From: Mitsuokella jalaludinii DSM 13811
GTDB taxonomy: Bacteria; Bacillota; Negativicutes; Selenomonadales; Selenomonadaceae
NCBI RefSeq assembly: GCF_000702905.1
Contig: NZ_JNKR01000012.1
Span: 1-64,000, forward strand
Reading direction: 5' to 3'
Length of the DNA: 64,000 nucleotides
Shown here: in pieces, positions 1 to 64,000 of the stretch
Position numbering within the stretch: position 1 is the stretch's first letter
Layout of the letters: each line of letters opens with the position of its first letter
The notes under the pieces: model-generated
Told to the model about the DNA's origin: nothing
Seen by the model: the letters and a program-made list of their open reading frames with translations, nothing else
Databases searched by the model: none
Translations under genes and position numbers: made by a program

Positions 1-492
1 CGAAGCCTCTACACGTTCCGTGAGACGTGCCAGGAAGAGCCTGCATTCCTGATGGGCGATGAGACAGCCAAGATCTTCTTGAACAGCAAGGGCAGCCGCG
101 AGGGCATCAACCATGACCTCGCCGCATTCCTCGACTACATCGAGGGCAAATCCCCGCAGGGAAAATTTACCGAGAGTATCGCTGATGCGGTAGAAGCAGC
201 GAAAGAGAACAAAGAAATGAAGGTGGAGTATATGACGTTTTTCATGGAATTGCGCCGCCGTGAAGAAAAAGGCCGTGAGGAAGGACGCGCTGAAGGACGC
301 GCTGAAGGACGTGCCGAAGGACGTGCCGAAGGACGTGCCGAGGGACGCGCTGAAGGGCTTGCCGAAGGGGCGATAAAGGGTAAGGCAGAGGCATTGATGG
401 GACTCGTGCATGATGGCCTCCTCACGATGAAAGAAGCGGCGAAGCGGGCAGGCATGACGGAAGAGGCGTTCCGCAAGCTGGCCATGCATTGA
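1..492 (+). CDS. Rpn-family PD-(D/E)XK nuclease/transposase, C-terminal part (5' truncated by window)
   Basis: The frame is open from base 1 and reads RSLYTFRETCQEEPAF before the first ATG at 52, so the gene starts outside the window. The FRETCQE, IFLNSKG and MKVEYMTFF stretches followed by an arginine/glutamate-rich tail are typical of the C-terminal half of the recombination-promoting nuclease (Rpn, PD-(D/E)XK transposase-like) proteins, which are abundant and multicopy in Negativicutes. The tail holds about seven GRAE repeats and ends in a helix-turn-helix-like segment (LTMKEAAKRAGMTEEAFRKL). The nuclease core itself is not visible here. A decayed partial copy follows directly. The family assignment is good; the biological role of such genes is poorly known. 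Confidence 0.8.
   Translation, partial: RSLYTFRETCQEEPAFLMGDETAKIFLNSKGSREGINHDLAAFLDYIEGKSPQGKFTESIADAVEAAKENKEMKVEYMTFFMELRRREEKGREEGRAEGRAEGRAEGRAEGRAEGRAEGLAEGAIKGKAEALMGLVHDGLLTMKEAAKRAGMTEEAFRKLAMH
283..366 (+). repeat. In-frame 12-bp tandem repeat coding GRAE
   Basis: About seven near-identical 12-bp units of the type GGACGYGCYGAA encode consecutive Gly-Arg-Ala-Glu. Units differ mainly at wobble positions. Copy number is the obvious variable: the decayed downstream copy at 511-738 has only two to three units. Confidence 0.8.
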
Positions 493-510
493 TGGATGCT
501 GATGCATATG

Positions 511-738
511 TAGAAGCAGCGAAAGAGAACAAAAATGAAGGTGGAGTATATGACGTTTTTCATGGAATTGCGCCGCCGTGAAGAGAAAGGCCGTGAGGAA
601 GGACGCGCCGAAGGCCGAGCCGAAGGACGTTGGGTTACATTGGTGGAACTCGTGCATGACGGCCTTCTCACGGTGAAAGAGGCGGCGAAGCGGGCAGGCA
701 TGTCGGAAGAGGCGTTCCGCAAGCTGGTGACGCGTTGA
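511..738 (+). pseudogene. Partial duplicate of the Rpn 3' end
   Basis: Bases 511-600 repeat 190-270 almost exactly (GTAGAAGCAGCGAAAGAGAAC then the MKVEYMTFFMELRRREEKG coding stretch), but a 2-base loss just before the ATG at 535 breaks the original frame. The remaining 67-codon ORF has a shortened GRAE tract and ends in the same helix (LTVKEAAKRAGMSEEAFRKL) as the upstream gene. This is a tandem partial duplication of the gene tail, or the end of a second Rpn gene whose front has been deleted. Confidence 0.75.
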
Positions 739-753
739 TTGGACGGCATTAGA

Positions 754-908
754 CGCCTGCGACAGTCCGACTGTGAACGTCTCAGACGGAAGCATCTCAT
801 CTTCCGCCTGATCAGCGACTGAGTCACCAGACTTGACCCGCTGTGGTAGAATACAATATAATACACAGCAAAAATCCCGGCGTACTGCTCATGCGCCGGG
901 ATTTTTGT
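754..908. repeat. ~155-bp dispersed intergenic element, copy 1
   Basis: This stretch is the reverse complement of 32583-32740 with about 90 percent identity by eye. It contains a short palindrome (ACAGTCCGACTGT), an imperfect hairpin (GGAAG-CATCTCAT-CTTCC with flanks), a promoter-like TTGACC/TATAAT pair and a terminal hairpin with T-run. The stem of the terminal hairpin differs between copies by paired changes (ATCCCGG/CCGGGAT here, ATACCGG/CCGGTAT there). It lies directly after the decayed Rpn copy and before the 3' end of the MmcQ gene. Confidence 0.7.
870..906. terminator. Bidirectional intrinsic terminator
   Basis: A stem AAAAATCCCGGCG / CGCCGGGATTTTT with an 11-base loop, bounded by A and T runs on both sides, lies in a convergent position between the Rpn remnant and the minus-strand MmcQ gene. 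Confidence 0.8.
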
Positions 909-916
909 GTCTGCAT

Positions 917-1600
917 TCATTTAGTGAGCCGGTAGCTCTCATCGATCCACTTCATGATGGCCGCATCGGGATGCGTGTCATCCAGCACGACGGAGATCCA
1001 GGTCTTGTGGTTCATGTGATAGGCCGGATAGACACTTGGCAGCTGGCGGAGGGCTTCCCCCTGCTCCGGCTGTATCTTCAAGTTGATGATATCGACGGGA
1101 TCGGGATTATCGTCCTTATCGAGCACGGCGCGTTTGACGTGCATGATCAGGGCAAACCATTTCCGATTGGAAGCATGACGAAAGGTTCCGTAGGACTGAT
1201 AGTGCGTTTCTTTCTCCCATGGGAAATCCGGCGCAACCTGAAAGCGCTCAAGGATGCTCTGCGTCAGTCGGTTAGCCTGGTCGGACGCGAACAGCACATC
1301 TTGGCAGCAGGCCGCCGCAACCGCCTCCAGAAGTTCCTCATAGGCTGCGCGGACGGTGTTGACATATGCGCCCGTAGCATTCTTCTGGCGCAGCTGGTAG
1401 TACTCCTCATGGGAAATCGCATCAATCACACGGCCTGTGACCATTCCCTTCTCCGTCACCGTCAGGATGGCCTCGAAGTCTCCATTCAAAAAGCGCCGCT
1501 CAAGCACATAGTCATCCCCGACTTGTTGGAATCCAAAAGCGAGCATCTTCTTCAGCACCCATCGCTTCCGGGTAAAAATAGTTTCCTCGATTGACACCAT
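917..1600 (-). CDS. MmcQ/YjbR family protein
   Basis: A 227-aa protein. The C-terminal ~110 residues carry the MmcQ/YjbR fold signature: HASNRKWFALIMHV, NLKIQPEQGEALRQ, SVYPAYHMNHKTWISVVLD and a final DESYRLTK. The N-terminal ~110 residues are an extra domain also seen in longer members. These proteins are small, usually described as DNA-binding-like (CyaY-like fold), and no reaction is established. The start at 1600 is chosen because AGGGAGGA lies 8 bases upstream; the frame continues to 1681 without a better site. It is preceded by a promoter, a structured ~230-nt leader and a terminator (1672-1902), so its expression may be controlled by read-through. Confidence 0.8.
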   Translation of the reverse strand: MVSIEETIFTRKRWVLKKMLAFGFQQVGDDYVLERRFLNGDFEAILTVTEKGMVTGRVIDAISHEEYYQLRQKNATGAYVNTVRAAYEELLEAVAAACCQDVLFASDQANRLTQSILERFQVAPDFPWEKETHYQSYGTFRHASNRKWFALIMHVKRAVLDKDDNPDPVDIINLKIQPEQGEALRQLPSVYPAYHMNHKTWISVVLDDTHPDAAIMKWIDESYRLTK

Positions 1601-1671
1601 GAGTAGTCCTCCCTTTGACAAAACCTGCAATGACACCATTCGCTGCGCCATCACAAATACGAGATACAGGA

Positions 1672-1902
1672 CAAAAAGCAAAGCAAAAGCCGTTCAATCT
1701 GTTTCGACTGAACGGCTATTTGCTTTCTGTTTGTTTGTCCATGTTACTGTTCACCGCATGGCACCTTCAGTGGCCCATCGGACTCCCCTCCTTCGGAGAA
1801 ATCACTTACCCGTCTTTCGAGCTTCGTTTCAAGCATCCGGTAAGAAGTCATCCTATCGATTCGAGCCTTGTCAATCTCTCTATGGCTTTCTTCCTTTTGC
1901 TT
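1672..1902 (-). ncRNA. Candidate structured leader or small RNA ending in a terminator
   Basis: A good minus-strand promoter (1909-1937) would start a transcript near 1902. The RNA has a long-range stem CTTACCG/CGGGTAAG enclosing GCTT-GAAACG-AAGC, then CTCC-GAA-GGAG, then a GCC..GGTGCC hairpin, and ends in AGCCGTTCA / TGAACGGCT followed by a T-rich tract. No coding frame with a ribosome site is convincing. The MmcQ gene starts 72 bases beyond the terminator, which fits an attenuated leader. I compared it mentally with T-box, glycine, cobalamin, SAM, lysine, FMN, TPP and c-di-GMP riboswitch consensus sequences and none fits well. Confidence 0.45.
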
Positions 1903-1908
1903 GACTAT

Positions 1909-1937
1909 ATTGTAGCAAAAGCGTGTAACAAAGTCAA
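1909..1937 (-). promoter_or_regulatory. Sigma-70-type promoter for the leader RNA
   Basis: On the minus strand TTGACT (1937-1932) and TACAAT (1914-1909) are separated by 17 bases, in an AT-rich stretch upstream of the structured leader. Confidence 0.65.
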
Positions 1938-2040
1938 GCATTTTCTATTATTATTTTTGGATTTCTGTAATGGCATGTATTATTTCATCAGGCTATTCGA
2001 TTGATTTTTGTCTTTTAGGAGAGGGGATGCTATTTTATAT

Positions 2041-2069
2041 TTGACAAAATTGATTTTATACAATATAAT
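2041..2069 (+). promoter_or_regulatory. Consensus promoter for rubrerythrin
   Basis: TTGACA and TATAAT are both perfect and are spaced by 17 bases. The start would be near 2076, giving a leader of about 45 bases before the rubrerythrin ATG. Confidence 0.85.
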
Positions 2070-2120
2070 AAAGCCATATGATGAACAACTGACATGTGCA
2101 AGGATTTTAGGAGGACAAAC

Positions 2121-2666
2121 ATGAGCTTGAACGGAATCACAAAAGGTACAGAATTCGAGGACATGATGAAGCGCCTGATGCAGGCAGAGGCCAATGGCGT
2201 CATGATGTACTACGCGCTGGCACAGCTCGCACGTGAGCAGGGTCTTAAAGATGTAGCAGAGGGCTTTGTCGCTGCAGCCAACGAAGAAGCCGTCCACGCC
2301 GGCTTCTACGCCGTACTCAACGGCAAATACCCGTCCGACTTCTGGGGCCTCGTGCGCGCCGTGCAGAAAGCTGAGGAGAACGGCGAGGCACAGGTCAAGA
2401 CGATCGCCGACAAAGTCCGCGCCGCTGGCTTCGATGAAGCTGCTGACCAGATGGAAATCTTCGCTCGCCAGGAAGGTGGCCACGGTGTACGCCTGCAGGC
2501 CATGCTCGACAAGTATCAGCCGAAGAAAGAAGACACGGCTGGCAAGAAAATCTACGTCTGCCCGGTCTGCGGCTACGAGTATGTCGGTGACATCAACGAC
2601 GAGGACGATTCCTATGTCTGCCCGCTCTGCGGCCAGCCGAAGAGCGCCTTTGTCCTGAAGAAGTAA
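2121..2666 (+). CDS. rbr: Rubrerythrin
   Basis: A 181-aa cytosolic non-haem iron protein that reduces hydrogen peroxide in anaerobes using electrons from NADH via rubredoxin-type donors. Residues 1-140 form the ferritin-like diiron four-helix bundle, with ligand helices visible in MQAEANGVMMYYAL, NEEAVHAGFY and ARQEGGHG. Residues ~145-181 are a rubredoxin domain with two CPxCG knuckles (CPVCGYEY and CPLCGQPKSAF). The start at 2121 is set by TTAGGAGGACAAAC; a frame-open ATG-less extension to 2094 lacks a ribosome site. It is monocistronic, with its own consensus promoter and a strong terminator. Regulation by peroxide is plausible but no convincing PerR box was seen. Confidence 0.95.
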   Translation: MSLNGITKGTEFEDMMKRLMQAEANGVMMYYALAQLAREQGLKDVAEGFVAAANEEAVHAGFYAVLNGKYPSDFWGLVRAVQKAEENGEAQVKTIADKVRAAGFDEAADQMEIFARQEGGHGVRLQAMLDKYQPKKEDTAGKKIYVCPVCGYEYVGDINDEDDSYVCPLCGQPKSAFVLKK

Positions 2667-2746
2667 GATAGACACATTGCGCAGCTGATTCCCCGTGGTT
2701 GCAAAAATCCCCAATTCCCAATCAATCCTTTTCCTAAAAAGTGCAG

Positions 2747-2800
2747 AAACGCCCCGACTGACTGGATCCCCCACCAGTCAGTCGGGGCGTTTGCTATTTT
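2747..2800 (+). terminator. Strong intrinsic terminator after rubrerythrin
   Basis: A 19-bp stem (AAACGCCCCGACTGACTGG and its complement) with an 8-base loop is followed by TTTGCTATTTTT. Confidence 0.85.
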
Positions 2801-2926
2801 TCCGCCATTACACCAATACGCAAGCATTTCATACTGACGCAAGAAAAAAATCGTACTTGCAGAACGCCTGCAAATAACTTAGCATATAAGTATGTAATAC
2901 ATGACTTTGATAGGGAGGAACCGATT

Positions 2927-3448
2927 ATGAAAATGAAAAAAGTACTTGTCACCATGCTTGCCGCACTTTCTTTTGCCAGCATTTGCTCGGCAGCGGACAC
3001 GAACGCCAAGAGCGTCGTGCCGACAGCGGAGCAGGTTGCAGCTGCACAGGCTGCGGCAGAAAAGAGCAAGATTGCCACGGCTGCGACGGCTGAGAAGGAG
3101 AAAGAGGCCTTTTTCAAGCACGTCCAGGGCAAGACCATCGCTGTGAGCTATGACAGCGGCTTCAAGTTCAACATCGACTATCCGGAAGTCGGCGTGCTGA
3201 GATGGACGCCGACGACCGGCCTCTCGCTCGCTCCTTCGGATAACGAAGAATATGAAGTGGCCGAAGTCGGCAAGGATATCTATCAGATCAACTGGATTGA
3301 GCAGAAGGGCATCGTCATCTCCCAGGTCATCAACTTCAAGACCCACAAGGTCTTTGCCTACATGACCTGGAACAAAGAAGGCGAGCGCGGTAACCGTGCA
3401 TCCATCTTCCATCGCGGCACTTTCACGATCCACGAGGCCAATAAATAA
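2927..3448 (+). CDS. Exported MoaF-like (lipocalin-fold) protein
   Basis: A 173-aa protein with a Sec signal peptide (KMKKVLVTMLAALSFASICSA, cleavage probably after residue 22), an alanine-rich linker (residues ~30-60) and a C-terminal domain of ~110 residues. The stretches GKTIAVSYDSGFKF, YPEVGVLRWTP, YQINWIEQKGIVISQV and FHRGTFTI match the MoaF-related calycin domain. The reaction of this family is not known; the domain type suggests binding of a small hydrophobic ligand in the periplasm. The start is supported by ATAGGGAGGAACCG. It stands alone between a terminator and a long hairpin. Confidence 0.75.
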   Translation: MKMKKVLVTMLAALSFASICSAADTNAKSVVPTAEQVAAAQAAAEKSKIATAATAEKEKEAFFKHVQGKTIAVSYDSGFKFNIDYPEVGVLRWTPTTGLSLAPSDNEEYEVAEVGKDIYQINWIEQKGIVISQVINFKTHKVFAYMTWNKEGERGNRASIFHRGTFTIHEANK

Positions 3449-3454
3449 GCAACC

Positions 3455-3521
3455 CGGCAACAACAGACGCTCCCGCCGACTTGTCGTGGACGAGCCGACC
3501 GGGCGTATCCCGTTGTTGCCA
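3455..3521. other. Long extended hairpin after the MoaF-like gene
   Basis: GGCAACAAC and GTTGTTGCC form an outer 9-bp stem, and inner ACGCTCCCG/CGGGCGT and further GTCG/CGAC pairs extend it, giving a structure of ~65 bases. The downstream flank is A-rich, not T-rich, so on the plus strand it is not a standard intrinsic terminator. Confidence 0.5.
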
Positions 3522-3549
3522 AAAAATACCTTTTGTTGTAATAAAAACG

Positions 3550-3578
3550 TTGACATTAAACTAAAAACATGGTATCGT
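3550..3578 (+). promoter_or_regulatory. Promoter for the NAD(P)-binding protein gene
   Basis: TTGACA and TATCGT are spaced by 17 bases, about 80 bases upstream of the start codon at 3660. Confidence 0.65.
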
Positions 3579-3659
3579 ATAGATCACAAGATGAAATTAC
3601 AGCAATTACAACAATAGCGATTGAGGGCACTAGCCCGTATACGAAAAGGAGCGTTTATC

Positions 3660-4292
3660 ATGAAAATTGCAGTTGTAGCAGCAAATGGTCGTGTCGCAAG
3701 AAAAGTCATCGCGGAGGCAGTGAGCCGCGGTCATGAAGTCGTCGCCTTCGGCCGCCATGACGAGAATGACACGCAGGCAAAGATTTACCACAAGAAGGAT
3801 ATCCTCGAGCTTACGAAAGAGGACCTCGCTGGATTCGATGTGGTCGTCGACGGCTTTGGCGCACGGACGGCTGAGCAGCAGCCGATGCACGTCAAGACGT
3901 CGCAGTACCTCTGCGACCTTCTCTCTGGGACGGATACGCGTCTCCTCGTTGTCGGCGGCGCAGGCAGCCTTTACGTAAACCAGGAGCACACCGCGGTATT
4001 AAGCGATAGCCCGGATTTTCCTGCAGAATTCCTGCCTGTTGCGCGGGCACAGGGCGAGGAACTGGCAAAGCTCCGGGAGCGCAATGACGTCAAGTGGACG
4101 TTCATCAGCCCGGCCGCCGACTTCCAGGCCGACGGCGAGCGCACGGGCAAGTATCTCCTCGCCGGTGAACAATTCACGCTCAACAGCAGGAACGAGTCGA
4201 TCATCTCCTACGCCGACTACGCCATCGCCATGGTCGACGAGATTGAGAGCGGCAAGCACATCCAGCAGCGCATCTCCGTCGTCCGCGCGTAA
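3660..4292 (+). CDS. NAD(P)H-binding Rossmann protein (atypical SDR, YwnB/NmrA-like)
   Basis: A 210-aa cytosolic protein. It opens with a Rossmann beta strand and loop (MKIAVVAANGRVARKV), has an acidic dinucleotide-specificity region (VVAFGRHDEND), a second strand ending VVDGFGA, and a VVGGAGSLYVN stretch characteristic of the NAD(P)H-binding atypical SDR group. The catalytic YxxxK is absent, as is usual in this group, and the substrate cannot be deduced. The ATG at 3660 has AAAGGAG 8 bases upstream; the longer frame from 3621 has none. It is monocistronic with its own promoter and terminator. Confidence 0.8.
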   Translation: MKIAVVAANGRVARKVIAEAVSRGHEVVAFGRHDENDTQAKIYHKKDILELTKEDLAGFDVVVDGFGARTAEQQPMHVKTSQYLCDLLSGTDTRLLVVGGAGSLYVNQEHTAVLSDSPDFPAEFLPVARAQGEELAKLRERNDVKWTFISPAADFQADGERTGKYLLAGEQFTLNSRNESIISYADYAIAMVDEIESGKHIQQRISVVRA

Positions 4293-4325
4293 TCCCCACT
4301 CTTTGCAAGGATCCCCTAAAAGATC

Positions 4326-4375
4326 AAGCCCTTCCCCCGAATGGAGTCCCCGCCAGTCGGTCGGAGGGGCTTTGT
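4326..4375 (+). terminator. Probable terminator after the NAD(P)-binding gene
   Basis: AAGCCCTTCC and GGAGGGGCTT form a 10-bp stem (one G-T pair) with a structured loop. The T-tract behind it is weak. Confidence 0.5.
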
Positions 4376-4433
4376 ACATTTTGGGAAAGGCATGCAGGCA
4401 AAGATTGTACTATGGAACTGCTTGGGAACTGCT

Positions 4434-4740
4434 TGTGGATAACTTCTCCTTGCTATGCTTGCTTTCAGCATAAATGCTTTTATATGCTTTCCGCGATTTC
4501 AGCCCAGTAATGGCGCGGTTTTGGAGCATTTTCGATTAGGGATTGTGACCTAACTATTAGGGATTGTGACCTAATAGAGTACAAAGTATTAGGAAATGTG
4601 ACCGGAAGTATTAGGGATTGTGACCTATTTTGAGGTGATTTGATAAAATTACCTATTGAACGCCTAATACTTATTTGGTATAATGAGCCAAAAAGTAGGG
4701 ATTGTGACCTACGGAAGGAAAAACAGGTCACAATCTCTAC
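4434..4740. other. Plasmid replication origin 1: DnaA box and iterons
   Basis: A perfect DnaA box (TTATCCACA on the minus strand, 4434-4442) is followed by direct iterons of the type ATTAGGGATTGTGACCTAA at 4535-4553, 4556-4574, 4588-4605 (diverged), 4610-4628 and 4695-4712, plus one inverted copy at 4725-4740. The first two are phased at 21 bp, about two helical turns. The last direct copy and the inverted copy form an inverted repeat between the rep promoter and the rep start codon, the usual place of the Rep dimer operator for autorepression. An AT-rich stretch (4629-4690) may be the unwinding site. Confidence 0.85.
4656..4684 (+). promoter_or_regulatory. Promoter of rep gene 1
   Basis: TTGAAC and TATAAT are spaced by 17 bases. 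The inverted iteron pair (4695-4740) begins just after the predicted start point, so Rep binding would repress it. Confidence 0.8.
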
Positions 4741-4771
4741 TCTAAAACCTAGCGAAAGCGAGGACACATTT

Positions 4772-6016
4772 ATGGGGACATCAGAAGTGAATGAGAAATG
4801 TGCCATCTATCAGTCAAATCCCTTAATCGAGGCTAGGAAGCCCTTGAATGCTTTGGAGATGCGGCTGTTCCTGCTGGCTGTAGAAAATGTCAATCCACAT
4901 ATCTCTGGTAGCGACAAGTACTATGACAAGGACTTTGAAGAGTTCCATCTGACGCCTGCGGAGGTTAAGAGTATCTTTGGGCACGGTGAATACCTGAAGC
5001 GGCTGGAACATGTCTGTGATGAGATGCTGCAGAAAATCGTCACAGTGCGCGACCACGATGGTGGTTTTGTCAAGTTCTCCGTTTTTGTTCGCATTAAATA
5101 CACGCCGAAGGATGGTTTGTACATCAAGTTCAACGAGGATATGCGACCCTTCCTGCTCGATATCTACGAGAGCGGTGATGGCTATACGAAAATCAACATG
5201 AAGCAGATCTTTAACTTATCTTCGGCCTATGCGATGCGCCTACTGGAACTCATGTTGCAATACCGTGGCACGATGCAGGGGAAAGTCATCACACGCCACA
5301 TCGAATTGGATAAGCTGCGCTTCTTCTTTGACATAAAGCCTTCGCAGTACAAACAGATTGGTCCATTCTGTAAATATGTGCTGGATAATCCCATTCGTGA
5401 AATCAATGAAAAGACACAGTATCATGTGACGTACGTGCGGACGAAGACCGGACGAAAAGTGACGGGATTCACCTTTTCTATGGACTGCCGCCATCTCTTG
5501 CTCAATCGTACAGCCGAGGAACAAGTCACGCTGGAAGCACTGCCACCAAAGAAAGACCGTCATGGACTTTCGGAAAAGATGGTCAACAGACTGACGACGT
5601 TGTGCGGCAGCAACGAAGAGTTCCTGCGCCGCATGGATTATGCCATCGAACTGACAAAAACACGCAAGGTCAAGAATGTACCTGCTTTTCTCTACAAGGC
5701 TATTGCCGAGAACTATCTACAGCAGGATAAGGACATGCAAGCGGCAATTGAACACGAATTCCAGGCTAAGCAGGAAAACGCTGCCTGGGAGCTTGATGCC
5801 ATCAAGATGTTCGGGGATTCGATTTCCCTCGACGTTGAAGAAATACCATTCGATCTGTCCGATGAGATGGAACGTGCCATGGTCAGCGTCGTGAAAAAGG
5901 CACTCGAGGAACGCCATCTCAACATCACAGCAAAACGCTTGCTTGAAACCCACGGCATGTCTGTTGCTCGCTTTATTGCTCTCTATTGCCAAGATGAAAC
6001 ACACTCATCAAAATGA
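4772..6016 (+). CDS. Plasmid replication initiator, Rep_3 superfamily (RepB/RepE type)
   Basis: A 414-aa initiator that binds the upstream iterons and starts plasmid replication. The Rep_3 winged-helix pair occupies about residues 10-230: QSNPLIEARKPLNALEMRLF, a second helix set with LSSAYAMRLLELMLQYRG, and the wing region FDIKPSQYKQIGPFCKYVLD. The C-terminal ~170 residues are a charged helical extension found in Negativicute Rep proteins. I place the start at the ATG at 4772 (GCGAGGACACATTT before it) since the longer frame from 4640 would run through its own promoter and operator. It differs clearly from the second Rep at 21706-23094, and its iterons differ too, so the two origins should be of different incompatibility groups. 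Confidence 0.9.
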   Translation: MGTSEVNEKCAIYQSNPLIEARKPLNALEMRLFLLAVENVNPHISGSDKYYDKDFEEFHLTPAEVKSIFGHGEYLKRLEHVCDEMLQKIVTVRDHDGGFVKFSVFVRIKYTPKDGLYIKFNEDMRPFLLDIYESGDGYTKINMKQIFNLSSAYAMRLLELMLQYRGTMQGKVITRHIELDKLRFFFDIKPSQYKQIGPFCKYVLDNPIREINEKTQYHVTYVRTKTGRKVTGFTFSMDCRHLLLNRTAEEQVTLEALPPKKDRHGLSEKMVNRLTTLCGSNEEFLRRMDYAIELTKTRKVKNVPAFLYKAIAENYLQQDKDMQAAIEHEFQAKQENAAWELDAIKMFGDSISLDVEEIPFDLSDEMERAMVSVVKKALEERHLNITAKRLLETHGMSVARFIALYCQDETHSSK

Positions 6017-6049
6017 CAAATTTATACTGTTCGACAAATTTCCAGAAGG

Positions 6050-6240
6050 GGACGTATCTTAACCACCATTGATTCCACGGCAATCGAATCGGGTTAAAAT
6101 CCGTCTCCTTTTCCTGTTATCGGGCTATCTGAGGCAATTTTGGGGAAATGTAGACATCATGGGCAGAGGATTTCTATCTTTAGGCGGCCGCTGGGGTAAA
6201 ATACGTCGGTGTTTGGCACGGTTGGGGTTAAAATGCGTCA
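6050..6240. mobile_element. Remnant with IS21-family-like terminal repeats
   Basis: Three direct copies of a GGGGTTAAAATnCGTC motif (6091-6105, 6192-6207, 6222-6240) and one inverted copy (6050-6067, GGACGTATCTTAACCACC) lie in 190 bases with no coding sequence. Closely spaced internal direct repeats of this form, the last ending in TCA, resemble the multiple terminal repeats of IS21-type elements. No istA/istB is present, so it would be a deleted element whose two ends remain. The assignment rests on resemblance only. Confidence 0.4.
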
Positions 6241-6247
6241 CTCTATG

Positions 6248-6285
6248 AAAAAGTCCAGCACTGGACTTTTTGCCAGTGCTGGACT
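6248..6285 (-). terminator. Terminator of the EAL gene; member of the AGTCCAGC palindrome family
   Basis: On the minus strand AGTCCAGCACTGG pairs with CCAGTGCTGGACT and is followed by TTTTT. The core AGTCCAGCACTGGACT flanked by A5/T5 recurs at 31482, 47712 and 63926. Confidence 0.75.
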
Positions 6286-6342
6286 CTGGGATGAATGTCG
6301 ACGGTCGGACGGTCGGACTGCTGACGGTCGTGCTGCTGTGTA

Positions 6343-8265
6343 TCAGTCGATGGTGGAGCTGACTTTGGGTGTGGTCGTCTTGAGGTAGTGGAGGAAGTCG
6401 TCGAGGGGTAGGGGCTTTGCGAAGTAGAAGCCCTGGAGGATACGGCAGCCAAGGCTGGTGAGGGTGTCGGCCATCTGCTTGTTCTCGACGCCTTCGGCGG
6501 TGATCTGGACACCGAAGGACTGGAAGCCGTCGATGATGGCGGGCAGCAGTTTGTTGGTGTGATCGAAGTAGGCGCGGACGAAGGTCATGTCGAGCTTGAC
6601 ATCCTCAAAGGGGAACTTCAGGACGCGCATGAGGTTGGAGTAGCCAGTCCCGAAGTCATCGAGCGAGATCGTGGCGCCCTGCGCCATGAGCATATCGATA
6701 TTCTGATGCAGGCGCGCTTCGTATGAGAGGGCCGACTCTGTGATCTCGAAGCAGAAGGAGCGGAGGGGGATGTGGTGATGCTGTGCGATGCGGCAGATGC
6801 GTTCGGCCATGTGAATATCGCGGCATTGGATCGGCGAGAGGTTGACATTGAGCCGCTTCAGGCCGAGTTCCTGAAGCGGGTGCTCGTTCAGGAACAGGCA
6901 GGTTTTCTCGAAGACCTGCTCGCCGATCTGGGTGATGGTGCCACTGCGCTCTGCTGCTGTGATGAAGAGGTCTGGCCTTATGAGGCCGAGTTCCTCGTCA
7001 TGGATGCGCGCGAGCACCTCAGCGCCGATGATACGCCGCTCCTGCGTGCCGTAGAGCGGCTGCAGGTAAATCTGTACCGCATGGTTCTCAATGGCGCGGT
7101 CGACGGCCTGACGGATTTTTATCTTAAGGCGGGCCTGCTGGAAGAGCGACTGCTCCATGATGACGACATCGTGCTGCTGCTCGGCGCGCTGCAGGGCCAT
7201 GGCTGTGTAGTCGAAGAACTGCTCGACTTCTTCCTGCTGCAGATGGCCGCTGAACATGGCATAGCTGGCCGTCAGATAGAGGTGGGCATGCGTGTCGATC
7301 CAAGGCGCCTGCATGCGCGCTTCAATCTCGTCATGGATCCTGGAAAAGTCGTGCTTCTTCGTCGTGATCAGGAGGAAGCGCCCGGCAGCCGCGTAGATGA
7401 CCTGGCAGTCCGGAAAGGCCGCCTTGAGGTAATGGACGATGGCGCGCAAGCCCTTTGCCATCTGCCGCTCCCCGTAGAGGGCATTGCCCTCGGTATAGTC
7501 GTTGAGGCCGATGGCCACAGCAAAGAAATCACCCCTCTGGTTGATCTCCCGCAGATAGGGCGTGGCCGTCGCATAGTTCAGGGCGCCTGTCTTGCGGTCG
7601 ATGAAGATGTCGGGATTCTGGAAGGCGAAGTACTGGATGAGGATGGCCAGCATGTAGAAGGAGTTCATGACGAGATACGGCGCGGCGTACATGCGCACGA
7701 TATAGCCGATCACAAGCACGGCCCAGGCCCCGATGAGCGAGGCCTTCTCGACCGGATTCCAGGAGAAGCGGCGCAGGCCGATGTACGAGAGGAGCATCAT
7801 GAGCAGCAGGTAGAAGTAGGCGTTGGCGTAGATGATGCGGTAGAGAAGGCCGCTGTGGTAGCCCTGCGCATCGATGGAGAAGACGAGCCCCGTCAGCGGT
7901 GAACTCAGGATCAGGATCGAGGTCAGGATGGCGGGAAGCTCGACAAGCCAGCGCGGGAACCTGGTAAAGCGCCCCCGCTCGTGCACGAGTGCCTCGATGT
8001 ACGAGAAATCGAGAAAGGAACGCCAGATAAAGCCGAGGAAAAAGGCGGCGTTGACCGCATACAGGAGCCCGCTCGAGAAGAGCAGGTGATGAGCGTCCAT
8101 CTCGCTCGACACGATGTCAAAGGCAAGCGTCAGGCCCTCTGCCCCCAGGAGCGCGCGGAAGAAGAAGTTCCGCCGGATGGGGAGGTAAACGCGCCGCAGG
8201 GACAGGATGCAGAGCAGGATGAGAACGATAAAAGAAGCCAGTGCAAATTCATAATGGTAAATCAT
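6343..8265 (-). CDS. Seven-TM c-di-GMP phosphodiesterase (7TM - degenerate GGDEF - EAL)
   Basis: A 640-aa membrane protein. About seven hydrophobic helices occupy residues 1-212, then a degenerate GGDEF domain (~215-360, AAGRF in place of GGDEF) and an EAL domain (~385-630). The EAL catalytic set is present: EVL in place of EAL, NVNLSP, EITESA, DDFGTGYS, VKLDMTF, ITAEGVE and QGFYFAKPL. It should hydrolyse c-di-GMP to pGpG at the inner membrane, with the N-terminal helices as sensor. The start at 8265 has GGGAGATTTCTC before it; the frame upstream to 8448 runs through the promoter. Its own terminator lies at 6248-6285. It is the first of six c-di-GMP loci in the window, all on the minus strand. 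Confidence 0.9.
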   Translation of the reverse strand: MIYHYEFALASFIVLILLCILSLRRVYLPIRRNFFFRALLGAEGLTLAFDIVSSEMDAHHLLFSSGLLYAVNAAFFLGFIWRSFLDFSYIEALVHERGRFTRFPRWLVELPAILTSILILSSPLTGLVFSIDAQGYHSGLLYRIIYANAYFYLLLMMLLSYIGLRRFSWNPVEKASLIGAWAVLVIGYIVRMYAAPYLVMNSFYMLAILIQYFAFQNPDIFIDRKTGALNYATATPYLREINQRGDFFAVAIGLNDYTEGNALYGERQMAKGLRAIVHYLKAAFPDCQVIYAAAGRFLLITTKKHDFSRIHDEIEARMQAPWIDTHAHLYLTASYAMFSGHLQQEEVEQFFDYTAMALQRAEQQHDVVIMEQSLFQQARLKIKIRQAVDRAIENHAVQIYLQPLYGTQERRIIGAEVLARIHDEELGLIRPDLFITAAERSGTITQIGEQVFEKTCLFLNEHPLQELGLKRLNVNLSPIQCRDIHMAERICRIAQHHHIPLRSFCFEITESALSYEARLHQNIDMLMAQGATISLDDFGTGYSNLMRVLKFPFEDVKLDMTFVRAYFDHTNKLLPAIIDGFQSFGVQITAEGVENKQMADTLTSLGCRILQGFYFAKPLPLDDFLHYLKTTTPKVSSTID

Positions 8266-8505
8266 GAGAAATCTCCCAAAAGGTATTAAAAACAAACTGT
8301 TTACCACGATTATAGCATAATCTTGTACGCATCTAAATGCTGTCATATAATTTGCCTGAAATTTCATTGGGGTGAAAACGGGATACATGGGAATGATTTT
8401 GCGTTTCTCTGCAGAATGTGGTACATTGTTGGAAGAACTGATTTTCATGAAGATTTAACGAAGCGGGCCACACCTGGCGACCTGCTGAAAAGGGATGGAG
8501 TGTAT

Positions 8506-9387
8506 ATGGAACGAAAACAATGTTACATGCTCCTCGGAGCATTTTGCCTGATTGCCATACTCGTCATGGGCGCGCTGGGCTGCGTCAGCGGCTCGCCAAT
8601 CGGTGGGCTGGCGGCCAAGAATGTCAAGCCGGTGCCGCTGACACCGATGGAGCAGGCCCAGAAGGACTATGCAAGCGTCACAATCACGTATCAGATTGGG
8701 GATGCAAGCGAAGTCCTCGACAGCGACCGTATCCTCTCGTGGCTCAGGGAGAATGAGGACGGCAGCGTCGCCTTTGATGAGCAACAGGCAAAGGCCTTCG
8801 TCAAGTCGCTTGCCGAGAAGTACGATACGGCCTACACGACGCGCACCTTCCACACGACCTCGGGCCACGACATCCAGATCGCGCAGGGCGACTACGGATG
8901 GCGCATCGACCAGGAGGCCGAGACAGCGCATCTCCTGCAGCTGCTCGCCGCAAAAGAGAGCGCGACCTGCGAGCCAATCTACGCGCAGACAGCCGCCGTG
9001 CACGCCAAGAACGACTGGGGCACGAGCTACGTCGAGGTCAGCCTGACGGATCAGTACCTCTGGCTCTACAAGGACGGCAAGTGCATCCTCGAGAGCTACT
9101 TCGTCTCGGGCAATCCGACCCGCGGCCATGCGACACCGAGAGGTATCTACGGCCTGACCTACAAGACACGCAACGCGACGCTGAGCGGCGAGGGCTACGA
9201 CTCGAAAGTCAAGTACTGGATGCCGTTCAACCGCAACGTCGGCCTGCACGACGCCCCATGGCGCTCGAGCTTCGGCGGCCAGATCTACCGCTCGAACGGC
9301 TCCCACGGCTGCATCAACCTGCCGCCAGCCAACGCCGCCAAGATCTATGAGAATGTCGAAAAGAACACGCCTGTCATCGTCTACTGA
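8506..9387 (+). CDS. L,D-transpeptidase (YkuD) with N-terminal membrane anchor
   Basis: A 293-aa envelope protein. Residues ~8-27 are a hydrophobic anchor ending in GALGC, which may be a non-canonical lipobox. Residues ~50-150 resemble the peptidoglycan-binding-4 type domain often preceding YkuD. Residues ~165-293 are the catalytic YkuD domain with the SHGCIN motif (nucleophilic cysteine) and the preceding HDAPWR segment. It would make 3-3 crosslinks in peptidoglycan or attach proteins to it. The start at 8506 has GGATGGAG upstream. It stands alone and shares a bidirectional terminator with the ROK gene. Confidence 0.9.
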   Translation: MERKQCYMLLGAFCLIAILVMGALGCVSGSPIGGLAAKNVKPVPLTPMEQAQKDYASVTITYQIGDASEVLDSDRILSWLRENEDGSVAFDEQQAKAFVKSLAEKYDTAYTTRTFHTTSGHDIQIAQGDYGWRIDQEAETAHLLQLLAAKESATCEPIYAQTAAVHAKNDWGTSYVEVSLTDQYLWLYKDGKCILESYFVSGNPTRGHATPRGIYGLTYKTRNATLSGEGYDSKVKYWMPFNRNVGLHDAPWRSSFGGQIYRSNGSHGCINLPPANAAKIYENVEKNTPVIVY

Positions 9388-9409
9388 GCGACGGCCCCTG
9401 CTCATACAG

Positions 9410-9453
9410 AAGACCGCTGCAAAAGCCTCCAAGCTTTTGCAGCGGTCTTTTTT
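9410..9453. terminator. Bidirectional terminator between the transpeptidase and ROK genes
   Basis: A 17-bp stem (AAGACCGCTGCAAAAGC and complement) with a 6-base loop is followed by TTTTTT on the plus strand. Confidence 0.85.
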
Positions 9454-9470
9454 GCTGCGCCTTGCGCATA

Positions 9471-10601
9471 TCAGATTTTCTCGAGGAACGCCTGCACGTA
9501 AGGCAGTGCTGCGCCGATGGTGATGTTGTGCTTCGGCATGCGGCTGACCTCCAGGAAATCGTGCGCCTCAGAGAACGGCGTCTGCTCGGCAATCTCCTGA
9601 TAGAGGTAGTCGATGTCGGCCTGCTGCAGGTAGGGCGCGAGATAGCCGCCGAGGATGAAGGTCTTATCGTAGATGAGGTGAAGCATGTTGATGGCCCGCG
9701 CCAGGTTCTTGAGGTACGTAATCCAGATTTCCTGTGCCCGCCGGTCCGCAGCGCGCACCTTCTCGAAGAATGCATCGAGATCTTCCAGGTCCCATTGGAG
9801 TGTGCGCAGCGAGCAGAGCGTCTCGAGACAGCCTCGCTTGCCGCAGTAGCAGCGCGCGCCATCTGGATCCATCTGAATGTGCTCAATCGTGGCGCTGTGG
9901 CCGTGACGGCCTGTGATGATCTTGCGGTCCAGGATCAGCGCAGCAGCGAGGTGGCGGCTCAGCGAGAGGTAGAAGGCATCGTCCAGTCCGGGTGCGGCCC
10001 ACAGCTCTGCAATCGCAGCGCTGTCGGCATCGTGGGCAAAGCGGCAGGGATACGGCAGGTATTGCTGAACGGCAGAGACATGCAGCCCTGTGCAGTCGAG
10101 GATCTTCCCGTAGATGACGCGCTGGCCGTCCGACGAAATCAGGCCTTGCATGGCAAAGCCGACGCCGAGGACTTGCTCGTCGCAGAACTGGCAGTCGTCC
10201 TTGAATTGCAGGATGCGGGCACAGACCGCCTTAAAGTAAGCATCCGTCGGCTGGAAGTCGATGGCAAAGACCGTGCGGTCAATCTTCCGGCCGTAGAGGT
10301 CGATGGCGATGATCTTGATCAGGTGACTCAGGAGCTCCACGCCGATGCTGACGCGATACTGCGGCTGGATAGCGTAGGCACTAGGCTTGCGCCCGACGAC
10401 TTCGCTCTCGATCTGCCCCGCTTCGCGGATGAGCCCTTCCTCCTTCAGGGCATTGAGATTCGTCGTGATGGTCGGACGGCTCAGATGCAGGTCATAGGCG
10501 ATATCCTGCTGTGCGACGCTTTCCTTTTGATAGATGTATTGATAAATCCGCTGGCGGTTCGTCTGGCGGATTTCAGATGGTGTGATGCTCTTCTTCATCA
10601 T
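9471..10601 (-). CDS. ROK-family transcriptional regulator (XylR/NagC type)
   Basis: A 376-aa repressor. The N-terminal winged helix-turn-helix (residues ~8-70) contains SVAQQDIAYDLHLSRPTITTN. The ROK sugar-binding body follows and carries the zinc motif CYCGKRGCLE. It is divergent from the polyol operon starting at 10829, and near-identical inverted repeats lie in front of its own gene (10611-10622) and of the operon (10792-10803), so it most likely controls both and is released by the operon's sugar or sugar phosphate. The start codon has AGAGAGGATC before it. Confidence 0.88.
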   Translation of the reverse strand: MMKKSITPSEIRQTNRQRIYQYIYQKESVAQQDIAYDLHLSRPTITTNLNALKEEGLIREAGQIESEVVGRKPSAYAIQPQYRVSIGVELLSHLIKIIAIDLYGRKIDRTVFAIDFQPTDAYFKAVCARILQFKDDCQFCDEQVLGVGFAMQGLISSDGQRVIYGKILDCTGLHVSAVQQYLPYPCRFAHDADSAAIAELWAAPGLDDAFYLSLSRHLAAALILDRKIITGRHGHSATIEHIQMDPDGARCYCGKRGCLETLCSLRTLQWDLEDLDAFFEKVRAADRRAQEIWITYLKNLARAINMLHLIYDKTFILGGYLAPYLQQADIDYLYQEIAEQTPFSEAHDFLEVSRMPKHNITIGAALPYVQAFLEKI

Positions 10602-10610
10602 GATCCTCTC

Positions 10611-10622
10611 TTTTTACAAAAT
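10611..10622. promoter_or_regulatory. Candidate ROK operator, copy 1
   Basis: TTTTTACAAAAT lies 10 bases upstream of the ROK start codon and overlaps its leader. It differs by one base from copy 2. Confidence 0.45.
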
Positions 10623-10742
10623 GACTTTTAAAAATGCTGTCATCATTATAGCACACAGCGAAAAAGAACGCCATATCACGGGGTACCTGCCAGATCGACA
10701 GGGATTTGCCCCGTGTTTTTTATGTTTTTTTCGATTTTCCTC

Positions 10743-10771
10743 TTGACAATCGGACGGCATGCGATTATTAT
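10743..10771 (+). promoter_or_regulatory. Promoter of the polyol operon
   Basis: TTGACA and TATTAT are spaced by 17 bases; the predicted start lies just upstream of the second ROK operator. Confidence 0.7.
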
Positions 10772-10791
10772 ATAAACAGATTTGAAAAATG

Positions 10792-10803
10792 ATTTTACAA
10801 AAT
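10792..10803. promoter_or_regulatory. Candidate ROK operator, copy 2
   Basis: ATTTTACAAAAT is an inverted repeat with a 2-base centre. It lies between the operon promoter and the SDR ribosome site, a position that allows repression. Confidence 0.5.
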
Positions 10804-10828
10804 AGATAAACAGAAAGGAAGTCTTATC

Positions 10829-11605
10829 ATGGGTATCCTTGAAAAAATGGCACTGACTGGCAAAAAAGGTTTCGTCACGGGCGCAGCTCGCGGCATCGGC
10901 AAGTGCACAGCTACGGCATTCGCTGAGGCTGGCGCAGATGTCGCGATCGTCGACCTCGACATCGAGACGGCCAAGAAGACGGCTGCTGAGCTTGCCGAAA
11001 AGACGGGCCGCAAGGTCATCGCGATCCAGACCGACTGCACCAACAAGGAACAGGTCGACGCTATGGTCGAGGAAGTCGTCGCCAAGCTCGGCGGACTCGA
11101 CTTCTGCCACAACAACGCAGGCATCTGCATCAATGCTCCGGCAGAGGAAATGACGTATGAGCAGTGGCTGAAGGTCATCAACATCAACCTCAACGGCATC
11201 TTCCTGACGGACATCGCCGCAGGCAAGTACATGCTCGCACATGGCGGCGGCTCCATCATCAACACGGCTTCTATGTCGGCGCACATCGTCAATGTGCCGC
11301 AGCCACAGTGTGCCTACAACGCCTCGAAAGCTGGCGTCATCCAGCTCACGAAGTCTCTGGCGATTGAATGGGCCAAGAAGGGCGTCCGCGTCAACTGCAT
11401 CAGCCCGGGCTACATGGCAACGGAGCTCACGATGAACTCCCCGACGCTGATCCCGCTGATCGAGAAGTGGAATGCGATGGCTCCGATGGGACGCATGGGC
11501 AAGCCGGAAGAACTCGAATCCATCTGCGTTTACCTGGCCGGTGACACGAGCACCTTCACGACGGGCACAGATGTCATCGTCGATGGCGCGTTCACCTGCT
11601 TCTGA
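10829..11605 (+). CDS. SDR-family oxidoreductase (probable polyol/ketose dehydrogenase)
   Basis: A 258-aa classical short-chain dehydrogenase. TGAARGIGKCTA is the cofactor glycine motif, VDLD follows strand 2 (an aspartate there favours NAD over NADP), NNAG is present, the catalytic serine lies in INTASMSA and the Tyr/Lys pair in YNASKAG. In this position, first in an operon with an FGGY kinase and a GPH symporter, it most likely oxidises an imported polyol to a ketose (or reduces the ketose) before phosphorylation. The exact substrate cannot be read from sequence. The start codon is preceded by AGAAAGGAAG. Confidence 0.85.
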   Translation: MGILEKMALTGKKGFVTGAARGIGKCTATAFAEAGADVAIVDLDIETAKKTAAELAEKTGRKVIAIQTDCTNKEQVDAMVEEVVAKLGGLDFCHNNAGICINAPAEEMTYEQWLKVININLNGIFLTDIAAGKYMLAHGGGSIINTASMSAHIVNVPQPQCAYNASKAGVIQLTKSLAIEWAKKGVRVNCISPGYMATELTMNSPTLIPLIEKWNAMAPMGRMGKPEELESICVYLAGDTSTFTTGTDVIVDGAFTCF

Positions 11606-11625
11606 TCGAATCCAGCAAAATAGCG

Positions 11626-11651
11626 ATGGGCCAGCAGAGACTGCTGGCCCG
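11626..11651 (+). other. Intergenic hairpin in the polyol operon
   Basis: GGGCCAGCAG/CTGCTGGCCC form a 10-bp GC-rich stem without a T-run between the SDR and kinase genes. It could stabilise the upstream message or reduce read-through. Confidence 0.5.
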
Positions 11652-11674
11652 TTGTATAGAAAGAGAGGAAAATC

Positions 11675-13267
11675 ATGACTGCGAAAGAGGCTCTGATTCA
11701 GGGAAAGACAGCCTTGGGCATCGAATTCGGATCCACGCGCGTCAAGGCTGTACTGATTGATTTATCGGGAACGGTACTGGCAGTCGGCATCTACGATTGG
11801 GAAAATTCCTTTGAGCATGGAATCTGGACCTTCCCCCTCGATTCCATATACAAGGGACTGCGCAGCTCGTACCGTGCCTTGAAGCAATCCGTCAAGGATC
11901 AGTATGGGGTGACGCTCACGACCATCGGCTCCATCGGCATCAGCGCGATGATGCACGGATACATGGCGTTTGACCGCCAGGGGACACTGCTTGCACCCTT
12001 CCAGACGTGGCGCAATACGAATACGCAAGAAGCAGCGGACCGGCTGACGGAACGCTTCCAGTTCAACATCCCACTCCGCTGGACGGTCGCACACCTCTAT
12101 CAGCGCATCCTGGATGGAGAAGCGCACGTAAAGCACCTGGATTACGTCTCGACGCTGGCCGGATTCATCCACTGGCAGCTGACAGGCCAGAAAGTCATTG
12201 GCGTCGGCGATGCGGCGGGGATGTTCCCGATCGATCCGGCGACGAATGATTACGATGAATCGATGGTATCGTCCTTCCAGGCGCTCTTACAGCCGTATGG
12301 GTTCTCATGGGAAATGCGGGACGTATTCCCGAAGGTATTGGTCGCTGGCGAGGATGCCGGTTCCCTGACGAAACGCGGCTGCCTCCTTTTGGATGAGGAC
12401 GGCGATCTTCTGCCCGGCATCCCGTTCTGCCCGCCGGAAGGCGACGCGGGAACCGGCATGACGGCAACTAATGCCGTGGCGCCGCGCACGGGAAACGTGT
12501 CGGCCGGAACGAGCACCTTCGCCATGATTGTCCTGGAGCATCCGCTGCAGAAGCTGCACCGCGAGATCGACATGGTCGCGACGCCGACCGGTGCCCCCTG
12601 CGCCATGTCACATGCCAACAACGGCACGACAGACCTCAATGCCTGGGTGCATCTCTTCGGCGAATTTGCCGCGCTCATGGGCCATCCTGCCAGCATGGAT
12701 ACGTTATTCACAAAGCTCTACACGAATGCCATGCAAGGCGATCCGGACTGCGGCGGCCTGCTCCCCTACGGCTATTACTCGGGTGAGAATATCACCATGA
12801 TCAATGAAGGGCGCCCCATTTTCCTTCGGACGACGAAGAGCCGCTTCACCCTCGCCAATCTCATGCGGGCACATCTCTATACGTCATTGGGGGCCGTCAA
12901 GATTGGCCTGGACATCCTGCGCGATGAAGGCGTCGAGATGGACCGCATCATGGGCCATGGCGGGTTCTTCAAGACGAAAGGCGTCGGTCAGCGCTGCCTC
13001 TCGGCCGCCTGTGGCGCTCCCGTGACGGTCATGAATACGGCGAGCGAAGGCGGCGCCTGGGGCATTGCGCTCCTGGCTGCTTATCGGATTGACCGGCAGC
13101 CGGGCGAGACGCTCGACATGTATCTGGATCAGCGCATCTTCGCGCATCTCGGCGGTGTGACGCTGTCGGCAACCGAAGCGGAAACGCAGGGGTTCGAAGT
13201 CTTCATGCGTCATTATCGGGCCGGGCTCTCTGTCGAAAAAGCCGCCATCGATGCGTTAGATTGGTGA
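11675..13267 (+). CDS. FGGY-family carbohydrate kinase (xylulokinase-like)
   Basis: A 530-aa sugar kinase. The N-terminal phosphate-binding motif is LGIEFGSTRVKAVLID, the second ATPase motif region is DAGTGMTATNAVAPRTGNVS, and the C-terminal adenosine region contains IMGHGGFFKTKGVGQR. It would phosphorylate a ketose delivered by the SDR enzyme, feeding the pentose phosphate pathway. It is slightly longer than typical xylulokinase and belongs to the branch with the MSHANNGTTDLNAW segment. It has AGAGAGGAAAATC before the ATG and is followed 13 bases later by the symporter. Confidence 0.85.
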   Translation: MTAKEALIQGKTALGIEFGSTRVKAVLIDLSGTVLAVGIYDWENSFEHGIWTFPLDSIYKGLRSSYRALKQSVKDQYGVTLTTIGSIGISAMMHGYMAFDRQGTLLAPFQTWRNTNTQEAADRLTERFQFNIPLRWTVAHLYQRILDGEAHVKHLDYVSTLAGFIHWQLTGQKVIGVGDAAGMFPIDPATNDYDESMVSSFQALLQPYGFSWEMRDVFPKVLVAGEDAGSLTKRGCLLLDEDGDLLPGIPFCPPEGDAGTGMTATNAVAPRTGNVSAGTSTFAMIVLEHPLQKLHREIDMVATPTGAPCAMSHANNGTTDLNAWVHLFGEFAALMGHPASMDTLFTKLYTNAMQGDPDCGGLLPYGYYSGENITMINEGRPIFLRTTKSRFTLANLMRAHLYTSLGAVKIGLDILRDEGVEMDRIMGHGGFFKTKGVGQRCLSAACGAPVTVMNTASEGGAWGIALLAAYRIDRQPGETLDMYLDQRIFAHLGGVTLSATEAETQGFEVFMRHYRAGLSVEKAAIDALDW

Positions 13268-13280
13268 GGAGGGATTCTTG

Positions 13281-14672
13281 ATGAGTAAATGGCGTGTTCG
13301 CATCGGATACGGCATGGGCGACCTTGGCTGTAATCTGGTGTTCAGTACGATGGCATCGTATCTGATGGTATTCTACACGGATGTATTCGGCATCGCCGCA
13401 GCAGCTGCTGGCACGATGATGCTGGTGACCAAGTTCATCGATGCGATGACCGATACCATGATGGGCATCATTGTCGATCACACCCACACGCGCTGGGGGC
13501 AGGGGCGCCCGTACTTCCTGATTGGCGCCGTCCCCTTTGCAGTCTTCACGTTCCTGACGTTCTATATCCCCGACTTCGATGCGACGGGCAAGCTGATCTG
13601 GGCCTATGTCACCTACTGCCTGCTCTGCACCGCGTACACGGTCGTGAACATCCCGCTGAACACGATTGTCCCGCGCCTGACCTCGGATATCCATGAACGC
13701 GATATTCTGGTATCGACCCGCATGATCTGTGCGATGATCGGCACGGCCATCGTCATGTCCATCACCGCGCCGCTCGTCGACTTCTTTGGTGCAGGCGATG
13801 AAGCGCAGGGCTATCTCGTCACGATGACGCTCTACGGCATCGTTGCGATGCTTATCTTCTTCTTCACGTTCTCGAGTACGAAAGAAGTCGTTCCCCCGAC
13901 GGTCAGCAACGAGCACATGAGCCTCAAGGACAGCTTCAAGGGGCTGACGGGACAGGCATGGATCCTGTTTTTCCTGAACCTGTTCTACTTTTCCCTCTAC
14001 GTGGTCCGCAATACGACGGTCATCTATTACTTCAAGTACAACCTGGACCGCTCGGACTTACTGGCGCTTGTCGGTCTGCTCGGAATCCTGTCAGGTCTTC
14101 CTATGCTCCTGGCCTTGCCGACACTTGAGAAACATTTCAAGAAACGCAGCCTGATGTTCTTCAGTGTCGCGCTCTATGTAGCAGGCGACTTACTGATCTA
14201 CTTCGGCCAGTCCTCGATCTTCTGCCTACTGGCCGGTCTCGTCATCACGGGCCTCGGCATCTACGGCATCTTCGGCGTCACCTTCGCGATGCAGCCGGAT
14301 GTCATCGATTACTCGGAGTACAAGAAGAACCGCAGCGTTGCGGGCCTGATTGCAGCCTTCCAGGGCTTCTTCGTCAAAGGCGGCATGGGCCTGACGAGCT
14401 TTGTCGTCGGCCTGTTCCTGAACATGGGTGGATACGTCCCGAACGCCGTACAGACTGCCTCAGCACTTTCCGCCATCGAAGACTGCTTCATCTGGATCCC
14501 GATCCTGCTCTGCGCCATCATCGCGGCCCTTATCTACTTCTACAAGCTGGACAATATCCGCACCGATATGACGGCAGAACTCGATCTGCGCCGCCAGATC
14601 CTGGCAGGACAGCACGAGATGCCCGACATCGTGCAGGCCATCCCGCAGTATGATCCCAAAGCCAAGCAGTGA
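13281..14672 (+). CDS. GPH-family sugar:cation symporter (MFS superfamily)
   Basis: A 463-aa membrane protein of about 12 helices. The GPH signature is clear near the N-terminus (GYGMGDLGCNLVF, YTDVFGI, FIDAMTDTMMG, DHTHTRWGQGRPY), as in MelB and XynB. It should import the sugar or polyol used by the operon with Na+ or H+. The ATG at 13281 is preferred over the TTG just before it because GAGGAGGG then has normal spacing. Confidence 0.88.
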   Translation: MSKWRVRIGYGMGDLGCNLVFSTMASYLMVFYTDVFGIAAAAAGTMMLVTKFIDAMTDTMMGIIVDHTHTRWGQGRPYFLIGAVPFAVFTFLTFYIPDFDATGKLIWAYVTYCLLCTAYTVVNIPLNTIVPRLTSDIHERDILVSTRMICAMIGTAIVMSITAPLVDFFGAGDEAQGYLVTMTLYGIVAMLIFFFTFSSTKEVVPPTVSNEHMSLKDSFKGLTGQAWILFFLNLFYFSLYVVRNTTVIYYFKYNLDRSDLLALVGLLGILSGLPMLLALPTLEKHFKKRSLMFFSVALYVAGDLLIYFGQSSIFCLLAGLVITGLGIYGIFGVTFAMQPDVIDYSEYKKNRSVAGLIAAFQGFFVKGGMGLTSFVVGLFLNMGGYVPNAVQTASALSAIEDCFIWIPILLCAIIAALIYFYKLDNIRTDMTAELDLRRQILAGQHEMPDIVQAIPQYDPKAKQ

Positions 14673-14689
14673 GAAGAGGAGGATTTGCT

Positions 14690-15310
14690 ATGGCAAAGAC
14701 ACTGATTACGATTTCCAGGCAATTTGGCAGCGGTGGACGAGAAATCGCCGAGATCCTGACCAAGAAGCTGCACTGCCACCATTTCAACAGCAAGATCGTC
14801 GAGATGGCTGCAGAGAATCTGCACAACGGTGTGGATATCGAAGAGGCAATCGCGCGCTCATACCACACGCCGGAAGAAGCCCAAGGCAATCTCGATAAGT
14901 ACGAAGGCTTTGAGCGGATGGTGGAGAACAACCGCATGTATGTGGAACAGGCGAAAGTCATCCTCAATGTGGCAGACCGTCCGGAGAGTGCCATCTTTCT
15001 CGGCCGCTGCGCCGATTACATCCTGCGCAACCGGCCGGACGTGTTCTCCTTCTTCATCTATGCCGACGATGATTTCCGCATCGCACGCGGAAAAACGAAA
15101 TACCACGGCATGAGCCTGAAGGAGCTGAATCACGAAGAGAACCGCCGCAAGCAGTATTATGAGTTCTACACCGGGCAGCGCTGGGGCGAGCCGACGAACT
15201 ACGACATGATGATCAACACGAGCAATATTTCCCTGGAAACGGCCGCGAATACGATTCTTGCGTATATCCAATGCTGCCAGAATGAAGGACGACCGCTCTC
15301 TTTCAGATAA
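14690..15310 (+). CDS. Cytidylate-kinase-like family protein
   Basis: A 206-aa P-loop protein of the cytidylate kinase-like family. It starts AKTLITISRQFGSGGREIAE, where SGGREIA replaces a classic Walker A, and has FLGRCADYILRNRPDVFSFFIYA and the INTSNISLETAANTIL ending of the family. Members occur widely in Firmicutes next to sugar and transport genes, and their substrate is not established. It is the last gene of the polyol operon, 17 bases after the symporter, with GAAGAGGAGG as ribosome site. Confidence 0.82.
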   Translation: MAKTLITISRQFGSGGREIAEILTKKLHCHHFNSKIVEMAAENLHNGVDIEEAIARSYHTPEEAQGNLDKYEGFERMVENNRMYVEQAKVILNVADRPESAIFLGRCADYILRNRPDVFSFFIYADDDFRIARGKTKYHGMSLKELNHEENRRKQYYEFYTGQRWGEPTNYDMMINTSNISLETAANTILAYIQCCQNEGRPLSFR

Positions 15311-15353
15311 CGATTGCAGAAAGCAGGGCTGGACTACTTCGAACACCCGCAAA

Positions 15354-15390
15354 CAAAAAAATCGAGGAACACATTGTTCCTCGATTTTTT
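15354..15390. terminator. Bidirectional terminator
   Basis: ATCGAGGAACA / TGTTCCTCGAT with a 3-base loop and A/T runs on both sides ends both the polyol operon and the minus-strand EAL/GGDEF fragment. Confidence 0.88.
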
Positions 15391-16762
15391 ATTGGCCGTG
15401 ACGCAAGCGCTCCAGTGCCAGGCGGTAGATGTAGCTGGCATTCCTGCCTGTGGTCTTGTGGTGGGCAAGGTCGGCAGCGTGGACGATGCTGTACTGGAAG
15501 TTGACGGTGACAGGATTGCCGTCAATCTGGTGGATGGCCTGCAGGTGGCTCTGTATGGTGTGCGCGAGAAGTTCCGAATCCATGGCATCCTTCTGGCTGT
15601 TCTCGCGGCGCAGGATGGCAAACATCGCGTGCTGGACGCGCGCGATGACGGAGTCCTTCCCGACGAGGTCGCGCAGGATGGATGCCTCTTTGCGGATGAG
15701 CGCGCGCAGCAGAGGCGAGCCGTATGACCGCTGGATCCGCTCATCGAAGCGGCTCTCCAGGAGGATGAGGGTATAGGGCTGATTATCGATGGCATACGCC
15801 TCCTGATACTGGAGCAGGTCGCCGAGGAAGCCCTGGCGGTTGTGCAGGCCTGTGATCGGGTCTTCGTAGGGCGAGGGGAGGTTCTGGTGGAGTTTGCGGT
15901 ACATGTCATCGGCCTCAAAGAAGATACCCATGAGGCCGATGATCACGCCATCCCGGTAGAGCGGCCACTTGTAGCAGGTGATGTGGCGCAGGACGCCGTG
16001 AATGATGCAGTCGCCCGCGACGTTCTCGATGACACGGCCCTTCTGGATGACCTCGAGCTCATCGAGGCGGTACGAATTGTTGTCGAGATGCCAGTTCATA
16101 TCCTCATCCGTCTTGCCGAGGATCTCCTGATCCGTGCGAAAGCCGTAGAACTTCAAAAAGGCATCCGTCGCGCCGAGGAAGCGGCGCTCGCGGTCCTTCC
16201 AGAAATAACAGAACTTCGTATGGTGCACGAAGCTCTGCCAGAGCAAGGCGTCAAGAGAAGGATGATGCGCCTCATGGCTGCCGGAAGGGGCGATCGGCGC
16301 GTGGATGCTCTTGGTCGCCGTCAGCAGGAGCGGCGCCTCTTCTTCCCTCCCGTTGTTGAGCAGGATGACGACGCATTCCTGCCAGACATAATTGCCCTGT
16401 TTGTCACGCATGCGGAAGCAGTGCTCCAGTCGCCCGTAGGGGCTCTTCTGGATGCGCTCTACGATCGTATCGGGATTGAAGAAGGCCAGATAGCCCTCCT
16501 GGTCCTCTTCGTAGATGTACGCACGGCTGACACTCTGCAAGATTTCGTGGAAATCGCCTGTCTGCGCAGCCTGTTCCAATTGGAACAGAGAATCGTGAAC
16601 GTAGAGGGGTTCGACCTTATGGTGCTTGAGATCCACGAGGTTGATGTACTCGAACATGGTGTAGAGATAGCGCAGGTTGTCGTCGAGCTTGCCCCGCTGC
16701 AGATTCGCGGCGCTCTTCGAGATGTTCTCCAGCTCGGAGTGGATGAGCACATGCTGGTTCAT
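15389..16762 (-). CDS. C-terminal part of split PAS-EAL-PAS-GGDEF protein
   Basis: A 457-aa frame matching residues ~500-959 of the neighbouring paralogue (18471-21350). It contains two or more PAS-like regions (for example FCYFWKDRERRFLGATDAFL and LRHITCYKWPLYRDG) and a degenerate GGDEF domain starting EDPITGLHNRQGF, with the GGDEF loop replaced (VQHAMFAIL). The ATG at 16762 overlaps the stop of the upstream part as ATGA, so coupled translation is possible. The homologous frame is open upstream of this ATG as far as the frameshift near 16880, so the natural gene is 15389-18264 with one base missing. No cyclase activity is expected. Confidence 0.75.
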   Translation of the reverse strand: MNQHVLIHSELENISKSAANLQRGKLDDNLRYLYTMFEYINLVDLKHHKVEPLYVHDSLFQLEQAAQTGDFHEILQSVSRAYIYEEDQEGYLAFFNPDTIVERIQKSPYGRLEHCFRMRDKQGNYVWQECVVILLNNGREEEAPLLLTATKSIHAPIAPSGSHEAHHPSLDALLWQSFVHHTKFCYFWKDRERRFLGATDAFLKFYGFRTDQEILGKTDEDMNWHLDNNSYRLDELEVIQKGRVIENVAGDCIIHGVLRHITCYKWPLYRDGVIIGLMGIFFEADDMYRKLHQNLPSPYEDPITGLHNRQGFLGDLLQYQEAYAIDNQPYTLILLESRFDERIQRSYGSPLLRALIRKEASILRDLVGKDSVIARVQHAMFAILRRENSQKDAMDSELLAHTIQSHLQAIHQIDGNPVTVNFQYSIVHAADLAHHKTTGRNASYIYRLALERLRHGQ

Positions 16763-18264
16763 CTCACAGACGATGCGCAGGCGGATGTTGACGTAGTCCC
16801 CGTTCTCGACGTAGCAGAACGATTCGGGCCTGCCGCTCTGGCGTGACTGGTCGATGAACTCCCGAAACGTGTGGGCAAAGTCGGACGGTTGAACATATCT
16901 TCGACATCCTGGCAGGAATAGCCCAGTGCGTGGAGCTGCTGCCGGTAGGGCTTGTTGACGTAAAGGAAATGGAGATACCCGTCCTTGTGCAGGTCAAAGA
17001 GCGCACTCGTCCGGTCGGTCTGCCGGATGGCCATGCTGGCCGTATCATAATAGTGGCACCACTTGCGCGGTTCAGTGCGGCGGGCGTCGGCCTCTATGTG
17101 GGCCAGCGTGCCGACTAGCGGCTGCGGTTTGCCGTAGAGATAGCCCTGCTGGCGGCCGCAGCCGATCGAGGCAAGGAATTCGGCATGCTCCTGTGTCTCG
17201 ACGCCTTCGGCAAGCGTCTTGATGCCGAGCTCCTTGGCCATGTCGATGACCGAGCAGATGATGTCGCGCGACTTCTCCGTGAAGCTGCGCAAGAAGCCCA
17301 TGTCGAGCTTGATGAGGTCGACCGTGTAGTCTTTAAGGATGTTCAGCGAGGAATAGCCGCTGCCAAAATCGTCGAGCCAGATCTCATAGCCCTCGTTCCG
17401 CAGGCGGTCGACGGCCTGGTGGACGGCGTCGTCATTCTCGGCGAGCGCGCTCTCCGTGATCTCGACATGCAGGTAGTCGCGCGGAATCTGATATTTGATG
17501 CGCGTCTTTTCGACGAGAGAGAAGATGTCGACGGCGCTGAAGTCATAACGCGACAGATTGAATGAGACGGGTGTGACCGGCAGATCGTGGTTGAAGCGCT
17601 GGCGCAGCATGCGGCAGACCTCCTCGAGCACATAGGCGTCGAGCTGGTGGATCAGGCGCACCTGTTCCAGGACCGGGATGAAGGACGCCGGGGAGAGAAA
17701 GCCAATCTGCGGATCGACCCAGCGAGCCAGGGCCTCCATGCCGCAGAGCTCGCCCGTCAATGTGCGGATGACCGGCTGATAGTAGACCTGGATCCAGTGG
17801 TTGTCGATGGCCTCTTGGAGATGGCCGACAATATAGTCGCGGATATCGCGGTCGATGACCTGCCCTGGCTGCGGGACGTCGATCTCCTGCAACGTGCAGT
17901 AGAGCACATTGCCATACGCCTGCGTATGGACGAGATGCCCCGCGAAATCCGCATAGCGGATGCGGCTCGTGCGCGTGAAGAGATGCCCCTGGATGTGCGA
18001 GAAGCGGCCGTGTCGCTCCAGGAGCGCATGGCTGACCTCCTGCTCGACGCGAGCGCGGTCGTCCAGCGCAATGAAGTTCGGCGCTTTTCCTTCGATATGG
18101 CGGTAGAGCTCTTCGTAGCTGCGGCAGTCATACACCCGCATCATCTCATCATTGGCGTAAAGCAGCTCATACGGCTTTTCTGCTCGTGCGATGAAAAAAC
18201 AACAAGGCAGATTCTCCGCAATGCCGGGGAATCCGCTCAGATCTTTCCGTTCATAATCCATCAT
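16759..18264 (-). CDS. N-terminal part of split protein: PAS-EAL c-di-GMP phosphodiesterase
   Basis: A 501-aa frame. Residues ~1-130 form a PAS-like domain (YELLYANDEMMRVYDCRSYEE) and ~165-410 an intact EAL domain: MEALARW, NLSRYDF, EITESA, DDFGSGYSS, IKLDMGFL, TLAEGVET and QGYLYGKP. After DVEDMFNR the frame departs from its paralogue and runs ~45 unrelated residues to a stop. Removing the shift (one base missing near CCGAC at ~16880) restores TFREFIDQSRQSGRP and the rest of the protein. The EAL part may still work as a stand-alone phosphodiesterase. GAGGA precedes the start; a second ATG follows at once. Confidence 0.8.
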   Translation of the reverse strand: MMDYERKDLSGFPGIAENLPCCFFIARAEKPYELLYANDEMMRVYDCRSYEELYRHIEGKAPNFIALDDRARVEQEVSHALLERHGRFSHIQGHLFTRTSRIRYADFAGHLVHTQAYGNVLYCTLQEIDVPQPGQVIDRDIRDYIVGHLQEAIDNHWIQVYYQPVIRTLTGELCGMEALARWVDPQIGFLSPASFIPVLEQVRLIHQLDAYVLEEVCRMLRQRFNHDLPVTPVSFNLSRYDFSAVDIFSLVEKTRIKYQIPRDYLHVEITESALAENDDAVHQAVDRLRNEGYEIWLDDFGSGYSSLNILKDYTVDLIKLDMGFLRSFTEKSRDIICSVIDMAKELGIKTLAEGVETQEHAEFLASIGCGRQQGYLYGKPQPLVGTLAHIEADARRTEPRKWCHYYDTASMAIRQTDRTSALFDLHKDGYLHFLYVNKPYRQQLHALGYSCQDVEDMFNRPTLPTRFGSSSTSHARAAGPNRSATSRTGTTSTSACASSVR

Positions 18265-18411
18265 GCATTCCTCTTGCTGAACATAGGTGATTCACCAGAC
18301 AATGTCATTGTCTATTATGACGTCTATTATAGCAACTCTCTCTTAGAGAACCAAGATAAGCCCTCCTCTTTTCGCCACCCAGATGAATCAGAAAATGCGG
18401 CATTCTCATCA

Positions 18412-18452
18412 CAAAAAATGATTCCTGCCAGCGCATGGAGCAGGCAGAAATC
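18412..18452 (-). terminator. Terminator of the 959-aa EAL protein gene
   Basis: On the minus strand GATTTCTGCC pairs with GGCAGGAATC and is followed by ATTTTTTG. Confidence 0.8.
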
Positions 18453-18470
18453 ATCTTGTTGCCGGGACGG

Positions 18471-21350
18471 TCATGCCTTGTGGCGCAGCCGCTCGCTGGC
18501 GAGGCGGTAGATGTAGCTGACATTGCCGTCGGCGGTCTTGTGGATGGCAGGATCGGTCGCGTGGACGATGCTGTAGCGGAAGGTGATGGTGACAGGATTG
18601 CCGTCAAGCTGGTGGATGGACTGCAGGCGCTGCTGGAGGTCGCGCGCGATGGCCTCGGAGGCGGTGCAGTCCTCAGAGCTTGTCTCGCGGCGCAGGATGG
18701 CGAAAGTCGTGTGCCGGAGGCGCGAGATGACGGTATCCTTTCCCGCATGTGTGCGCAGGATGTCCGCCTCCTGGCGGATGAGCGCGCGCAGGAAGGAAGG
18801 GCCATACGTCTTCTGGATCTGCTCGTCGAAGCAGCTCTCTAGGAGGATCAGCGCGTAGGGCTGCTGGTCGACCGCATACGCTTCCTGGTAGCTGATCAGA
18901 TCGCCGAGAAAGCCCTGGCGGTTGTGCAGCCCTGTGACAGGATCCTCATAGGGAGAGACGAGGCTCTGGTTGATCTTGCTAGAGAGATCCTCCGCCTCGA
19001 AAAAGACGCCCAAGAGGCCGATGATCTCGCCCTCGCGGTAGAGGGGCCACTTGTAGCAGGTGATGTGGCGCAGGACGCCCCGGATGATGCACGTTCCCTT
19101 CACATTCTCGACAGGCTTGCCCGTTTGCAGGAGCGCGATCTCGTCGAGGCGGTAGGTGTCGTTGTCGAGATGCCAGTTCATCTCCTCGTCCGTCTTGCCG
19201 AGGATATCGGCCTCGGAGTTGAAGCCGTAGAACTTCAGGAATGCCTTTGTCGCGCCGAGGAAGCGGAGGTCCTTGTCTTTCCAGAAGTAGCAGAACCGCG
19301 TGTGATGCATGAGACTCTGCCAGAGCAGGGTGTCGAGCGTGCTCTGCTCTGGTGTGCGGGACTCCGTCAGGAGGACTTGCTCTTCGATGGTCTTTTCGGC
19401 CGTCAGCATGAGTGGGGTATGACCGCTTCTTTCCGTCAGGCCTTTCTGGAGCAGGACAGCCACGCACTCCCGCCAGTGGTAATTGCCGTGCGGATCGCGC
19501 ACGCGGCAACAATGTGCGATGCGGCTGTAGCGGCTCTTCTGGATGCGCGCGACGGCGGTGTCCGGATTGCAGAAATCCAGATAGCCCTGCCGGTCGGGTT
19601 CGTAGACATATTCCTGGGCGAACGACTGCAGATACCTGCGGATGCCGTGGACCGTCTCACGCGTAGGCGCATCGTGGACGTATATCGGCTCAATCGTATC
19701 ACGCTGGAAATCGACGAGAGAGATGTTCTCGAACATCGTGTAGAGATAGCGCAGGTTGTTGTCGAGCTTGACGAGCTGCTCGCCCGCATCGCTCCGGGAG
19801 ATGTTCTCGAATCCCGTGTGGATGAGGAGATGATGGTTCATCTCGCAGATGACGCGCAGGCGGATGCGGATGTAGTCCCCGCCGTCAATGTAACAGAACG
19901 ACTCCGGTGAGCCGGACTGGAGCGAGCGGCTGACATAGTGCCGGAACGTGGCAGAGATCTCGGGACGTGCCTTATGATTGAGAAATCCCTCGACATCCCG
20001 GCAGCGATAGCCGAGTGCATGGAGCTGTTCCCGGTAAACCCGGTTGGTGTAGAGGTAGTGGAGATATCCGTCCTCATGCAGGTCGAAGAGTGAACTCGCC
20101 TGGTTCGTCTCGCGGATGGCCATGCTTGCGACATCGTAATAGTGGCACCACTTGCGCAGCTCGATCTCCCGCCCCTCTGCCTCGATATGCGCGAGCGTTC
20201 CCACGAGCGGCTGCGGCTTGCCGTAGTAGTAGCCCTGCTGTCGCCCGCAGCCAATCGAAGCGAGGAACTCAGCATGCTCCTGCGTCTCGACGCCCTCGGC
20301 AAGTGTCTTGATGCCGAGTTCCTTGGCCATGTCGATGACCGAGCGGATGATGTCGCGCGACTTCTCCGTGAAGCTGCGCAAAAAGCCCATGTCGAGCTTG
20401 ATGAGGTCGACCGTGTAGTCCTTGAGGATGTTCAGCGAAGAGTAGCCGCTGCCGAAATCGTCGAGCCAGATCTCATAGCCCTCGTCCCGCAGGCGGTCGA
20501 CAGCCCGGTGGACGGCGTCGTCATTCTCGGCGAGCGCGCTCTCCGTGATCTCGACATGCAGGGCATCACGCGGAATCTGGTACGCGGCGCGCGTCTTTTC
20601 TACAAGGTGAAAGACATCGACCATATCGAAATCGTAGCGTGAGAGATTGAACGAGACCGGTGTGATCGGCAGGTCGTGGTTGAGCCGCTGGCGCAGCATG
20701 TGGCAGACCTCCTCGAGCACATAGGCGTCGAGCTGGTGGATCAGGCGCACCTGTTCCAAGACCGGGATGAAGGACGCCGGTGAGAGGAAGCCGATCTGCG
20801 GGTCGACCCAGCGGGCCAGGGCCTCCATGCCGCAGAGTTCCCCGGTCAGCGTGCGGATGACCGGCTGGTAGTAGACCTGGATCCAGTGATTCTCGATGGC
20901 CTCATCGAGGTGGCTGATGACATAATCGCGGATGTCGCGGTCCACCGTGACGCCCGGCAGCGGGATATCGATTTCTTGCAGCGTGCAATAACAGACCTTG
21001 CCATGCGCCTGCGTCTCGACGATGCGCCCCGAGACGTCCGCATAGCGGATGCGGCTCGTGCGCGTGAAGAGATGGCCGCGGGCATGGTCGAAGCGGTCAT
21101 TTCTCTCGGCCAGTTCATGCACAATTTCCTGCTTCACGCGCGCACGGTCATCCATCGCGATGACATGGAAGGCATCGCCATCGACATGTCGGTAAAGCTC
21201 ATCAAAGTCGCGGCAGTCAAACAGCCGCAGCATTTCCTCATTGGCATAGAGCAGCTCATACGGCTCCTCCGCCTGCGTGATGTAGAAACAACACGACAGG
21301 TTCTCTACCACTCCTGGGAAGTCGCCCAGGTTTTTCATTTCCTGTTTCAT
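18471..21350 (-). CDS. PAS-EAL-PAS-degenerate GGDEF c-di-GMP phosphodiesterase
   Basis: A 959-aa soluble protein. Order: PAS (~1-125, YELLYANEEMLRLFDC), EAL (~160-410) with MEALARW, NLSRYDF, EITESA, DDFGSGYSS, IKLDMGFL, TLAEGVET and QGYYYGKP, then several PAS-like segments (~420-790, including FCYFWKDKDLRFLGATKAFL), and a C-terminal degenerate GGDEF domain (~800-950, VTGLHNRQGF but no GGDEF loop). It should hydrolyse c-di-GMP; the PAS segments would sense a cofactor or ligand. It is the intact paralogue of 15389-18264 in tandem, and both have a TATAATAGACGT promoter core. The start has GAGAGGAACGCATA before it and a ~185-base leader with two hairpins. Confidence 0.9.
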   Translation of the reverse strand: MKQEMKNLGDFPGVVENLSCCFYITQAEEPYELLYANEEMLRLFDCRDFDELYRHVDGDAFHVIAMDDRARVKQEIVHELAERNDRFDHARGHLFTRTSRIRYADVSGRIVETQAHGKVCYCTLQEIDIPLPGVTVDRDIRDYVISHLDEAIENHWIQVYYQPVIRTLTGELCGMEALARWVDPQIGFLSPASFIPVLEQVRLIHQLDAYVLEEVCHMLRQRLNHDLPITPVSFNLSRYDFDMVDVFHLVEKTRAAYQIPRDALHVEITESALAENDDAVHRAVDRLRDEGYEIWLDDFGSGYSSLNILKDYTVDLIKLDMGFLRSFTEKSRDIIRSVIDMAKELGIKTLAEGVETQEHAEFLASIGCGRQQGYYYGKPQPLVGTLAHIEAEGREIELRKWCHYYDVASMAIRETNQASSLFDLHEDGYLHYLYTNRVYREQLHALGYRCRDVEGFLNHKARPEISATFRHYVSRSLQSGSPESFCYIDGGDYIRIRLRVICEMNHHLLIHTGFENISRSDAGEQLVKLDNNLRYLYTMFENISLVDFQRDTIEPIYVHDAPTRETVHGIRRYLQSFAQEYVYEPDRQGYLDFCNPDTAVARIQKSRYSRIAHCCRVRDPHGNYHWRECVAVLLQKGLTERSGHTPLMLTAEKTIEEQVLLTESRTPEQSTLDTLLWQSLMHHTRFCYFWKDKDLRFLGATKAFLKFYGFNSEADILGKTDEEMNWHLDNDTYRLDEIALLQTGKPVENVKGTCIIRGVLRHITCYKWPLYREGEIIGLLGVFFEAEDLSSKINQSLVSPYEDPVTGLHNRQGFLGDLISYQEAYAVDQQPYALILLESCFDEQIQKTYGPSFLRALIRQEADILRTHAGKDTVISRLRHTTFAILRRETSSEDCTASEAIARDLQQRLQSIHQLDGNPVTITFRYSIVHATDPAIHKTADGNVSYIYRLASERLRHKA

Positions 21351-21545
21351 TATGCGTTCCTCTCACGAAAAATCATTTTGTTCTTGCTCGCGGGATTCGT
21401 CGTTCAAGGAAAACGTCCAATTCTAGACGTTTTGAGCTGTGCGCAGCTGCATCCCGTTGGTCGTGGATGGAGACTCCACCAGCAAGAGTCCCATTCCTGT
21501 AGACGATTACACGAATTATTCTTTCTACGTCTATTATACAAGTAC
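21351..21545 (-). promoter_or_regulatory. Promoter core and hairpin-rich leader of the 959-aa EAL gene
   Basis: On the minus strand TATAATAGACGT at the upstream end marks a -10 region, and the same string occurs before the split paralogue. The ~185-base leader can fold GGGACTC/GAGTCTCC and AAAACGTC/GGACGTTTT hairpins, the second only 60-70 bases before the start codon. No c-di-GMP-I or -II aptamer consensus was recognised. Confidence 0.4.
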
Positions 21546-21611
21546 ACGCCCGAAAAGAGAAGATGTTGTTTTCAGCTGTAACCATGCGCTCTATGTCAGA
21601 TTCGGATCGAT

Positions 21612-21653
21612 AAAAAACCAGCCTCCACGGTGATGAGCGGTGAGGCTGGTTTT
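21612..21653 (-). terminator. Terminator of rep gene 2
   Basis: AACCAGCCTC / GAGGCTGGTT stem followed on the minus strand by TTTTTTATC; T-rich on the plus side as well. Confidence 0.8.
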
Positions 21654-21705
21654 GTTTTGTGCTCGTATCTAGCTTTTGTTTGCAGTATCGAAAGTACGAT
21701 GGCAT

Positions 21706-23094
21706 TCATTCAAAAAGCGAGCTGCTGTTCACTGATACCGGGATCTCGCCTGCCATCATCTTTCCGAGTACGACCTGTGTCAGCAGGCGGTATTCACGAT
21801 ACGTCTTCTTGCGCGAGCAGGCATGTTCGCGGTTGAAGCCCCTGCGGCCTGCGAGGTAGTCGAGCTGGGAAGCATGGCGCTTCATGAAGGCGAGGAGATC
21901 GGACAGTGTCATAGCGGCGACGTACTCCTTGGCATGTTTCAGATAATAATCCGCGCGGTCCTGGTTGTCCTCTTGTTCCTTAGCCTCACGCATACGCTCC
22001 TCGAGCTGCTTATTCTCGATGCGAGCCATGCCCTTCTTTAGGGCTGTTTTCCCCTGGTGCGAGGCTCCAGCCCAGTCCTGCTTGACTGCGGTGATGAAGT
22101 AACGTCCGTAAGTATCCGGCCCCTTCTTCTTGCCCATGCGCGCATCTTTGGTGATACGATCAAAGACGAGGTGGAAGTTGCTGACGATGCAGGCTTCTGA
22201 GATTCCGTCAAAGCTGTCCTTGATGTAGCTGGGCTCAAAGCCCTCGTCACAGGCCATGCTGAAGAGGACAAGAATGCGCTCACTGAACTTTTCCCGCAGC
22301 TGTTTGACGAGTGCAGGCGCGAGATTTGGGAAGTACGTGTCTCCAATCGGCGTCTTGGTAAAGCCGAAGACGATGGTTGTGGCCTTGCGTCCTGGGCCAC
22401 CGTCGTCATCGATGAAGAAGTCCTTGTACTTTGTATGGCATCGAATTTCCTCGATAGAGGGCGTGATTACTCTGCGTTTGAACTCCTTGTAAGAGGATTC
22501 TGGATAGAGTGCAATTTCCCTGCGCAAGCGGTCTACCGAGATTTCATGGATGTTCAGACGACCGAGATTGCGCAGATAGATAAAGAGGCGCATCGATACG
22601 ATGGTATCTAGGGCTAAGATGTCTTCGATGTCCATCGAGATGTACGTTCCTTCGCGGAGGTTGAAGAGATACTGGTTGAGGCGCGGCGGGATGCTGACTT
22701 CGAGGATGTGCGTTTTGCGGTTGTAGGAGAGCTCTGAGATGAAATTGGCGTGGTAGATATCTTGTTCACCGCTGCCATCTTCTCTCGACCGAAGGTCTAT
22801 ATAGTTCTGAGAGAGCTTGGTGAAGATTTCCGCGACAATCATGCCGCGTGCCTTGGTTGCGTTGATGTTGAGCTTGTCCGCAAATCGGACGGCATCGAAG
22901 GTGTACATCGTGCCCTGCTCCGGTACATGGTGTTCATCCATGGAAGCGATGAAGAGATACCATGCCTTGAGCTGGTTCTTGCTCAGAGCGTACTTTGCCG
23001 TGGCGAATTCCTGTGCGATTGTCATCGGGCCGGTATCTTTCGGGATTAGGAATACCGAGCGATGTACCAAATCCATCTCTTCTTGTGCCGACAT
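21706..23094 (-). CDS. Plasmid replication initiator 2, Rep_3 superfamily
   Basis: A 462-aa initiator. The Rep_3 winged-helix region spans ~25-260: FATAKYALSKNQLKAWYLF, ELSYNRKTHILEVSIPPRLNQ, LDTIVSMRLFIYLRN and SYKEFKRRVITPSIEEI. The C-terminal ~170 residues are charged and coiled. It has little resemblance to Rep 1 beyond the fold, and its eight iterons (23247-23938) have an unrelated sequence. It reads away from the origin and has a ribosome site GAGAGGAGAAC and its own terminator. Co-occurrence with Rep 1 suggests a fused (cointegrate) plasmid or a replicon with a backup origin. Confidence 0.9.
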   Translation of the reverse strand: MSAQEEMDLVHRSVFLIPKDTGPMTIAQEFATAKYALSKNQLKAWYLFIASMDEHHVPEQGTMYTFDAVRFADKLNINATKARGMIVAEIFTKLSQNYIDLRSREDGSGEQDIYHANFISELSYNRKTHILEVSIPPRLNQYLFNLREGTYISMDIEDILALDTIVSMRLFIYLRNLGRLNIHEISVDRLRREIALYPESSYKEFKRRVITPSIEEIRCHTKYKDFFIDDDGGPGRKATTIVFGFTKTPIGDTYFPNLAPALVKQLREKFSERILVLFSMACDEGFEPSYIKDSFDGISEACIVSNFHLVFDRITKDARMGKKKGPDTYGRYFITAVKQDWAGASHQGKTALKKGMARIENKQLEERMREAKEQEDNQDRADYYLKHAKEYVAAMTLSDLLAFMKRHASQLDYLAGRRGFNREHACSRKKTYREYRLLTQVVLGKMMAGEIPVSVNSSSLFE

Positions 23095-23205
23095 GTGTCG
23101 TTCTCCTCTCGTTTGCGCTTAATGTTCCCATGCTAGGAATATTATACATGGACTAGATGAGAAAAAGAAGGTGAAGCGGCAACTTTCTCCCTTTGCAATC
23201 TGCCT

Positions 23206-23676
23206 ATATACAGTATTATAGTATATTAGTATAGTATAGTAGTGCCAAAGGTGTACCGTTTGGTCGAAGCCGCCAGACCGCATAAAACCTAGATTCTTGC
23301 GAAGATGCCAGATGGAAGAAGTCCGGAAAGGTGTACCGTTTGGTCGAAAGGTGTACCAAACGGTCGAAATGCAAAAATGCCCGCAACCCCTTGGTATTGC
23401 TGGATTCTTGGACCAAAATACAGCAATGAAAGGTGTACCGTTCGGTCGTTGCCGGAAAAAGCAAGTGCAAAAGACTATTCTGACAAATCAGCAACCCCTT
23501 GTAAATCCTCACTTTTTCCTTTGATGAAACATCAAAAATGACAATCGAAAGGTGTACCAAATGGTCGAGGATTTTAGGAAAGGTGTACCGAACGGTCGAG
23601 AAAAGGTGTACCGAATGGTCGATTTGTGCACAGGCAAACAGTAGTTATACACAGGATATCCACAAAATTATCCACA
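23206..23676. other. Plasmid replication origin 2: AT-rich tract, iterons, DnaA boxes
   Basis: An AT-rich stretch (23206-23243) of TATAG/TATA steps is followed by seven direct iterons, consensus AAAGGTGTACCRWWYGGTCG, at 23247, 23327, 23347, 23429, 23548, 23579 and 23602 (each 20 bp); two of them are directly abutting. Three DnaA-box-like sites follow: TTATACACA (23645), ATATCCACA (23656) and TTATCCACA (23668). This is a standard iteron origin beside its rep gene. The four variable central bases (GTTT, AAAC, GTTC, AAAT, GAAC, GAAT) alternate between two patterns. Confidence 0.9.
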
Positions 23677-23700
23677 AAAGGTTCTTCGAGGGAGTGATTC

Positions 23701-23912
23701 TAAACTTATGAAAGAAATGCGGGTGCTATTCAAAGCCCCTGAGAACGCTGGATGGCGGGGAAAATGAACTTGTGAAAGAAATGCGGTCCCGGGCCTGAGC
23801 CCTTAGGCGTATTGGAAAGCGGCATGCATGAACCTATGAAGAAAATGTGGTTGTGCCCTAGGGAACTGGTGCCTGTAAGAGCAGCATGAATAAACCTATG
23901 AAAGAAATGCGG
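23701..23912. repeat. Four 22-bp direct repeats at ~64-bp period beside origin 2
   Basis: Copies at 23701-23722, 23765-23786, 23829-23850 and 23891-23912 share CYTATGAAAGAAATGCGG (third copy diverged) with starts 64, 64 and 62 bases apart. The 42-, 42- and 40-base spacers are unrelated apart from a CCCTnAG-like core. They lie just after the DnaA boxes on a non-coding stretch. A centromere (parS-like) array or second initiator/regulator site is the most likely meaning; no parA/parB or cas gene is in the window. Confidence 0.75.
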
Positions 23913-23918
23913 GTGCCG

Positions 23919-23938
23919 AAAGGTGTACCGAATGGTCG
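23919..23938 (+). promoter_or_regulatory. Solitary iteron copy in front of the MFS gene
   Basis: A perfect member of the origin-2 iteron family (central bases GAAT) lies 298 bases away from the others and 30 bases upstream of the MFS start codon. Confidence 0.7.
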
Positions 23939-23967
23939 TGAAGGAAACGGGAAGGTATGGTGAAGGT

Positions 23968-25155
23968 ATGGATTCGGATTTACAGGTATGGCGGCGGAAT
24001 CTCTACATCTGCTGTGTGGCGTCATTCGTCGTAGCGGTGGGGATGAGTCAGATGGCGCCGATCCTGCCGCTCTACATTGAGGAACTCGGCGTAACAGGGG
24101 CGGGAGAGGTCGCGCGCTGGTCGGGTATTGTCTACGGCTGCAACTTCGTCAGCCTCGCGATTTTCTCGCCGATATGGGGGCGCCTGGCGGACCGCTATGG
24201 GCGCAAGCCGATGATCCTGCGCGCGTCGTGCTGGCTCGGCCTCATCATGATAGGAATGTCGTTTGCGCAGTCGGTCTGGCATCTCGTGGCGCTGCGCCTC
24301 CTGCAGGGATGCCTGTCGGGCTTCCAGGCGGCTGTCGTGCCGCTGCTCGCCCAGGAGACGCCGAAGGAGCACTCGGGCTGGGCCATGGGCCTGTTCTTCT
24401 CGTCACAGGTCACAGGCGCCCTGCTGGGGCCTCTGCTCGGCGGTTTCCTTGCGGAGTTCACAGGCATCCGCGCGAGTTTCCTCTGCATCGGCACGCTGTG
24501 CCTGCTCGGCTGCCTCGCCCTGACGCGCGTCCGGGAGACGCACCGTCCGGCTGTCCAGAAGGCGACAGTCGGACTGCGCGAGATGTTTGCCAAGCTTCCG
24601 CACCGCAGGGCCATCGTCGGACTCTTCCTGACGACGCTCATCATGCAGTTCTCGCTGACCTGCGTCCAGCCGATCCTGACGGTCTATGTCAAGGAACTGG
24701 CTCCGACGACCGAGCACCTTGCCGTCGTTTCAGGTGCTGTGTTCTCGAGTGCAGGCTTTGCGAGCATGCTGTTCGCCTCGCGCCTCGGGCACCTCTCCGA
24801 CCGTATTGGGTCGAACCGCGTCCTGCCAGCCTGCCTGCTGCTCGCAGGCCTTGCCGCCATCCCGCAGGGCCTCGTGACCGCACCGTGGCAGCTCGCCCTG
24901 CTGCGCTTCGTGCACGGCATCGCCGTCGCAGGCCTCATGCCCTCCATCAACAACCTCATCCGACAGCTCGCTCCGGCCGCCTGCATGGGTCGCATCTACG
25001 GCTTCAATCAGTCCTTCCAATTCATCGGCATGTTTTCCGGCGCCTTCTTTGGCGGCCATCTCGTCGCCATCTTCGGACTGCGCCATATGTTCTATGTCGT
25101 CGCTGTCCTGCTGCTCGCCGACGCTCTCTGGTGCCACCGGACGGAGCGGAGCTGA
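23968..25155 (+). CDS. MFS efflux pump, MdtG-like (DHA1 family)
   Basis: A 395-aa inner-membrane protein with about 12 helices. The first helix region reads VGMSQMAPILPLYIEELGVTG, motif A is GRLADRYGRKPM, and the motif C region is GALLGPLLGGFLAE, which marks drug:H+ antiporters; the order resembles E. coli MdtG. The substrate is unknown. The start at 23968 uses GAAGG just upstream; the longer frame from 23923 would begin inside an iteron. It reads out of the origin-2 region, so the last iteron may couple its expression to Rep level. Confidence 0.82.
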   Translation: MDSDLQVWRRNLYICCVASFVVAVGMSQMAPILPLYIEELGVTGAGEVARWSGIVYGCNFVSLAIFSPIWGRLADRYGRKPMILRASCWLGLIMIGMSFAQSVWHLVALRLLQGCLSGFQAAVVPLLAQETPKEHSGWAMGLFFSSQVTGALLGPLLGGFLAEFTGIRASFLCIGTLCLLGCLALTRVRETHRPAVQKATVGLREMFAKLPHRRAIVGLFLTTLIMQFSLTCVQPILTVYVKELAPTTEHLAVVSGAVFSSAGFASMLFASRLGHLSDRIGSNRVLPACLLLAGLAAIPQGLVTAPWQLALLRFVHGIAVAGLMPSINNLIRQLAPAACMGRIYGFNQSFQFIGMFSGAFFGGHLVAIFGLRHMFYVVAVLLLADALWCHRTERS

Positions 25156-25169
25156 CACTTGCCCGCACC

Positions 25170-25209
25170 AAAATAACCCTGCCCCGAGAATGGGACAGGG
25201 TTATTTTTT
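25170..25209. terminator. Bidirectional terminator
   Basis: AAAATAACCCTG / CAGGGTTATTTTTT stem-loop between the convergent MFS and CHASE-GGDEF genes. Confidence 0.88.
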
Positions 25210-25215
25210 GTATTG

Positions 25216-26949
25216 TCACCAGTTGCTCTCATCGATCATGAGCACATAAAAGACCTTGCCGTAGACGTCCGTCTCGACGAGGCGGCCCTTGTCGAGGATG
25301 CACTTGACCTGGCCGCTCTTCGTGATGATGCGGTAGCGAACGGCGTCGTTGCCGTCGCTGTTCGGCTGCTGGACTTGCTCCCAGATGCTCTGCTCGACGG
25401 CCTCGTATTCCTCCGGATGGACGATGCCGCGGAAGGTGCCGCCGGTGAACTGCTGGAATTCCTCGAGTGTCCGGCAGTCGAACAGCCGGATGAGCTCGTT
25501 GTTGGCAAAGAGGATTTCCTCCTTGCCCGTGGCCTTGTAGATGAGGATTGCGCCCGGGAAGTGCATGATAATGTCCTTGAGGCCGAATGCCAGCTGGCTG
25601 CGGTCCTCCTTGGCGACGCTCGGTGCATACAGTCGGACCCCGTGCTTTCCGTGAAGTTTCACGGCGTAGAGCGCCGCATCGGCGCAGCGGAAGAGGTCGG
25701 TGCGTGAGATCCCCTGCGACGGATAGGCGGCGTAGCCGATCGAGATGGTGTAGGCATGCTGCTGGTCGCCGAATGTGAACGTCAGGTCGCGCGCGCTGAA
25801 CCGTTGCAGCAGGACATTGGCTTCCGATGCCGTGCAGTCCGGCAGGAAGATGCAGAACTCATCGCCGCCGTTGCGCCCGACGATGGCGGGCGCAGGGAAT
25901 GCCTCGCGCAGATCATTGGCCAGACTGCGCAGTGCTTCATCTCCGGTATTGTGGCTGTAGAGATCGTTGATGCGCTTGAAATCATCGATATCGATCATGA
26001 CGCCGACGGCCCCGATCTTGGAGACCTTGTCCAGATACGCATCGACAGCCGTATCGAAGCCCTGGCGGTTGTTGAGCCCCGTCAGCGCATCGGTATCGGC
26101 TAGCTGGCGCAGGTAACGGCGGCCGTCCTGCAAGTGAAGCAGGGCATGCGTCAGGAAGGTCACCAGAAATACGAGAATCAGGCCGATTGACAGGGTGATC
26201 GCGAGAGGCGGCGGCATCCGCCAGCCCCAGGCGGGGGCGACCTCCAGCTTCCACTTGCACCCGCCGTACGTGAAGACCTGCGCCTCTGTCGGCTCCGGGA
26301 GGTCATCCGAGGCCAGGATGACCTGGTACGTATCCTGCCCTGGAGAGGTCTTGGAGATGCGGTAAGCATGGTGTGTCGCCTCGAGCGACTTCACCGTCGC
26401 TTCAAAGACGTCCGGCACTTTGAGGACGGCAATCGTAAAGCCCCAGAACTCCTGCTGTCCCGCTGCGTTCTCTCGGTAGACCGGCTGGCGCATCGCAATG
26501 GCCGTGTAGTCGTCCGTCACCTGGAAGGGCCCCTGCATGGTCGCAATCCCCGTGTCACGGCTGTAGACGAGGCTTCCCAGCCGGTCTTCCAGCGAGAAGA
26601 GGTCGACCTTCCCCAGGCCCGCCGCATCTTCCGGGTAGATATCCGTCACGCGGCCCTGCGGCGCCAGCTGGATGCTGGCCACATAGGGGCGCGTCGCGAG
26701 CATCTCCTTGGCCAGCTCTTCAAAATGCTGCGGCCGCTCTCCTGTATCGGCAATCATGTAGGCCAGCGTCTCCGTTACCGAAAGGCTCGTGCCAAAGTCC
26801 TTCTCGAGCTCATCCGCGTAGATCTTGGCTGCCTGTGCGCATTCCTCCCGCTGCATGACAGACTGATTCTGCACGATGTGCCCCAGCAGCGCCAGGTATA
26901 TCGTAATCCCAATCAAAAAGACAGCCGTAGTGATGATATTGCGTCTCAT
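25216..26949 (-). CDS. Membrane diguanylate cyclase: CHASE - GGDEF - PAS
   Basis: A 577-aa protein. TM1 (~6-25) and TM2 (~248-270) flank a periplasmic CHASE domain (LEKDFGTSLSVTETLAYMI, PYVASIQLAP, MQGPFQVTD, MRQPVYREN, EFWGFTIAVLKVP). The GGDEF domain (~290-450) has an intact GRNGGDEFCIFLPD but no RxxD inhibitory site at the expected distance. A C-terminal PAS (~460-577) reads FPGAILIYKATGKEEILFANN. It should make c-di-GMP in response to an extracellular ligand. The start at 26949 is set by GAGGAGGAG; the upstream frame to 27240 overlaps the next gene antisense-like and has poor composition. Among the c-di-GMP proteins here it is the only plain cyclase. Confidence 0.9.
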   Translation of the reverse strand: MRRNIITTAVFLIGITIYLALLGHIVQNQSVMQREECAQAAKIYADELEKDFGTSLSVTETLAYMIADTGERPQHFEELAKEMLATRPYVASIQLAPQGRVTDIYPEDAAGLGKVDLFSLEDRLGSLVYSRDTGIATMQGPFQVTDDYTAIAMRQPVYRENAAGQQEFWGFTIAVLKVPDVFEATVKSLEATHHAYRISKTSPGQDTYQVILASDDLPEPTEAQVFTYGGCKWKLEVAPAWGWRMPPPLAITLSIGLILVFLVTFLTHALLHLQDGRRYLRQLADTDALTGLNNRQGFDTAVDAYLDKVSKIGAVGVMIDIDDFKRINDLYSHNTGDEALRSLANDLREAFPAPAIVGRNGGDEFCIFLPDCTASEANVLLQRFSARDLTFTFGDQQHAYTISIGYAAYPSQGISRTDLFRCADAALYAVKLHGKHGVRLYAPSVAKEDRSQLAFGLKDIIMHFPGAILIYKATGKEEILFANNELIRLFDCRTLEEFQQFTGGTFRGIVHPEEYEAVEQSIWEQVQQPNSDGNDAVRYRIITKSGQVKCILDKGRLVETDVYGKVFYVLMIDESNW

Positions 26950-27015
26950 GCTCTCATCTCCTCCTCTGCCATGCAAAAGTCCCGTCCTTGTCCGGACCGC
27001 GTCTTGATATGCTAA

Positions 27016-27044
27016 ATTATACGGTAAAAGAAACTTTTTTTCAA
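27016..27044 (-). promoter_or_regulatory. Promoter of the CHASE-GGDEF gene
   Basis: On the minus strand TTGAAA (27044-27039) and TATAAT (27021-27016) are spaced by 17 bases. The -35 box overlaps the last codons of the upstream 1444-aa gene. Confidence 0.75.
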
Positions 27045-30000
27045 TTATCGATATCGATGTGCTGGTGGCGTGTCTGGTGGTGCTGGATCTTTTCCTGGTA
27101 CATGTGGCGGTCGGCCGTGGCCAGGATGGTGTCGATGTTGTCGATGGGGGTGGTGGCGAGGGCGTAGCCGAGGGCGATGCTGATGCCTGCGGTGCGGAAG
27201 CGGTCGTGGAGCTGGGCGCAGATGGCACCGGCCTGCGCACTGTCTTGGATTTCTTCTACCATGAGGAATTCGTCGCCTCCCATGCGGAAGACGGCGTCTG
27301 TGGGGCAGGCGGATTCCAGGAGGCTGGCAGCGGCCTTGATGAGCGTGTCACCGGCTTCGTGCCCAAGGCGGTCATTCGTCTCCTTGAGGCCGTTGAGATC
27401 TCCGAAGAAGAAGGCATACTGGCGGTTGTCGGGCAGATTTTGAAGATAGTCGAGCAGGCCGCGGCGGTTCATGATGGCTGTCAGCGGGTCAATCTTGCCC
27501 AGGCGGTCGATGTGCCGGATCAGGTTGCGGTTGCGCAGCAGGATGGAGAAGAAGCGCGCGAGTGCCTGCAAGAGCGGGAGCGCTTTTTCCATCTGTTCGG
27601 GCGCGGGATTGATGACCTCGAGGTAGCCGTAGGCGCGGTCGTCGAGGCGCAGGCGCACGAAGATCAGGCGCTGGAGGTTCGGCAGGCGCGGCGCGTAGCC
27701 GTTGTCGCGGCAGAAGGCTTCGACGTCGTCGATGGTGAAGACGGGCTCTTTAAGGAAGTGCTCGTAGAGCGAATGAATCTCCTCGCGCGGGAAGGGCTGG
27801 ATCTCGCGCGAGAGTGGCAGGGCATCCTGTGCATCCCAGAAGTGGGAGCAGCGCAGCATCGTCGCCGTTTCTTCGGCGATGAGGAGATGATCGGCTGAGA
27901 GCAGGTGCCCGAGGCGGTTCATCATCTTGCGGATGCCGCTCTCCGGGTCGATCTCGTACATGCCTGCGCGGATGATGTCGTTTATGGAGAGCTCCTGATA
28001 GAGGACCTTGTCGTGCGCGGCATGGCGCTGCTGGTATTTGTCGAGGTTGATGGCCATGCAGAAATGGCAGGACTTGCCGTTCCACGGGACGAGCGTGTGG
28101 CAGAGCAGGAGATTGGCGTTCATGGTATCGTTGTGGTAGATGTGGACCTGGCAGACGTTGTGCCGGAGCTTGCTCTCGTTGCAGTTATCGCACGGGGCGT
28201 TCGCTCCCATCAGGAGGCGGTAGCAGGTCTTCCCGGCAAGCGGCTCATCGTAGGTCAGGCCGAGCTCTCTGCGCTGGGCCTGGTTCAGGTAGAGGAGCTC
28301 GTGTGTCGCGGGGTCGGAGATAATCACGCCGAAGGGCAGCGTATCGAAGAGATCCCGTGAGAATAGGAGGTTGTCGTTGCTGTAGGGGGTCAGCCCGTAG
28401 CGCTTTTCTTCGGCGCGCTGCAGGCGCTGGATCAGCAGGCGCATGAGGCTGTCGAGGCTGCGCACCTCGGCGCCGTGCGCCTTGGCGTAGTGCATGTAGA
28501 GCGTGCAGGGATGGCCGTCGACCTCGCGGATCGCATGGACTTCCTGTGTAATCCTGAGTGCGGCTTCCTGCAGGCCGTTGTCCTGTGCATTCTTGGACAA
28601 GATGATGAAACAGCAGCTGCCGACGCGGGCGATGCTGCAGGCGGCAGGCAGGTCCTTGTGCAGTAGTGCGACAATCTTCTGCAGCAGGTGGCGCCGGAAA
28701 TCCTTGCCGTACTTCATGCCGATGCCATCGAACTCGGGCACGTCGAGCAGCGTGGCCGTGTAGTCGTTGCCGTGCAGGCGGTACTCGTCGGCGTACAGCA
28801 GAGCATCGCGCAGCATGCCGCAGTAGCTCAGCAGGTGTGTTTCCTCGTCGATGAGGCCGAGTGCGGCGTCCTGCTCCCGGCGCGCCGGTGCATCCACGAG
28901 GGTGCTCAGCTTGATGAAGATGCCGATGACCTGGCCGTCCTGACGGATGGGAAATTTTGCCGCGCGGATTTCCTGGAGGCGGTGTCCAATATCAATCTGC
29001 TCGCGCACGCCCAGTAGAGGGGTGCCAGTGCGCATGACGGTCTCTTCTGTCTCGTAGGCCTGCTCGGCGAGCAGCTGCCAGCCGAGCTCTTTGTCGGTCC
29101 GGCCGCGGATCTCGGCGATATCACGGACGCCGCGGGCCTTGAGGAAGGCGCGGCTGGCCCCACAGAAACGGTGCTGGCGGTCCTTCCAGAAGAATTCGAC
29201 ATCCATGTCCTCGAGCATGGTCGCAAAGGCTCCCTGGTACAGGGGGTCCTGTCCGGCGGCGAAGAAGTCTTTGGCGATGCCGTAGCTCTCGAGCATCTGG
29301 CGGATGATGACCGTGCGGTCGGGGATTTGCTCTATGAAATTCCTGTTGAAGCAGATGAGCATCTCGCGCGAGGTCGATTTGAAGAGTGCCATGCTCGTGA
29401 AGAAGATCCAGACATAGTGGCCGTCCGACATCAGGATGCGGAAGGGCGCTGTGATAAAGGACTTCGGGCTGGTCGAGGCACGCTCGTACAGGGCAGCGGG
29501 AGCCGCGAAGGCGAGGAAACGCTCGCGGTCGGCCGGATGGACGTAGCGGCTGGCGAAGCGCTGCATGGTTGCCGCTGTATCGTGGAACTGCATGCCGACG
29601 CGCGTCTCTGTCAGTGGCTCAATGATTTCAATGACGTCCTGGTCGAGGTTGATGTACCAGATGGCATCATAGGTCTGCAGCACATTGCGCACGATTGTGT
29701 CGAAGCGGTGGGAGTGGGTGTCGTCGAAGGCCTTGTCGGCACTGATGTTGGAGAGGTGCAGCTGGTGGACTGAATGGGTGCCGCGTGCGGCAAGCTCCTT
29801 GATCTTGACGCGCATGTATTGGCCGTTGTCGACATACATCATCGACTCCCACTGGCCCGTCGCCTTGCCGCGCTCGAGGAAGCGGCGGAACTTCTCGTTC
29901 ATCGGGAAGTTCTTCGAGCGGAAGTTGATGTTGACGCGCTCGACGCTCGGCGTGCCGATGCTGTGCAGGGCGTCGAGGTAGAGTGCATTGGCCTGCAGCA

Positions 30001-31375
30001 TGGTCATCTGCTCATTGTCGTCGTAGAGAATGGCGACCGGGGCCGTCTGGTTCATGTCGACGAGCCCGGCCTTGTTGAGGAGTTCGGTATCGTCGCGGAT
30101 CTCCAGGTGCAGGTCGTTATCCAAGCAGTATTGTTGGAAGTCCTCGCATGGAACCGGTTTGCCATAATAGTAGCCCTGTATCTTCTCGCAGCCGATTTCC
30201 CGCAGGAAATCGCACTGATCCTTTGTCTCCGCGCCTTCAGCCAGCGTGTGGACGGAGAGGTCCTTGGCCATACTGACGAGGTACTTGAGGATCTTGCGGC
30301 TTTTCGCGGTGAAGGGATGCAGGAACTTCATATCAAACTTTATCGTATCGAAGTCGTAGTCCTTCAGGACATTGAGAGAGGAATAGCCGCTGCCGAAGTC
30401 GTCGAGCAGCACGGGATAGCCTTTTTTCTGGAACTTCTGGATCCCGTTCAGTACCGAGTCCATTCTGTCGACCAGCGCGTTTTCCGTGACCTCGATCTGG
30501 ATGAGGCCGAGCGGCAGGCGGTATTCTTCGCGGATCGTCTCGGCGACGGCGAACGGGTCCTGGAGCAGGAAGTCAAGGCGTGAGAGATTGACCGAGATGG
30601 GGAGAACAGGGAGGTTCGCATCGAGCTTTTCGCGCGCCATCTTGGCAACGGTGTGGAGGATGTAGGCGTCGAGCTTGTGGATGAGATGCGCCTCCTCGAG
30701 CACGGGGATGAAGATGCCCGGCGCGATCGTGCCGTACTGCGGCGACTCCCAGCGTGCGAGTGCCTCCGCGCTGACGAGCTCGCCCGTCAGCGTGCGGACG
30801 ACGGGCTGCAGGTAGACGCGGATGTAACCCTTGGCCATGGCCTGGTCCAGGTGCTCGCGCACGTAGTTCTGCATCTGGTGGCGCAGGCCGAGTTCTTCTG
30901 TGTAGACGGCCCAGTGGCGCGAAGCATCCTTCTTGATCGTGTCGCAGGCGATCTTGGCCTCGCTGTCAAAGGCGACATTGAGGTCCTTCGTTGAGGGCAG
31001 TCCCGTGAGGAAGCGGATGCCTGCCTTCAGCGCAATGTTGGGGTTCCCGATGAAGGCCAGCACGCGCTGGCAGGCCGTGTCAATACGCACCTGTACATCT
31101 GCCGTATCTGCGAGAACGGCGAAGGTATCTGATCCGAGGTGCACGACCAGCTGACAGGGGAACACCTCCTGCGGGATGTTCTCGATGTGTTGCAGGCAGA
31201 GATCCCCCCGCCGGAAGCCATGCGCGGCATTGTAGAGATGAAAATTCGTGATGTTGAAGAAGACCGGGCAGGACTTGATGTGGTGCCCCTCACGCCACTC
31301 CTGCTGCAGGTGCTCAGCCGCTGCCTGCAGGAATTCCTGCCGTCCCAGATGCGTTCGTCTCGTGTGTGTAATCAT
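27041..31375 (-). CDS. Giant composite c-di-GMP protein: GGDEF* - EAL - PAS array - GGDEF* - PAS(Cys) - GAF - GGDEF
   Basis: A 1444-aa soluble protein. A degenerate GGDEF domain (~1-160, GSDTF loop) is followed by an EAL domain (~165-425) with AEALARWE, SVNLSRLDF, EVTENALV, DDFGSGYSS, IKFDMKFL, TLAEGAET and QGYYYGKP. PAS-like segments span ~430-830 (one reads VEFFWKDRQHRFCGASRAFL), then a second degenerate GGDEF (~840-1000), a PAS with a cysteine cluster (CYRLLMGANAPCDNC), a GAF (~1130-1270) and an intact C-terminal GGDEF (FRMGGDEFLMVEE). It could both make and degrade c-di-GMP. The usual RxxD site is incomplete (Asp present, Arg replaced by Cys). The start has AAGGAATACGGT before it. Confidence 0.88.
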   Translation of the reverse strand: MITHTRRTHLGRQEFLQAAAEHLQQEWREGHHIKSCPVFFNITNFHLYNAAHGFRRGDLCLQHIENIPQEVFPCQLVVHLGSDTFAVLADTADVQVRIDTACQRVLAFIGNPNIALKAGIRFLTGLPSTKDLNVAFDSEAKIACDTIKKDASRHWAVYTEELGLRHQMQNYVREHLDQAMAKGYIRVYLQPVVRTLTGELVSAEALARWESPQYGTIAPGIFIPVLEEAHLIHKLDAYILHTVAKMAREKLDANLPVLPISVNLSRLDFLLQDPFAVAETIREEYRLPLGLIQIEVTENALVDRMDSVLNGIQKFQKKGYPVLLDDFGSGYSSLNVLKDYDFDTIKFDMKFLHPFTAKSRKILKYLVSMAKDLSVHTLAEGAETKDQCDFLREIGCEKIQGYYYGKPVPCEDFQQYCLDNDLHLEIRDDTELLNKAGLVDMNQTAPVAILYDDNEQMTMLQANALYLDALHSIGTPSVERVNINFRSKNFPMNEKFRRFLERGKATGQWESMMYVDNGQYMRVKIKELAARGTHSVHQLHLSNISADKAFDDTHSHRFDTIVRNVLQTYDAIWYINLDQDVIEIIEPLTETRVGMQFHDTAATMQRFASRYVHPADRERFLAFAAPAALYERASTSPKSFITAPFRILMSDGHYVWIFFTSMALFKSTSREMLICFNRNFIEQIPDRTVIIRQMLESYGIAKDFFAAGQDPLYQGAFATMLEDMDVEFFWKDRQHRFCGASRAFLKARGVRDIAEIRGRTDKELGWQLLAEQAYETEETVMRTGTPLLGVREQIDIGHRLQEIRAAKFPIRQDGQVIGIFIKLSTLVDAPARREQDAALGLIDEETHLLSYCGMLRDALLYADEYRLHGNDYTATLLDVPEFDGIGMKYGKDFRRHLLQKIVALLHKDLPAACSIARVGSCCFIILSKNAQDNGLQEAALRITQEVHAIREVDGHPCTLYMHYAKAHGAEVRSLDSLMRLLIQRLQRAEEKRYGLTPYSNDNLLFSRDLFDTLPFGVIISDPATHELLYLNQAQRRELGLTYDEPLAGKTCYRLLMGANAPCDNCNESKLRHNVCQVHIYHNDTMNANLLLCHTLVPWNGKSCHFCMAINLDKYQQRHAAHDKVLYQELSINDIIRAGMYEIDPESGIRKMMNRLGHLLSADHLLIAEETATMLRCSHFWDAQDALPLSREIQPFPREEIHSLYEHFLKEPVFTIDDVEAFCRDNGYAPRLPNLQRLIFVRLRLDDRAYGYLEVINPAPEQMEKALPLLQALARFFSILLRNRNLIRHIDRLGKIDPLTAIMNRRGLLDYLQNLPDNRQYAFFFGDLNGLKETNDRLGHEAGDTLIKAAASLLESACPTDAVFRMGGDEFLMVEEIQDSAQAGAICAQLHDRFRTAGISIALGYALATTPIDNIDTILATADRHMYQEKIQHHQTRHQHIDIDN

Positions 31376-31481
31376 ACCGTATTCCTTACTTTCCCTTGCC
31401 AGTTGTAACTCGTATCCTCATTGTAACACAAAGCCCCTGAAAAAGAACGTACTGTTATGAGAATTCGTCACTTCTGTGGTG

Positions 31482-31505
31482 AAAAAGTCCAGCGCTGGAC
31501 TTTTT
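31482..31505. repeat. Dispersed 24-bp palindrome (AGTCCAGCGCTGGACT family)
   Basis: A perfect palindrome with A5 and T5 flanks. Here it lies in the divergent intergenic region between the 1444-aa gene and the DUF134 gene, so it is not simply a terminator of a neighbouring gene. The following ~75 bases hold several GTCCGAC/GTCGGA motifs. Confidence 0.75.
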
Positions 31506-31607
31506 GGCGCGGAAGGTCCGACTATCAAACTGACCGTCCGCCTGCCCGACTATCCGACTGTCAGTTTGTCGGAGTCCTCCGACACATCCCTGTGCCCTCA
31601 TTTTATG

Positions 31608-31636
31608 TTGACATATGTCAGCAAATTCGCTATACT
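31608..31636 (+). promoter_or_regulatory. Promoter of the DUF134-NifX gene
   Basis: TTGACA and TATACT are spaced by 17 bases. The -35 box is part of the first TGACATATGTCA palindrome. Confidence 0.8.
31609..31620. promoter_or_regulatory. Operator palindrome 1 (TGACATATGTCA)
   Basis: A perfect 12-bp palindrome overlapping the -35 box. An identical copy lies 37 bases downstream. Confidence 0.7.
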
Positions 31637-31645
31637 GACAGTAGA

Positions 31646-31657
31646 TGACATATGTCA
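31646..31657. promoter_or_regulatory. Operator palindrome 2 (TGACATATGTCA)
   Basis: Identical to palindrome 1 and placed just after the predicted transcription start, 32 bases before the start codon. The pair is the expected layout for an autorepressor such as the HTH domain of the gene itself. Confidence 0.7.
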
Positions 31658-31688
31658 AGAATATGGAAGGCGGATTGAGGTGAAACGT

Positions 31689-32471
31689 ATGGGGAGAGTG
31701 ACAAAGGCGCGGCGCGTCTGCGCCATGCCCTTGTATGCGCGCTTTGCGCCGCAGCCGGATGAGGCCAAGGCACCCGTGCGGATGGAGATCGAAGACTATG
31801 AGTGCATCCGCCTCATGGATTACTTGGGCATGACGCAGGAAGAATGTGCTGTGCAGATGGGGGTGGCCCGCACGACGGTGCAAGGCATCTACACGAGGGC
31901 ACGGCGCCGCCTGGCAGGGGCTCTTGTCGAAGGACGCCCACTGCAAATCGCAGGCGGGAACTTCGAGCTCTGCCCGCAGCAAGGCCATGGCTGTGGTCAA
32001 TCCCGCTACCTGCCGCAGCCCCATACCGCAGGGGGCGCATCGATGGATGTGCCGCCAGATCTCAGCGCAACGAAAGGAAGGATTCTTATGCGATTGGCAA
32101 TCCCTTATGATAACGGTCAGGTCTTCCAGCACTTTGGCCGTAGCGAGCAGTTCAAGATCTACGAAGTGGCAGATGGCGCCATCGAATCGACGCATGTGCT
32201 GGAGAACAACGGCGAAGGCCACGGCGCACTCGTCACGCTCTTGCAGCAAGCGCATGTCGATGTCCTGATTTGCGGCGGCATCGGCGCGGGCGCACAGAAC
32301 GCTCTGAAGGCAGCAGGCATCCGCTTCTACGGCGGCGTGCAGGGCGAGGCTGACAAGGCAGCAGCCGACTTCCTGGCAGACCGCCTCGCCTACGACCCCG
32401 CCGTCCGCTGCGAGCATCACGGCGAAGGGCACGGTCATGGGCATGGGCACGGCTGCCATCATCAGGCTTGA
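31689..32471 (+). CDS. DUF134 helix-turn-helix fused to NifX/NafY-type cofactor-binding domain
   Basis: A 260-aa protein. Residues ~1-100 are a DUF134 domain: RRVCAMPLYARFAP, a metal- or motif-rich EDYECIRLMDYLGM and a sigma-like HTH (TQEECAVQMGVARTTVQGIY). Residues ~135-245 form a dinitrogenase iron-molybdenum cofactor domain (MRLAIPYDNGQVFQHFGRSE, LICGGIGAGAQNAL). The tail is histidine-rich (HHGEGHGHGHGHGCHHQA), suited to metal binding. Usually these are separate neighbouring proteins. Two identical operator palindromes at its promoter suggest autoregulation, possibly through an Fe-S or metal signal. No nitrogenase genes are present. A GTG at 31680 is an alternative start; the ATG at 31689 fits GAGGTG best. 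Confidence 0.85.
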   Translation: MGRVTKARRVCAMPLYARFAPQPDEAKAPVRMEIEDYECIRLMDYLGMTQEECAVQMGVARTTVQGIYTRARRRLAGALVEGRPLQIAGGNFELCPQQGHGCGQSRYLPQPHTAGGASMDVPPDLSATKGRILMRLAIPYDNGQVFQHFGRSEQFKIYEVADGAIESTHVLENNGEGHGALVTLLQQAHVDVLICGGIGAGAQNALKAAGIRFYGGVQGEADKAAADFLADRLAYDPAVRCEHHGEGHGHGHGHGCHHQA

Positions 32472-32582
32472 GCGAGACGCTGCGGAAGTCAGCAGCAGGC
32501 CCCACAAACGCACTGCTAGGATTTGCCTGCTGAATGCTCCGCTGATTGCCCAATCCGATGACAAGCAAAAGCCGCATAGATA

Positions 32583-32740
32583 CAAAGATACCGGCGTATG
32601 AGCAGTACGCCGGTATCTTTGCTGTGTATTATATCGATTGTATTCTACCTCAGCGGGTCAAGTCTGGTGACTCAGTCGCTACTCAGGCGGAAGATGAGAT
32701 GCTTCCGCCTGAGACGTTCACAGTCGGACTGTCGCAGGCG
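32583..32740. repeat. ~155-bp dispersed intergenic element, copy 2 (with terminator 32584-32620)
   Basis: Inverted copy of 754-908. It includes a terminal hairpin (AAAGATACCGGCGTA and complement), a TATAAT-like string, a perfect hairpin GGCGGAAG-ATGAGATG-CTTCCGCC and the palindrome ACAGTCGGACTGT. Compared with copy 1 it has a 4-base insertion between ACAAT and ATATAAT, and the terminal stem shows a C-to-A change compensated on the other arm. It starts right after the glutathione peroxidase stop codon and ends just after the DUF134 gene. Confidence 0.7.
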
Positions 32741-32741
32741 G

Positions 32742-33287
32742 TCAGAGCAGTTTCTCGATATCTGCGGCGATGGCCGACGGGACTTTCGTCGGCTCGAAGC
32801 GCTTGACGACCGTGCCGTCGCGGTCGATGAGGAACTTCGTGAAGTTCCACTTGATGCCGTCGCCTTCGAGGTACTCCGGGAAGTTCTTCTTGAGAACATC
32901 CTCGAGCACTGCGGCGTTCGGATGCTCCTTGTCGAATCCCTCGAAGCCTTTCTCCTTCGTGAGGTACTGGAAGAGCGGCTGGGCCGTCTCACCGCGGACA
33001 TCGCCCTTCTCGAAGATCTGGAACGTCACGCCGTAGTTGTAGCGGCAGAACTGCTGAATCTCTTCGTTGCTGCCCGGATCCTGTGCGGCGAACTGGTTGC
33101 ACGGGAAGCCGAGGATCTCGAAGCCCTTGTCCTTGTAGGCGAGGTAGAGTTTCTGCAGGTCATCGAACTGCGGCGTGAAGCCGCACTTGCTGGCCGTGTT
33201 GACGATCAGCAGGACTTTGCCCTTGTAGTCTGCCAGCGACTTTTCCTTGCCCTGGCTCGTCTTGACGGTGAAATCGTAGATGCTCAT
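32742..33287 (-). CDS. Glutathione peroxidase family (thiol peroxidase, Cys type)
   Basis: A 181-aa cytosolic peroxidase. The peroxidatic cysteine is Cys35 in [11 protein letters not shown], the glutamine is in [13 protein letters not shown] (with a possible resolving cysteine), and the tryptophan/asparagine motif is [10 protein letters not shown]. Cys-type members generally use thioredoxin, not glutathione, and reduce hydrogen peroxide and organic peroxides. AAGGAAG lies before the start. It has no operon partner here; the palindromic element follows directly. Confidence 0.92.
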
Positions 33288-33511
33288 GATGATCTTCCTT
33301 TCTGTTCGGGTATTCTGGTTCTATGCACGCCGCAGAAGCGCTCGGCCTGCTGCGGGTATGTCTCATCTCTATAGCTTCATTATACATGCTCTCTTTTATT
33401 TTGTCAAATTTAATTTTGCAATACAATCATAAGCGACAGACATGATGGCCATACTGGTGTAATGTGTGTTATACTAGTACTATATCGTAGTATTAAATCA
33501 GGAGGATTGCA

Positions 33512-34552
33512 ATGAAAGCATCATACAAGAAGATGGTCAAGATGGCGATGACGACGGTGATGGCTGGCGGCATCATGATGATGGGGCAGTCGGCCATGGC
33601 GGCACCAGCGCAGCCGCAGGTGCATGTGGATTCGGCGACGAAGGACATGCCGGGCCATGTGGCGAGCAAGGTCCTCGATGTCAAGGCGGACAAGACGGAA
33701 GTCGGACTGATCTCGAACGTCGTCTATGAGCAGGTGCCGAGCCGCGGCTATGCGAATGTGCCGATGCAGATGGACATCCTGCAGCCGAAGACGAAGGAGA
33801 AGAAGCCCGCCATCCTCTTTGTTACGGGAGGCGGCTTCATCAACGCCAACAAGGACAATGGCATCCAGCTCCGCATGCACCTGGCGGAGAACGGCTATGT
33901 CGTCGGCAGCATCAACTACCGCGTCGCGCCGACGGCGAAATTCCCGGAGCCGCTCGAGGATGTCAAGGCGGCCATTCGCTACCTCAAGGCGAATGCCGAC
34001 CGCTTCGGCATCGATCCGGCGCGCGTCGGCATTGTCGGCGGCAGTGCAGGCGGCTACCTGACGGCTATGGCAGGTACGACGAGCGGCACGAAGACATTCG
34101 ACAAGGGCGAGAACCTCCAGGTCACGAGTGATGTCAAGGCTGCTGTAGACCTCTACGGGCTCTCCGACCTCACGCAAGTTGGCGCCGACTTCTCCGAAGA
34201 AGTCCAGGCAAAGCACCGCTCTGCTGGCGCGACGGAAGCCCTCTGGGTCAACGGCTCGCCTGTCTTCGGCGGCCGTGACGGAGGCATCCTCGCCGACAAG
34301 CAGGCAGCCGAGGCGGCCAACCCCATCCACTACATCAGCAAGACGAGCGCCCCGATGCTCCTGATGCACGGCACGGCCGACACTGTCGTCTCCCCGAGTC
34401 AGACCGACCTGCTCTACCAGGCCCTGCAGAAAAGCGGCATCCCGAGTGAGCGCTACCTCGTCACCGGCGCCGCACACGGCGGCAAATACTGGGTCCAGGA
34501 ACCCGTGCTCAAGATCATCACGGATTTTTTCGACCAGTATCTGAAAAAATGA
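33512..34552 (+). CDS. Exported alpha/beta hydrolase (HSL/esterase type)
   Basis: A 346-aa protein with a signal peptide (residues 1-30, cleavage near AMAAPA). The esterase fold shows an oxyanion loop of the HGG type (FVTGGGFINA), the nucleophile elbow GGSAGGY, an aspartate in MLLMHGTADTVVSP and a histidine in TGAAHGGKYW. It resembles BD-FAE-like and other carboxylesterases acting on acetylated or feruloylated carbohydrate, but the substrate is unknown. A ribosome site AGGAGG and a terminator (34585-34634) mark a single-gene unit. Confidence 0.85.
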   Translation: MKASYKKMVKMAMTTVMAGGIMMMGQSAMAAPAQPQVHVDSATKDMPGHVASKVLDVKADKTEVGLISNVVYEQVPSRGYANVPMQMDILQPKTKEKKPAILFVTGGGFINANKDNGIQLRMHLAENGYVVGSINYRVAPTAKFPEPLEDVKAAIRYLKANADRFGIDPARVGIVGGSAGGYLTAMAGTTSGTKTFDKGENLQVTSDVKAAVDLYGLSDLTQVGADFSEEVQAKHRSAGATEALWVNGSPVFGGRDGGILADKQAAEAANPIHYISKTSAPMLLMHGTADTVVSPSQTDLLYQALQKSGIPSERYLVTGAAHGGKYWVQEPVLKIITDFFDQYLKK

Positions 34553-34584
34553 TCATTGTGAAAGGTATGATATAATAATAGCAG

Positions 34585-34634
34585 AAATGCCAGCAACATG
34601 GGGATTCGAGTCTACCTTGTTGCTGGCATTTTTT
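34585..34634. terminator. Terminator between the esterase and the 1576-aa c-di-GMP gene
   Basis: AAATGCCAGCAACA / TGTTGCTGGCATTTTTT stem with a 19-base loop; works for the convergent pair. Confidence 0.85.
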
Positions 34635-34642
34635 ACGCGTTT

Positions 34643-37600
34643 TTATAGTTGACCGGCCTGCTCGTGCATGCGGCGCTTGTTCTCGTACATGAGGGCGTCT
34701 GTCTCGGAGAGGACGGCGTCGATGTTGGTGATGGGGCTTTTCTTGACGGCGCAGCCGAGGGCGACGCTGAGGTGGCGCTCGGCGTAGATGGCCTGGAGCT
34801 GTTGGAGGAGCGCGTCGGCTTCCTGCGCGGTCTTGTTCTCGGCGATCAGCAGGAATTCGTCGCCTCCCATGCGGAAGACGTGCTCGCGGTCTGCGGTTTC
34901 GGCGAGGACGTCAGCGGAGCGCTGGATGAGGCGGTCGCCTGCTTCATGGCCCTTTGTGTCGTTCTCTTTCTTGAGGCCGTTGATGTCCCCGAAGATGAAG
35001 GCGAGCGAGGTGCCGTCAGGAATGGTGCGGATGTAGGAGAGGAGGGCGCGGCGATTGCCGACGCCGGTGAGCTGGTCGCGGTAGCTGTAGCTCTCGAGGC
35101 GGCGTATCATGTCACGGTTGCGCAGCATGATGGCGATGACGCTCGTCAGGGAGCTCAGCAGGAAGGTGGCCGAGGCAAAGGTTTCGGAGGCCGGATTGAT
35201 GACTTCAGTGAAGCCGATGGAGCGGCCCGACTGCATGAGGTGGCCGGAGACGAGGCTCGCGATGCCGCGCAGAACGGGCTGGAAGCCCGGGTGGAGCTGC
35301 ACGAAGGCGTCGGTGTCGTTGAGGATCAGCATGCGGCTGTGGGCGAAGTGGTCGTAGAGCGGCTGGAGCCGCGCGCGCGGGATGTCCTGTGCGTCTTTCA
35401 TGACGGACCCTGTTGTGTCGCGGCGCCATTCGTATGTCGCGCTGACGGTGTCGTTTGCGCCCTCCTCGAAGATCAGGACGCGTTCGGCCTGCAGGATCTC
35501 GCCGACTTTGGCCATGATCTTGTGGATGCCCTCTTCGGGGTCGGACTCCTGGATGCCCAGGGAGATGATGTCGTTGATGACTTCTTCGCGGCGCAGCAGG
35601 CTATTGCGCTCCTGCTCATTCCCCATCTGGCCGTGCTGCAGGTCGGTGGTGATGGAGAGGCGCGCGGTCCTGCCCTTCCACGGCACGAGGGTGTCGCGCT
35701 GCAGGACGGACCCGCTCGTGAAGCGCATGGCGTGGCGGCAGGTGCGGAAGGCATCCCGCGCCAGGATGCTGTTGGCACAGTCGGCACAGGGGGCTGCGCG
35801 CCCGGCCAGCAGCTCATAGCATTTCTTGCCCTTGTAGGCATCGGGTGTATCCGGCAGGTGCATCATGCGCAGCATGGCGTGATTGAGAAAGAGGAAGTCG
35901 TAGGTGGCGATGTCGGTAAGCGCGATGCCATCGTCTAGGCTGTCGAGCTGGCTGACGTTCAGCTCGATGATCTCGCCGTGCGGCCGCTCGAAGTGCCAGC
36001 GCTGGCTGGTGACATCGTTGAGGCGCTTAGCGAGCTGATAGAGGAGCGTGTTGAAGCCATGGGCTTCTGAACCGCGGATGGTGGAGTAGTTGAGCGTCAA
36101 GGTGCAGCTGACCCCGGCGATTGAGGTGAGGCCCTCGAGGTGCGCCTTCAGCTGTTCGATTTTTTCGGTCAGGCCGTCGAGGAAGCGTGTCTTGCCGAAG
36201 CAGATAAAGACGCCGCTACCGATGTAGGAGGCGATGCTGGAAATCGGCCCGAGCTTGAGGATGCCGTCCCGGATGGTCTTGAGGATCTCCTGCTGGACCT
36301 CGAGGCTGTATTGGTGGGCGAGCGTCTTGATCTCGGGGACCTGCAGGATGAGGGCCAGGTAATCCTCTTGGCGGTGGATGCGGTCCTCTTCTATCTCCAT
36401 GCCCGCCATGATCATGCCGCGGTAGCCGAGGAGTCCCGTCACATGGTCGCGGATGCCGAGCAGCTCGAGCTGGCGCTGATCCTCCTTGTCATCTGCCGTG
36501 CGGAAGTAGCCGAAGACGCCTGTGATCTTGCCGCGCTGGTAGATGGGGAAGGAGGTCATCAGGATGCGCTTCGGGATGCCATGCACGAGGATGGTCGTAG
36601 CGTAATCCTTGCAGGTCTTTCCTTCCTGCAGGACAGCGAGTTCCGCCTGCTCCTCGTCCTCATCCTGCAGGCACCAGCCGAGCTCCGCATCCGTCTTGCC
36701 GAGGATTTCGCTGGCGTCTTTCATGCCGACGTACTCGAGGAAGGAAGGCGTGACGCCGCGGTAGCGCAGTGCGCTATCTTTCCAGTATACGGGGTCGGGC
36801 GAGAAATTCCAGACGGCGCGCCAGAGTGCGGCATCTTCGTCTGCGGGAGACGAGGGGAGCCTGTCCGGATTCAGGTCGGACAGGAACTGTGGCAGCAGGG
36901 CGTGCAGGTTCTCCTGGCGTTCCCAGATATTCTCGCGCACGCAGATCAGGATGTCCTTGGTGGCGCTCTTGTAGATGACGATGGCGTCGAAGATCATCCA
37001 GACGAAGCGCCCATTCGGCTTCCGCACGCGGAACATCTCGATGGCTTCGGAGCGGCCGGACCGCTCGGCCTGACGGCAGATTGCCTCCGGGTCGAGGAAC
37101 TGGTGGAAGCGCGTGCGGTCGTCGGCGTAGATGAATTGGCGGGCATAGGCATCTCTCTTGCCTTTGAAGTCCGTGATGACATCACCGGTCTGCCAGAAGG
37201 TATTCATGCTCTCGATGATGTGGAGCGCTTTCTTTTTCCGATCCAGGAAGTAGATCTCGTCGTAGACGAGCATGAGATTGCGGAAGACGGTCTCGTACTG
37301 CTGGAATGACGTGAGGTCCTGGTCGTAGGTGATGTTTGCGAGACGTGCGAGCACGAGCGTGAAATCTGGTGTAGCGGCGAGTTTCTCGGCACTCAGGCGC
37401 AGGTACTGGCCGTTCTCGACGAAGGTCATGCGCCGCTCGCCGCTGCTGTGCACCGCGGCCGCGAGGAACGCCATGAACTTCTCGCGCATCGGATAGCTTT
37501 GCTGCTGCATGTTCGCATTGAATTCCTGAAGGCTGCTTGTGCCGGTCGTGGTGAGGACATTCTGGTAAGCCTCATTCTCGCTGAGGATGACAGCGCGGTC

Positions 37601-39373
37601 CTCGCGGTACTGGAAGATGGCGACCGGGGCATCGGTGATGAGGTTGACGAGCCCTGCTGCATCGAGGGCCTGCTCCTCTGGCAGGGTCTCGACCTGCCAG
37701 CCTGCCTCCTGGAATTGCTCACGCAGGAGCTCGTAGGGCATCGGACGGCTGTAGTAATAGCCCTGAATCTTCTCACAGCCGATGGCGCGCAGGAAGTCAA
37801 TGTGTTCTTTTGTCTCAGCACCCTCTGCCAGCACGTGGATACCCATCTCTTTGGCCATCAGCACGATGGAGCGGATGATCTTGCGGCTGTCCTCGTTGAA
37901 GTAGCGCAGGAGTCCCTGGTCGATCTTGAGCTCGTCGAACTCGTAATTCTGCAGGACGTTGAGCGAGGAGTAGGCACTGCCGAAGTCGTCGAGCCAGACC
38001 TGATAGCCCGACTGGTGAAACTGGTGCAGCTTCTCGATGAGCAGGTGACGGTTCTTGACGAGCGCAGACTCTGTGACTTCGATGCGCAGGTAATAGCGCG
38101 GGATGTGGTATTGTTCGACGATGCGCTCGACGAAGGCGAGCGGGTCCATCAGCAGGAAATCGTAGCGCGAGAGATTCACCGAGACCGGAATCATCGGGAA
38201 GTGGTTGTCGATCTGGTAGCGCAGGAGTTTGGCGACTTCCTCGATGACGTAGCAGTCGAGGCGCGAGATCAGGCGCGATTCCTCGAGCACGGGGATGAAG
38301 CTGTCTGGCGGCAGGAGTCCTTTCTGGGGGTCAATCCAGCGTGCCAGGGCCTCACAGCCACATAGTTTGCCGGTCATGGCGCGCATGACGGGCTGGTAGT
38401 AGACCTTAATATGGCCCTCGCGGATGGCCCGGTCGAGGTTGTCGAGGATGAAAATGCGGTCGGCGATGCTCTGGCGCATGGACTCGTTGTAGAAGGCAAC
38501 TGAGCGCGTCGCATCCTTCTTGATGCTGTCGGAGGCGAGCTTCGCCTGGTCGAAGTACGTCGTGATGGGACGGCGGTGTACGCTGACTGCCGTTTCAATC
38601 GACCCGATGCCAGCTTTCATTGCGATGTTGGGCATGCGGACTTCGTTGTTGACGGCCTGGCAGACTTCCTTGAGCTTGGCCTCGAGGTTGTCGCGCGGCA
38701 CGAAGAGCGCGAAGTTGTCGCCTGAGAGGCGCGTGATGTATGAGGCGGGGAAGGCTCCCTTTAAGAGCTGCCCGATCTTGCGCAGCATGCGGTCGCCCTC
38801 GTAGATGCCGTGCATCTCGTTGTAGACCTTGAAATTCGTCAGGTTCAGGTAGACCGGGCAGTAGCGCACCTCGAGGTTGCCGGGCTTCATGGCCTTGCGC
38901 AGGGCGTCTACCTTCTGCTGCACGCGCTGGTAGAAGGCGTGCATGTTCAGGAGGCCCGTGACGGGGTCGAGATTACTGACGGCCAGGTTGCGCTCCTTGT
39001 TGACGAGGCTCATCATCCAGACCTTGCCGAGCTCCGGGATGTTCACCTTGTGGAACGTCCCTTCGAGGTGACGGTAGCTGCCCGTCTTTGTGTAACAGCG
39101 GAATGTCAGGAAGGTATATCCCTCATCTAAATCGCCGTGTCGGCTGTTCGTGCGCGCTTCAAGCGGGACGTAGTCCTCCGCCTCCATCAGCCCCGCAAAG
39201 CGCCCCTTTGTCAGCTGGAAGAACTCGTCCTCCGTTGCGCACTGGTAGATCCGCAGCATCTCCTCGTTGACAAAGAGAATCTGCTCTTCCGCCGTCTGCC
39301 GGATCAGGCAGACACCGCCAGCAATCAGGTCGTAGTACCGGTGCAGTCTTTTCTTGATTGGCTCCTCGTCCAT
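34643..39373 (-). CDS. Giant composite c-di-GMP protein: PAS - GGDEF* - EAL - PAS array - GGDEF* - PAS(Cys) - GAF - GGDEF
   Basis: A 1576-aa protein with the same plan as 27041-31375 plus an extra N-terminal PAS (~10-125, EEQILFVNEEMLRIYQC). A degenerate GGDEF (RLSGDNFALF), an EAL domain (GCEALARWID, SVNLSRYDF, EVTESALV, DDFGSAYSS, LKIDQGLL, VLAEGAET, QGYYYSRP), PAS-like segments, a second degenerate GGDEF, a cysteine PAS (CYELLAGRAAPCADC), a GAF and an intact terminal GGDEF (FRMGGDEFLLIAEN) follow. The RxxD inhibitory site is missing. The start at 39373 has AAAGGGAG upstream. It could act as cyclase or phosphodiesterase depending on the sensory input. Confidence 0.88.
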   Translation of the reverse strand: MDEEPIKKRLHRYYDLIAGGVCLIRQTAEEQILFVNEEMLRIYQCATEDEFFQLTKGRFAGLMEAEDYVPLEARTNSRHGDLDEGYTFLTFRCYTKTGSYRHLEGTFHKVNIPELGKVWMMSLVNKERNLAVSNLDPVTGLLNMHAFYQRVQQKVDALRKAMKPGNLEVRYCPVYLNLTNFKVYNEMHGIYEGDRMLRKIGQLLKGAFPASYITRLSGDNFALFVPRDNLEAKLKEVCQAVNNEVRMPNIAMKAGIGSIETAVSVHRRPITTYFDQAKLASDSIKKDATRSVAFYNESMRQSIADRIFILDNLDRAIREGHIKVYYQPVMRAMTGKLCGCEALARWIDPQKGLLPPDSFIPVLEESRLISRLDCYVIEEVAKLLRYQIDNHFPMIPVSVNLSRYDFLLMDPLAFVERIVEQYHIPRYYLRIEVTESALVKNRHLLIEKLHQFHQSGYQVWLDDFGSAYSSLNVLQNYEFDELKIDQGLLRYFNEDSRKIIRSIVLMAKEMGIHVLAEGAETKEHIDFLRAIGCEKIQGYYYSRPMPYELLREQFQEAGWQVETLPEEQALDAAGLVNLITDAPVAIFQYREDRAVILSENEAYQNVLTTTGTSSLQEFNANMQQQSYPMREKFMAFLAAAVHSSGERRMTFVENGQYLRLSAEKLAATPDFTLVLARLANITYDQDLTSFQQYETVFRNLMLVYDEIYFLDRKKKALHIIESMNTFWQTGDVITDFKGKRDAYARQFIYADDRTRFHQFLDPEAICRQAERSGRSEAIEMFRVRKPNGRFVWMIFDAIVIYKSATKDILICVRENIWERQENLHALLPQFLSDLNPDRLPSSPADEDAALWRAVWNFSPDPVYWKDSALRYRGVTPSFLEYVGMKDASEILGKTDAELGWCLQDEDEEQAELAVLQEGKTCKDYATTILVHGIPKRILMTSFPIYQRGKITGVFGYFRTADDKEDQRQLELLGIRDHVTGLLGYRGMIMAGMEIEEDRIHRQEDYLALILQVPEIKTLAHQYSLEVQQEILKTIRDGILKLGPISSIASYIGSGVFICFGKTRFLDGLTEKIEQLKAHLEGLTSIAGVSCTLTLNYSTIRGSEAHGFNTLLYQLAKRLNDVTSQRWHFERPHGEIIELNVSQLDSLDDGIALTDIATYDFLFLNHAMLRMMHLPDTPDAYKGKKCYELLAGRAAPCADCANSILARDAFRTCRHAMRFTSGSVLQRDTLVPWKGRTARLSITTDLQHGQMGNEQERNSLLRREEVINDIISLGIQESDPEEGIHKIMAKVGEILQAERVLIFEEGANDTVSATYEWRRDTTGSVMKDAQDIPRARLQPLYDHFAHSRMLILNDTDAFVQLHPGFQPVLRGIASLVSGHLMQSGRSIGFTEVINPASETFASATFLLSSLTSVIAIMLRNRDMIRRLESYSYRDQLTGVGNRRALLSYIRTIPDGTSLAFIFGDINGLKKENDTKGHEAGDRLIQRSADVLAETADREHVFRMGGDEFLLIAENKTAQEADALLQQLQAIYAERHLSVALGCAVKKSPITNIDAVLSETDALMYENKRRMHEQAGQL

Positions 39374-39434
39374 GCAAAAACTCCCTTTCACGCGCCCTGA
39401 CACGACAGAGCACGCGCCGTGATTTCTTGTATCC

Positions 39435-39443
39435 ATTATACCA
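39435..39443 (-). promoter_or_regulatory. Extended -10 promoter of the 1576-aa gene
   Basis: On the minus strand the string TGGTATAAT combines a TGn extension with a perfect -10; no strong -35 is seen. It lies ~60 bases upstream of the start codon. Confidence 0.55.
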
Positions 39444-39536
39444 TTTCGTTTTCAAATGAGATATCCCTGCTGGTAAAATGCGAAACTTTGTCCATTGAAA
39501 AAAGACCTGCCCAGCGGGCAAGACTGTCAACTGGAA

Positions 39537-39592
39537 GAAAAGAACCCCCGTCGAGCGGTGCGGATGGCACCGTGCTCGGCGGGGGTTCTTTT
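39537..39592. terminator. Terminator after ohrR
   Basis: AAAAGAACCCCCG with inner GAGCGGTGC pairs with GCACCGTGCTC and CGGGGGTTCTTTT, a long stem with T-runs both ways. On the minus strand it ends the OhrR gene. Confidence 0.8.
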
Positions 39593-39599
39593 CGGCCGG

Positions 39600-40058
39600 T
39601 TATTTGAGTCCGTTGAGGATCTTGTAGAGCTCTCCTTTCAGTGCAGTGACTTCGTCCGGGGTGAAGGTTACGCCCTGGTCGGTGAGGTGGCAGCTCATCT
39701 GCTCGGGGACCTGGCGGGCCTGTTCTTTGAGGGCCTGTCCCTTCTCGGTCAGGATGGCGATGACGACGCGCTCGTCTTCGGTGCTGCGGTGGCGCTCGAT
39801 GTAGCCGAAGGATTCGAGCTTCTTGAGCACGGGCGTCAGGGTGCCGGAGTCGAGGTAGAGGCGCTCGCCGAGGTCGTGGACGGAGATCTCTTTCTTTTCC
39901 CAGATGACCATCATCGTGACGTACTGGGTGTAGGTCAGGCCAATCTTCTTGAGGAAGGGGTGGTAGGCCGCAACAATCTTGCGCGCGCAGGCGTAGAGCG
40001 GGAAGCAGAGCTGCTTGTCGAGCAGCAGGAGGTCTTCTTTTTCGTTTATTTCAGTCAT
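39600..40058 (-). CDS. ohrR: OhrR-type MarR-family peroxide-sensing repressor
   Basis: A 152-aa regulator. The N-terminal DKQLCFPLYACARK has the conserved sensing cysteine (Cys18) of OhrR proteins, with a second cysteine six residues on. The winged helix spans ~45-115 (TYTQYVTMMVIWE, LGERLYLDSGTLTPVLKKLE, DERVVIAILTEKG). Oxidation by organic hydroperoxide should release DNA. A near-perfect OhrR box lies upstream at 40151-40165, so it probably controls itself. No ohr gene is adjacent; the glutathione peroxidase at 32742 may be functionally related but lacks a visible OhrR box. Confidence 0.9.
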   Translation of the reverse strand: MTEINEKEDLLLLDKQLCFPLYACARKIVAAYHPFLKKIGLTYTQYVTMMVIWEKKEISVHDLGERLYLDSGTLTPVLKKLESFGYIERHRSTEDERVVIAILTEKGQALKEQARQVPEQMSCHLTDQGVTFTPDEVTALKGELYKILNGLK

Positions 40059-40150
40059 GGGGCTGTCCTTTCTGATGCAATAGTGATTCGGATTTATGAT
40101 GCATGGATGGAGCGCTCCGCAGGGGGAACGCTGCTCAGATGTATTCTCTG

Positions 40151-40165
40151 TACAATTCTATTGTA
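40151..40165. promoter_or_regulatory. OhrR box overlapping the ohrR promoter
   Basis: TACAATTCTATTGTA is a 15-bp inverted repeat matching the OhrR operator TACAATTnAATTGTA. On the minus strand its TACAAT half doubles as the -10 region. Confidence 0.8.
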
Positions 40166-40314
40166 TCAGATTATCTTTCTGACGTAAATCCAATCCCTTG
40201 AGATTGGATTTGTGACGAGCAGCATCAGGCAGTCGGGAATGGTTGTAGTATCTTGCGTATGATCTGCTTCGTGTGGTCGGACAGTCGGCTAGTCGAAGAG
40301 TCGGACGGTCCGAC

Positions 40315-41544
40315 TTACTCGCTGGCGAGCTTGCGCACGGTGGCGGAGAGCAGCTCCGTGCCGCGCACGATGTCCGCGAGCTCAGCATGTTCTGCGGGAT
40401 TGTGGCTGATGCCTGCGCGGCACGGGATGAAGATCATGGCCGTCGGTGCGTAGTCGGCCCAGTGCATGCTGTCATGACCGGCGCCGCTCATCATCCGGCG
40501 ATAGGGAAAGGCGAGCTCTTTGGCTGTGTCCTCGAGCAGTCCGACGAGCGCCGCGTCCATGCGCGCAGGCTCTTCTTTGCTGACAGGCTCGATGTCATAC
40601 GCCAGCTGACGCTTTTCGGCGATGTAGGCGATGTCCTGCCGGACGGCCTGCTCGACGGCGTCCTTGGCCTTGCCTGAGGTGCTGCGGAGGTCGACGCCGA
40701 GCCGGACTTCGCCTGGGATGACGTTCATCGCGCCCGGCGTGACCTCGAGGACGCCGACCGTGCCGACGACAGGGGATTCCGTGTACGACGAGGCTTCGCG
40801 CTCTACAGCCAGTACGACTTCCGCTGCCGCGCAGAGACCGTCGTGCCGCAGGTTCATCGGCGTCGCGCCGCTGTGGTCGGCACTGCCGTGGATATGGACG
40901 TAGAAGCGCGTCGGCGCTGCGATGCCCGTGACAAGGCCGATGGGCAGTCCTTCGTGTTCGAGGACCTTGCCCTGTTCGATGTGGAGCTCGAGGAAGGCGC
41001 GCAAGGGCTTCGTGTAGCGGGCCGATTCGATATGGTCGGGGGCGAGGCCGCGTCCCTTGAGCACCTCGTAGAGCGTGTGGCCTTCCTTGTCGTGCAGCCG
41101 CACGAGGTCTTCCTGCGAGAGCTCCCCGCGCATGGCCCGGCTGCCGAGCGTCGCCGCCGAGAAGCGGCTCGACTCCTCGCAGAGGAACAAGACGACTTCG
41201 AGCGGCCGCTTCGGCATGAAGCCGTCCTCGCGCATCGAGCGGACCGTCTCGATTGCCGCCAGGATGCCGACGATGCCGTCGAAATTGCCGCCTTCCGGCA
41301 CACTGTCACCATGCGAGCCGAACATGACAGCAGGCAGGCTCTCGTCCGCGCCCTGCACATGGCCGATGACATTGCCAAACGCATCCTCGCGCAGCTCCAT
41401 GCCTGCCTCACGCATCAGCCCCATCAAATACGAGCGCCCCTGCCAGTCCGCATCCGTGAACGCCAGCCGGTTGATCCCCCGCCCCGGCGCAGTAATCTTC
41501 TCCAATGCCGCAAGCTGCCGCTGCAATCGTTTGCTTGAAATCAT
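40315..41544 (-). CDS. M20-family N-carbamoyl-amino-acid / allantoate amidohydrolase type enzyme
   Basis: A 409-aa dinuclear metal amidohydrolase. Metal-binding and catalytic segments are visible in FGSHGDSVPEGGNFDG, FLCEESSRF and FLELHIEQG, and the dimerisation lid has GSADHSGATPMNLRHD. The C-terminal histidine lies in GISHNPAEH. It belongs to the HyuC/AllC group, which hydrolyses N-carbamoyl amino acids, ureidoglycine/allantoate or related amides; the exact substrate is uncertain. The start at 41544 has GAGGAAGG upstream. It is divergent from the DcuC-AbgA-like pair, suggesting a shared catabolic purpose. Confidence 0.87.
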   Translation of the reverse strand: MISSKRLQRQLAALEKITAPGRGINRLAFTDADWQGRSYLMGLMREAGMELREDAFGNVIGHVQGADESLPAVMFGSHGDSVPEGGNFDGIVGILAAIETVRSMREDGFMPKRPLEVVLFLCEESSRFSAATLGSRAMRGELSQEDLVRLHDKEGHTLYEVLKGRGLAPDHIESARYTKPLRAFLELHIEQGKVLEHEGLPIGLVTGIAAPTRFYVHIHGSADHSGATPMNLRHDGLCAAAEVVLAVEREASSYTESPVVGTVGVLEVTPGAMNVIPGEVRLGVDLRSTSGKAKDAVEQAVRQDIAYIAEKRQLAYDIEPVSKEEPARMDAALVGLLEDTAKELAFPYRRMMSGAGHDSMHWADYAPTAMIFIPCRAGISHNPAEHAELADIVRGTELLSATVRKLASE

Positions 41545-41693
41545 GTGAAATCCTTCCTCTCGTCTCATCCATTTCTATTGTATACTTAGCGATTTTCATT
41601 TCGCGTTTGTTGACATTATTATACCGCAACTTTATAATGATGTACTAAATGATATAATTACTTTTATTTATTGCAAGAAAGGTGGAATCCTGC

Positions 41694-42956
41694 ATGGTAA
41701 CACTCATGCTGATTGTTGGTGCTATCATCGTCTGCGGTGTCGTCTACGCGCTCGTCAAGGGCGCGGATGCGCGCATCACGCTGATTGGCTCCGGCATTCT
41801 CATGGCAGCCATCGGCGGTGTGCCGATGGCTGCACTCGATGCCTTTGCGAAGAGCATGACGAACAGCGGCTTGATTCAGGCGGTCTGCTCGGTCATGGGC
41901 TTTGCACTGGCTGTGCGCTTCACGGAATGCGATAAGCATCTGATCAATGCAATGGCCTCTGTGATTTCGCGCGTCCGTTTCTTCTTGATACCGGGCGTCG
42001 TCATCTGCACGTATCTCGTCAACATCGCACTGCCGAGTGCCGCTGGCACGGCGGCTGCGGCTGGTGCCATCTTCATCCCGCTACTCATGGCGGCTGGTGT
42101 CGGTCCTGCTCTTGCGGCTGCCGCCGTCAAATGCGGAACGTACGGCAGCATGCTGAACCCTGGCCTTGCGCACAACCCCTTTGTTGCGAAGATTGCTGGA
42201 GTCGATGTCATGGATGTCATTGGCTTTCACTACAAAGCAAACCTCGCTTCTCTGCTCGTAGCGACCATCTGCATCACGATCATCGCGCATGTGCTTAAGG
42301 AAGATAAAGGGCATGTCCCCGAGCACCTGCAGGTCGATGCGAACTTCAAGGTCAATTATCTCTACGCGCTGATGCCGGTTGTCCCGATTGTCATCCTGTT
42401 GCTCGGCTCGACGAAGATTGTGCCAATCTTCAAGATGGGCGTACCACAGGCTATGATCATCGGTGCACTCCTGACGCTCGTTGTTACGCGCACCAAGCCG
42501 AAAGCGCTCTGCGATGCTTTCTTTGAGGGCATGGGCAAGGCGTATGGCAGCATCATCGGCATCATCATTTCGGCAGGCGTCTTCGTCGCAGGCCTCACGT
42601 CGATTGGCCTTGTCAAGTGGTTCATCGATGCGATGCTCAACAATCCGGCCATCGTCAAGATCTGTGCGGCTTTTGGCCCGTTCCTGCTCGGCCTTTTGAC
42701 TGGTTCTGGCGATGCGGCTACGTTTGCCTTCAATGAAGCCATCACGCCGTATGCACCGGACTTCGGCATGTCGCAGGTCCAGATGGGCAGCATGGCGACG
42801 CTCGGCGGCACGCTGGGGCGCACGATGTCGCCAATCGCTGGCGCGACCATCATCTGCGCTGGTATCGCTGGTGTCAACCCGATGGAGATCACGAAACGCA
42901 ATGCAATCCCGATGCTCTGCGCACTGACGGTTGGCATGCTGATCCTGCTCTTCTGA
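41694..42956 (+). CDS. DcuC-family C4-dicarboxylate-type carrier
   Basis: A 420-aa membrane protein with ~12 hydrophobic segments. The features VVYALVKGADARITL near the N-terminus, IALPSAAGTAAAAGAIFIPL, TGSGDAATFAFNEA and GGTLGRTMSPIAGA are typical of DcuC anaerobic carriers. Its neighbour is an aminoacylase, so the cargo may be an acylated amino acid or dicarboxylate derived from it. The ATG at 41694 follows GAAAGGTGG; a GTG four codons upstream overlaps that site. Confidence 0.85.
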   Translation: MVTLMLIVGAIIVCGVVYALVKGADARITLIGSGILMAAIGGVPMAALDAFAKSMTNSGLIQAVCSVMGFALAVRFTECDKHLINAMASVISRVRFFLIPGVVICTYLVNIALPSAAGTAAAAGAIFIPLLMAAGVGPALAAAAVKCGTYGSMLNPGLAHNPFVAKIAGVDVMDVIGFHYKANLASLLVATICITIIAHVLKEDKGHVPEHLQVDANFKVNYLYALMPVVPIVILLLGSTKIVPIFKMGVPQAMIIGALLTLVVTRTKPKALCDAFFEGMGKAYGSIIGIIISAGVFVAGLTSIGLVKWFIDAMLNNPAIVKICAAFGPFLLGLLTGSGDAATFAFNEAITPYAPDFGMSQVQMGSMATLGGTLGRTMSPIAGATIICAGIAGVNPMEITKRNAIPMLCALTVGMLILLF

Positions 42957-42962
42957 TGAATA

Positions 42963-42990
42963 GGAGGTGCTGCTCTGCGGCACCTTTTTC
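42963..42990 (+). terminator. Intercistronic attenuator hairpin
   Basis: AGGTGC / GCACCT with a 9-base loop followed by TTTTTC, between the carrier and the amidohydrolase. It would partly uncouple the two genes. Confidence 0.6.
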
Positions 42991-43023
42991 TTGTCTTAGG
43001 GATAACGTATAGGAGGAATTACG

Positions 43024-44337
43024 ATGGACCTCAAAGAGACAATCTTGAAATTCGCCGATGATATGCAGGAGAACATGATATCCTGCCGACGTGATCTGCA
43101 CGCCCATCCGGAGCCGGGCTGGACGGAGTTCCGCACGGCGGCCAAGGTAGCCAAGACGCTTGCGGAGCTCGGCTACACGGTCAAGACGGGGGCTGATACC
43201 ATTCGTCAGGATGCTATGATGGGCGTGCCATCGGCTGAGAAACTCGCCAAGGAGCAGCAGCGCGCCATCGCAGAAGGTGCTGATCCCGACTGGGTTAAGA
43301 AAATGGACGGTGGCCGCACGGGCGTGCTCGGCGTCATGAAGTTCTCGGAGGACGGTCCTGTTGTCGCGGTTCGCTTCGACATGGATTCCAACGATGTGAC
43401 GGAGACGAGAGAGGCGGCGCACCGTGCCAATAAGGAGGGCTTTGCCTCCTGTCATGCAGGGGCGATGCATGCCTGCGGCCACGACGGCCACACGACGGTC
43501 GGCCTCGCGCTGGCCAGGCTGCTGGCCAGCCTCAAAGACCAGTTGCGCGGTACCATCAAGCTCTGCTTCCAGCCGGCAGAAGAGGGCGTGCGCGGTGCGC
43601 ATGCCATGGTCGAGAGCGGCATTGTCGATGATGTCGACTACATGCTCGGCGCGCACTTCGGTTTCAAGATGCGCAAGACGGGAACTGTTGCCTGCAACGT
43701 CACGGGCTTCCTGGCGACGAGCAAGTACGATGCCCGCTTCCAGGGTGTTCCGGCTCATGCCGGCGCTGCGCCGGAGCAGGGCAAGAACGCACTGCTGGCC
43801 GCTGCCTGTGCCACGCTCAACCTGCATGCCATCTCGCGCCATTCGGCAGGGGCTTCGCGCATCAATGTCGGCCGTCTCGATGCGGGTAGCGGCCGCAATG
43901 TCATCGGCGACAAGGCACTGCTCTGCCTTGAGACGCGCGGCGCAACGAGCGAGATCAATGCCTTCATGGAGACGGAAGCCCAGCGCATCATCAAGGCCGC
44001 GGCCATGATGTACGACGTCAAGGTCGACATCGAGAAAGTCGGCGGCGCAGCCGGCGGCAGCAACTCGCCAGAGCTTGCCGCTTTCCTGGAAGAAGAGGCG
44101 AAGAGCCTTGGCATCTTCAATGAAGTCGTCGGTGCGTGCCCGTTCGGCGCCAGCGAGGATTTCTCCTACTTCATGGAGCGCGTCCAGTCGCACGGCGGCC
44201 AGGCAGCCTACATGATGGTCGGCGCCGACCTCGCTGCCGGTCATCACGACTCCCATTTCGATTTCGATGAACGCGCTCTCGGCTACTCTCTCAAGCTCAT
44301 GGGCTGCGCCGTCTGCAAGCTGCTCTTGAGTAAGTGA
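43024..44337 (+). CDS. M20 amidohydrolase, AbgA-like (aminobenzoyl-glutamate hydrolase subunit type)
   Basis: A 437-aa metallopeptidase. Motifs are CRRDLHAHPEPGWTEFRTA, HACGHDGHTTVGLAL, FQPAEEGVRGAHAMV and ASEDFSYFM. A ~60-residue insertion after the first helix (QDAMMGVPSAEKLAKEQQRA) matches the AbgA group, which with AbgB cleaves p-aminobenzoyl-glutamate. AbgB is not present, so another N-acyl amino acid is possible. The ribosome site ATAGGAGGAATT is strong. It is probably transcribed with the carrier 67 bases upstream. Confidence 0.87.
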   Translation: MDLKETILKFADDMQENMISCRRDLHAHPEPGWTEFRTAAKVAKTLAELGYTVKTGADTIRQDAMMGVPSAEKLAKEQQRAIAEGADPDWVKKMDGGRTGVLGVMKFSEDGPVVAVRFDMDSNDVTETREAAHRANKEGFASCHAGAMHACGHDGHTTVGLALARLLASLKDQLRGTIKLCFQPAEEGVRGAHAMVESGIVDDVDYMLGAHFGFKMRKTGTVACNVTGFLATSKYDARFQGVPAHAGAAPEQGKNALLAAACATLNLHAISRHSAGASRINVGRLDAGSGRNVIGDKALLCLETRGATSEINAFMETEAQRIIKAAAMMYDVKVDIEKVGGAAGGSNSPELAAFLEEEAKSLGIFNEVVGACPFGASEDFSYFMERVQSHGGQAAYMMVGADLAAGHHDSHFDFDERALGYSLKLMGCAVCKLLLSK

Positions 44338-44368
44338 TTGGCATCTCGTCCAAGCCAAATCGCCACAC

Positions 44369-44412
44369 AAAACGTCCGGTACCGTGAAATGTCTGATGCC
44401 GGACGTTTTTTC
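44369..44412 (+). terminator. Terminator after the AbgA-like gene
   Basis: AAAACGTCCGG(T) / (G)CCGGACGTTTTTT stem with a loop of ~17 bases and a T-run. Confidence 0.85.
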
Positions 44413-44518
44413 GTTTTTTATGGATCGATTCGTCCCTGTGCGAAAGGCGATGGCAAAACGTGTCGGTCTATGCTACAATGGGCGTGTTTACTGTGTTTAC
44501 AGAAAGGGAGAGGATTGC

Positions 44519-45673
44519 GTGATACAAGAATATGAAAAACCTGGCCTGGCGGAACAGCATGCGACGCGGGCTATCTTTTTTGTCGGGGGGTTCGGTGCGG
44601 CCTCGTGGGCGCCTCTGGTGCCACTTTTGAAGGCGCGGCTCGGCATTGCGGAGGATGTGCTCGGCATGCTGCTCTTATGCATCGGCATTGGCTCGCTCCT
44701 GACGATGCCGCTCTCGGGCGCGGCGGCGGTGCGGCTCGGCTGCCGCAGGGTGCTGACCGCTGCGGGGCTCGTCTATGGCGCGCTGCTGCTCGCGCTCTGC
44801 ACGGTGTCCTCATTCCAGCTGGCCATACCGCTATTGCTGATCTTCGGTGCGACTATGGGCTGCATCGACGTCGTCGTCAACATCCAGGCGGTCATCGTCG
44901 AGAAAGCGGCGGGGCGACGCCTCATGAGCGGCATGCACGCGCTCTGGAGTGTCGGCGGTTTTGCTGGCGCGGGGCTCTTCGGCATCTGGGTCGGTACGTT
45001 CTCACTGACGCCTCTTGCCTCGACGGGGATTGCGGCCGCCGTCATGGTGCTCGTGACGCTCACGGCCTCGCGCCATCTGCTGCCGTACGGCGGCGATGCT
45101 GGCGGTAAGCTCCTCGCCCTGCCGAAGGGCATCGTGACGTTCGTCGGCATCATCGCCTGCATCGCCTTTCTCGTCGAGGGCGCCATCATGGACTGGGGCG
45201 GTGTCTTCCTCACGACGGTCCGCCACTTTGACATGGCGCTGGCGGGCACGGGCTTTACCGTCTTTTCGGCAGCCATGCTGACCATGCGCCTGCTCGGCGA
45301 CTGGACGGTGCAGAAGCTCGGCCAGGAGCGCGTCGTCATCGGCGGCAGCCTGCTCGCCGTCGCGGGCTTCCTGTTCATCATCTTTGCGCCGACCGTCGTC
45401 CTGCTCTACCTCGGCTTCTTCTTCATCGGCGTCGGCTGTGCCAATGTCGTGCCCGTCTTCTTCTCGTTGCTCGGCAAACAGCACGTCATGCCCATCAGCC
45501 TCGCTGTGCCAGCTGTCAGTACGCTCGGCTACCTCGGCATCCTCATGGGGCCTGCCGCCATCGGCTTTATCGCCCACCAGACGAGCCTCTACGCTGCCTT
45601 CACGCTGCTCGCCACACTCGTCTTGCTGCAGGCCGTCATCGCGGCCTACGTCTACCGCCATATCGTAGAGTAA
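44519..45673 (+). CDS. MFS transporter, YbjJ-like
   Basis: A 384-aa membrane protein with ~12 helices. It resembles the YbjJ group: FFVGGFGAASWAPLVPLLKARLG at the start of helix 1, GSLLTMPLSGAAAVRLGCRRV (motif A region) and MSGMHALWSVGGFAGAGLFG in the middle. Substrate is unknown. The GTG at 44519 is taken as start because GAAAGGGAGAGGATT precedes it; the frame upstream to 44384 runs back into the terminator. TACAAT near 44473 may be its -10. Confidence 0.82.
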   Translation: MIQEYEKPGLAEQHATRAIFFVGGFGAASWAPLVPLLKARLGIAEDVLGMLLLCIGIGSLLTMPLSGAAAVRLGCRRVLTAAGLVYGALLLALCTVSSFQLAIPLLLIFGATMGCIDVVVNIQAVIVEKAAGRRLMSGMHALWSVGGFAGAGLFGIWVGTFSLTPLASTGIAAAVMVLVTLTASRHLLPYGGDAGGKLLALPKGIVTFVGIIACIAFLVEGAIMDWGGVFLTTVRHFDMALAGTGFTVFSAAMLTMRLLGDWTVQKLGQERVVIGGSLLAVAGFLFIIFAPTVVLLYLGFFFIGVGCANVVPVFFSLLGKQHVMPISLAVPAVSTLGYLGILMGPAAIGFIAHQTSLYAAFTLLATLVLLQAVIAAYVYRHIVE

Positions 45674-45696
45674 GGGGTTCCGTCGGAAAAATGCAC

Positions 45697-45726
45697 AAAA
45701 AAAGCGCTCGCATGAGCGCTTTTTTC
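45697..45726. terminator. Bidirectional terminator
   Basis: AAAAAAAGCGCTC / GAGCGCTTTTTT with a 4-base loop between convergent genes. Confidence 0.9.
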
Positions 45727-45735
45727 GTGTCATCC

Positions 45736-46392
45736 TCACAACTTCTGTGCATCCAGGATCAATTGCTTGCCCAATTCATACGCTTTTTCTGCCACTTCAG
45801 CACTGTGCTTCTCATGGTAGTCGCGCTTCTCTTCTTCGGAGAAAATCGAGGACTCGTACTTGCTGTAATCCTTGAACTGCAGCGTGTTGAAATCGTAGAA
45901 CAGGTAGGGCTTTGCGCCGAGGATACCGGCTGCTGCCCATTCGTAAGCGGCCAGGCTGTCCTTCAGGTGGAATGCGTCTGCCTGTTCTTCCGTCGCATTC
46001 ATCGTGTAGAGGAACGCAGAGGGGATGGTCTTCCCGAGTACCGAAGGGATTTCCCTGCTGTAGATGTACTGCGAGAAGAAGAAGCGCTCGAGGAACGCCT
46101 GCATGCCCGATGTCAGATTCATGAAGTAGATCGGAGACCCGAACAGCAGGGCATCTGCCTGCTTGGCGCGCTCCAGCACCGCTGTGAGATCGTCCTTGAC
46201 GATGCAGACACCGTGCTCCTTGTCCTTGCGCTTGCAGTAGAAACAGCTCAGACATCCCTTGTACTTCAGCGGGTAGAGGTCGATATACTCCGTCTCGGCT
46301 CCAAGCGAAGCGGCCCCTTCCAATGCCTTGTGCAGCAGTCGCGCCGTATTCTCCGCACGGCGCGGGCTTCCATTGATCGCCATGATTTTCAT
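45736..46392 (-). CDS. Flavodoxin-fold NAD(P)H-dependent FMN reductase
   Basis: A 218-aa flavoprotein of the multimeric flavodoxin (WrbA/iron-sulfur flavoprotein-like) group. INGSPRRAENTARLL is the FMN phosphate loop; KGCLSCFYCKRK carries a cysteine pair where iron-sulfur flavoproteins have their cluster, though with fewer cysteines; LFGSPIYFMNLTSGMQAFLER is the conserved second flavin loop. Electron acceptor unknown. TAGGAGGAATATTC precedes the start. It stands alone. Confidence 0.87.
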   Translation of the reverse strand: MKIMAINGSPRRAENTARLLHKALEGAASLGAETEYIDLYPLKYKGCLSCFYCKRKDKEHGVCIVKDDLTAVLERAKQADALLFGSPIYFMNLTSGMQAFLERFFFSQYIYSREIPSVLGKTIPSAFLYTMNATEEQADAFHLKDSLAAYEWAAAGILGAKPYLFYDFNTLQFKDYSKYESSIFSEEEKRDYHEKHSAEVAEKAYELGKQLILDAQKL

Positions 46393-46476
46393 GAATATTC
46401 CTCCTAGATATCACATAATTTATTGAAGCAAAATCTCCCGACCTTAGCCATGAGGCGTGTCAAAAGCGTCAGGTCG

Positions 46477-47595
46477 TCAGACCTTGCTTGTCGGCCTGAT
46501 GTTCACCAGCACGATCTCCGGCGCCGGGCCGAGGCGGAAGAGTTGGCCCCAGGCGCCGTAGCCGCTCGAGACGATGGCGAGCAGGTGGCCGAAGCGCTTT
46601 GCGCCGTAATCGAGGGCGAAGATGCGCCTGGTCACGAACCGGTTGGGCCAGAACTGTCCGGCATGCGTATGGCCTGCGAAGTAGAGGTCCATGCCGCGTG
46701 AGGCGGCCTGCTCGATGCGCAGTGGCTCGTGCTCCATCGCAATCGTGAAGGCGTCGGGCTCTGCCTGCGGGAACTGGGCGTGCGGGGCAATCATGTAGTC
46801 TTCCATGCCCACGAGCGATACACCGGCGACAAGATGCACCGTGCCGCCGCGCAGGCAGCGCACGCCGTTCTGTTTCAGGCGCTTCTGCTCCTTGCCGAGG
46901 TTCATCCCGTACGTGTCGTGGTTGCCGAAGACCGCATAGACGCCCCAGGGGGCCTTTAGTCCCGCAAATCCCTTGAAGCTCTTGTCGCGCAGCACATAGC
47001 CGAGGTTGCCGTCGATGATATCGCCGCCGAAAAGGATGAGGTCGGGCTGCAGATTCATCATGTCGCGGCGCAGCTCTGCCGCAAACGAACGGCCCAGCAC
47101 GGCTCCGAGGTGGATATCACTGGCAAATGCCACCGAGAACGCCCGCTCGATGGGCTTTTCGGTCTCCATCTCGATGCGGCGCACCACCGGATGGCGTGCG
47201 CGCCAGCTGCCGACTGCGAGCAAGGCCGCCAGTCCCAGTAGGGAGGCCTGGCCGTAATAGACGGCAAAGACGGTATGCCACCAGTCAAGACCAAAGCCGA
47301 ATGGCTGTGCAAGGCAGACGAGCCAGACGATAAAGGTAGGCAGCAACAGGAGCGTCATGTAGTAGCCGTAGATGAACCAGTAGCCGCCAATTCTCGCCAA
47401 CAGCCGCGTCACGCGCAGCGGCAGGTGATTCCCGAGGATGTTCGGTATGAGATAGATAAACGGCAGCAGCAAAAAAATCAGGAGCAGCCCGTGCTCCGGG
47501 ACGGGCAGTGCCCAGCGCAAGAGCAGCCACTGCCCCAGCCCTGAGAGCTCGCCGAGGCCCCATAGGATCCAATAGAAAGTGTAGCGGTGTTTCAC
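46477..47595 (-). CDS. Membrane metallophosphoesterase (YkuE/YaeI-like)
   Basis: A 372-aa protein. Four hydrophobic segments (~8-145) anchor it, and the calcineurin-type phosphoesterase domain (~155-372) shows FASDIHLGA, LFGGDIIDG, VFGNHDTYG, MEHEPL and FAGHTHAGQFWPNR, giving a full two-metal site. Related proteins act on lipid phosphates such as UDP-diacylglucosamine or on unknown phosphodiesters. The start is GTG at 47595 (a TTG precedes it) behind GGGGGAAC. Confidence 0.85.
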   Translation of the reverse strand: MKHRYTFYWILWGLGELSGLGQWLLLRWALPVPEHGLLLIFLLLPFIYLIPNILGNHLPLRVTRLLARIGGYWFIYGYYMTLLLLPTFIVWLVCLAQPFGFGLDWWHTVFAVYYGQASLLGLAALLAVGSWRARHPVVRRIEMETEKPIERAFSVAFASDIHLGAVLGRSFAAELRRDMMNLQPDLILFGGDIIDGNLGYVLRDKSFKGFAGLKAPWGVYAVFGNHDTYGMNLGKEQKRLKQNGVRCLRGGTVHLVAGVSLVGMEDYMIAPHAQFPQAEPDAFTIAMEHEPLRIEQAASRGMDLYFAGHTHAGQFWPNRFVTRRIFALDYGAKRFGHLLAIVSSGYGAWGQLFRLGPAPEIVLVNIRPTSKV

Positions 47596-47711
47596 CAAAG
47601 TTCCCCCGTTCTTGTTTCCCTTTATCTAAATTTAATTCGACGAAGTGCGGCAAAGTCCTGCTGACCGTTCACGCAGATAGATTTCCTTTTCGATTCGCCA
47701 TCTTCCTGATC

Positions 47712-47733
47712 AAAAAGTCCAGTGCTGACTTTT
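47712..47733. repeat. Degraded copy of the AGTCCAGC palindrome family
   Basis: AAAAAGTCCAGTGCTGACTTTT lacks one base of the right arm. It lies in the 260-bp gap between divergent genes, which otherwise shows no coding signal. Confidence 0.55.
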
Positions 47734-47854
47734 GCACAAGCTGACTCACCTGCAGTGATTGACATTGCAGGAAAACTAGCGGTGGAAGCAGAATCTATAC
47801 CTAGTATCTAGTACTTAGACCAATGACCATCTGATTCACTTGGGGGTGTAGAAG

Positions 47855-50707
47855 ATGTTTTGCATGAACTGCGGCACGAGGCTGCCGGATCACGCTAGAT
47901 TCTGTTTCAACTGTGGAGCCAAGGTCCCGGAAGGGCCGGATGATGGGACTGCTGCTGACGAAGGGCAGGCACCTGTAACATGGCCGAAGGATGAACCGCT
48001 CACAGATATCCCCGGCAGCCATTTCACGCTTCTCGGAAAATACGAAGTGGAGCTGCCGCGGGCCACGGCCATCTACAACCAGCTCTGGGCGCCGTTCAAT
48101 CGGGAGGGGACGCGGATTGCGCTGCTCGCCCGATATGAGATCCGCAAGCATCTGAAGGAGCATGCGGTGGAGAATCCCGTGGAGTTCTCAGCCCAGGTGC
48201 TCGCGTACTGCATGACCGTCTGCGACCCGCTTTTCGAGAAGGCCGTGGAGCTCCTGATCGACCGCGGCATCGACTATGTGACGAAGAAGGACCTCTGGGA
48301 CAGGCTCGACGATTCCGCCACGTCGACGGACCTTGTCAAGGCCATGCTGGCAGACAAGGCGGCCATTGAGGACTATGAAAAGGACTTGGCGGTGGAGAGG
48401 CAGGCCGACAAGGCGAGCTGGCGTGGCGGCGGCTTCGGTATCACGGGGGCTATCACGGGCACCATCAAGGCGTCGATGATGAACACGGCGCAAGATGCTC
48501 TGAGCGCACTCGGGCGCAGCATCACAGGCAATTCCTATTCCGACCGTCTCGAGCGCTTCATCCAGGACAGGAGTGCCAAGCGGAATTATCCGGCCATGGC
48601 CCGCGATTTCATCAATTCGGTCTGCCGGTTCGACCTGTTCAACGAGGTCTATCAACTGTTGGCGGAAGAAGGCCGCGTGCCGAAGGTGTCGTTTGAGACG
48701 AGCAAGGCAGACAGTCGGCGGAAGAACCTGCTGGAACGGTACGCCAGCGGCAAGCTTGAAAAAGAAGAGGTGCTCAGAGGTCTTTGCAGCTGCCTGGAGA
48801 TAACCGGTGAGACGCAGTCGGTCTATGAGGCGCTGTTGGAGCTGGAGCCATCTGCCGCAAGGGATGTGTTCCATATCGCAGCGTCCGAAGGTGAGGAGCT
48901 CGAACTGGCCAAGTCGGTCTGGCAGACGTATGAGATTGACAAGAAAGTCGGACAGGATTTCCATTTCCCTGACTGGATGCCGAACTTCCTTTCCCGTCCT
49001 TTTTATGTGGTGGCAGGGCCAGCCATGCTGATGGCTCTGCTGATTGAGCTCCGCGACTTGCCTCAGATGTTCCGCAAGGAGGGAACGGCTCCTATGTACA
49101 TCGCCCTGACGGCTGGCACGTATTGGATCCCGGCAGATGCCAACGATGTGAGCTTTTGGGGGATGGACCGCGAGGTAGAGCTGACTCTCGACCATCCAGG
49201 AGATACCGACTGGATTGGTCATGGCGTCCACTTTCATCTGGTGCAGTTTAGAGGTAACGCAGCGGCATGGTCTAAAGAGCTCCGCGAGAAGAAGCTCCAA
49301 GAGGCAGAGGCTTTGCTAGGCGCCAGAGACAAAGCGCGCGCCTTATCTGCCTTTCTGCTTGCCGCAGAGATGGGCAGTGCCGAAGCGGCCTGGCAGGCAG
49401 GAATCCTGCAGGCGAAAGACGGCCAGCAGGAAGAAGCGCAGTGGTCTTCTGTGGAAGCCGCTGTGCTGGGCAAGAAGGAAGCGGCCTGGGTGCTGTACCA
49501 ATATCTGAAGAAAAAACAGAATGAACAGTGTGCTGCTTACCGGAGATTGGCTGCCAAGGACGCGCAGGCGCTAGTAGATGCGGGAAAGTACGACGAGGCC
49601 TTGGCCTGGTACGAGACGTTGGTCGCAGAAGACGACGGCACGGCCTGCCTCTATCTGGGCCAGATGGCCGAGCAGGGCAAGGGCATGGAAAAAGACGAGG
49701 CCAAGGCCATGGACTGGTACGAGAAAGCCAAGGCCTATGGCTGCGAAGAAGCAGGGCAGGCCCTCGGAGCGCTGGCCTTTGCCTGGGGCCAAGCGCTGGA
49801 AGAAAAGGCCAAGGCAGAAATGGGACCGCAGGCTAGGACAGACTGGCAGCAGACCTGGCACGATTACCAGCGCGCCTTGGCGGAGGACTATCCGGGAGCT
49901 GCGGAGAAGATCCGCGCATTGGGACTCCAGCTCGGCAAGGAAATGGAGGACGAGGGTCAGGATGCAGAGGCATTGGCCTACTATCAAGCGGCCCTGGATC
50001 TCGGCAGCCAGGATGCACTGCTCCGTGCAGCCCGGCTCTGCGTCGACCCGCGAAGCGAGGCATTCGACTTCACGGAGGCTTGGCAGCTCTATCGGAAGGC
50101 CGCACAGAATGCGGAGGATACAGATGCCGTCAGCGACGAGTGGAACAGCCGCAAGGCACTCGTGCCCCTGGATGTACGAGTGGCCTGCCTGAGAGGCGTC
50201 GCGGCAGACAAGATGGCGGATGCCGTCTACTATTATTGGGGGGAAAAGCTGTCCAATCCGTTGGACAATGCCATGAAGTCCTACGGCGCACGAGCAGGCG
50301 TCACGCCAGAACAGGTGGTGCTGCTCTGCGATTCCACCCATTCCCTCTTCTGGGGCAAGGGCGAGGAAGGCTTCCTGATTACCGAGGACGGCCAGCTCAT
50401 CTGCTCACTCGGGACCAAGATCTCCTTGGATGCGCTGGGGCCCTTGGAATACCGCGAGGAGGAACTCGTGGCGACCACCTCCGGCACCGTGCTGGCCCGC
50501 TTCAAAGGGGAGTCGGATGAAGACCCGACGTTCTGCGACCTCCTCAATGAGATCGTCCTGCTTCGCCATCCGCAAGGACAGGAACAAGAGGCCTCAGCCC
50601 AGCAGCCCACATCCTTCTGCCCGCAGTGCGGAGCCCCTGCCGATCCCGGTGCCCGCTTTTGCGGCCAGTGCGGCAGCCCCCTGCCGTTCACAAAATCAAA
50701 ATCGTAA
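47855..50707 (+). CDS. Large zinc-ribbon / Sel1-repeat protein with ribbons at both ends
   Basis: A 950-aa protein. A double-CxxC zinc ribbon opens it (CMNCGTRLPDHARFCFNCG, residues 3-21) and a second one closes it (CPQCGAPADPGARFCGQCG, near 925-943). Residues ~470-770 contain Sel1/TPR-type repeats (CLYLGQMAEQGKGMEKDEAK, AMDWYEKAKAYG, AEDYPGAAEKIRALG). Residues ~100-460 and 780-900 are not recognised. No signal peptide or TM segment is obvious, so it is probably a cytosolic scaffold. GGGGGTGTAG precedes the ATG. The next gene, a long Flp-type pilin, starts 87 bases later and could be co-transcribed. The function is unknown. Confidence 0.75.
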   Translation: MFCMNCGTRLPDHARFCFNCGAKVPEGPDDGTAADEGQAPVTWPKDEPLTDIPGSHFTLLGKYEVELPRATAIYNQLWAPFNREGTRIALLARYEIRKHLKEHAVENPVEFSAQVLAYCMTVCDPLFEKAVELLIDRGIDYVTKKDLWDRLDDSATSTDLVKAMLADKAAIEDYEKDLAVERQADKASWRGGGFGITGAITGTIKASMMNTAQDALSALGRSITGNSYSDRLERFIQDRSAKRNYPAMARDFINSVCRFDLFNEVYQLLAEEGRVPKVSFETSKADSRRKNLLERYASGKLEKEEVLRGLCSCLEITGETQSVYEALLELEPSAARDVFHIAASEGEELELAKSVWQTYEIDKKVGQDFHFPDWMPNFLSRPFYVVAGPAMLMALLIELRDLPQMFRKEGTAPMYIALTAGTYWIPADANDVSFWGMDREVELTLDHPGDTDWIGHGVHFHLVQFRGNAAAWSKELREKKLQEAEALLGARDKARALSAFLLAAEMGSAEAAWQAGILQAKDGQQEEAQWSSVEAAVLGKKEAAWVLYQYLKKKQNEQCAAYRRLAAKDAQALVDAGKYDEALAWYETLVAEDDGTACLYLGQMAEQGKGMEKDEAKAMDWYEKAKAYGCEEAGQALGALAFAWGQALEEKAKAEMGPQARTDWQQTWHDYQRALAEDYPGAAEKIRALGLQLGKEMEDEGQDAEALAYYQAALDLGSQDALLRAARLCVDPRSEAFDFTEAWQLYRKAAQNAEDTDAVSDEWNSRKALVPLDVRVACLRGVAADKMADAVYYYWGEKLSNPLDNAMKSYGARAGVTPEQVVLLCDSTHSLFWGKGEEGFLITEDGQLICSLGTKISLDALGPLEYREEELVATTSGTVLARFKGESDEDPTFCDLLNEIVLLRHPQGQEQEASAQQPTSFCPQCGAPADPGARFCGQCGSPLPFTKSKS

Positions 50708-50793
50708 TCTTTATGCGGTAAAGGTAAAAATTAAGGCTCTGCAAACTGCATAATATGATAAAATAAAGGAAATGGAATTGGAGATGAAAACAG

Positions 50794-51414
50794 ATGGGGA
50801 GACAAAAAGGACAGGGTATTGTTGAATATGCGTTGATACTGGCCTTCGTTGTGGGCATTGGAGGTGTGCTCTTTGCCAACGGGAACTTGGCTGACTCCAT
50901 CCGCTCTGTTTTCAGCAATGTCAACACCCTGATTGAAGAGGCGTCGAAGCCGCCTCTTGCGGCGGCCACTACAGCAAAGGACATCATTGAACGGCTCAGG
51001 CAGGGGCGGTATGACGGATTGGCTGATGAGCTGCAGGGGAAACCGAGCAAAACTTTGGAAATTACCTCAGACAGCGAAAAAGGACAAGAATTGGCCAAGA
51101 AGCTGAATATCAAGACCAAACCGGGAGATGCCTGGTTTGTCAGGGTCACTACCCATGGTCACACGGTGTTCACTTATTATTCGGCAGATGCTAATGGTGG
51201 TCAGACTTACGGTGAATTGAAAGAGATGTACAATAGTAATCCAAGTAATTATTACACGAAGGATAAGGGAAATGCTCATCCAGTTAAGATTGATGAGGGA
51301 AACTATAATGGTACCGGATCAGGACGCTACTATTCTAACGTTCCAGGCTACGTGGGCCCCTCTCCAGATGGAAATGGGATGATCATCGACCCCACCCCAA
51401 CAAACAAGCTGTAA
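50794..51414 (+). CDS. Flp/Tad-type prepilin-like protein with long C-terminal domain
   Basis: A 206-aa protein. The N-terminus MGRQKGQG-IVEYALILAFVV is a class III (Flp) prepilin signal: a short basic leader, a Gly before the predicted cleavage site, and Glu at +4 followed by Tyr, then a hydrophobic helix (~9-28). Flp pilins are normally 50-80 residues; here ~160 polar residues follow, rich in Gly, Asn, Ser and Tyr towards the end (GNYNGTGSGRYYSNVPGY). No prepilin peptidase or Tad ATPase is in the window, so the machinery must be elsewhere. It could be a minor pilin (TadE-like function) or surface pseudopilin. A terminator follows. Confidence 0.7.
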   Translation: MGRQKGQGIVEYALILAFVVGIGGVLFANGNLADSIRSVFSNVNTLIEEASKPPLAAATTAKDIIERLRQGRYDGLADELQGKPSKTLEITSDSEKGQELAKKLNIKTKPGDAWFVRVTTHGHTVFTYYSADANGGQTYGELKEMYNSNPSNYYTKDKGNAHPVKIDEGNYNGTGSGRYYSNVPGYVGPSPDGNGMIIDPTPTNKL

Positions 51415-51464
51415 ACAGTCTTCAGATGAAAGATAAACTCTGCGGTGGACTCCTAGGACAGGAA

Positions 51465-51505
51465 AATCGTCAGCCTTGGTCAACGAGACCGAGGCTGATT
51501 TTTTC
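51465..51505 (+). terminator. Terminator after the pilin-like gene
   Basis: TCAGCCTTGGT / AGACCGAGGCTGA stem (with a bulge) followed by TTTTTTC. Confidence 0.75.
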
Positions 51506-51520
51506 GGTAGAGCAGATAGC

Positions 51521-51580
51521 AAAAAATTGACGGATGAATTTCCTTCACTATGATGGAGAAAATTCACCCGTCGATTTTTT
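51521..51580. repeat. 60-bp palindrome, copy A (TTCACCCGTCGA family)
   Basis: Imperfect inverted repeat with arms of ~25 bases (AAAAAATTGACGGATGAATT and complement with mismatches) around ACTATGATG. Same family as 51900-51959 and 56436-56496. Confidence 0.8.
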
Positions 51581-51626
51581 GCTGCTGTGTGTAGCAGCCT
51601 TTATAGTAGAAGATGCTAGAAGCTAC

Positions 51627-51887
51627 TTATTTCCAGAGGACAGATTCTTCGAGGGGGCGACGGCGTTTGTCGCGATGCGGAGCTTCACCGCGGTAGCCGA
51701 GCGCGGTCATGCAGGCAACACCGAAATGTTCGGAGTTATAGAGATGGTAGGTATCCGATAAAATGGACTCAACCTTATCCTTCGTAAAGCCTTCGATGGG
51801 GCAGGAGTCGATGCCCAGATAGGCAGCTGCGAAGAGGACATTGGCCATGACGATATTGTGAACGAACGGGATCCGGGGTGGGGTCAA
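51627..51887 (-). pseudogene. Nitroreductase family protein, C-terminal fragment
   Basis: The 86-codon frame matches only the last third of NfsB-like NAD(P)H nitroreductases: IVMANVLFAAAYLGIDSCPI, VESILSDTYHLYNSEHFGV and the YRGEAPHRDKRRRPLEESV ending. The FMN-binding N-terminal two thirds are missing; the sequence upstream runs within a dozen bases into palindrome B. It is bounded on both sides by copies of the same palindrome, 40 and 12 bases away, so loss of the front may be linked to these elements. No function is expected. Confidence 0.8.
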
Positions 51888-51899
51888 TAGAGTGACTAG

Positions 51900-51959
51900 A
51901 AAAATTCGACGGGTGAATTTCCTTTACTATGATGAAGGAAATTCACCCGTCGAATTTTT
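51900..51959. repeat. 60-bp perfect palindrome, copy B
   Basis: Two perfect 25-base arms (outer AAAAATTCGACGGGTGAATT, then TCCTT) around TACTATGATG. It can act as a terminator for the minus-strand DUF1848 gene, which ends 8 bases away, but is far longer than needed for that. Confidence 0.85.
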
Positions 51960-51967
51960 AACGTCGA

Positions 51968-52921
51968 TCAAAACAAGGAATCCATCTGGCTCTCGGCTGT
52001 CGGCTGGATTTTCAGATGTGTGACTTTGCGCGTGGTAATGGTCTCGTCGCCGCGCAGGGTGCCGGAGAGGATGGTGGCGTCGCTGTGGTGGTCGGCGAAG
52101 CTGGCTTCGGCCATGCGCCCGTTGGTGTTGGCATAGCAGTAGCGGCAGCGGTGCAGGCAGGTGTCATACTGGCCGATGTCGACGCTCTTCATGCAGTGGC
52201 AGACGTCGCGCTGAGTCGGGTCTTTTTTGACGTCGATGGGTGTGCCGATGACGCGTTCGATGCGTTCCTTGTCGATGCAGGCCCCGTGCTCGATGCCGTA
52301 GGCGGCGAGGTCGATTGCCTCAGAGCATGACTGCAGGGTGACACCGGAGCCTTTGGCGAGCCGAGCAAAGCCCTCGGCCAATATATTCATCTCAGGGATG
52401 CCGAGCGGGTGCAGCGCGAGTGGTTTCGTGTTGCGCTCGGTCTTGCGGTAGAGGTCGAGAAAGCTGATAACGCAGCGGTCGGTGTACGGTGCGAGCATTT
52501 CGAGCATGACGGCAAAGTCGTGCAGGTGCCGCTCGATGGTGTAGTGGTCATTGAGCAGGATGGGATCGTAGCGCCAGACCATGCGCGTCTTGCCGAGCTG
52601 CTGCGACATCTGCTGGAAGGTGCGGATGACCTCGCGCTTGTCGGGCAGGCCCGGCTCGACATCGTGGCCGTACGGCGTGATAGTGAACTGGAAGTAGAAC
52701 GGGTACTTCGCGCGGAGCTCTGCGAGATGCGGCAGCATCGGCGCGGCGTTCTTGGTCCAGAAGACGATGCAGTCGACGTCCTCCGGCCGCAGCGAGATGC
52801 GGCTGACCTGTTTGCGGTTAAATGGGTTGATCGCGTCGACGAACCCCGCGCGGACGCGGTTCATGAACCACGGTGTATAGAAAGCCGGAATGTCGGTCCG
52901 GCGGCTGGCACTGATGATCAT
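51968..52921 (-). CDS. DUF1848 protein (radical-SAM-like)
   Basis: A 317-aa protein of the DUF1848 family: MIISASRRTDIPAFYTPWF at the N-terminus, DCIVFWTKNAAPML, FQFTITPYGHDVEPGLP and the C-terminal cysteine set CHCMKSVDIGQYDTCLHRCRYCYAN. The TIM-barrel-like pattern and terminal cysteines suggest an Fe-S/SAM-type enzyme; no reaction has been established for the family. The start at 52921 has AGAGGAA upstream. It begins 17 bases after the stop of the cysteine-rich gene 52939-53883, so the two form an operon. Confidence 0.85.
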   Translation of the reverse strand: MIISASRRTDIPAFYTPWFMNRVRAGFVDAINPFNRKQVSRISLRPEDVDCIVFWTKNAAPMLPHLAELRAKYPFYFQFTITPYGHDVEPGLPDKREVIRTFQQMSQQLGKTRMVWRYDPILLNDHYTIERHLHDFAVMLEMLAPYTDRCVISFLDLYRKTERNTKPLALHPLGIPEMNILAEGFARLAKGSGVTLQSCSEAIDLAAYGIEHGACIDKERIERVIGTPIDVKKDPTQRDVCHCMKSVDIGQYDTCLHRCRYCYANTNGRMAEASFADHHSDATILSGTLRGDETITTRKVTHLKIQPTAESQMDSLF

Positions 52922-52938
52922 GGATGATTCCTCTTTTC

Positions 52939-53883
52939 TCAATGTTTCTGCAGGACGAGGTAGTAGTACCGCGTCCACTTCTTAGGCATGAAACCGCTGT
53001 CACCGCGGAAAATCTTGGCCTGGACCTCCGCAGGCATCTCGTAGGGGCAGCGGCTCCAGGCTGGCGCGCCGCCTGTAAAGAGATTCGTGCCGATGACCTC
53101 GGCAGGTACATCCCACTCCGCCTGCACGCGAGCTGCGAGCTCGCGCATGATGGCCTTGCTGCCCGCATACTTCAGGTCGATGATGACAAAGACAGCGCCG
53201 GGCTTGGCCTGTTCCACCGTGGCGCGCATCTTGCTGAGGAAAGTCTCCTGCTCCGTCGGCCCAACATGGCTCAGATAGTTCTGCAGAAAGTAGACATCGG
53301 CCTGCTCCTGGATGCGCTTGCGGCAGCTCCTGCCGTGCATGCACTGCTCGCATGGCACTAGGTTGTCGCAGCGGTAGATGAGTGTCCCTTCATCGCCGCG
53401 GTGAATCAGGCCATCTTCCTTGCAGAGCTGCCAGCTGATCCGCTGCTCGCTCTTCCAGCCGCATTCCCAGTCGAGGATGGTGATGGCCGTCCTGTCGTGG
53501 AGCTGTGCGCCGCGCAGGGCTTTGAGTGTGCCGTACATTTCGGGGCACGGTCCCCCGGCAAAGAAAGCCAGGTTGAGGACCGGGTAGAACGACTGGCGTT
53601 CCTGCAGGGCCGGGATGACATAGTCGCGGACGACGCGGCAGGCTGGCTCGACGTAGTACGGGTAGTAAGCGAGCATGTACGCCTTGCGGTTTTCCTCGGT
53701 ATGGTAGCGGCTTACACAGGCCTCATTCGCGTACTGCGGCTGATAGCTCTGACGCAGCGACTGCACTGCCTCGCGCACGCGGATGGTTTCCGCATCGCTG
53801 AGACGGCCGTACGGCATAACGGCCGGACCATATGTCTTATCGAAGACGCGGTCAAAAATATTGTGCTCCATCATACGTTCCAT
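52939..53883 (-). CDS. Conserved hypothetical protein with methyltransferase-like motif and Cys/His cluster
   Basis: A 314-aa protein I do not recognise. NLAFFAGGPCPEMYGTL resembles a SAM-binding glycine loop and is followed by an acidic-end strand (ITILDWECGW). A Cys/His cluster, CEQCMHGRSCRKR, could bind a metal, and VFVIIDLKYAGSK fits a later Rossmann strand. There is no signal peptide. Together this suggests a class I methyltransferase variant, faintly like Rsm22-type proteins, but this is inference. It is the first gene of an operon with DUF1848. Confidence 0.55.
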   Translation of the reverse strand: MERMMEHNIFDRVFDKTYGPAVMPYGRLSDAETIRVREAVQSLRQSYQPQYANEACVSRYHTEENRKAYMLAYYPYYVEPACRVVRDYVIPALQERQSFYPVLNLAFFAGGPCPEMYGTLKALRGAQLHDRTAITILDWECGWKSEQRISWQLCKEDGLIHRGDEGTLIYRCDNLVPCEQCMHGRSCRKRIQEQADVYFLQNYLSHVGPTEQETFLSKMRATVEQAKPGAVFVIIDLKYAGSKAIMRELAARVQAEWDVPAEVIGTNLFTGGAPAWSRCPYEMPAEVQAKIFRGDSGFMPKKWTRYYYLVLQKH

Positions 53884-54075
53884 GAGGCAGGTCCCCTTTC
53901 CTTCTTTTCTTCGTGCTTCTTTTCCGTTGACATGTTCATTGTAGAAGAAATGCAGATGGCTTTCGTGTCAAAAAACATGTGAACTTTCGCGGCGGGGCTA
54001 ACGGTTGCTGCTTGACCTATGTTAGAATAGGAAGGAATGATTACAACTGGCAGGCTATTGAAAGGGGATGATGGT

Positions 54076-55440
54076 ATGGCAGGCAGGAAGCGACGCGGTT
54101 GGAACAAGTACATCGCGGATTACGACAAGCTGCGGATGTTCCTGCGGTACATCTCGTATGGCTGCTATCACAAACAATACCTCGCGCGGCAATTGGGACA
54201 GAGTGCGCGGAGTTATGAGGACAACTGGGCGCGGGTGCGATCCTTTCTGCCGGAGGACCGTCTTCAGGCGGTGCGGCAGGGCCACCGCGAGATCCACAGC
54301 CTCAAGGGCGATTCGTATCACAGTTCGTTCAACGACCTTGCGCGCACGTACGCCATCAAGTCGCTGAAGAGCTCGTCGGCCTTTGCGCTCCTTTGCCTGC
54401 TGCAGGTTTTCTCGGGCAAGGCTGCCCGCTCCGGCAGGGAAGCCCGCTTGGCGGACGCAGCCGACACGAATGGCGCCAATGCTTCTGCAGGTGCCTGTAG
54501 TGCTGCTGATGATGGCCGTGGCTTTCTCGACGAGAAGACACTCCTGCAGTATGAGCTCGTCCCGACGGACCGGCCCTTCCCGAAGCGGGTCGAGGACATC
54601 AGCCGCAGCACGCTGCACCGTTACCTCTGCGACCTGACGGATCAGGGGCTCTTGGAGCGCCGCGAGGAGAGCGGCCGCTACAGCTACCGGCTCGCGCCCG
54701 ACATCCTCGGGGGCCTGCGCGAAGACGAGGCCAGCGCCCTGCTCCCAGCCATCGCCTTTTACCGCAATGTCTCGCTGATCGGCATGCCCGGCTACTTCCT
54801 CGAGCAGAGCCTGCGTGCCCGTTATCCAGCCGCACCCTGCGTCGAGGTGCCGTGCCAGTTTAAGCACATGACGATCACGCGCATCCTCGACGATGATGTG
54901 CTCTACGCGCTCGCCTGCTGCATCGCGGAGCGCCGCGCCGTGCGCTTCCGCTACCGCGGCAAGGGCGTCTTAGCCATTCCGTTGCGGCTCATCACGGACT
55001 TCGAGTCGGGCCGCCAGTATCTGCTCGCCATCCGCAAGCGCTGCACCGTCTCGAAGCGCTTCACGATTGCGCAGTCGTACCGCATCGACTTCATGCAGGA
55101 GGTCCAGCCTGCTCGCACCATCAAGAATCAGCCGGACGTCACGCTCCCGGAGCGCCACACCCTGCAGCTCGCCTTTCGCTATGATGACGAGCGCGGGCGC
55201 GACCGTCTCATCTACCGCATCCGGGAGCACGAGCCAAAGGCCACCATTCACGACGACGGCCTCGGCACACTGCACGTCGCGCTTGAGACGGTCGACGACC
55301 TCAAGCTCATGCCGTGGCTCAGGACTTTCTACCCCATCGTGCGCGTTGAGAAAGACGGCCCCGCACACCTCGCCGAACGCATGAAGATTGACATTGAGGA
55401 GGCATTGAAACATTATGGCATACGCCCCGCTCTTCCATGA
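54076..55440 (+). CDS. WYL-domain regulator 1
   Basis: A 454-aa DNA-binding protein. A winged helix region with DISRSTLHRYLCDLTDQGLLERR lies at ~180-205, and the WYL domain (~285-360) has AVRFRYRGKGVLAIPLRLI and GRQYLLAIRKR in the ligand-binding pocket. The C-terminal WCX-like extension ends FYPIVRVEKDGPAHLAE. An unusual low-complexity Ala/Gly/Asp insert sits near residues 120-155. WYL proteins respond to nucleotides or nucleic acid and often guard defence or DNA-damage genes. The start at 54076 follows AAAGGGG. The end overlaps the next gene by 26 bases. Confidence 0.82.
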   Translation: MAGRKRRGWNKYIADYDKLRMFLRYISYGCYHKQYLARQLGQSARSYEDNWARVRSFLPEDRLQAVRQGHREIHSLKGDSYHSSFNDLARTYAIKSLKSSSAFALLCLLQVFSGKAARSGREARLADAADTNGANASAGACSAADDGRGFLDEKTLLQYELVPTDRPFPKRVEDISRSTLHRYLCDLTDQGLLERREESGRYSYRLAPDILGGLREDEASALLPAIAFYRNVSLIGMPGYFLEQSLRARYPAAPCVEVPCQFKHMTITRILDDDVLYALACCIAERRAVRFRYRGKGVLAIPLRLITDFESGRQYLLAIRKRCTVSKRFTIAQSYRIDFMQEVQPARTIKNQPDVTLPERHTLQLAFRYDDERGRDRLIYRIREHEPKATIHDDGLGTLHVALETVDDLKLMPWLRTFYPIVRVEKDGPAHLAERMKIDIEEALKHYGIRPALP

Positions 55441-56365
55441 AGTCCACTCGGAGCTCTTCTTGGCGCTCTGCCGCATCATCAACGCGATTGCGGCAGGGAC
55501 GCGCATGACGCGCGCGGACATCCTGCAGCAGCTGCCGAATCTCGACTGGGGAGGACTTGAGCGGGCCAATGCGCTCATCGATACGCTCTTTCTCTTCCAG
55601 CCCGACGGATCTGCCTGTCTCTTTCTCGACAATGGCATTGCCGCGCGAGCGACGACGGCGGAGCTCGTCTGGCTCCGCGCAATGCTCGAGGATCCAGGCG
55701 CCGCCTTCCTGCTGCCCGACGATCTGCGCGAGAAGCTGCGCCAAACGCTCGCAGCCGTCCCCGAGTGGCCGCGCGAAACAATCTGGCAGACGGTGCAGGA
55801 GCAGGGCGATGACCGCACGGCCCTGCAGGGGCGACTCGCCACCATCTGGCAGGCCCTGCGCGAGAAGCACCAGCTCGCCTATGCCAACCGCGACAGCAGC
55901 GGCCAGATCCACGAGGGAATCTGCTCACCCTGCCGCCTCGAGTACGACGCGGCGGCCAACTGTTATTATCTCATCATCTGGCAGCCCGACGAGGCACGCG
56001 CCATCAAGATGCGCGTTGCGAGACTCGCGTCGGTCCAGTGCCTTGACGCGCCAATCCCCGCAAGTACAGAGGAAGCCTTCCATCAGTTTCTCGCGGACCG
56101 CCGCCAGAGCGTGACCTTGCGCATCGAGCGTCAGAACAACGCCGTCGAGCGCAGCTTCATGATGTTCGCGAGCTACGACAAAGAAGCCAGCTATGACGAG
56201 GAGACAGACACCTATACCATACAGCTCTACTATTACGATTTCGACCGCCGCGAGATCCTGCAGCAGATCCTCTCCCTCGGCGCCGCCGCCACCGTCCTCG
56301 CCCCGGCAGACATGCGCGAAGCCATCATCGAGCGCCTGCAGGCCGCCTGGCAGAACCTGCAGTAG
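55415..56365 (+). CDS. WYL-domain-type regulator 2 (partner of regulator 1)
   Basis: A 316-aa protein translated from an ATG inside the end of regulator 1, with GAGGAGG as ribosome site. It has an N-terminal helical region (FLALCRIINAIAAGTRMTRADI), a WYL-like middle (QLAYANRDSSGQIHEGICSPCRLEYD, NCYYLIIW) and a WCX-type C-terminus (TIQLYYYDFDRREILQQILSLG). The canonical winged helix is less clear than in regulator 1. The overlap implies coupled translation and a heteromeric complex is plausible. Target genes are unknown; no defence genes are adjacent. Confidence 0.75.
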   Translation: MAYAPLFHEVHSELFLALCRIINAIAAGTRMTRADILQQLPNLDWGGLERANALIDTLFLFQPDGSACLFLDNGIAARATTAELVWLRAMLEDPGAAFLLPDDLREKLRQTLAAVPEWPRETIWQTVQEQGDDRTALQGRLATIWQALREKHQLAYANRDSSGQIHEGICSPCRLEYDAAANCYYLIIWQPDEARAIKMRVARLASVQCLDAPIPASTEEAFHQFLADRRQSVTLRIERQNNAVERSFMMFASYDKEASYDEETDTYTIQLYYYDFDRREILQQILSLGAAATVLAPADMREAIIERLQAAWQNLQ

Positions 56366-56435
56366 ATGGTGCGCTTCAACGTAGATGAAGCAAAGGAAAT
56401 CTCATAAAAAGTATTGACTAGAAATTTCCATAAAG

Positions 56436-56496
56436 AAAAAATTCACCGGGTGAATTTCCTTTAATGCGATGAAGGATATTCACCCGGTGAATTTTT
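56436..56496. repeat. 60-bp palindrome, copy C
   Basis: Arms AAAAATTCACCGGGTGAATT plus TCCTT and the complement with one mismatch around TAATGCGAT. It lies between the convergent ends of the WYL pair and iadA and could end both transcripts. Confidence 0.8.
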
Positions 56497-56536
56497 GATA
56501 ATGCAGGTGTATGAAGAAGCCTGCATCGAATAGAGA

Positions 56537-57727
56537 TTATGCTTCAAAGGTTCCTTTGACGATGGCCTGGCCGTCCTCGACCATATGCTGGCCTCTTGCC
56601 CAGACGTGCTGGAGCTCGAAGTTATCGGTGATGACGATGAAGTCTGCATCGCTCTGTGGAGCCAGGATGCCCTTTTTCGGATGGATATGGAGTGCCTTGG
56701 CTACGTTGGTGCTGAGAATCTGGATAGCCTGGTCGATGGCAATGCCTTCTTCTTCGACCATGTCGCGGAATTCCGTGAACATGGAATGCTGATCGCCGAC
56801 GCCGACGCCAATCGGATTGCCAGCATCGTCAAACACTGGCATGCTGCCATTGCCGTCGGAACTCATGGTGATGTGGGAAAGCGGAACACCGGCATCCAGG
56901 GCTGATTTAGCGGCTTTGCTTGGCTTCACGGCATTTTCAGAGCCCGGATGGCTTGGGTCAATACCGGAGGTGATGTCCATGTAGCCCCCTTGCTTAGCCC
57001 ATTCAATGCTTTCGGCAAACAGACGCTTATTGCGGTTGACGTGTGTCGGCAGGAACTGCGTCTTAGGAATCTCTCCGTCTTCTGTAATCTCGAACAGGTA
57101 TTTCATACCATTGCGTCCGTCACCCATGTGCATGTTAATGATGCCGGCTTTGCCGCTGATCATGCCGCCAACACGTGTTTCGGCAGCGAGACGGCGGTAA
57201 TCCTGAGCCGTTGGCTGGCCCGAACGATGATCGCTCATGGCAATTTCACCAGCGCCGATAATCTTGTCAATCATGACGATATCCTTGCGGACGCTGCCTG
57301 TGATGGTCGGTGTGGGAAGTTCATAAGCACCCGTGTAAATATAGGTAGACAGGCCTTCATACTCCAGCCCGCGTGCTTTCGCGAGCAAGCTCTCAACATG
57401 ACGCGTTGTGCCATCCGTTCCGAGCAGACCGCAGACTGTTGTGACGCCAGAGGTGGTTACTTTGGAGAGCAGAAGCTCTGGCGTGCGCGTATGATAGCCG
57501 CCTTCACCGCCGCCACCAATCATATGGACATGACCGTCGATGAAGCCTGGCAGCACGCGGGCACTCTTGAGGTCAATCTCACAGCAGTCGATGCCTTTTG
57601 GCGGCTCGATATTTTTGCCGATGCCGGCAATCTTCTCTCCGGCAATCAGTAGATCCTGAACACCCTGATCTTCAGGGGCATAGAGGTGTGCATTGCGCAG
57701 CATCGTAAAAAATGACTGGTTTGACAT
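56537..57727 (-). CDS. iadA: Beta-aspartyl-peptidase (isoaspartyl dipeptidase)
   Basis: A 396-aa binuclear zinc amidohydrolase that hydrolyses beta-aspartyl dipeptides. Metal ligands are visible as DGHVHM, the bridging glutamate in GGGGEGGYHTRTPE, IINMHMGD, FLPTHVNRN and the catalytic aspartate in MSSDGNGS. Length agrees with E. coli IadA. The start at 57727 uses AAAGGAAG; the long upstream frame is spurious. It is the last gene of a yjiH-yjiG-iadA operon, the same gene set as in E. coli, driven by the sigma-54 promoter at 59029-59044. Confidence 0.95.
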   Translation of the reverse strand: MSNQSFFTMLRNAHLYAPEDQGVQDLLIAGEKIAGIGKNIEPPKGIDCCEIDLKSARVLPGFIDGHVHMIGGGGEGGYHTRTPELLLSKVTTSGVTTVCGLLGTDGTTRHVESLLAKARGLEYEGLSTYIYTGAYELPTPTITGSVRKDIVMIDKIIGAGEIAMSDHRSGQPTAQDYRRLAAETRVGGMISGKAGIINMHMGDGRNGMKYLFEITEDGEIPKTQFLPTHVNRNKRLFAESIEWAKQGGYMDITSGIDPSHPGSENAVKPSKAAKSALDAGVPLSHITMSSDGNGSMPVFDDAGNPIGVGVGDQHSMFTEFRDMVEEEGIAIDQAIQILSTNVAKALHIHPKKGILAPQSDADFIVITDNFELQHVWARGQHMVEDGQAIVKGTFEA

Positions 57728-57806
57728 AAGGTCATCTTCCTTTCTTGAAATATAGTACTTGATACATGTACCATAAATATACCGTCGACGCGAATCACTG
57801 CTATCT

Positions 57807-58283
57807 TCAGAGGAACAGCAGTATGAGGCGCATTGCCCAGATCGAGAGCAAGGCATTGATGAAGCAGATGCTGATGATTGCAACATAATGCTTGGTGTTG
57901 ACGCCAGAGATACCCAAGCAGCGGCCGACGTTCTGTACAGGGTTGCCAATCAGGTAGATGGCCGGAACGAGAGTCGTGAGCTGTGCAGGATCAAGAATGT
58001 TGCTCGTGAAGAGACTCATCGCAACACCGATGCCACCACCCATACTCATGATAGCTGTGACGAGCACAGTTGCCGCTTCACCAGGCAATCCCCAGAGCGC
58101 CATGATGGGGGCACAGACCACACCGATGATATGCAGGAGACCTGTGACATCGAGGATGCGGATGATGACGAAGGCCATGATGACGTTTGGAAGAAGACTC
58201 GTCGTACCAATCTTGAAACCATTGCGTGCGCCATCGATAAAGAGATCAAGGATATTCTTTTTCGCAGTTTCAGGCGTTGCCAT
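57807..58283 (-). CDS. yjiG: YjiG family membrane protein (nucleoside-recognition/Gate domain)
   Basis: A 158-aa inner-membrane protein with four to five helices. LLPNVIMAFVIIRILDVTGL, GEAATVLVTAIMSMGGGIGV and the final NALLSIWAMRLIL match the SpmB/YjiG Gate family. With YjiH it probably forms a two-part transporter or gate for isoaspartyl dipeptides. The ATG at 58283 is preferred to that at 58289 because GGAGG then has normal spacing. It overlaps yjiH by 14 bases. Confidence 0.85.
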   Translation of the reverse strand: MATPETAKKNILDLFIDGARNGFKIGTTSLLPNVIMAFVIIRILDVTGLLHIIGVVCAPIMALWGLPGEAATVLVTAIMSMGGGIGVAMSLFTSNILDPAQLTTLVPAIYLIGNPVQNVGRCLGISGVNTKHYVAIISICFINALLSIWAMRLILLFL

Positions 58284-58959
58284 TTGCATTACCTCCAGTC
58301 GTATCTTTCCGGTAGAACATTTTCAGGTAGATGCGCATCAGATTGCCACCGATAATCTTGAAGACGAACATGACGATGATTGGAACAATGATTGGTGCCA
58401 GCATGAAACTGAAGACAGCTGCGCCAGATGAGAAGTAGTTCGTGATGAAGGCTGAGGCACTTGTCTGATAGGCGATGAGAATGGAGCGTTCATTGTCGGT
58501 GATCTCGCCTTGGTCATAAAGCTCTTTGACCATGCCAGCCGCGGCATCTGTGCTCTGCATGTTAGCGATGCTGGCAAGAGCCGTGATGCCCGGTATGCCG
58601 AGCAGCGGCTTCAGGATTGGCGTCATGAGCTTCTGAGCTGCACGCAGGCCGCCAAGACCGTCGATAACATTGACGATACCAAGAGCCAGGATGACAGCTG
58701 GTATGAGCTCGATGGCAAACAAGAAGCCGTCGCGGGCACCCGTCCCGCCAGCGCCGCGGAAATCCAGTGCTTTTTCAGCTCCCGGTGGAATCGTGCCGAA
58801 TTTACCGTTCAATACGTTGAAGTCGAATACCTTGAGCCAGGTATCCGAAGACGAGAAGATACCAGAGAAGATGATGATGGCAAAGAAAAAGGCAGCATAG
58901 CCTACCCAACCCACCTTGATCTGCGGCGTTTTGTCCTTGGGCGTCTTATTGTCTTCCAT
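58270..58959 (-). CDS. yjiH: YjiH family membrane protein
   Basis: A 229-aa inner-membrane protein. GWVGYAAFFFAIIIFSGIFS is the first helix; GFLFAIELIPAVILALGIVN, SIANMQSTDAAAGMVKELYD and YQTSASAFITNYFSSGAAVF are the family's conserved Gate regions. First gene of the iadA operon; AAGGGAGAG precedes the start at 58959. Confidence 0.87.
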   Translation of the reverse strand: MEDNKTPKDKTPQIKVGWVGYAAFFFAIIIFSGIFSSSDTWLKVFDFNVLNGKFGTIPPGAEKALDFRGAGGTGARDGFLFAIELIPAVILALGIVNVIDGLGGLRAAQKLMTPILKPLLGIPGITALASIANMQSTDAAAGMVKELYDQGEITDNERSILIAYQTSASAFITNYFSSGAAVFSFMLAPIIVPIIVMFVFKIIGGNLMRIYLKMFYRKDTTGGNANGNA

Positions 58960-59028
58960 AAGAATCTCTCCCTTGTTGATATGATTCAATTGATACACTT
59001 CCTAAGATATGGCCACACCTACTTACAT

Positions 59029-59044
59029 TGCAAGATGCGTGCCA
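59029..59044 (-). promoter_or_regulatory. Sigma-54 promoter of yjiH-yjiG-iadA
   Basis: On the minus strand TGGCACGCATCTTGCA matches the -24/-12 consensus TGGCACGnnnnTTGCW exactly. It lies 70 bases upstream of yjiH and is divergent from a sigma-54 activator gene. Confidence 0.9.
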
Positions 59045-59084
59045 AGTCTCTTACTCGATGGACAGTCCTATGAAAAAACATGTA

Positions 59085-59095
59085 TTGCCATGCAA
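59085..59095. promoter_or_regulatory. Candidate activator site (UAS)
   Basis: TTGCCATGCAA is an inverted repeat 41 bases upstream of the sigma-54 promoter. It is close for an enhancer but is the best dyad in the divergent region. Confidence 0.4.
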
Positions 59096-59250
59096 AAGCA
59101 GGCTAAATAAGCAACGTTTGTCTATTCTTTAGATACAAATCTGTTATTTTGAACCAATATGTATACATCTTTATGCTATAAAATGGTATAATAATGGAAA
59201 TGGGATTGAAATTTATGGGAATAAACCCTTTTCTGAGGAGGAAGTCAGGC

Positions 59251-60999
59251 ATGAAGCACATCGCATTGATTGCTCTCGGAGAGAAAACATCTTACTTCTG
59301 CCGTGACCAGCTGCACAGATTGCTGGGCAATCGCATCAACATCAGCAACTATTATGCAGAGGGCAATCTGCCCCAACGGATCAAGGCGGATTTTGCCATT
59401 TTTACGAGCCGCCTTGCCTATCAGAAGACCCATACGCATCTGTCAGATGGCCTGCCCTATATGATTTCTCGGCGTTCCATCAACTACCATGAGGTCGATA
59501 AGCTATTCGAGCTACCGGCCGGCACAAACGTCCTGCTCGTCAATGACTGCATCCAGAGTGCCAACGACACCATATCCTTGTTGCAGACGCTTGGCATCGA
59601 TCATCTCAACTACTATGCATATGCTCCTGGTATGGATGATCCGAAAATGGCGAAGGTAGCGGTGACGCCAGGCGAATCTCGCTTTGTACCGCCTAGCATC
59701 GAAAAGATAGTCGACATCAAGACAAGGCTCTTGGATATCACTTCATTGGTAGAGATGTTATCGCGCATCGGGCTCCTGACGTACTATGCCGATTTCCTAT
59801 CGGCGCAATATGTCCGTGATATCATCCAGCTTATCGACAAGAACCAGCGCTATAAGAACCGGGCTGCACAACTGGAGCAGGAGCTCTGCCGGTTGGAAGC
59901 ATCTAGAAGCCAGAAGACGTCCGATGTCAACCTGCAGGCAGTCTACCACTTTGATGATATCATAGGAAGCGCACCCGCGTTGCAGTCTGCAATCCACATT
60001 GCTAAGCGCTTTGCTGATTCAGATTCCACCGTACTTATCCAGGCGCAGAGTGGCACAGGCAAGGAACTCATGGCTCAGAGCATCCACAACGCGTCTGAGC
60101 GTGCAGATGGACCCTTCGTAGCAGTCAATTTCGCAGCCATAACTGAGACGCTGCTCGATTCAGAGCTCTTCGGCTACGTCGAAGGCGCCTTCACTGGCGC
60201 ATCGCGCCATGGGGCGATTGGCCTGTTTGAGCAGGCCAATCATGGGACAATCTTTCTCGATGAGATTGGCGATGCGTCGCTTTCCTTTCAGGTGAAATTG
60301 CTACGTGTCCTGCAGGAACGCGAGATCCGTCGCGTAGGCAGCACTGTACCAATCCATATTGACGTACGCATCATTGCAGCGACGAACCAGGACCTCAAGG
60401 TCCTCATACGCCAAGGGAGATTCCGTGAAGACCTTTACTATCGCCTGAACGTGCTACCGTTGACACTACCACCACTTGCCGAACGGAAAGAAGACATCCC
60501 TGTGCTGGTAGCTGCCTTTCTCAAATCCTTCTTCCTGGACATGGGCGCTTCTGAGATGCGCGATTGGATAAAAGAAATCCTGCCGGTATTCCATCAATAC
60601 AGCTGGCCCGGCAATATCCGCGAATTGCAGAACGTTGTTGAATACCTGGCCAATGTCTGCGACGGACGACCGCGACCGGATGACCTTCCATCGAGCTTTA
60701 CTGCCACTATCGCATCCATGCGGAATCGGCAGGGAGGAGAAACGGCTGGAGAAAATCTGAAGAAGGCTGTCTTGCAGGAACTGGCCATCGCTGCGCGCAT
60801 AGGCAAGCATTTAGGGCGACGCTCTCTGGCGCGGAATCTGGATGTCCCCGAAAGCCAGATTCGCCATATCTGCCAGGATCTTGTGAAAGAGGGCGAGATC
60901 ACCCTTAAATCTGGACGCGGTGGCATCCAGCTCAGGAGAAACTGGTCAGAGATTTTGGACTCACGCGGCGATATTGCGCGGAATCAGCCCTTATTGTAA
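59251..60999 (+). CDS. Sigma-54-dependent transcriptional activator
   Basis: A 582-aa enhancer-binding protein. Residues ~1-200 are a sensory domain with some PrpR-N character. The AAA+ domain (~235-470) has the Walker A variant QAQSGTGKELM, the sigma-54 contact loop GAFTGA, Walker B TIFLDEIGD and the arginine-finger region REDLYYRLNVLPL. The C-terminal domain (~510-570) looks like a winged helix (SLARNLDVPESQIRHICQDLVKEG) instead of the usual Fis-type helix-turn-helix. It is divergent from yjiH-yjiG-iadA and most likely activates it in response to isoaspartyl peptides. The start at 59251 follows GAGGAGG. Confidence 0.92.
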   Translation: MKHIALIALGEKTSYFCRDQLHRLLGNRINISNYYAEGNLPQRIKADFAIFTSRLAYQKTHTHLSDGLPYMISRRSINYHEVDKLFELPAGTNVLLVNDCIQSANDTISLLQTLGIDHLNYYAYAPGMDDPKMAKVAVTPGESRFVPPSIEKIVDIKTRLLDITSLVEMLSRIGLLTYYADFLSAQYVRDIIQLIDKNQRYKNRAAQLEQELCRLEASRSQKTSDVNLQAVYHFDDIIGSAPALQSAIHIAKRFADSDSTVLIQAQSGTGKELMAQSIHNASERADGPFVAVNFAAITETLLDSELFGYVEGAFTGASRHGAIGLFEQANHGTIFLDEIGDASLSFQVKLLRVLQEREIRRVGSTVPIHIDVRIIAATNQDLKVLIRQGRFREDLYYRLNVLPLTLPPLAERKEDIPVLVAAFLKSFFLDMGASEMRDWIKEILPVFHQYSWPGNIRELQNVVEYLANVCDGRPRPDDLPSSFTATIASMRNRQGGETAGENLKKAVLQELAIAARIGKHLGRRSLARNLDVPESQIRHICQDLVKEGEITLKSGRGGIQLRRNWSEILDSRGDIARNQPLL

Positions 61000-61004
61000 T
61001 ATAA

Positions 61005-61277
61005 AGATTTCATCCGGGGTGCCGTTGTTCAAGCGAATCGATTGGCCGCATACTGAGGTTCCAGGAGGTACCTCTTTATTATGCATTTGCAACACCATGT
61101 CGCTTGAAACGGGAGCCGGTCAATGATTTCATTACACATTGCATCCAGGTCCGAGAGAGCATGTACGACCACCTTGTGCAGAACCTGATGGCATTGCCAG
61201 ATTGCTCCGTACAGGTGATAGACGGAGCTCGCTGGGGAAGAGCCGACAGGTCGATGCGTCATTCTCGACTCAAGTGA
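61005..61277 (+). pseudogene. Possible remnant of a LysR-type regulator C-terminus
   Basis: An open frame of 90 codons without a usable start reads ILRFQEVPLYYAFATPCRL, then REPVNDFITHCIQVRESMYD and a tail to a stop at 61277. The pattern of a Pro-Leu strand, an aromatic strand and a Phe-Ile helix resembles the end of LysR substrate-binding domains. It begins just after the activator stop codon. Evidence is weak; chance is not excluded. Confidence 0.3.
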
Positions 61278-61290
61278 ATCATCATATAGG

Positions 61291-61330
61291 AGCGTCTCTG
61301 TTGCACTTAGCAACATGAGACGCTTTTTTT
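61291..61330 (+). terminator. Intrinsic terminator
   Basis: AGCGTCTC-TGTTGC / GCAACA-TGAGACGCT stem with a 4-base loop, followed by TTTTTTT. Confidence 0.85.
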
Positions 61331-61379
61331 GCTCTCTTTCCAGAACCATCCGTATTTTGTCACTTTGGATGAAGTGCAG

Positions 61380-61674
61380 CACATCTAGGAATGTTTTTTC
61401 ACATTAAAAAACGGAATATTCACATAATAAATTTGACGAAATATTCATGGTATTGATTTAGCTATAGATTGAGTTATATAATAAGAATACTAATTTGATT
61501 ATTTAAAATATTAAGAAATCATTTCTGTTTTTATTATACTGTCAAATTAAAGCGTGCTCTATTTTTATAAATACAAAATTCGTTTACGACGCGAATCAAA
61601 TTGTAAAATATGCTATAATAAACAATGTATCAGAGAATGTTAAGAGATACTTTTATAGTATAGAGGGAATATTC
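61380..61674. other. AT-rich tract upstream of the resolvase (possible res site)
   Basis: Nearly 300 bases are about 70-75 percent AT by eye in a GC-rich window, with no coding frame. GAATATTCA-type strings recur (61410, 61440 region and 61668), and GCTATAATAA near 61611 is a good -10 for the resolvase. The composition suggests acquired DNA, and the position fits a resolvase recombination/regulatory site. Confidence 0.5.
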
Positions 61675-62295
61675 ATGAAAATAGGCTATGTCAGAGTCTC
61701 TACTGTCGAGCAGCATGAAGAACGACAGATCATCGAACTGAAAGAGAAGGCAAATGTAGAACGTATCTATAAAGATAAGTTATCCGGTAAAAATACGGAG
61801 CGACCGCAATTGAGAGCCATGATTGATTTTGCGCGTGAAGGTGACACCATCTATGTGTCCGAATTTTCGCGCTTGGCTCGCAGCACGAAGGATCTGCTGA
61901 GCATCATCCAGGACCTCCGCGAGAAGGGTGTGCAGGTCATCTCGCTTAAAGAAAATTTTGACACCTCTACGCCTGCCGGTGAACTCGCGATGACCGTATT
62001 CGCCGCCATCGCCACCTTTGAGCGTAAGATCATGTTGCAGCGCCAGGCCGAGGGCATCGCCGTTGCCAAGGCCAAGGGCGTCTACAAGGGACGGCAAAAA
62101 AAGAAAAAGCCCGCCGACTGGGACGAGCTTGTCAAGAAATACCAGAACCGCGAGATCCGCTCCGTCTCCGAGCTCATGCGCATCTGCCATGCTTCACGGC
62201 CTACCGTGTATATGTGGCTGAAGGAAAGCGGCGTGGTCTTCCACGAGCTGGAGTGGCAGAAGAAAAGATGCCACCTCGCATCCAATCAGCCCTGA
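61675..62295 (+). CDS. Serine recombinase (resolvase/invertase family)
   Basis: A 206-aa small serine recombinase. The catalytic serine is Ser9 in GYVRVSTVEQ, followed by the arginine-containing FSRLARSTKDLLSIIQ and FAAIATFERKIMLQRQAEG (helix E start), and a C-terminal helix-turn-helix (VSELMRICHASRPTVYMWLK). It would resolve plasmid or transposon dimers or invert a segment. No transposase is beside it. GAGGGAATATTC precedes the ATG. Its last bases overlap the end of the convergent zinc-ribbon gene by 10. Confidence 0.9.
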   Translation: MKIGYVRVSTVEQHEERQIIELKEKANVERIYKDKLSGKNTERPQLRAMIDFAREGDTIYVSEFSRLARSTKDLLSIIQDLREKGVQVISLKENFDTSTPAGELAMTVFAAIATFERKIMLQRQAEGIAVAKAKGVYKGRQKKKKPADWDELVKKYQNREIRSVSELMRICHASRPTVYMWLKESGVVFHELEWQKKRCHLASNQP

Positions 62296-62510
62296 TTCGG
62301 GTTCCAGCTGCTAGCGCCCAGTGGCTCAATCGGATGCGAGTCACTGAACGGAGCGCCGCAGTTCGGGCAGCCCTTGTCTTCACCGCAGCTGTCGCAGTAG
62401 AGCGTACCGCAATTGCTGCACTCATATAAGAGTTCCTTCTGTTCTTCCTTCTCCTGTGCGCCGCAGTAGCTGCAGTCATCCTGCCGGACAAATGCATTCT
62501 TATCAGCCAT
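62286..62510 (-). CDS. Small cysteine-rich zinc-ribbon protein
   Basis: A 74-aa protein with four CxxC pairs (CSYC, CSNC, CDSC, CPNC), enough for two zinc sites; the order suggests a RING/treble-clef-like or double ribbon fold. The start at 62510 follows AAAGGAACG; a GTG at 62519 would be too close to that site. It overlaps the resolvase gene end. The role is unknown. Confidence 0.7.
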   Translation of the reverse strand: MADKNAFVRQDDCSYCGAQEKEEQKELLYECSNCGTLYCDSCGEDKGCPNCGAPFSDSHPIEPLGASSWNPNQG

Positions 62511-62800
62511 GGTGATCACGTTCCTTTCGTTTGCTCGGGTGACTTCTGTTCCTTGTATCTTTCATCTGTTATCCCGAGACTCCGGCTTTGTTTTCTCGTT
62601 ACAGTTATCAGTATACGGATTTGCCGTGGCCATTTCTGTCACTATTGTCACGAAATCTGATTTCCATGTACAAACAGGATACCGAGCCTTCGACTGAAGC
62701 GGATGATACCGGAATTAGACGAATCATCAAAAAAGGGTTATGGAAAGTGGCTGACGAATGATAATAAAAAACTACGAATCAAACAAGATGGGGTGATCAA

Positions 62801-63919
62801 ATGGCTAGATACTGCCCGAATTGTGGGGCGAAGCAAGATGAGACATCGAAGTTCTGCATGAACTGCGGGACGCCGTTAGAGCCGGAAAAGAAGGATGATG
62901 TGGCAACGATACAGCAAAACACCGATGGCATGCCGTTAAAGATGGCAGCATCAGGGAGAGATGCGGGTCAGCCACATGGGCCGAAGCACTCGAAGAAACG
63001 CTATATCACACTGGGCATTGCAGCACTCGTGCTTATTGGTGCAGCAGGGTTCTTCGTAGGCAAGCAGTTCACAACTAAGGAAGATGCTGCACCTGCGGCA
63101 GAACAGTCGGCTGATGTCGTTGCGGAGAAAAAGCAGCCGGAGATGAGCAGTGATCTTTCGCTTGGTGGGCTTGACCTCGGTATCACGCTCGATGAGATGC
63201 ATAACCGCCTAGGGCAGGAGAGTTCCTCAAAGCAGGACGGGAACCACATGTATTATTTCTACGAGGGGCTCAAGGTCGGCTCTGTCGACAACAAGCTGAC
63301 ATCGCTCGTCTCCGAGAACGACGAAGTCAAGACAAAGCGCGGTATCCACCAAGGCTCAACACTCGATGAGGTCGTGAGTGCCTATGGCAATCCCACCAGC
63401 ACACTGGCGTATGATGGGAAAACTCTCTATGAATATACTTTTTCCACCATCAATGGCAAGACCGGTATCCTGCGCTTCGCCATCAATCCCGACACGAACC
63501 TCGTCGCCTACATCAGTGTCCGGATTCCCGACAGTCCGGCAAAGACTGCGCAATCCGACAAGACGGCAAACAATAACACCATTCAGGTCCTCTATATTGG
63601 TGGCAAGACTTCCGTATTGCAGCTCTCCAAGAGCAATGTCCAGCTGCACGTCGGACAGCAGCTCCATCTGATGGCTGGCGATGACAGCGGCGATGCTGGC
63701 GATTTGCGTCTGATGACGAATGGCAAACGCGATGGAATGGGCATTGTCTCGCCAACTAACTGCGTCAGCGTCAAAGGTGTCGGCAAGAAAGGCTTCAAGG
63801 GATCCAATACGGAGATGCTCATCACTGCCAACGCCCCGGGGGAAGCCGTCTTCACCGTCGTCCCAAACTACGGAAGCTGGGAAAAGGCTACGAAAATCTA
63901 CATTACGATTGTCGAGTGA
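62801..63919 (+). CDS. Zinc-ribbon membrane protein with extracytoplasmic domain
   Basis: A 372-aa protein. The N-terminal zinc ribbon is CPNCGAKQDETSKFCMNCG (residues 5-23), then a linker, a single TM helix (~69-88, LGIAALVLIGAAGFFVGKQF), and an outer domain. The middle (LGGLDLGITLDEMHNRLGQE, KRGIHQGSTLDEVVSAYGNP) shows two related SmpA/OmlA-like (BLIP-fold) motifs. The C-terminal ~110 residues are not recognised but end in a beta-rich, bacterial-Ig-like pattern (APGEAVFTVVPNYGSW). Of the same ribbon type as the 47855 protein. GATGGGGTGATC precedes the ATG. Confidence 0.72.
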   Translation: MARYCPNCGAKQDETSKFCMNCGTPLEPEKKDDVATIQQNTDGMPLKMAASGRDAGQPHGPKHSKKRYITLGIAALVLIGAAGFFVGKQFTTKEDAAPAAEQSADVVAEKKQPEMSSDLSLGGLDLGITLDEMHNRLGQESSSKQDGNHMYYFYEGLKVGSVDNKLTSLVSENDEVKTKRGIHQGSTLDEVVSAYGNPTSTLAYDGKTLYEYTFSTINGKTGILRFAINPDTNLVAYISVRIPDSPAKTAQSDKTANNNTIQVLYIGGKTSVLQLSKSNVQLHVGQQLHLMAGDDSGDAGDLRLMTNGKRDGMGIVSPTNCVSVKGVGKKGFKGSNTEMLITANAPGEAVFTVVPNYGSWEKATKIYITIVE

Positions 63920-63925
63920 AGCAGC

Positions 63926-63949
63926 AAAAAGCCTAGCGCTGGACTTTTT
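63926..63949 (+). terminator. Terminator; AGTCCAGC palindrome family
   Basis: AAAAAGCCTAGCGCTGGACT plus TTTT is a slightly diverged copy of the palindrome at 31482 and ends the zinc-ribbon membrane protein gene. Nothing further is seen from 63950 to the window end. Confidence 0.7.
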
Positions 63950-64000
63950 CAATTAAAATGCGGCCAGGAATCTTCTCACTTCAGTCAGGAGAGGAATGGC

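Follow-up and report, generated by a model that had tools for sequence, protein, structure and literature searches.

The window analysed here, a stretch of 64,000 nucleotides from Mitsuokella jalaludinii DSM 13811, carries an element of about 155 bp in two inverted copies, which we consider with good confidence to be remnants of a two-RNA locus that now most likely serve as bidirectional terminators between convergent frames. The last ~55 nt of the element, ATATAATACACAGC and a hairpin whose loop is CTGCTCA, correspond to the 3' end of a conserved small-RNA (sRNA) family, and in both copies this end is joined straight to the promoter region of a second unit, P1, which precedes the sRNA in intact loci. 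The intact parent would have consisted, on one strand, of P1, encoding a putative sponge RNA, followed in tandem by a Fur-box-like promoter driving the sRNA. A deletion would then have brought the P1 promoter region up against the final ~14 nt of the sRNA and its terminator, with the loss of the body of the sponge, the Fur-like promoter and the seed-bearing body of the sRNA. The resulting 5' unit would have come to stand at two places, as copy 1 at the sRNA position by a YjbR-type gene and as copy 2 behind a glutathione peroxidase gene. The interest of the element lies in this parent locus.

Two fused copies and their genomic sites

A BLASTN search with the window stretch against its own genome returned the element at 754-908 (+) and 32582-32740 (-), with 92% identity and E = 8.7e-61 (91% and 1.3e-61 with a longer query), so that the two inverted copies described in the initial annotation are confirmed. 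Between 753-912 and 32578-32741 there are 11 substitutions and one 4-nt gap. The palindrome ACAGTCCGACTGT, which had been described as kept, is indeed present in both copies (Table 1).

Table 1. Coordinates of the two copies, of their parts and of related loci; positions are those of the window unless a genome and contig are named.
Feature	Position	Strand	Remark
Element copy 1, remnant of putative sponge/sRNA locus	754..908	+	between the + strand frame of 67 aa (535-738) and the YjbR-type gene 917-1681 (-)
Palindrome ACAGTCCGACTGT, copy 1	762..774	.	3 places in own genome
Middle hairpin, copy 1	782..811	+	one mismatch; present in the two copies only
P1 region, copy 1 (putative sponge promoter)	815..852	+	GCGACTGAGTCAC ... 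TAGAAT (847-852); spacing by eye
Sigma-70-like TTGACC-18-TATAAT, copy 1 only	833..862	+	11/12, consensus match
sRNA tail ATATAATACACAGC, copy 1	856..869	+	identical to conserved stretch of intact sRNA
Terminator hairpin, copy 1	868..908	+	loop CTGCTCA; both sRNA terminators of MAG SUG1706 share its inner 37 nt exactly
Element copy 2, remnant	32582..32740	-	immediately follows the stop codon that ends the glutathione peroxidase gene 32742-33287 (-)
Palindrome, copy 2	32720..32732	.	
Middle hairpin, copy 2	32682..32713	-	fully paired
P1 remnant, copy 2	32636..32679	-	up to junction ACAATC|GATATAAT; no sigma-70-like match
sRNA tail ATATAATACACAGC, copy 2	32621..32634	-	
Terminator hairpin, copy 2	32582..32622	-	ATACCGG/CCGGTAT; matches intact C45 sRNA save one base
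3' flank of copy 2, also C45-homologous	32568..32581	-	match 32568-32635, 96%
Tandem pairs of divergent sRNA relative, other Negativicutes families	G037:C153:2720-3150; G040:C6:672900-673300 (L164, L165)		each with near-perfect Fur-like palindrome

The same genome holds partial copies of the element on two other contigs, C45 and C23, and the intact locus on C45 shows what the window copies have lost. The P1 region of the copies (GCGACTGAGTCAC...TTGACCCGCTG.GGTAGAATACAAT) is followed at once by the sRNA tail, and in copy 1 it matches C45:407-453 at 89% (E 4e-11 to 6e-11). The junction of copy 2 equals C45 minus CAGGAGAGCTTT...AAAGCTCTCCTAA, and copy 1 lacks four more bases there. Because the copy 2 junction, ACAATC|GATATAATAC, is exactly the intact C45 locus without its middle, copy 1 has more probably lost the 4 nt than copy 2 gained them, contrary to the spacer gain that had been claimed. 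At either end of the removed segment, C45 has one arm of an 11-bp inverted repeat, the sponge site forming one arm and the sRNA seed the other.

The terminal hairpins differ between the copies by two pairs changed on both sides (A-U to G-C; C-G to A-U) and by one further pair changed from U.G to U-A, so that the compensatory stem changes seen by the initial annotation hold, with pairing kept throughout. Each hairpin, whichever strand is folded, reaches -24 to -29 kcal/mol (z -5.7 to -7.9), and none of 200 shuffles was as stable; the terminator rule of the scan flagged copy 1 on neither strand and copy 2 on the + strand only. Copy 2 has the terminator and 3' flank of C45 save a few bases, whereas in copy 1 both resemble those of the M. 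multacida sRNA near YjbR, and the "compensatory" difference between the copies is therefore a difference between two paralogous sRNA terminators. Since the copies share their 5' unit while their terminators come from different sRNA paralogues, a recombination step must be assumed.

The rest of the element behaves differently from its terminal hairpin. The middle hairpin is retained in both copies, as had been noted, but without compensation, an A.C mismatch in copy 1 standing against G-C in copy 2. The 5' part of copy 1 (59 nt) folds no better than its shuffles (z -1.0, 29/200), and the 5' piece of copy 2 (67 nt) reaches z -3.0 (2/200 shuffles). With the middle hairpin mismatched in copy 1 and the 5' part of that copy shuffle-like in stability, the evidence of covariation is that of the terminal hairpin.

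The position of copy 1 is that of the intact locus in M. multacida (G001), where YjbR is followed by two more genes and then by the intact sRNA; in the window the two intervening genes are missing and the element lies directly next to YjbR, joined at GCAG as judged by eye. Copy 2 faces a DUF134/Nitro_FeMo-Co gene, 31476-32471 (+). Behind glutathione peroxidase, M. multacida and MAG SUG1706 have no such element; they have hairpins of their own there (-27.9 and -37.2 kcal/mol, 0/200 shuffles as stable). The genes on both sides of copy 2 (27060-31361 and 32072-32472 on one side, 32740-34551 on the other) are collinear and on the same strand with G001 1071395-1078959, so that there is no support for an inversion of the 32-kb segment between the copies, which the initial annotation had envisaged.

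Two further observations concern the surroundings of copy 1. Within window positions 911-2666, YjbR is inverted relative to M. multacida and the next block lies ~63 kb away there, which places a rearrangement boundary beside copy 1. Near the contig start, positions 1-738 hold two similar frames in tandem (1-492, open at its start, and 535-738) with EGRAEG repeats, which we take to resemble Rpn-type genes; the ORF 52-492 had no Pfam match.

The intact sRNA family

At C45 and C23, ATATAATACACAGC and its hairpin close a small unit whose -35 region is overlapped by a Fur-box-like site. At C45 this site reads TTGATATTCATTATCA and is accompanied by a -10 box TATATT. The order in the RNA is AGGCUUUCGUU, a hairpin, AAAGCUCUCCUAAGAUAUAAUACACAGC and the terminator. 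The general plan of intact loci is a Fur-box-like promoter and an RNA of mostly ~80-150 nt, with a hairpin at its 5' end, a C-rich unpaired segment (CUCUCCU) and the terminator.

With the C45 unit as BLASTN query, matches appeared in 20 of 60 genomes, the own genome included, some of them short and weak. A 25-base core pattern was found at 63 places in 62 named stretches, all of whose titles give Selenomonas (a gut and mouth bacterium), Mitsuokella, Centipeda, Selenomonadaceae or Selenomonadales, with M. multacida DSM 20544 among them; together with the two loci of the own genome, these places make up the set of 65 loci used below. A covariance model, R1, built from 32 intact sRNAs (those of C45 and C23 among them, the window copies not used), found matches in 119 of 189 family genomes, representing 15 of 30 genera, at E <= 1e-4. 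It gives 99.2 and 93.7 bits for the intact sRNAs of C45 and C23, and 59.5 and 54.0 bits for the window copies. In a sample of the class, 54 of 250 genomes matched at E <= 0.01, 48 of them in the family and six outside it. In two of these six (G037 and G040) the units stand in tandem, their Fur-like palindromes are near-perfect and their core is GGCTCTCCAAAATATAAAATACAC, a third (G163) resembles a bare terminator, and the remaining three matches are weak.

The association with a Fur-box-like site was scored in silico with TGATAATNATTATCA, which we took as the Fur motif. Over the 62 of 65 loci with an automatically found start, the other three being omitted from this count, the best match averaged 11.4 of 14 positions vs 8.5 in shuffles, and it stood at one fixed place in 47 of the 62. 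L082 and L113 have the standard family promoter behind an insert of ~155 nt in the variable 5' hairpin of the sRNA, and at L091 a Fur-like site can be recognised by eye.

Of the 65 tails, 51 match the terminator loop CTGCTCA exactly, and the 14 tails without it were excluded from the covariation count. The 51 yield 31 distinct hairpins, one of which copy 1 shares with MAG SUG1706; copy 2 adds the 32nd. Across these 32, all 15 stem pairs show changes on both sides and 94.4% of cells are paired, a proportion that falls to at most 47.5% when the alignment is slid by 1-3 columns. No shuffle in 500 attained the covariation score, a comparison in which relatedness alone can beat shuffles. This covariation argues that the intact sRNA is an independent small RNA with an intrinsic terminator.

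Neither in the window nor, at E <= 1, on the intact sRNAs read did any Rfam family attain its gathering score. Thr_leader was considered as an identity and rejected, L063 reaching 37.8 bits against a cut-off of 55, and so were ftsZ-DE and Atu_C9, which overlap the C45 P1 terminator and fall below cut-off.

As for function, the sRNA would be repressed by Fur with iron, and would spare iron by pairing CUCUCCU with ribosome-binding sites. Genes for Hfq and two Fur-family proteins are present. A target search in two genomes with the 12-mer TTAGGAGAGCTT, one mismatch allowed, gave no excess over a reversed-pattern control: it had 10 matches, four of them the sRNA loci themselves, vs 31 for the control.

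Several sRNA-like loci occur in particular surroundings. Three R1 matches lie at equal distance from contig starts (G203:C31 35-127, G203:C53 35-127 and G358:C4 35-127), as if at a repeat or mobile boundary, and the one on G203:C31 has an altered 5' end. Plasmid pSRC1 of S. ruminantium TAM6421 bears, at 157337-157455 (L170), an unannotated distant match (70.7%) to the sRNA promoter and body, adjoining a C-GCAxxG-C-C family gene. In S. ruminantium HD4, a CRISPR-DR4-like array of 17 repeats (L077:3961-4950; 34.7 bits vs a cut-off of 35) lies ~1.4 kb from an sRNA locus.

The upstream partner unit

In C45, in M. multacida and in MAG SUG1706, P1 stands just upstream of the sRNA, in tandem on the same strand. 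Its layout is ACTSAGTCAC, N23 counted from GTCAC, and TAGAAT, followed by an RNA with AGGAGAG, TGCTAACGA or AACGAAAG, and the terminator CCCCGGTTGAGCAGAACCGGGG; the promoter match at C45 is AAGACA-17-TAGAAT (9/12). Elements of P1 are complementary to three conserved features of the sRNA, namely the C-rich seed, the 5' arm of the hairpin and the terminator loop. An analogous unit, found in six loci of S. ruminantium and a Selenomonas MAG, has AGGAGAGC and a terminator loop containing TGTGTATT, which is complementary to AATACACA of the sRNA, and G220, from another genus, has a third version of the upstream unit.

The P1 RNA would, on this complementarity, titrate the sRNA. A less favoured reading, which we still regard as a substantial possibility, is that it is a short-ORF leader or an unrelated small transcript, with AGGAGAG as a simple ribosome-binding site. 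An 8-codon ATG frame ending in the terminator loop, recognised by eye at two Mitsuokella loci, would suit such a leader, but the frame is lost, also by eye, in the third locus of the genus and in Selenomonas. The placing of AGGAGAG argues for the sponge, since it occurs upstream on the same strand at 9 of 65 loci, whereas the downstream side has it at 3 and the opposite strand at 1 (9, 2 and 1 of 67 in a partly different, deduplicated set); the other 56 of 65 loci have no AGGAGAG partner unit in front. With AGGAGAG left out, the rest of the unit differs from dinucleotide shuffles at P 0.004-0.019 in the three loci of the window's genus and at P 0.015 in G220, and there are 15-17 complementary letters here, the terminator loop included, vs 0-9 in downstream control windows, which also speaks against a leader. 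The six Selenomonas loci are closer to what a leader would predict, their complementarity beyond AGGAGAG being marginal (P 0.05-0.10), with 8-9 complementary letters vs 7-11 in downstream control windows, so that several controls equal the unit. Given these shuffle values and control windows, we regard P1 as a likely sponge in the window's genus and the upstream units outside it as suggestive of one.

Two further comparisons carry less weight. A general scan for 9-mer complements in the 400 nt upstream gave 15 of 60 loci, while the opposite strand gave 9 and two downstream controls gave 10 and 7; with the three controls reaching 7-10 of 60, this signal is weak without the focus on AGGAGAG and leaves room for a leader. 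RNAduplex energies of -33 to -37 kcal/mol for the P1 RNA with the sRNA were not counted as evidence, because they ignore the folding of each RNA on itself and were computed without a control.

The present state of the copies and the parent locus among known systems

As remnants, the copies would today end transcription from both sides between convergent frames, a description that is weak in its "convergent genes" at copy 1 because the + strand frame there has only 67 aa. They could instead be active short RNA genes, in which P1 or, in copy 1, TTGACC-18-TATAAT would give a decoy RNA of ~40-55 nt (the tail and the CUGCUCA hairpin), directed at the sponge (loop GAGCAG) or at Hfq. We think this unlikely. 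The 11/12 promoter-like site does mean that copy 1 may not be silent, the CTGCTCA loop is present, none of the 14 tail positions has changed in either copy, which might be a sign of residual function, and an Hfq gene is at hand. Copy 2, however, has no sigma-70-like promoter match, and the spacing from GTCAC to TAGAAT is 19 in both copies vs 23 in three intact P1 units, so the P1 promoter is probably disabled in the copies. The seed CUCUCCU is missing as well, CTCTCCT and AGGAGAG being absent from both copies, and a decoy would be complementary to the sponge in the 7-nt loop only. The parent Fur motif, with two mismatches allowed, was found nowhere in the window.

The initial annotation had taken the whole unit for a functional RNA or a MITE-like unit and had looked to further copies and to covariation among them. 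Further copies exist for the tail, where covariation is also present (15 of 15 pairs over 32 hairpins), and a functional RNA is thus borne out for the 3' third, as the terminator end of the sRNA. Among 189 family genomes, a single one, that of the window, has the 5' part of the element (754-866), in two full copies, and the shared 5' hairpins (754-812) occur at no other place in the 189; with the middle hairpin also free of covariation, the 155-bp unit as a whole is unsupported as a functional RNA. A MITE-like mobile unit of ~155 bp would fit two dispersed, inverted copies of similar length that both lie between convergent frames, but we hold it to be very improbable: besides the confinement of the 5' part to one genome, the 3' part is an sRNA terminator, the C45 homology extends beyond the supposed end of copy 2, the element has no match in plasmids and the sRNA core no exact match in viral contigs. 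No ends of the MITE type (terminal inverted repeats with target duplication) are visible by eye, and the corresponding sites of the relatives are too different for a clean empty-site comparison.

Hardly credible, too, is the reverse order of events, with the fused P1-tail unit ancestral and a cassette with the ends AGGAGAGCTTT/AAAGCTCTCCT (sponge, Fur-like promoter and sRNA 5' part) inserted into it, for although the 11-bp inverted repeat flanking the removed segment in C45 would suit an insertion, the seed runs straight into the tail (AGCTCTCCTAARATATAATACACAG) in Selenomonas, Mitsuokella and Centipeda, and no AGGAGAG unit precedes 56 of 65 such seed-tail loci, so that the tail appears as old as the sRNA. 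The deletion order that we prefer rests on outgroup comparison, because the fused form is present in one genome only.

Among known systems, the sRNA is like FsrA of Bacillus subtilis, RyhB, PrrF1/2 and IsrR in its Fur-box-like site over the promoter, its intrinsic terminator and an unpaired C-rich stretch predicted to be able to pair with Shine-Dalgarno regions. It is unlike them in its conserved apical terminator loop (51 of 65 tails), in the phylogenetic group in which it occurs and in the upstream partner RNA of some loci. PrrF1 and PrrF2 of Pseudomonas are tandem Fur-controlled sRNA genes; G037 and G040 are like them in having tandem duplicates of the divergent sRNA relative, whereas the tandem partner in the window's genus is complementary to the sRNA and not its duplicate. 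The window copies themselves, in their most likely present state, would resemble the intrinsic bidirectional terminators that lie between convergent genes, and they differ from ordinary ones in carrying a loop and tail inherited from an sRNA.

For the partner unit the comparison is with RosA, described in PMC8216469 as the sponge of RoxS and FsrA in B. subtilis. Like RosA, the putative P1 RNA has G-rich stretches complementary to C-rich regions of a Fur-controlled sRNA (PMC8216469); unlike RosA, it lies directly upstream of and in tandem with its sRNA, and it also matches the terminator loop or tail of the latter. By analogy, the closest working models would be FsrA, RyhB, PrrF and IsrR for the sRNA and RosA for the sponge (PMC8216469, PMC9294342). 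In the literature on Negativicutes, few subscription papers being covered, no iron-regulated small RNA of this group was among the matches listed.

Taken as a whole, the sequences may point to an undescribed Fur-controlled sRNA family across much of Selenomonadaceae and in other Negativicutes families, preceded in at least three lineages by its own tandem sponge, whose sites would be complementary to the C-rich seed and to the terminator loop or the tail, a brake built into the locus, the window showing what is left when both bodies are deleted between complementary segments; we put this forward tentatively, as a proposal whose chances fall a little short of even. If confirmed, it would provide a RyhB/FsrA counterpart for this class of Bacillota, with a conserved sequence that is simple to probe in the cultivable S. 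ruminantium or M. multacida, and it would offer a natural test case for the interplay of an sRNA with a sponge encoded next to it.
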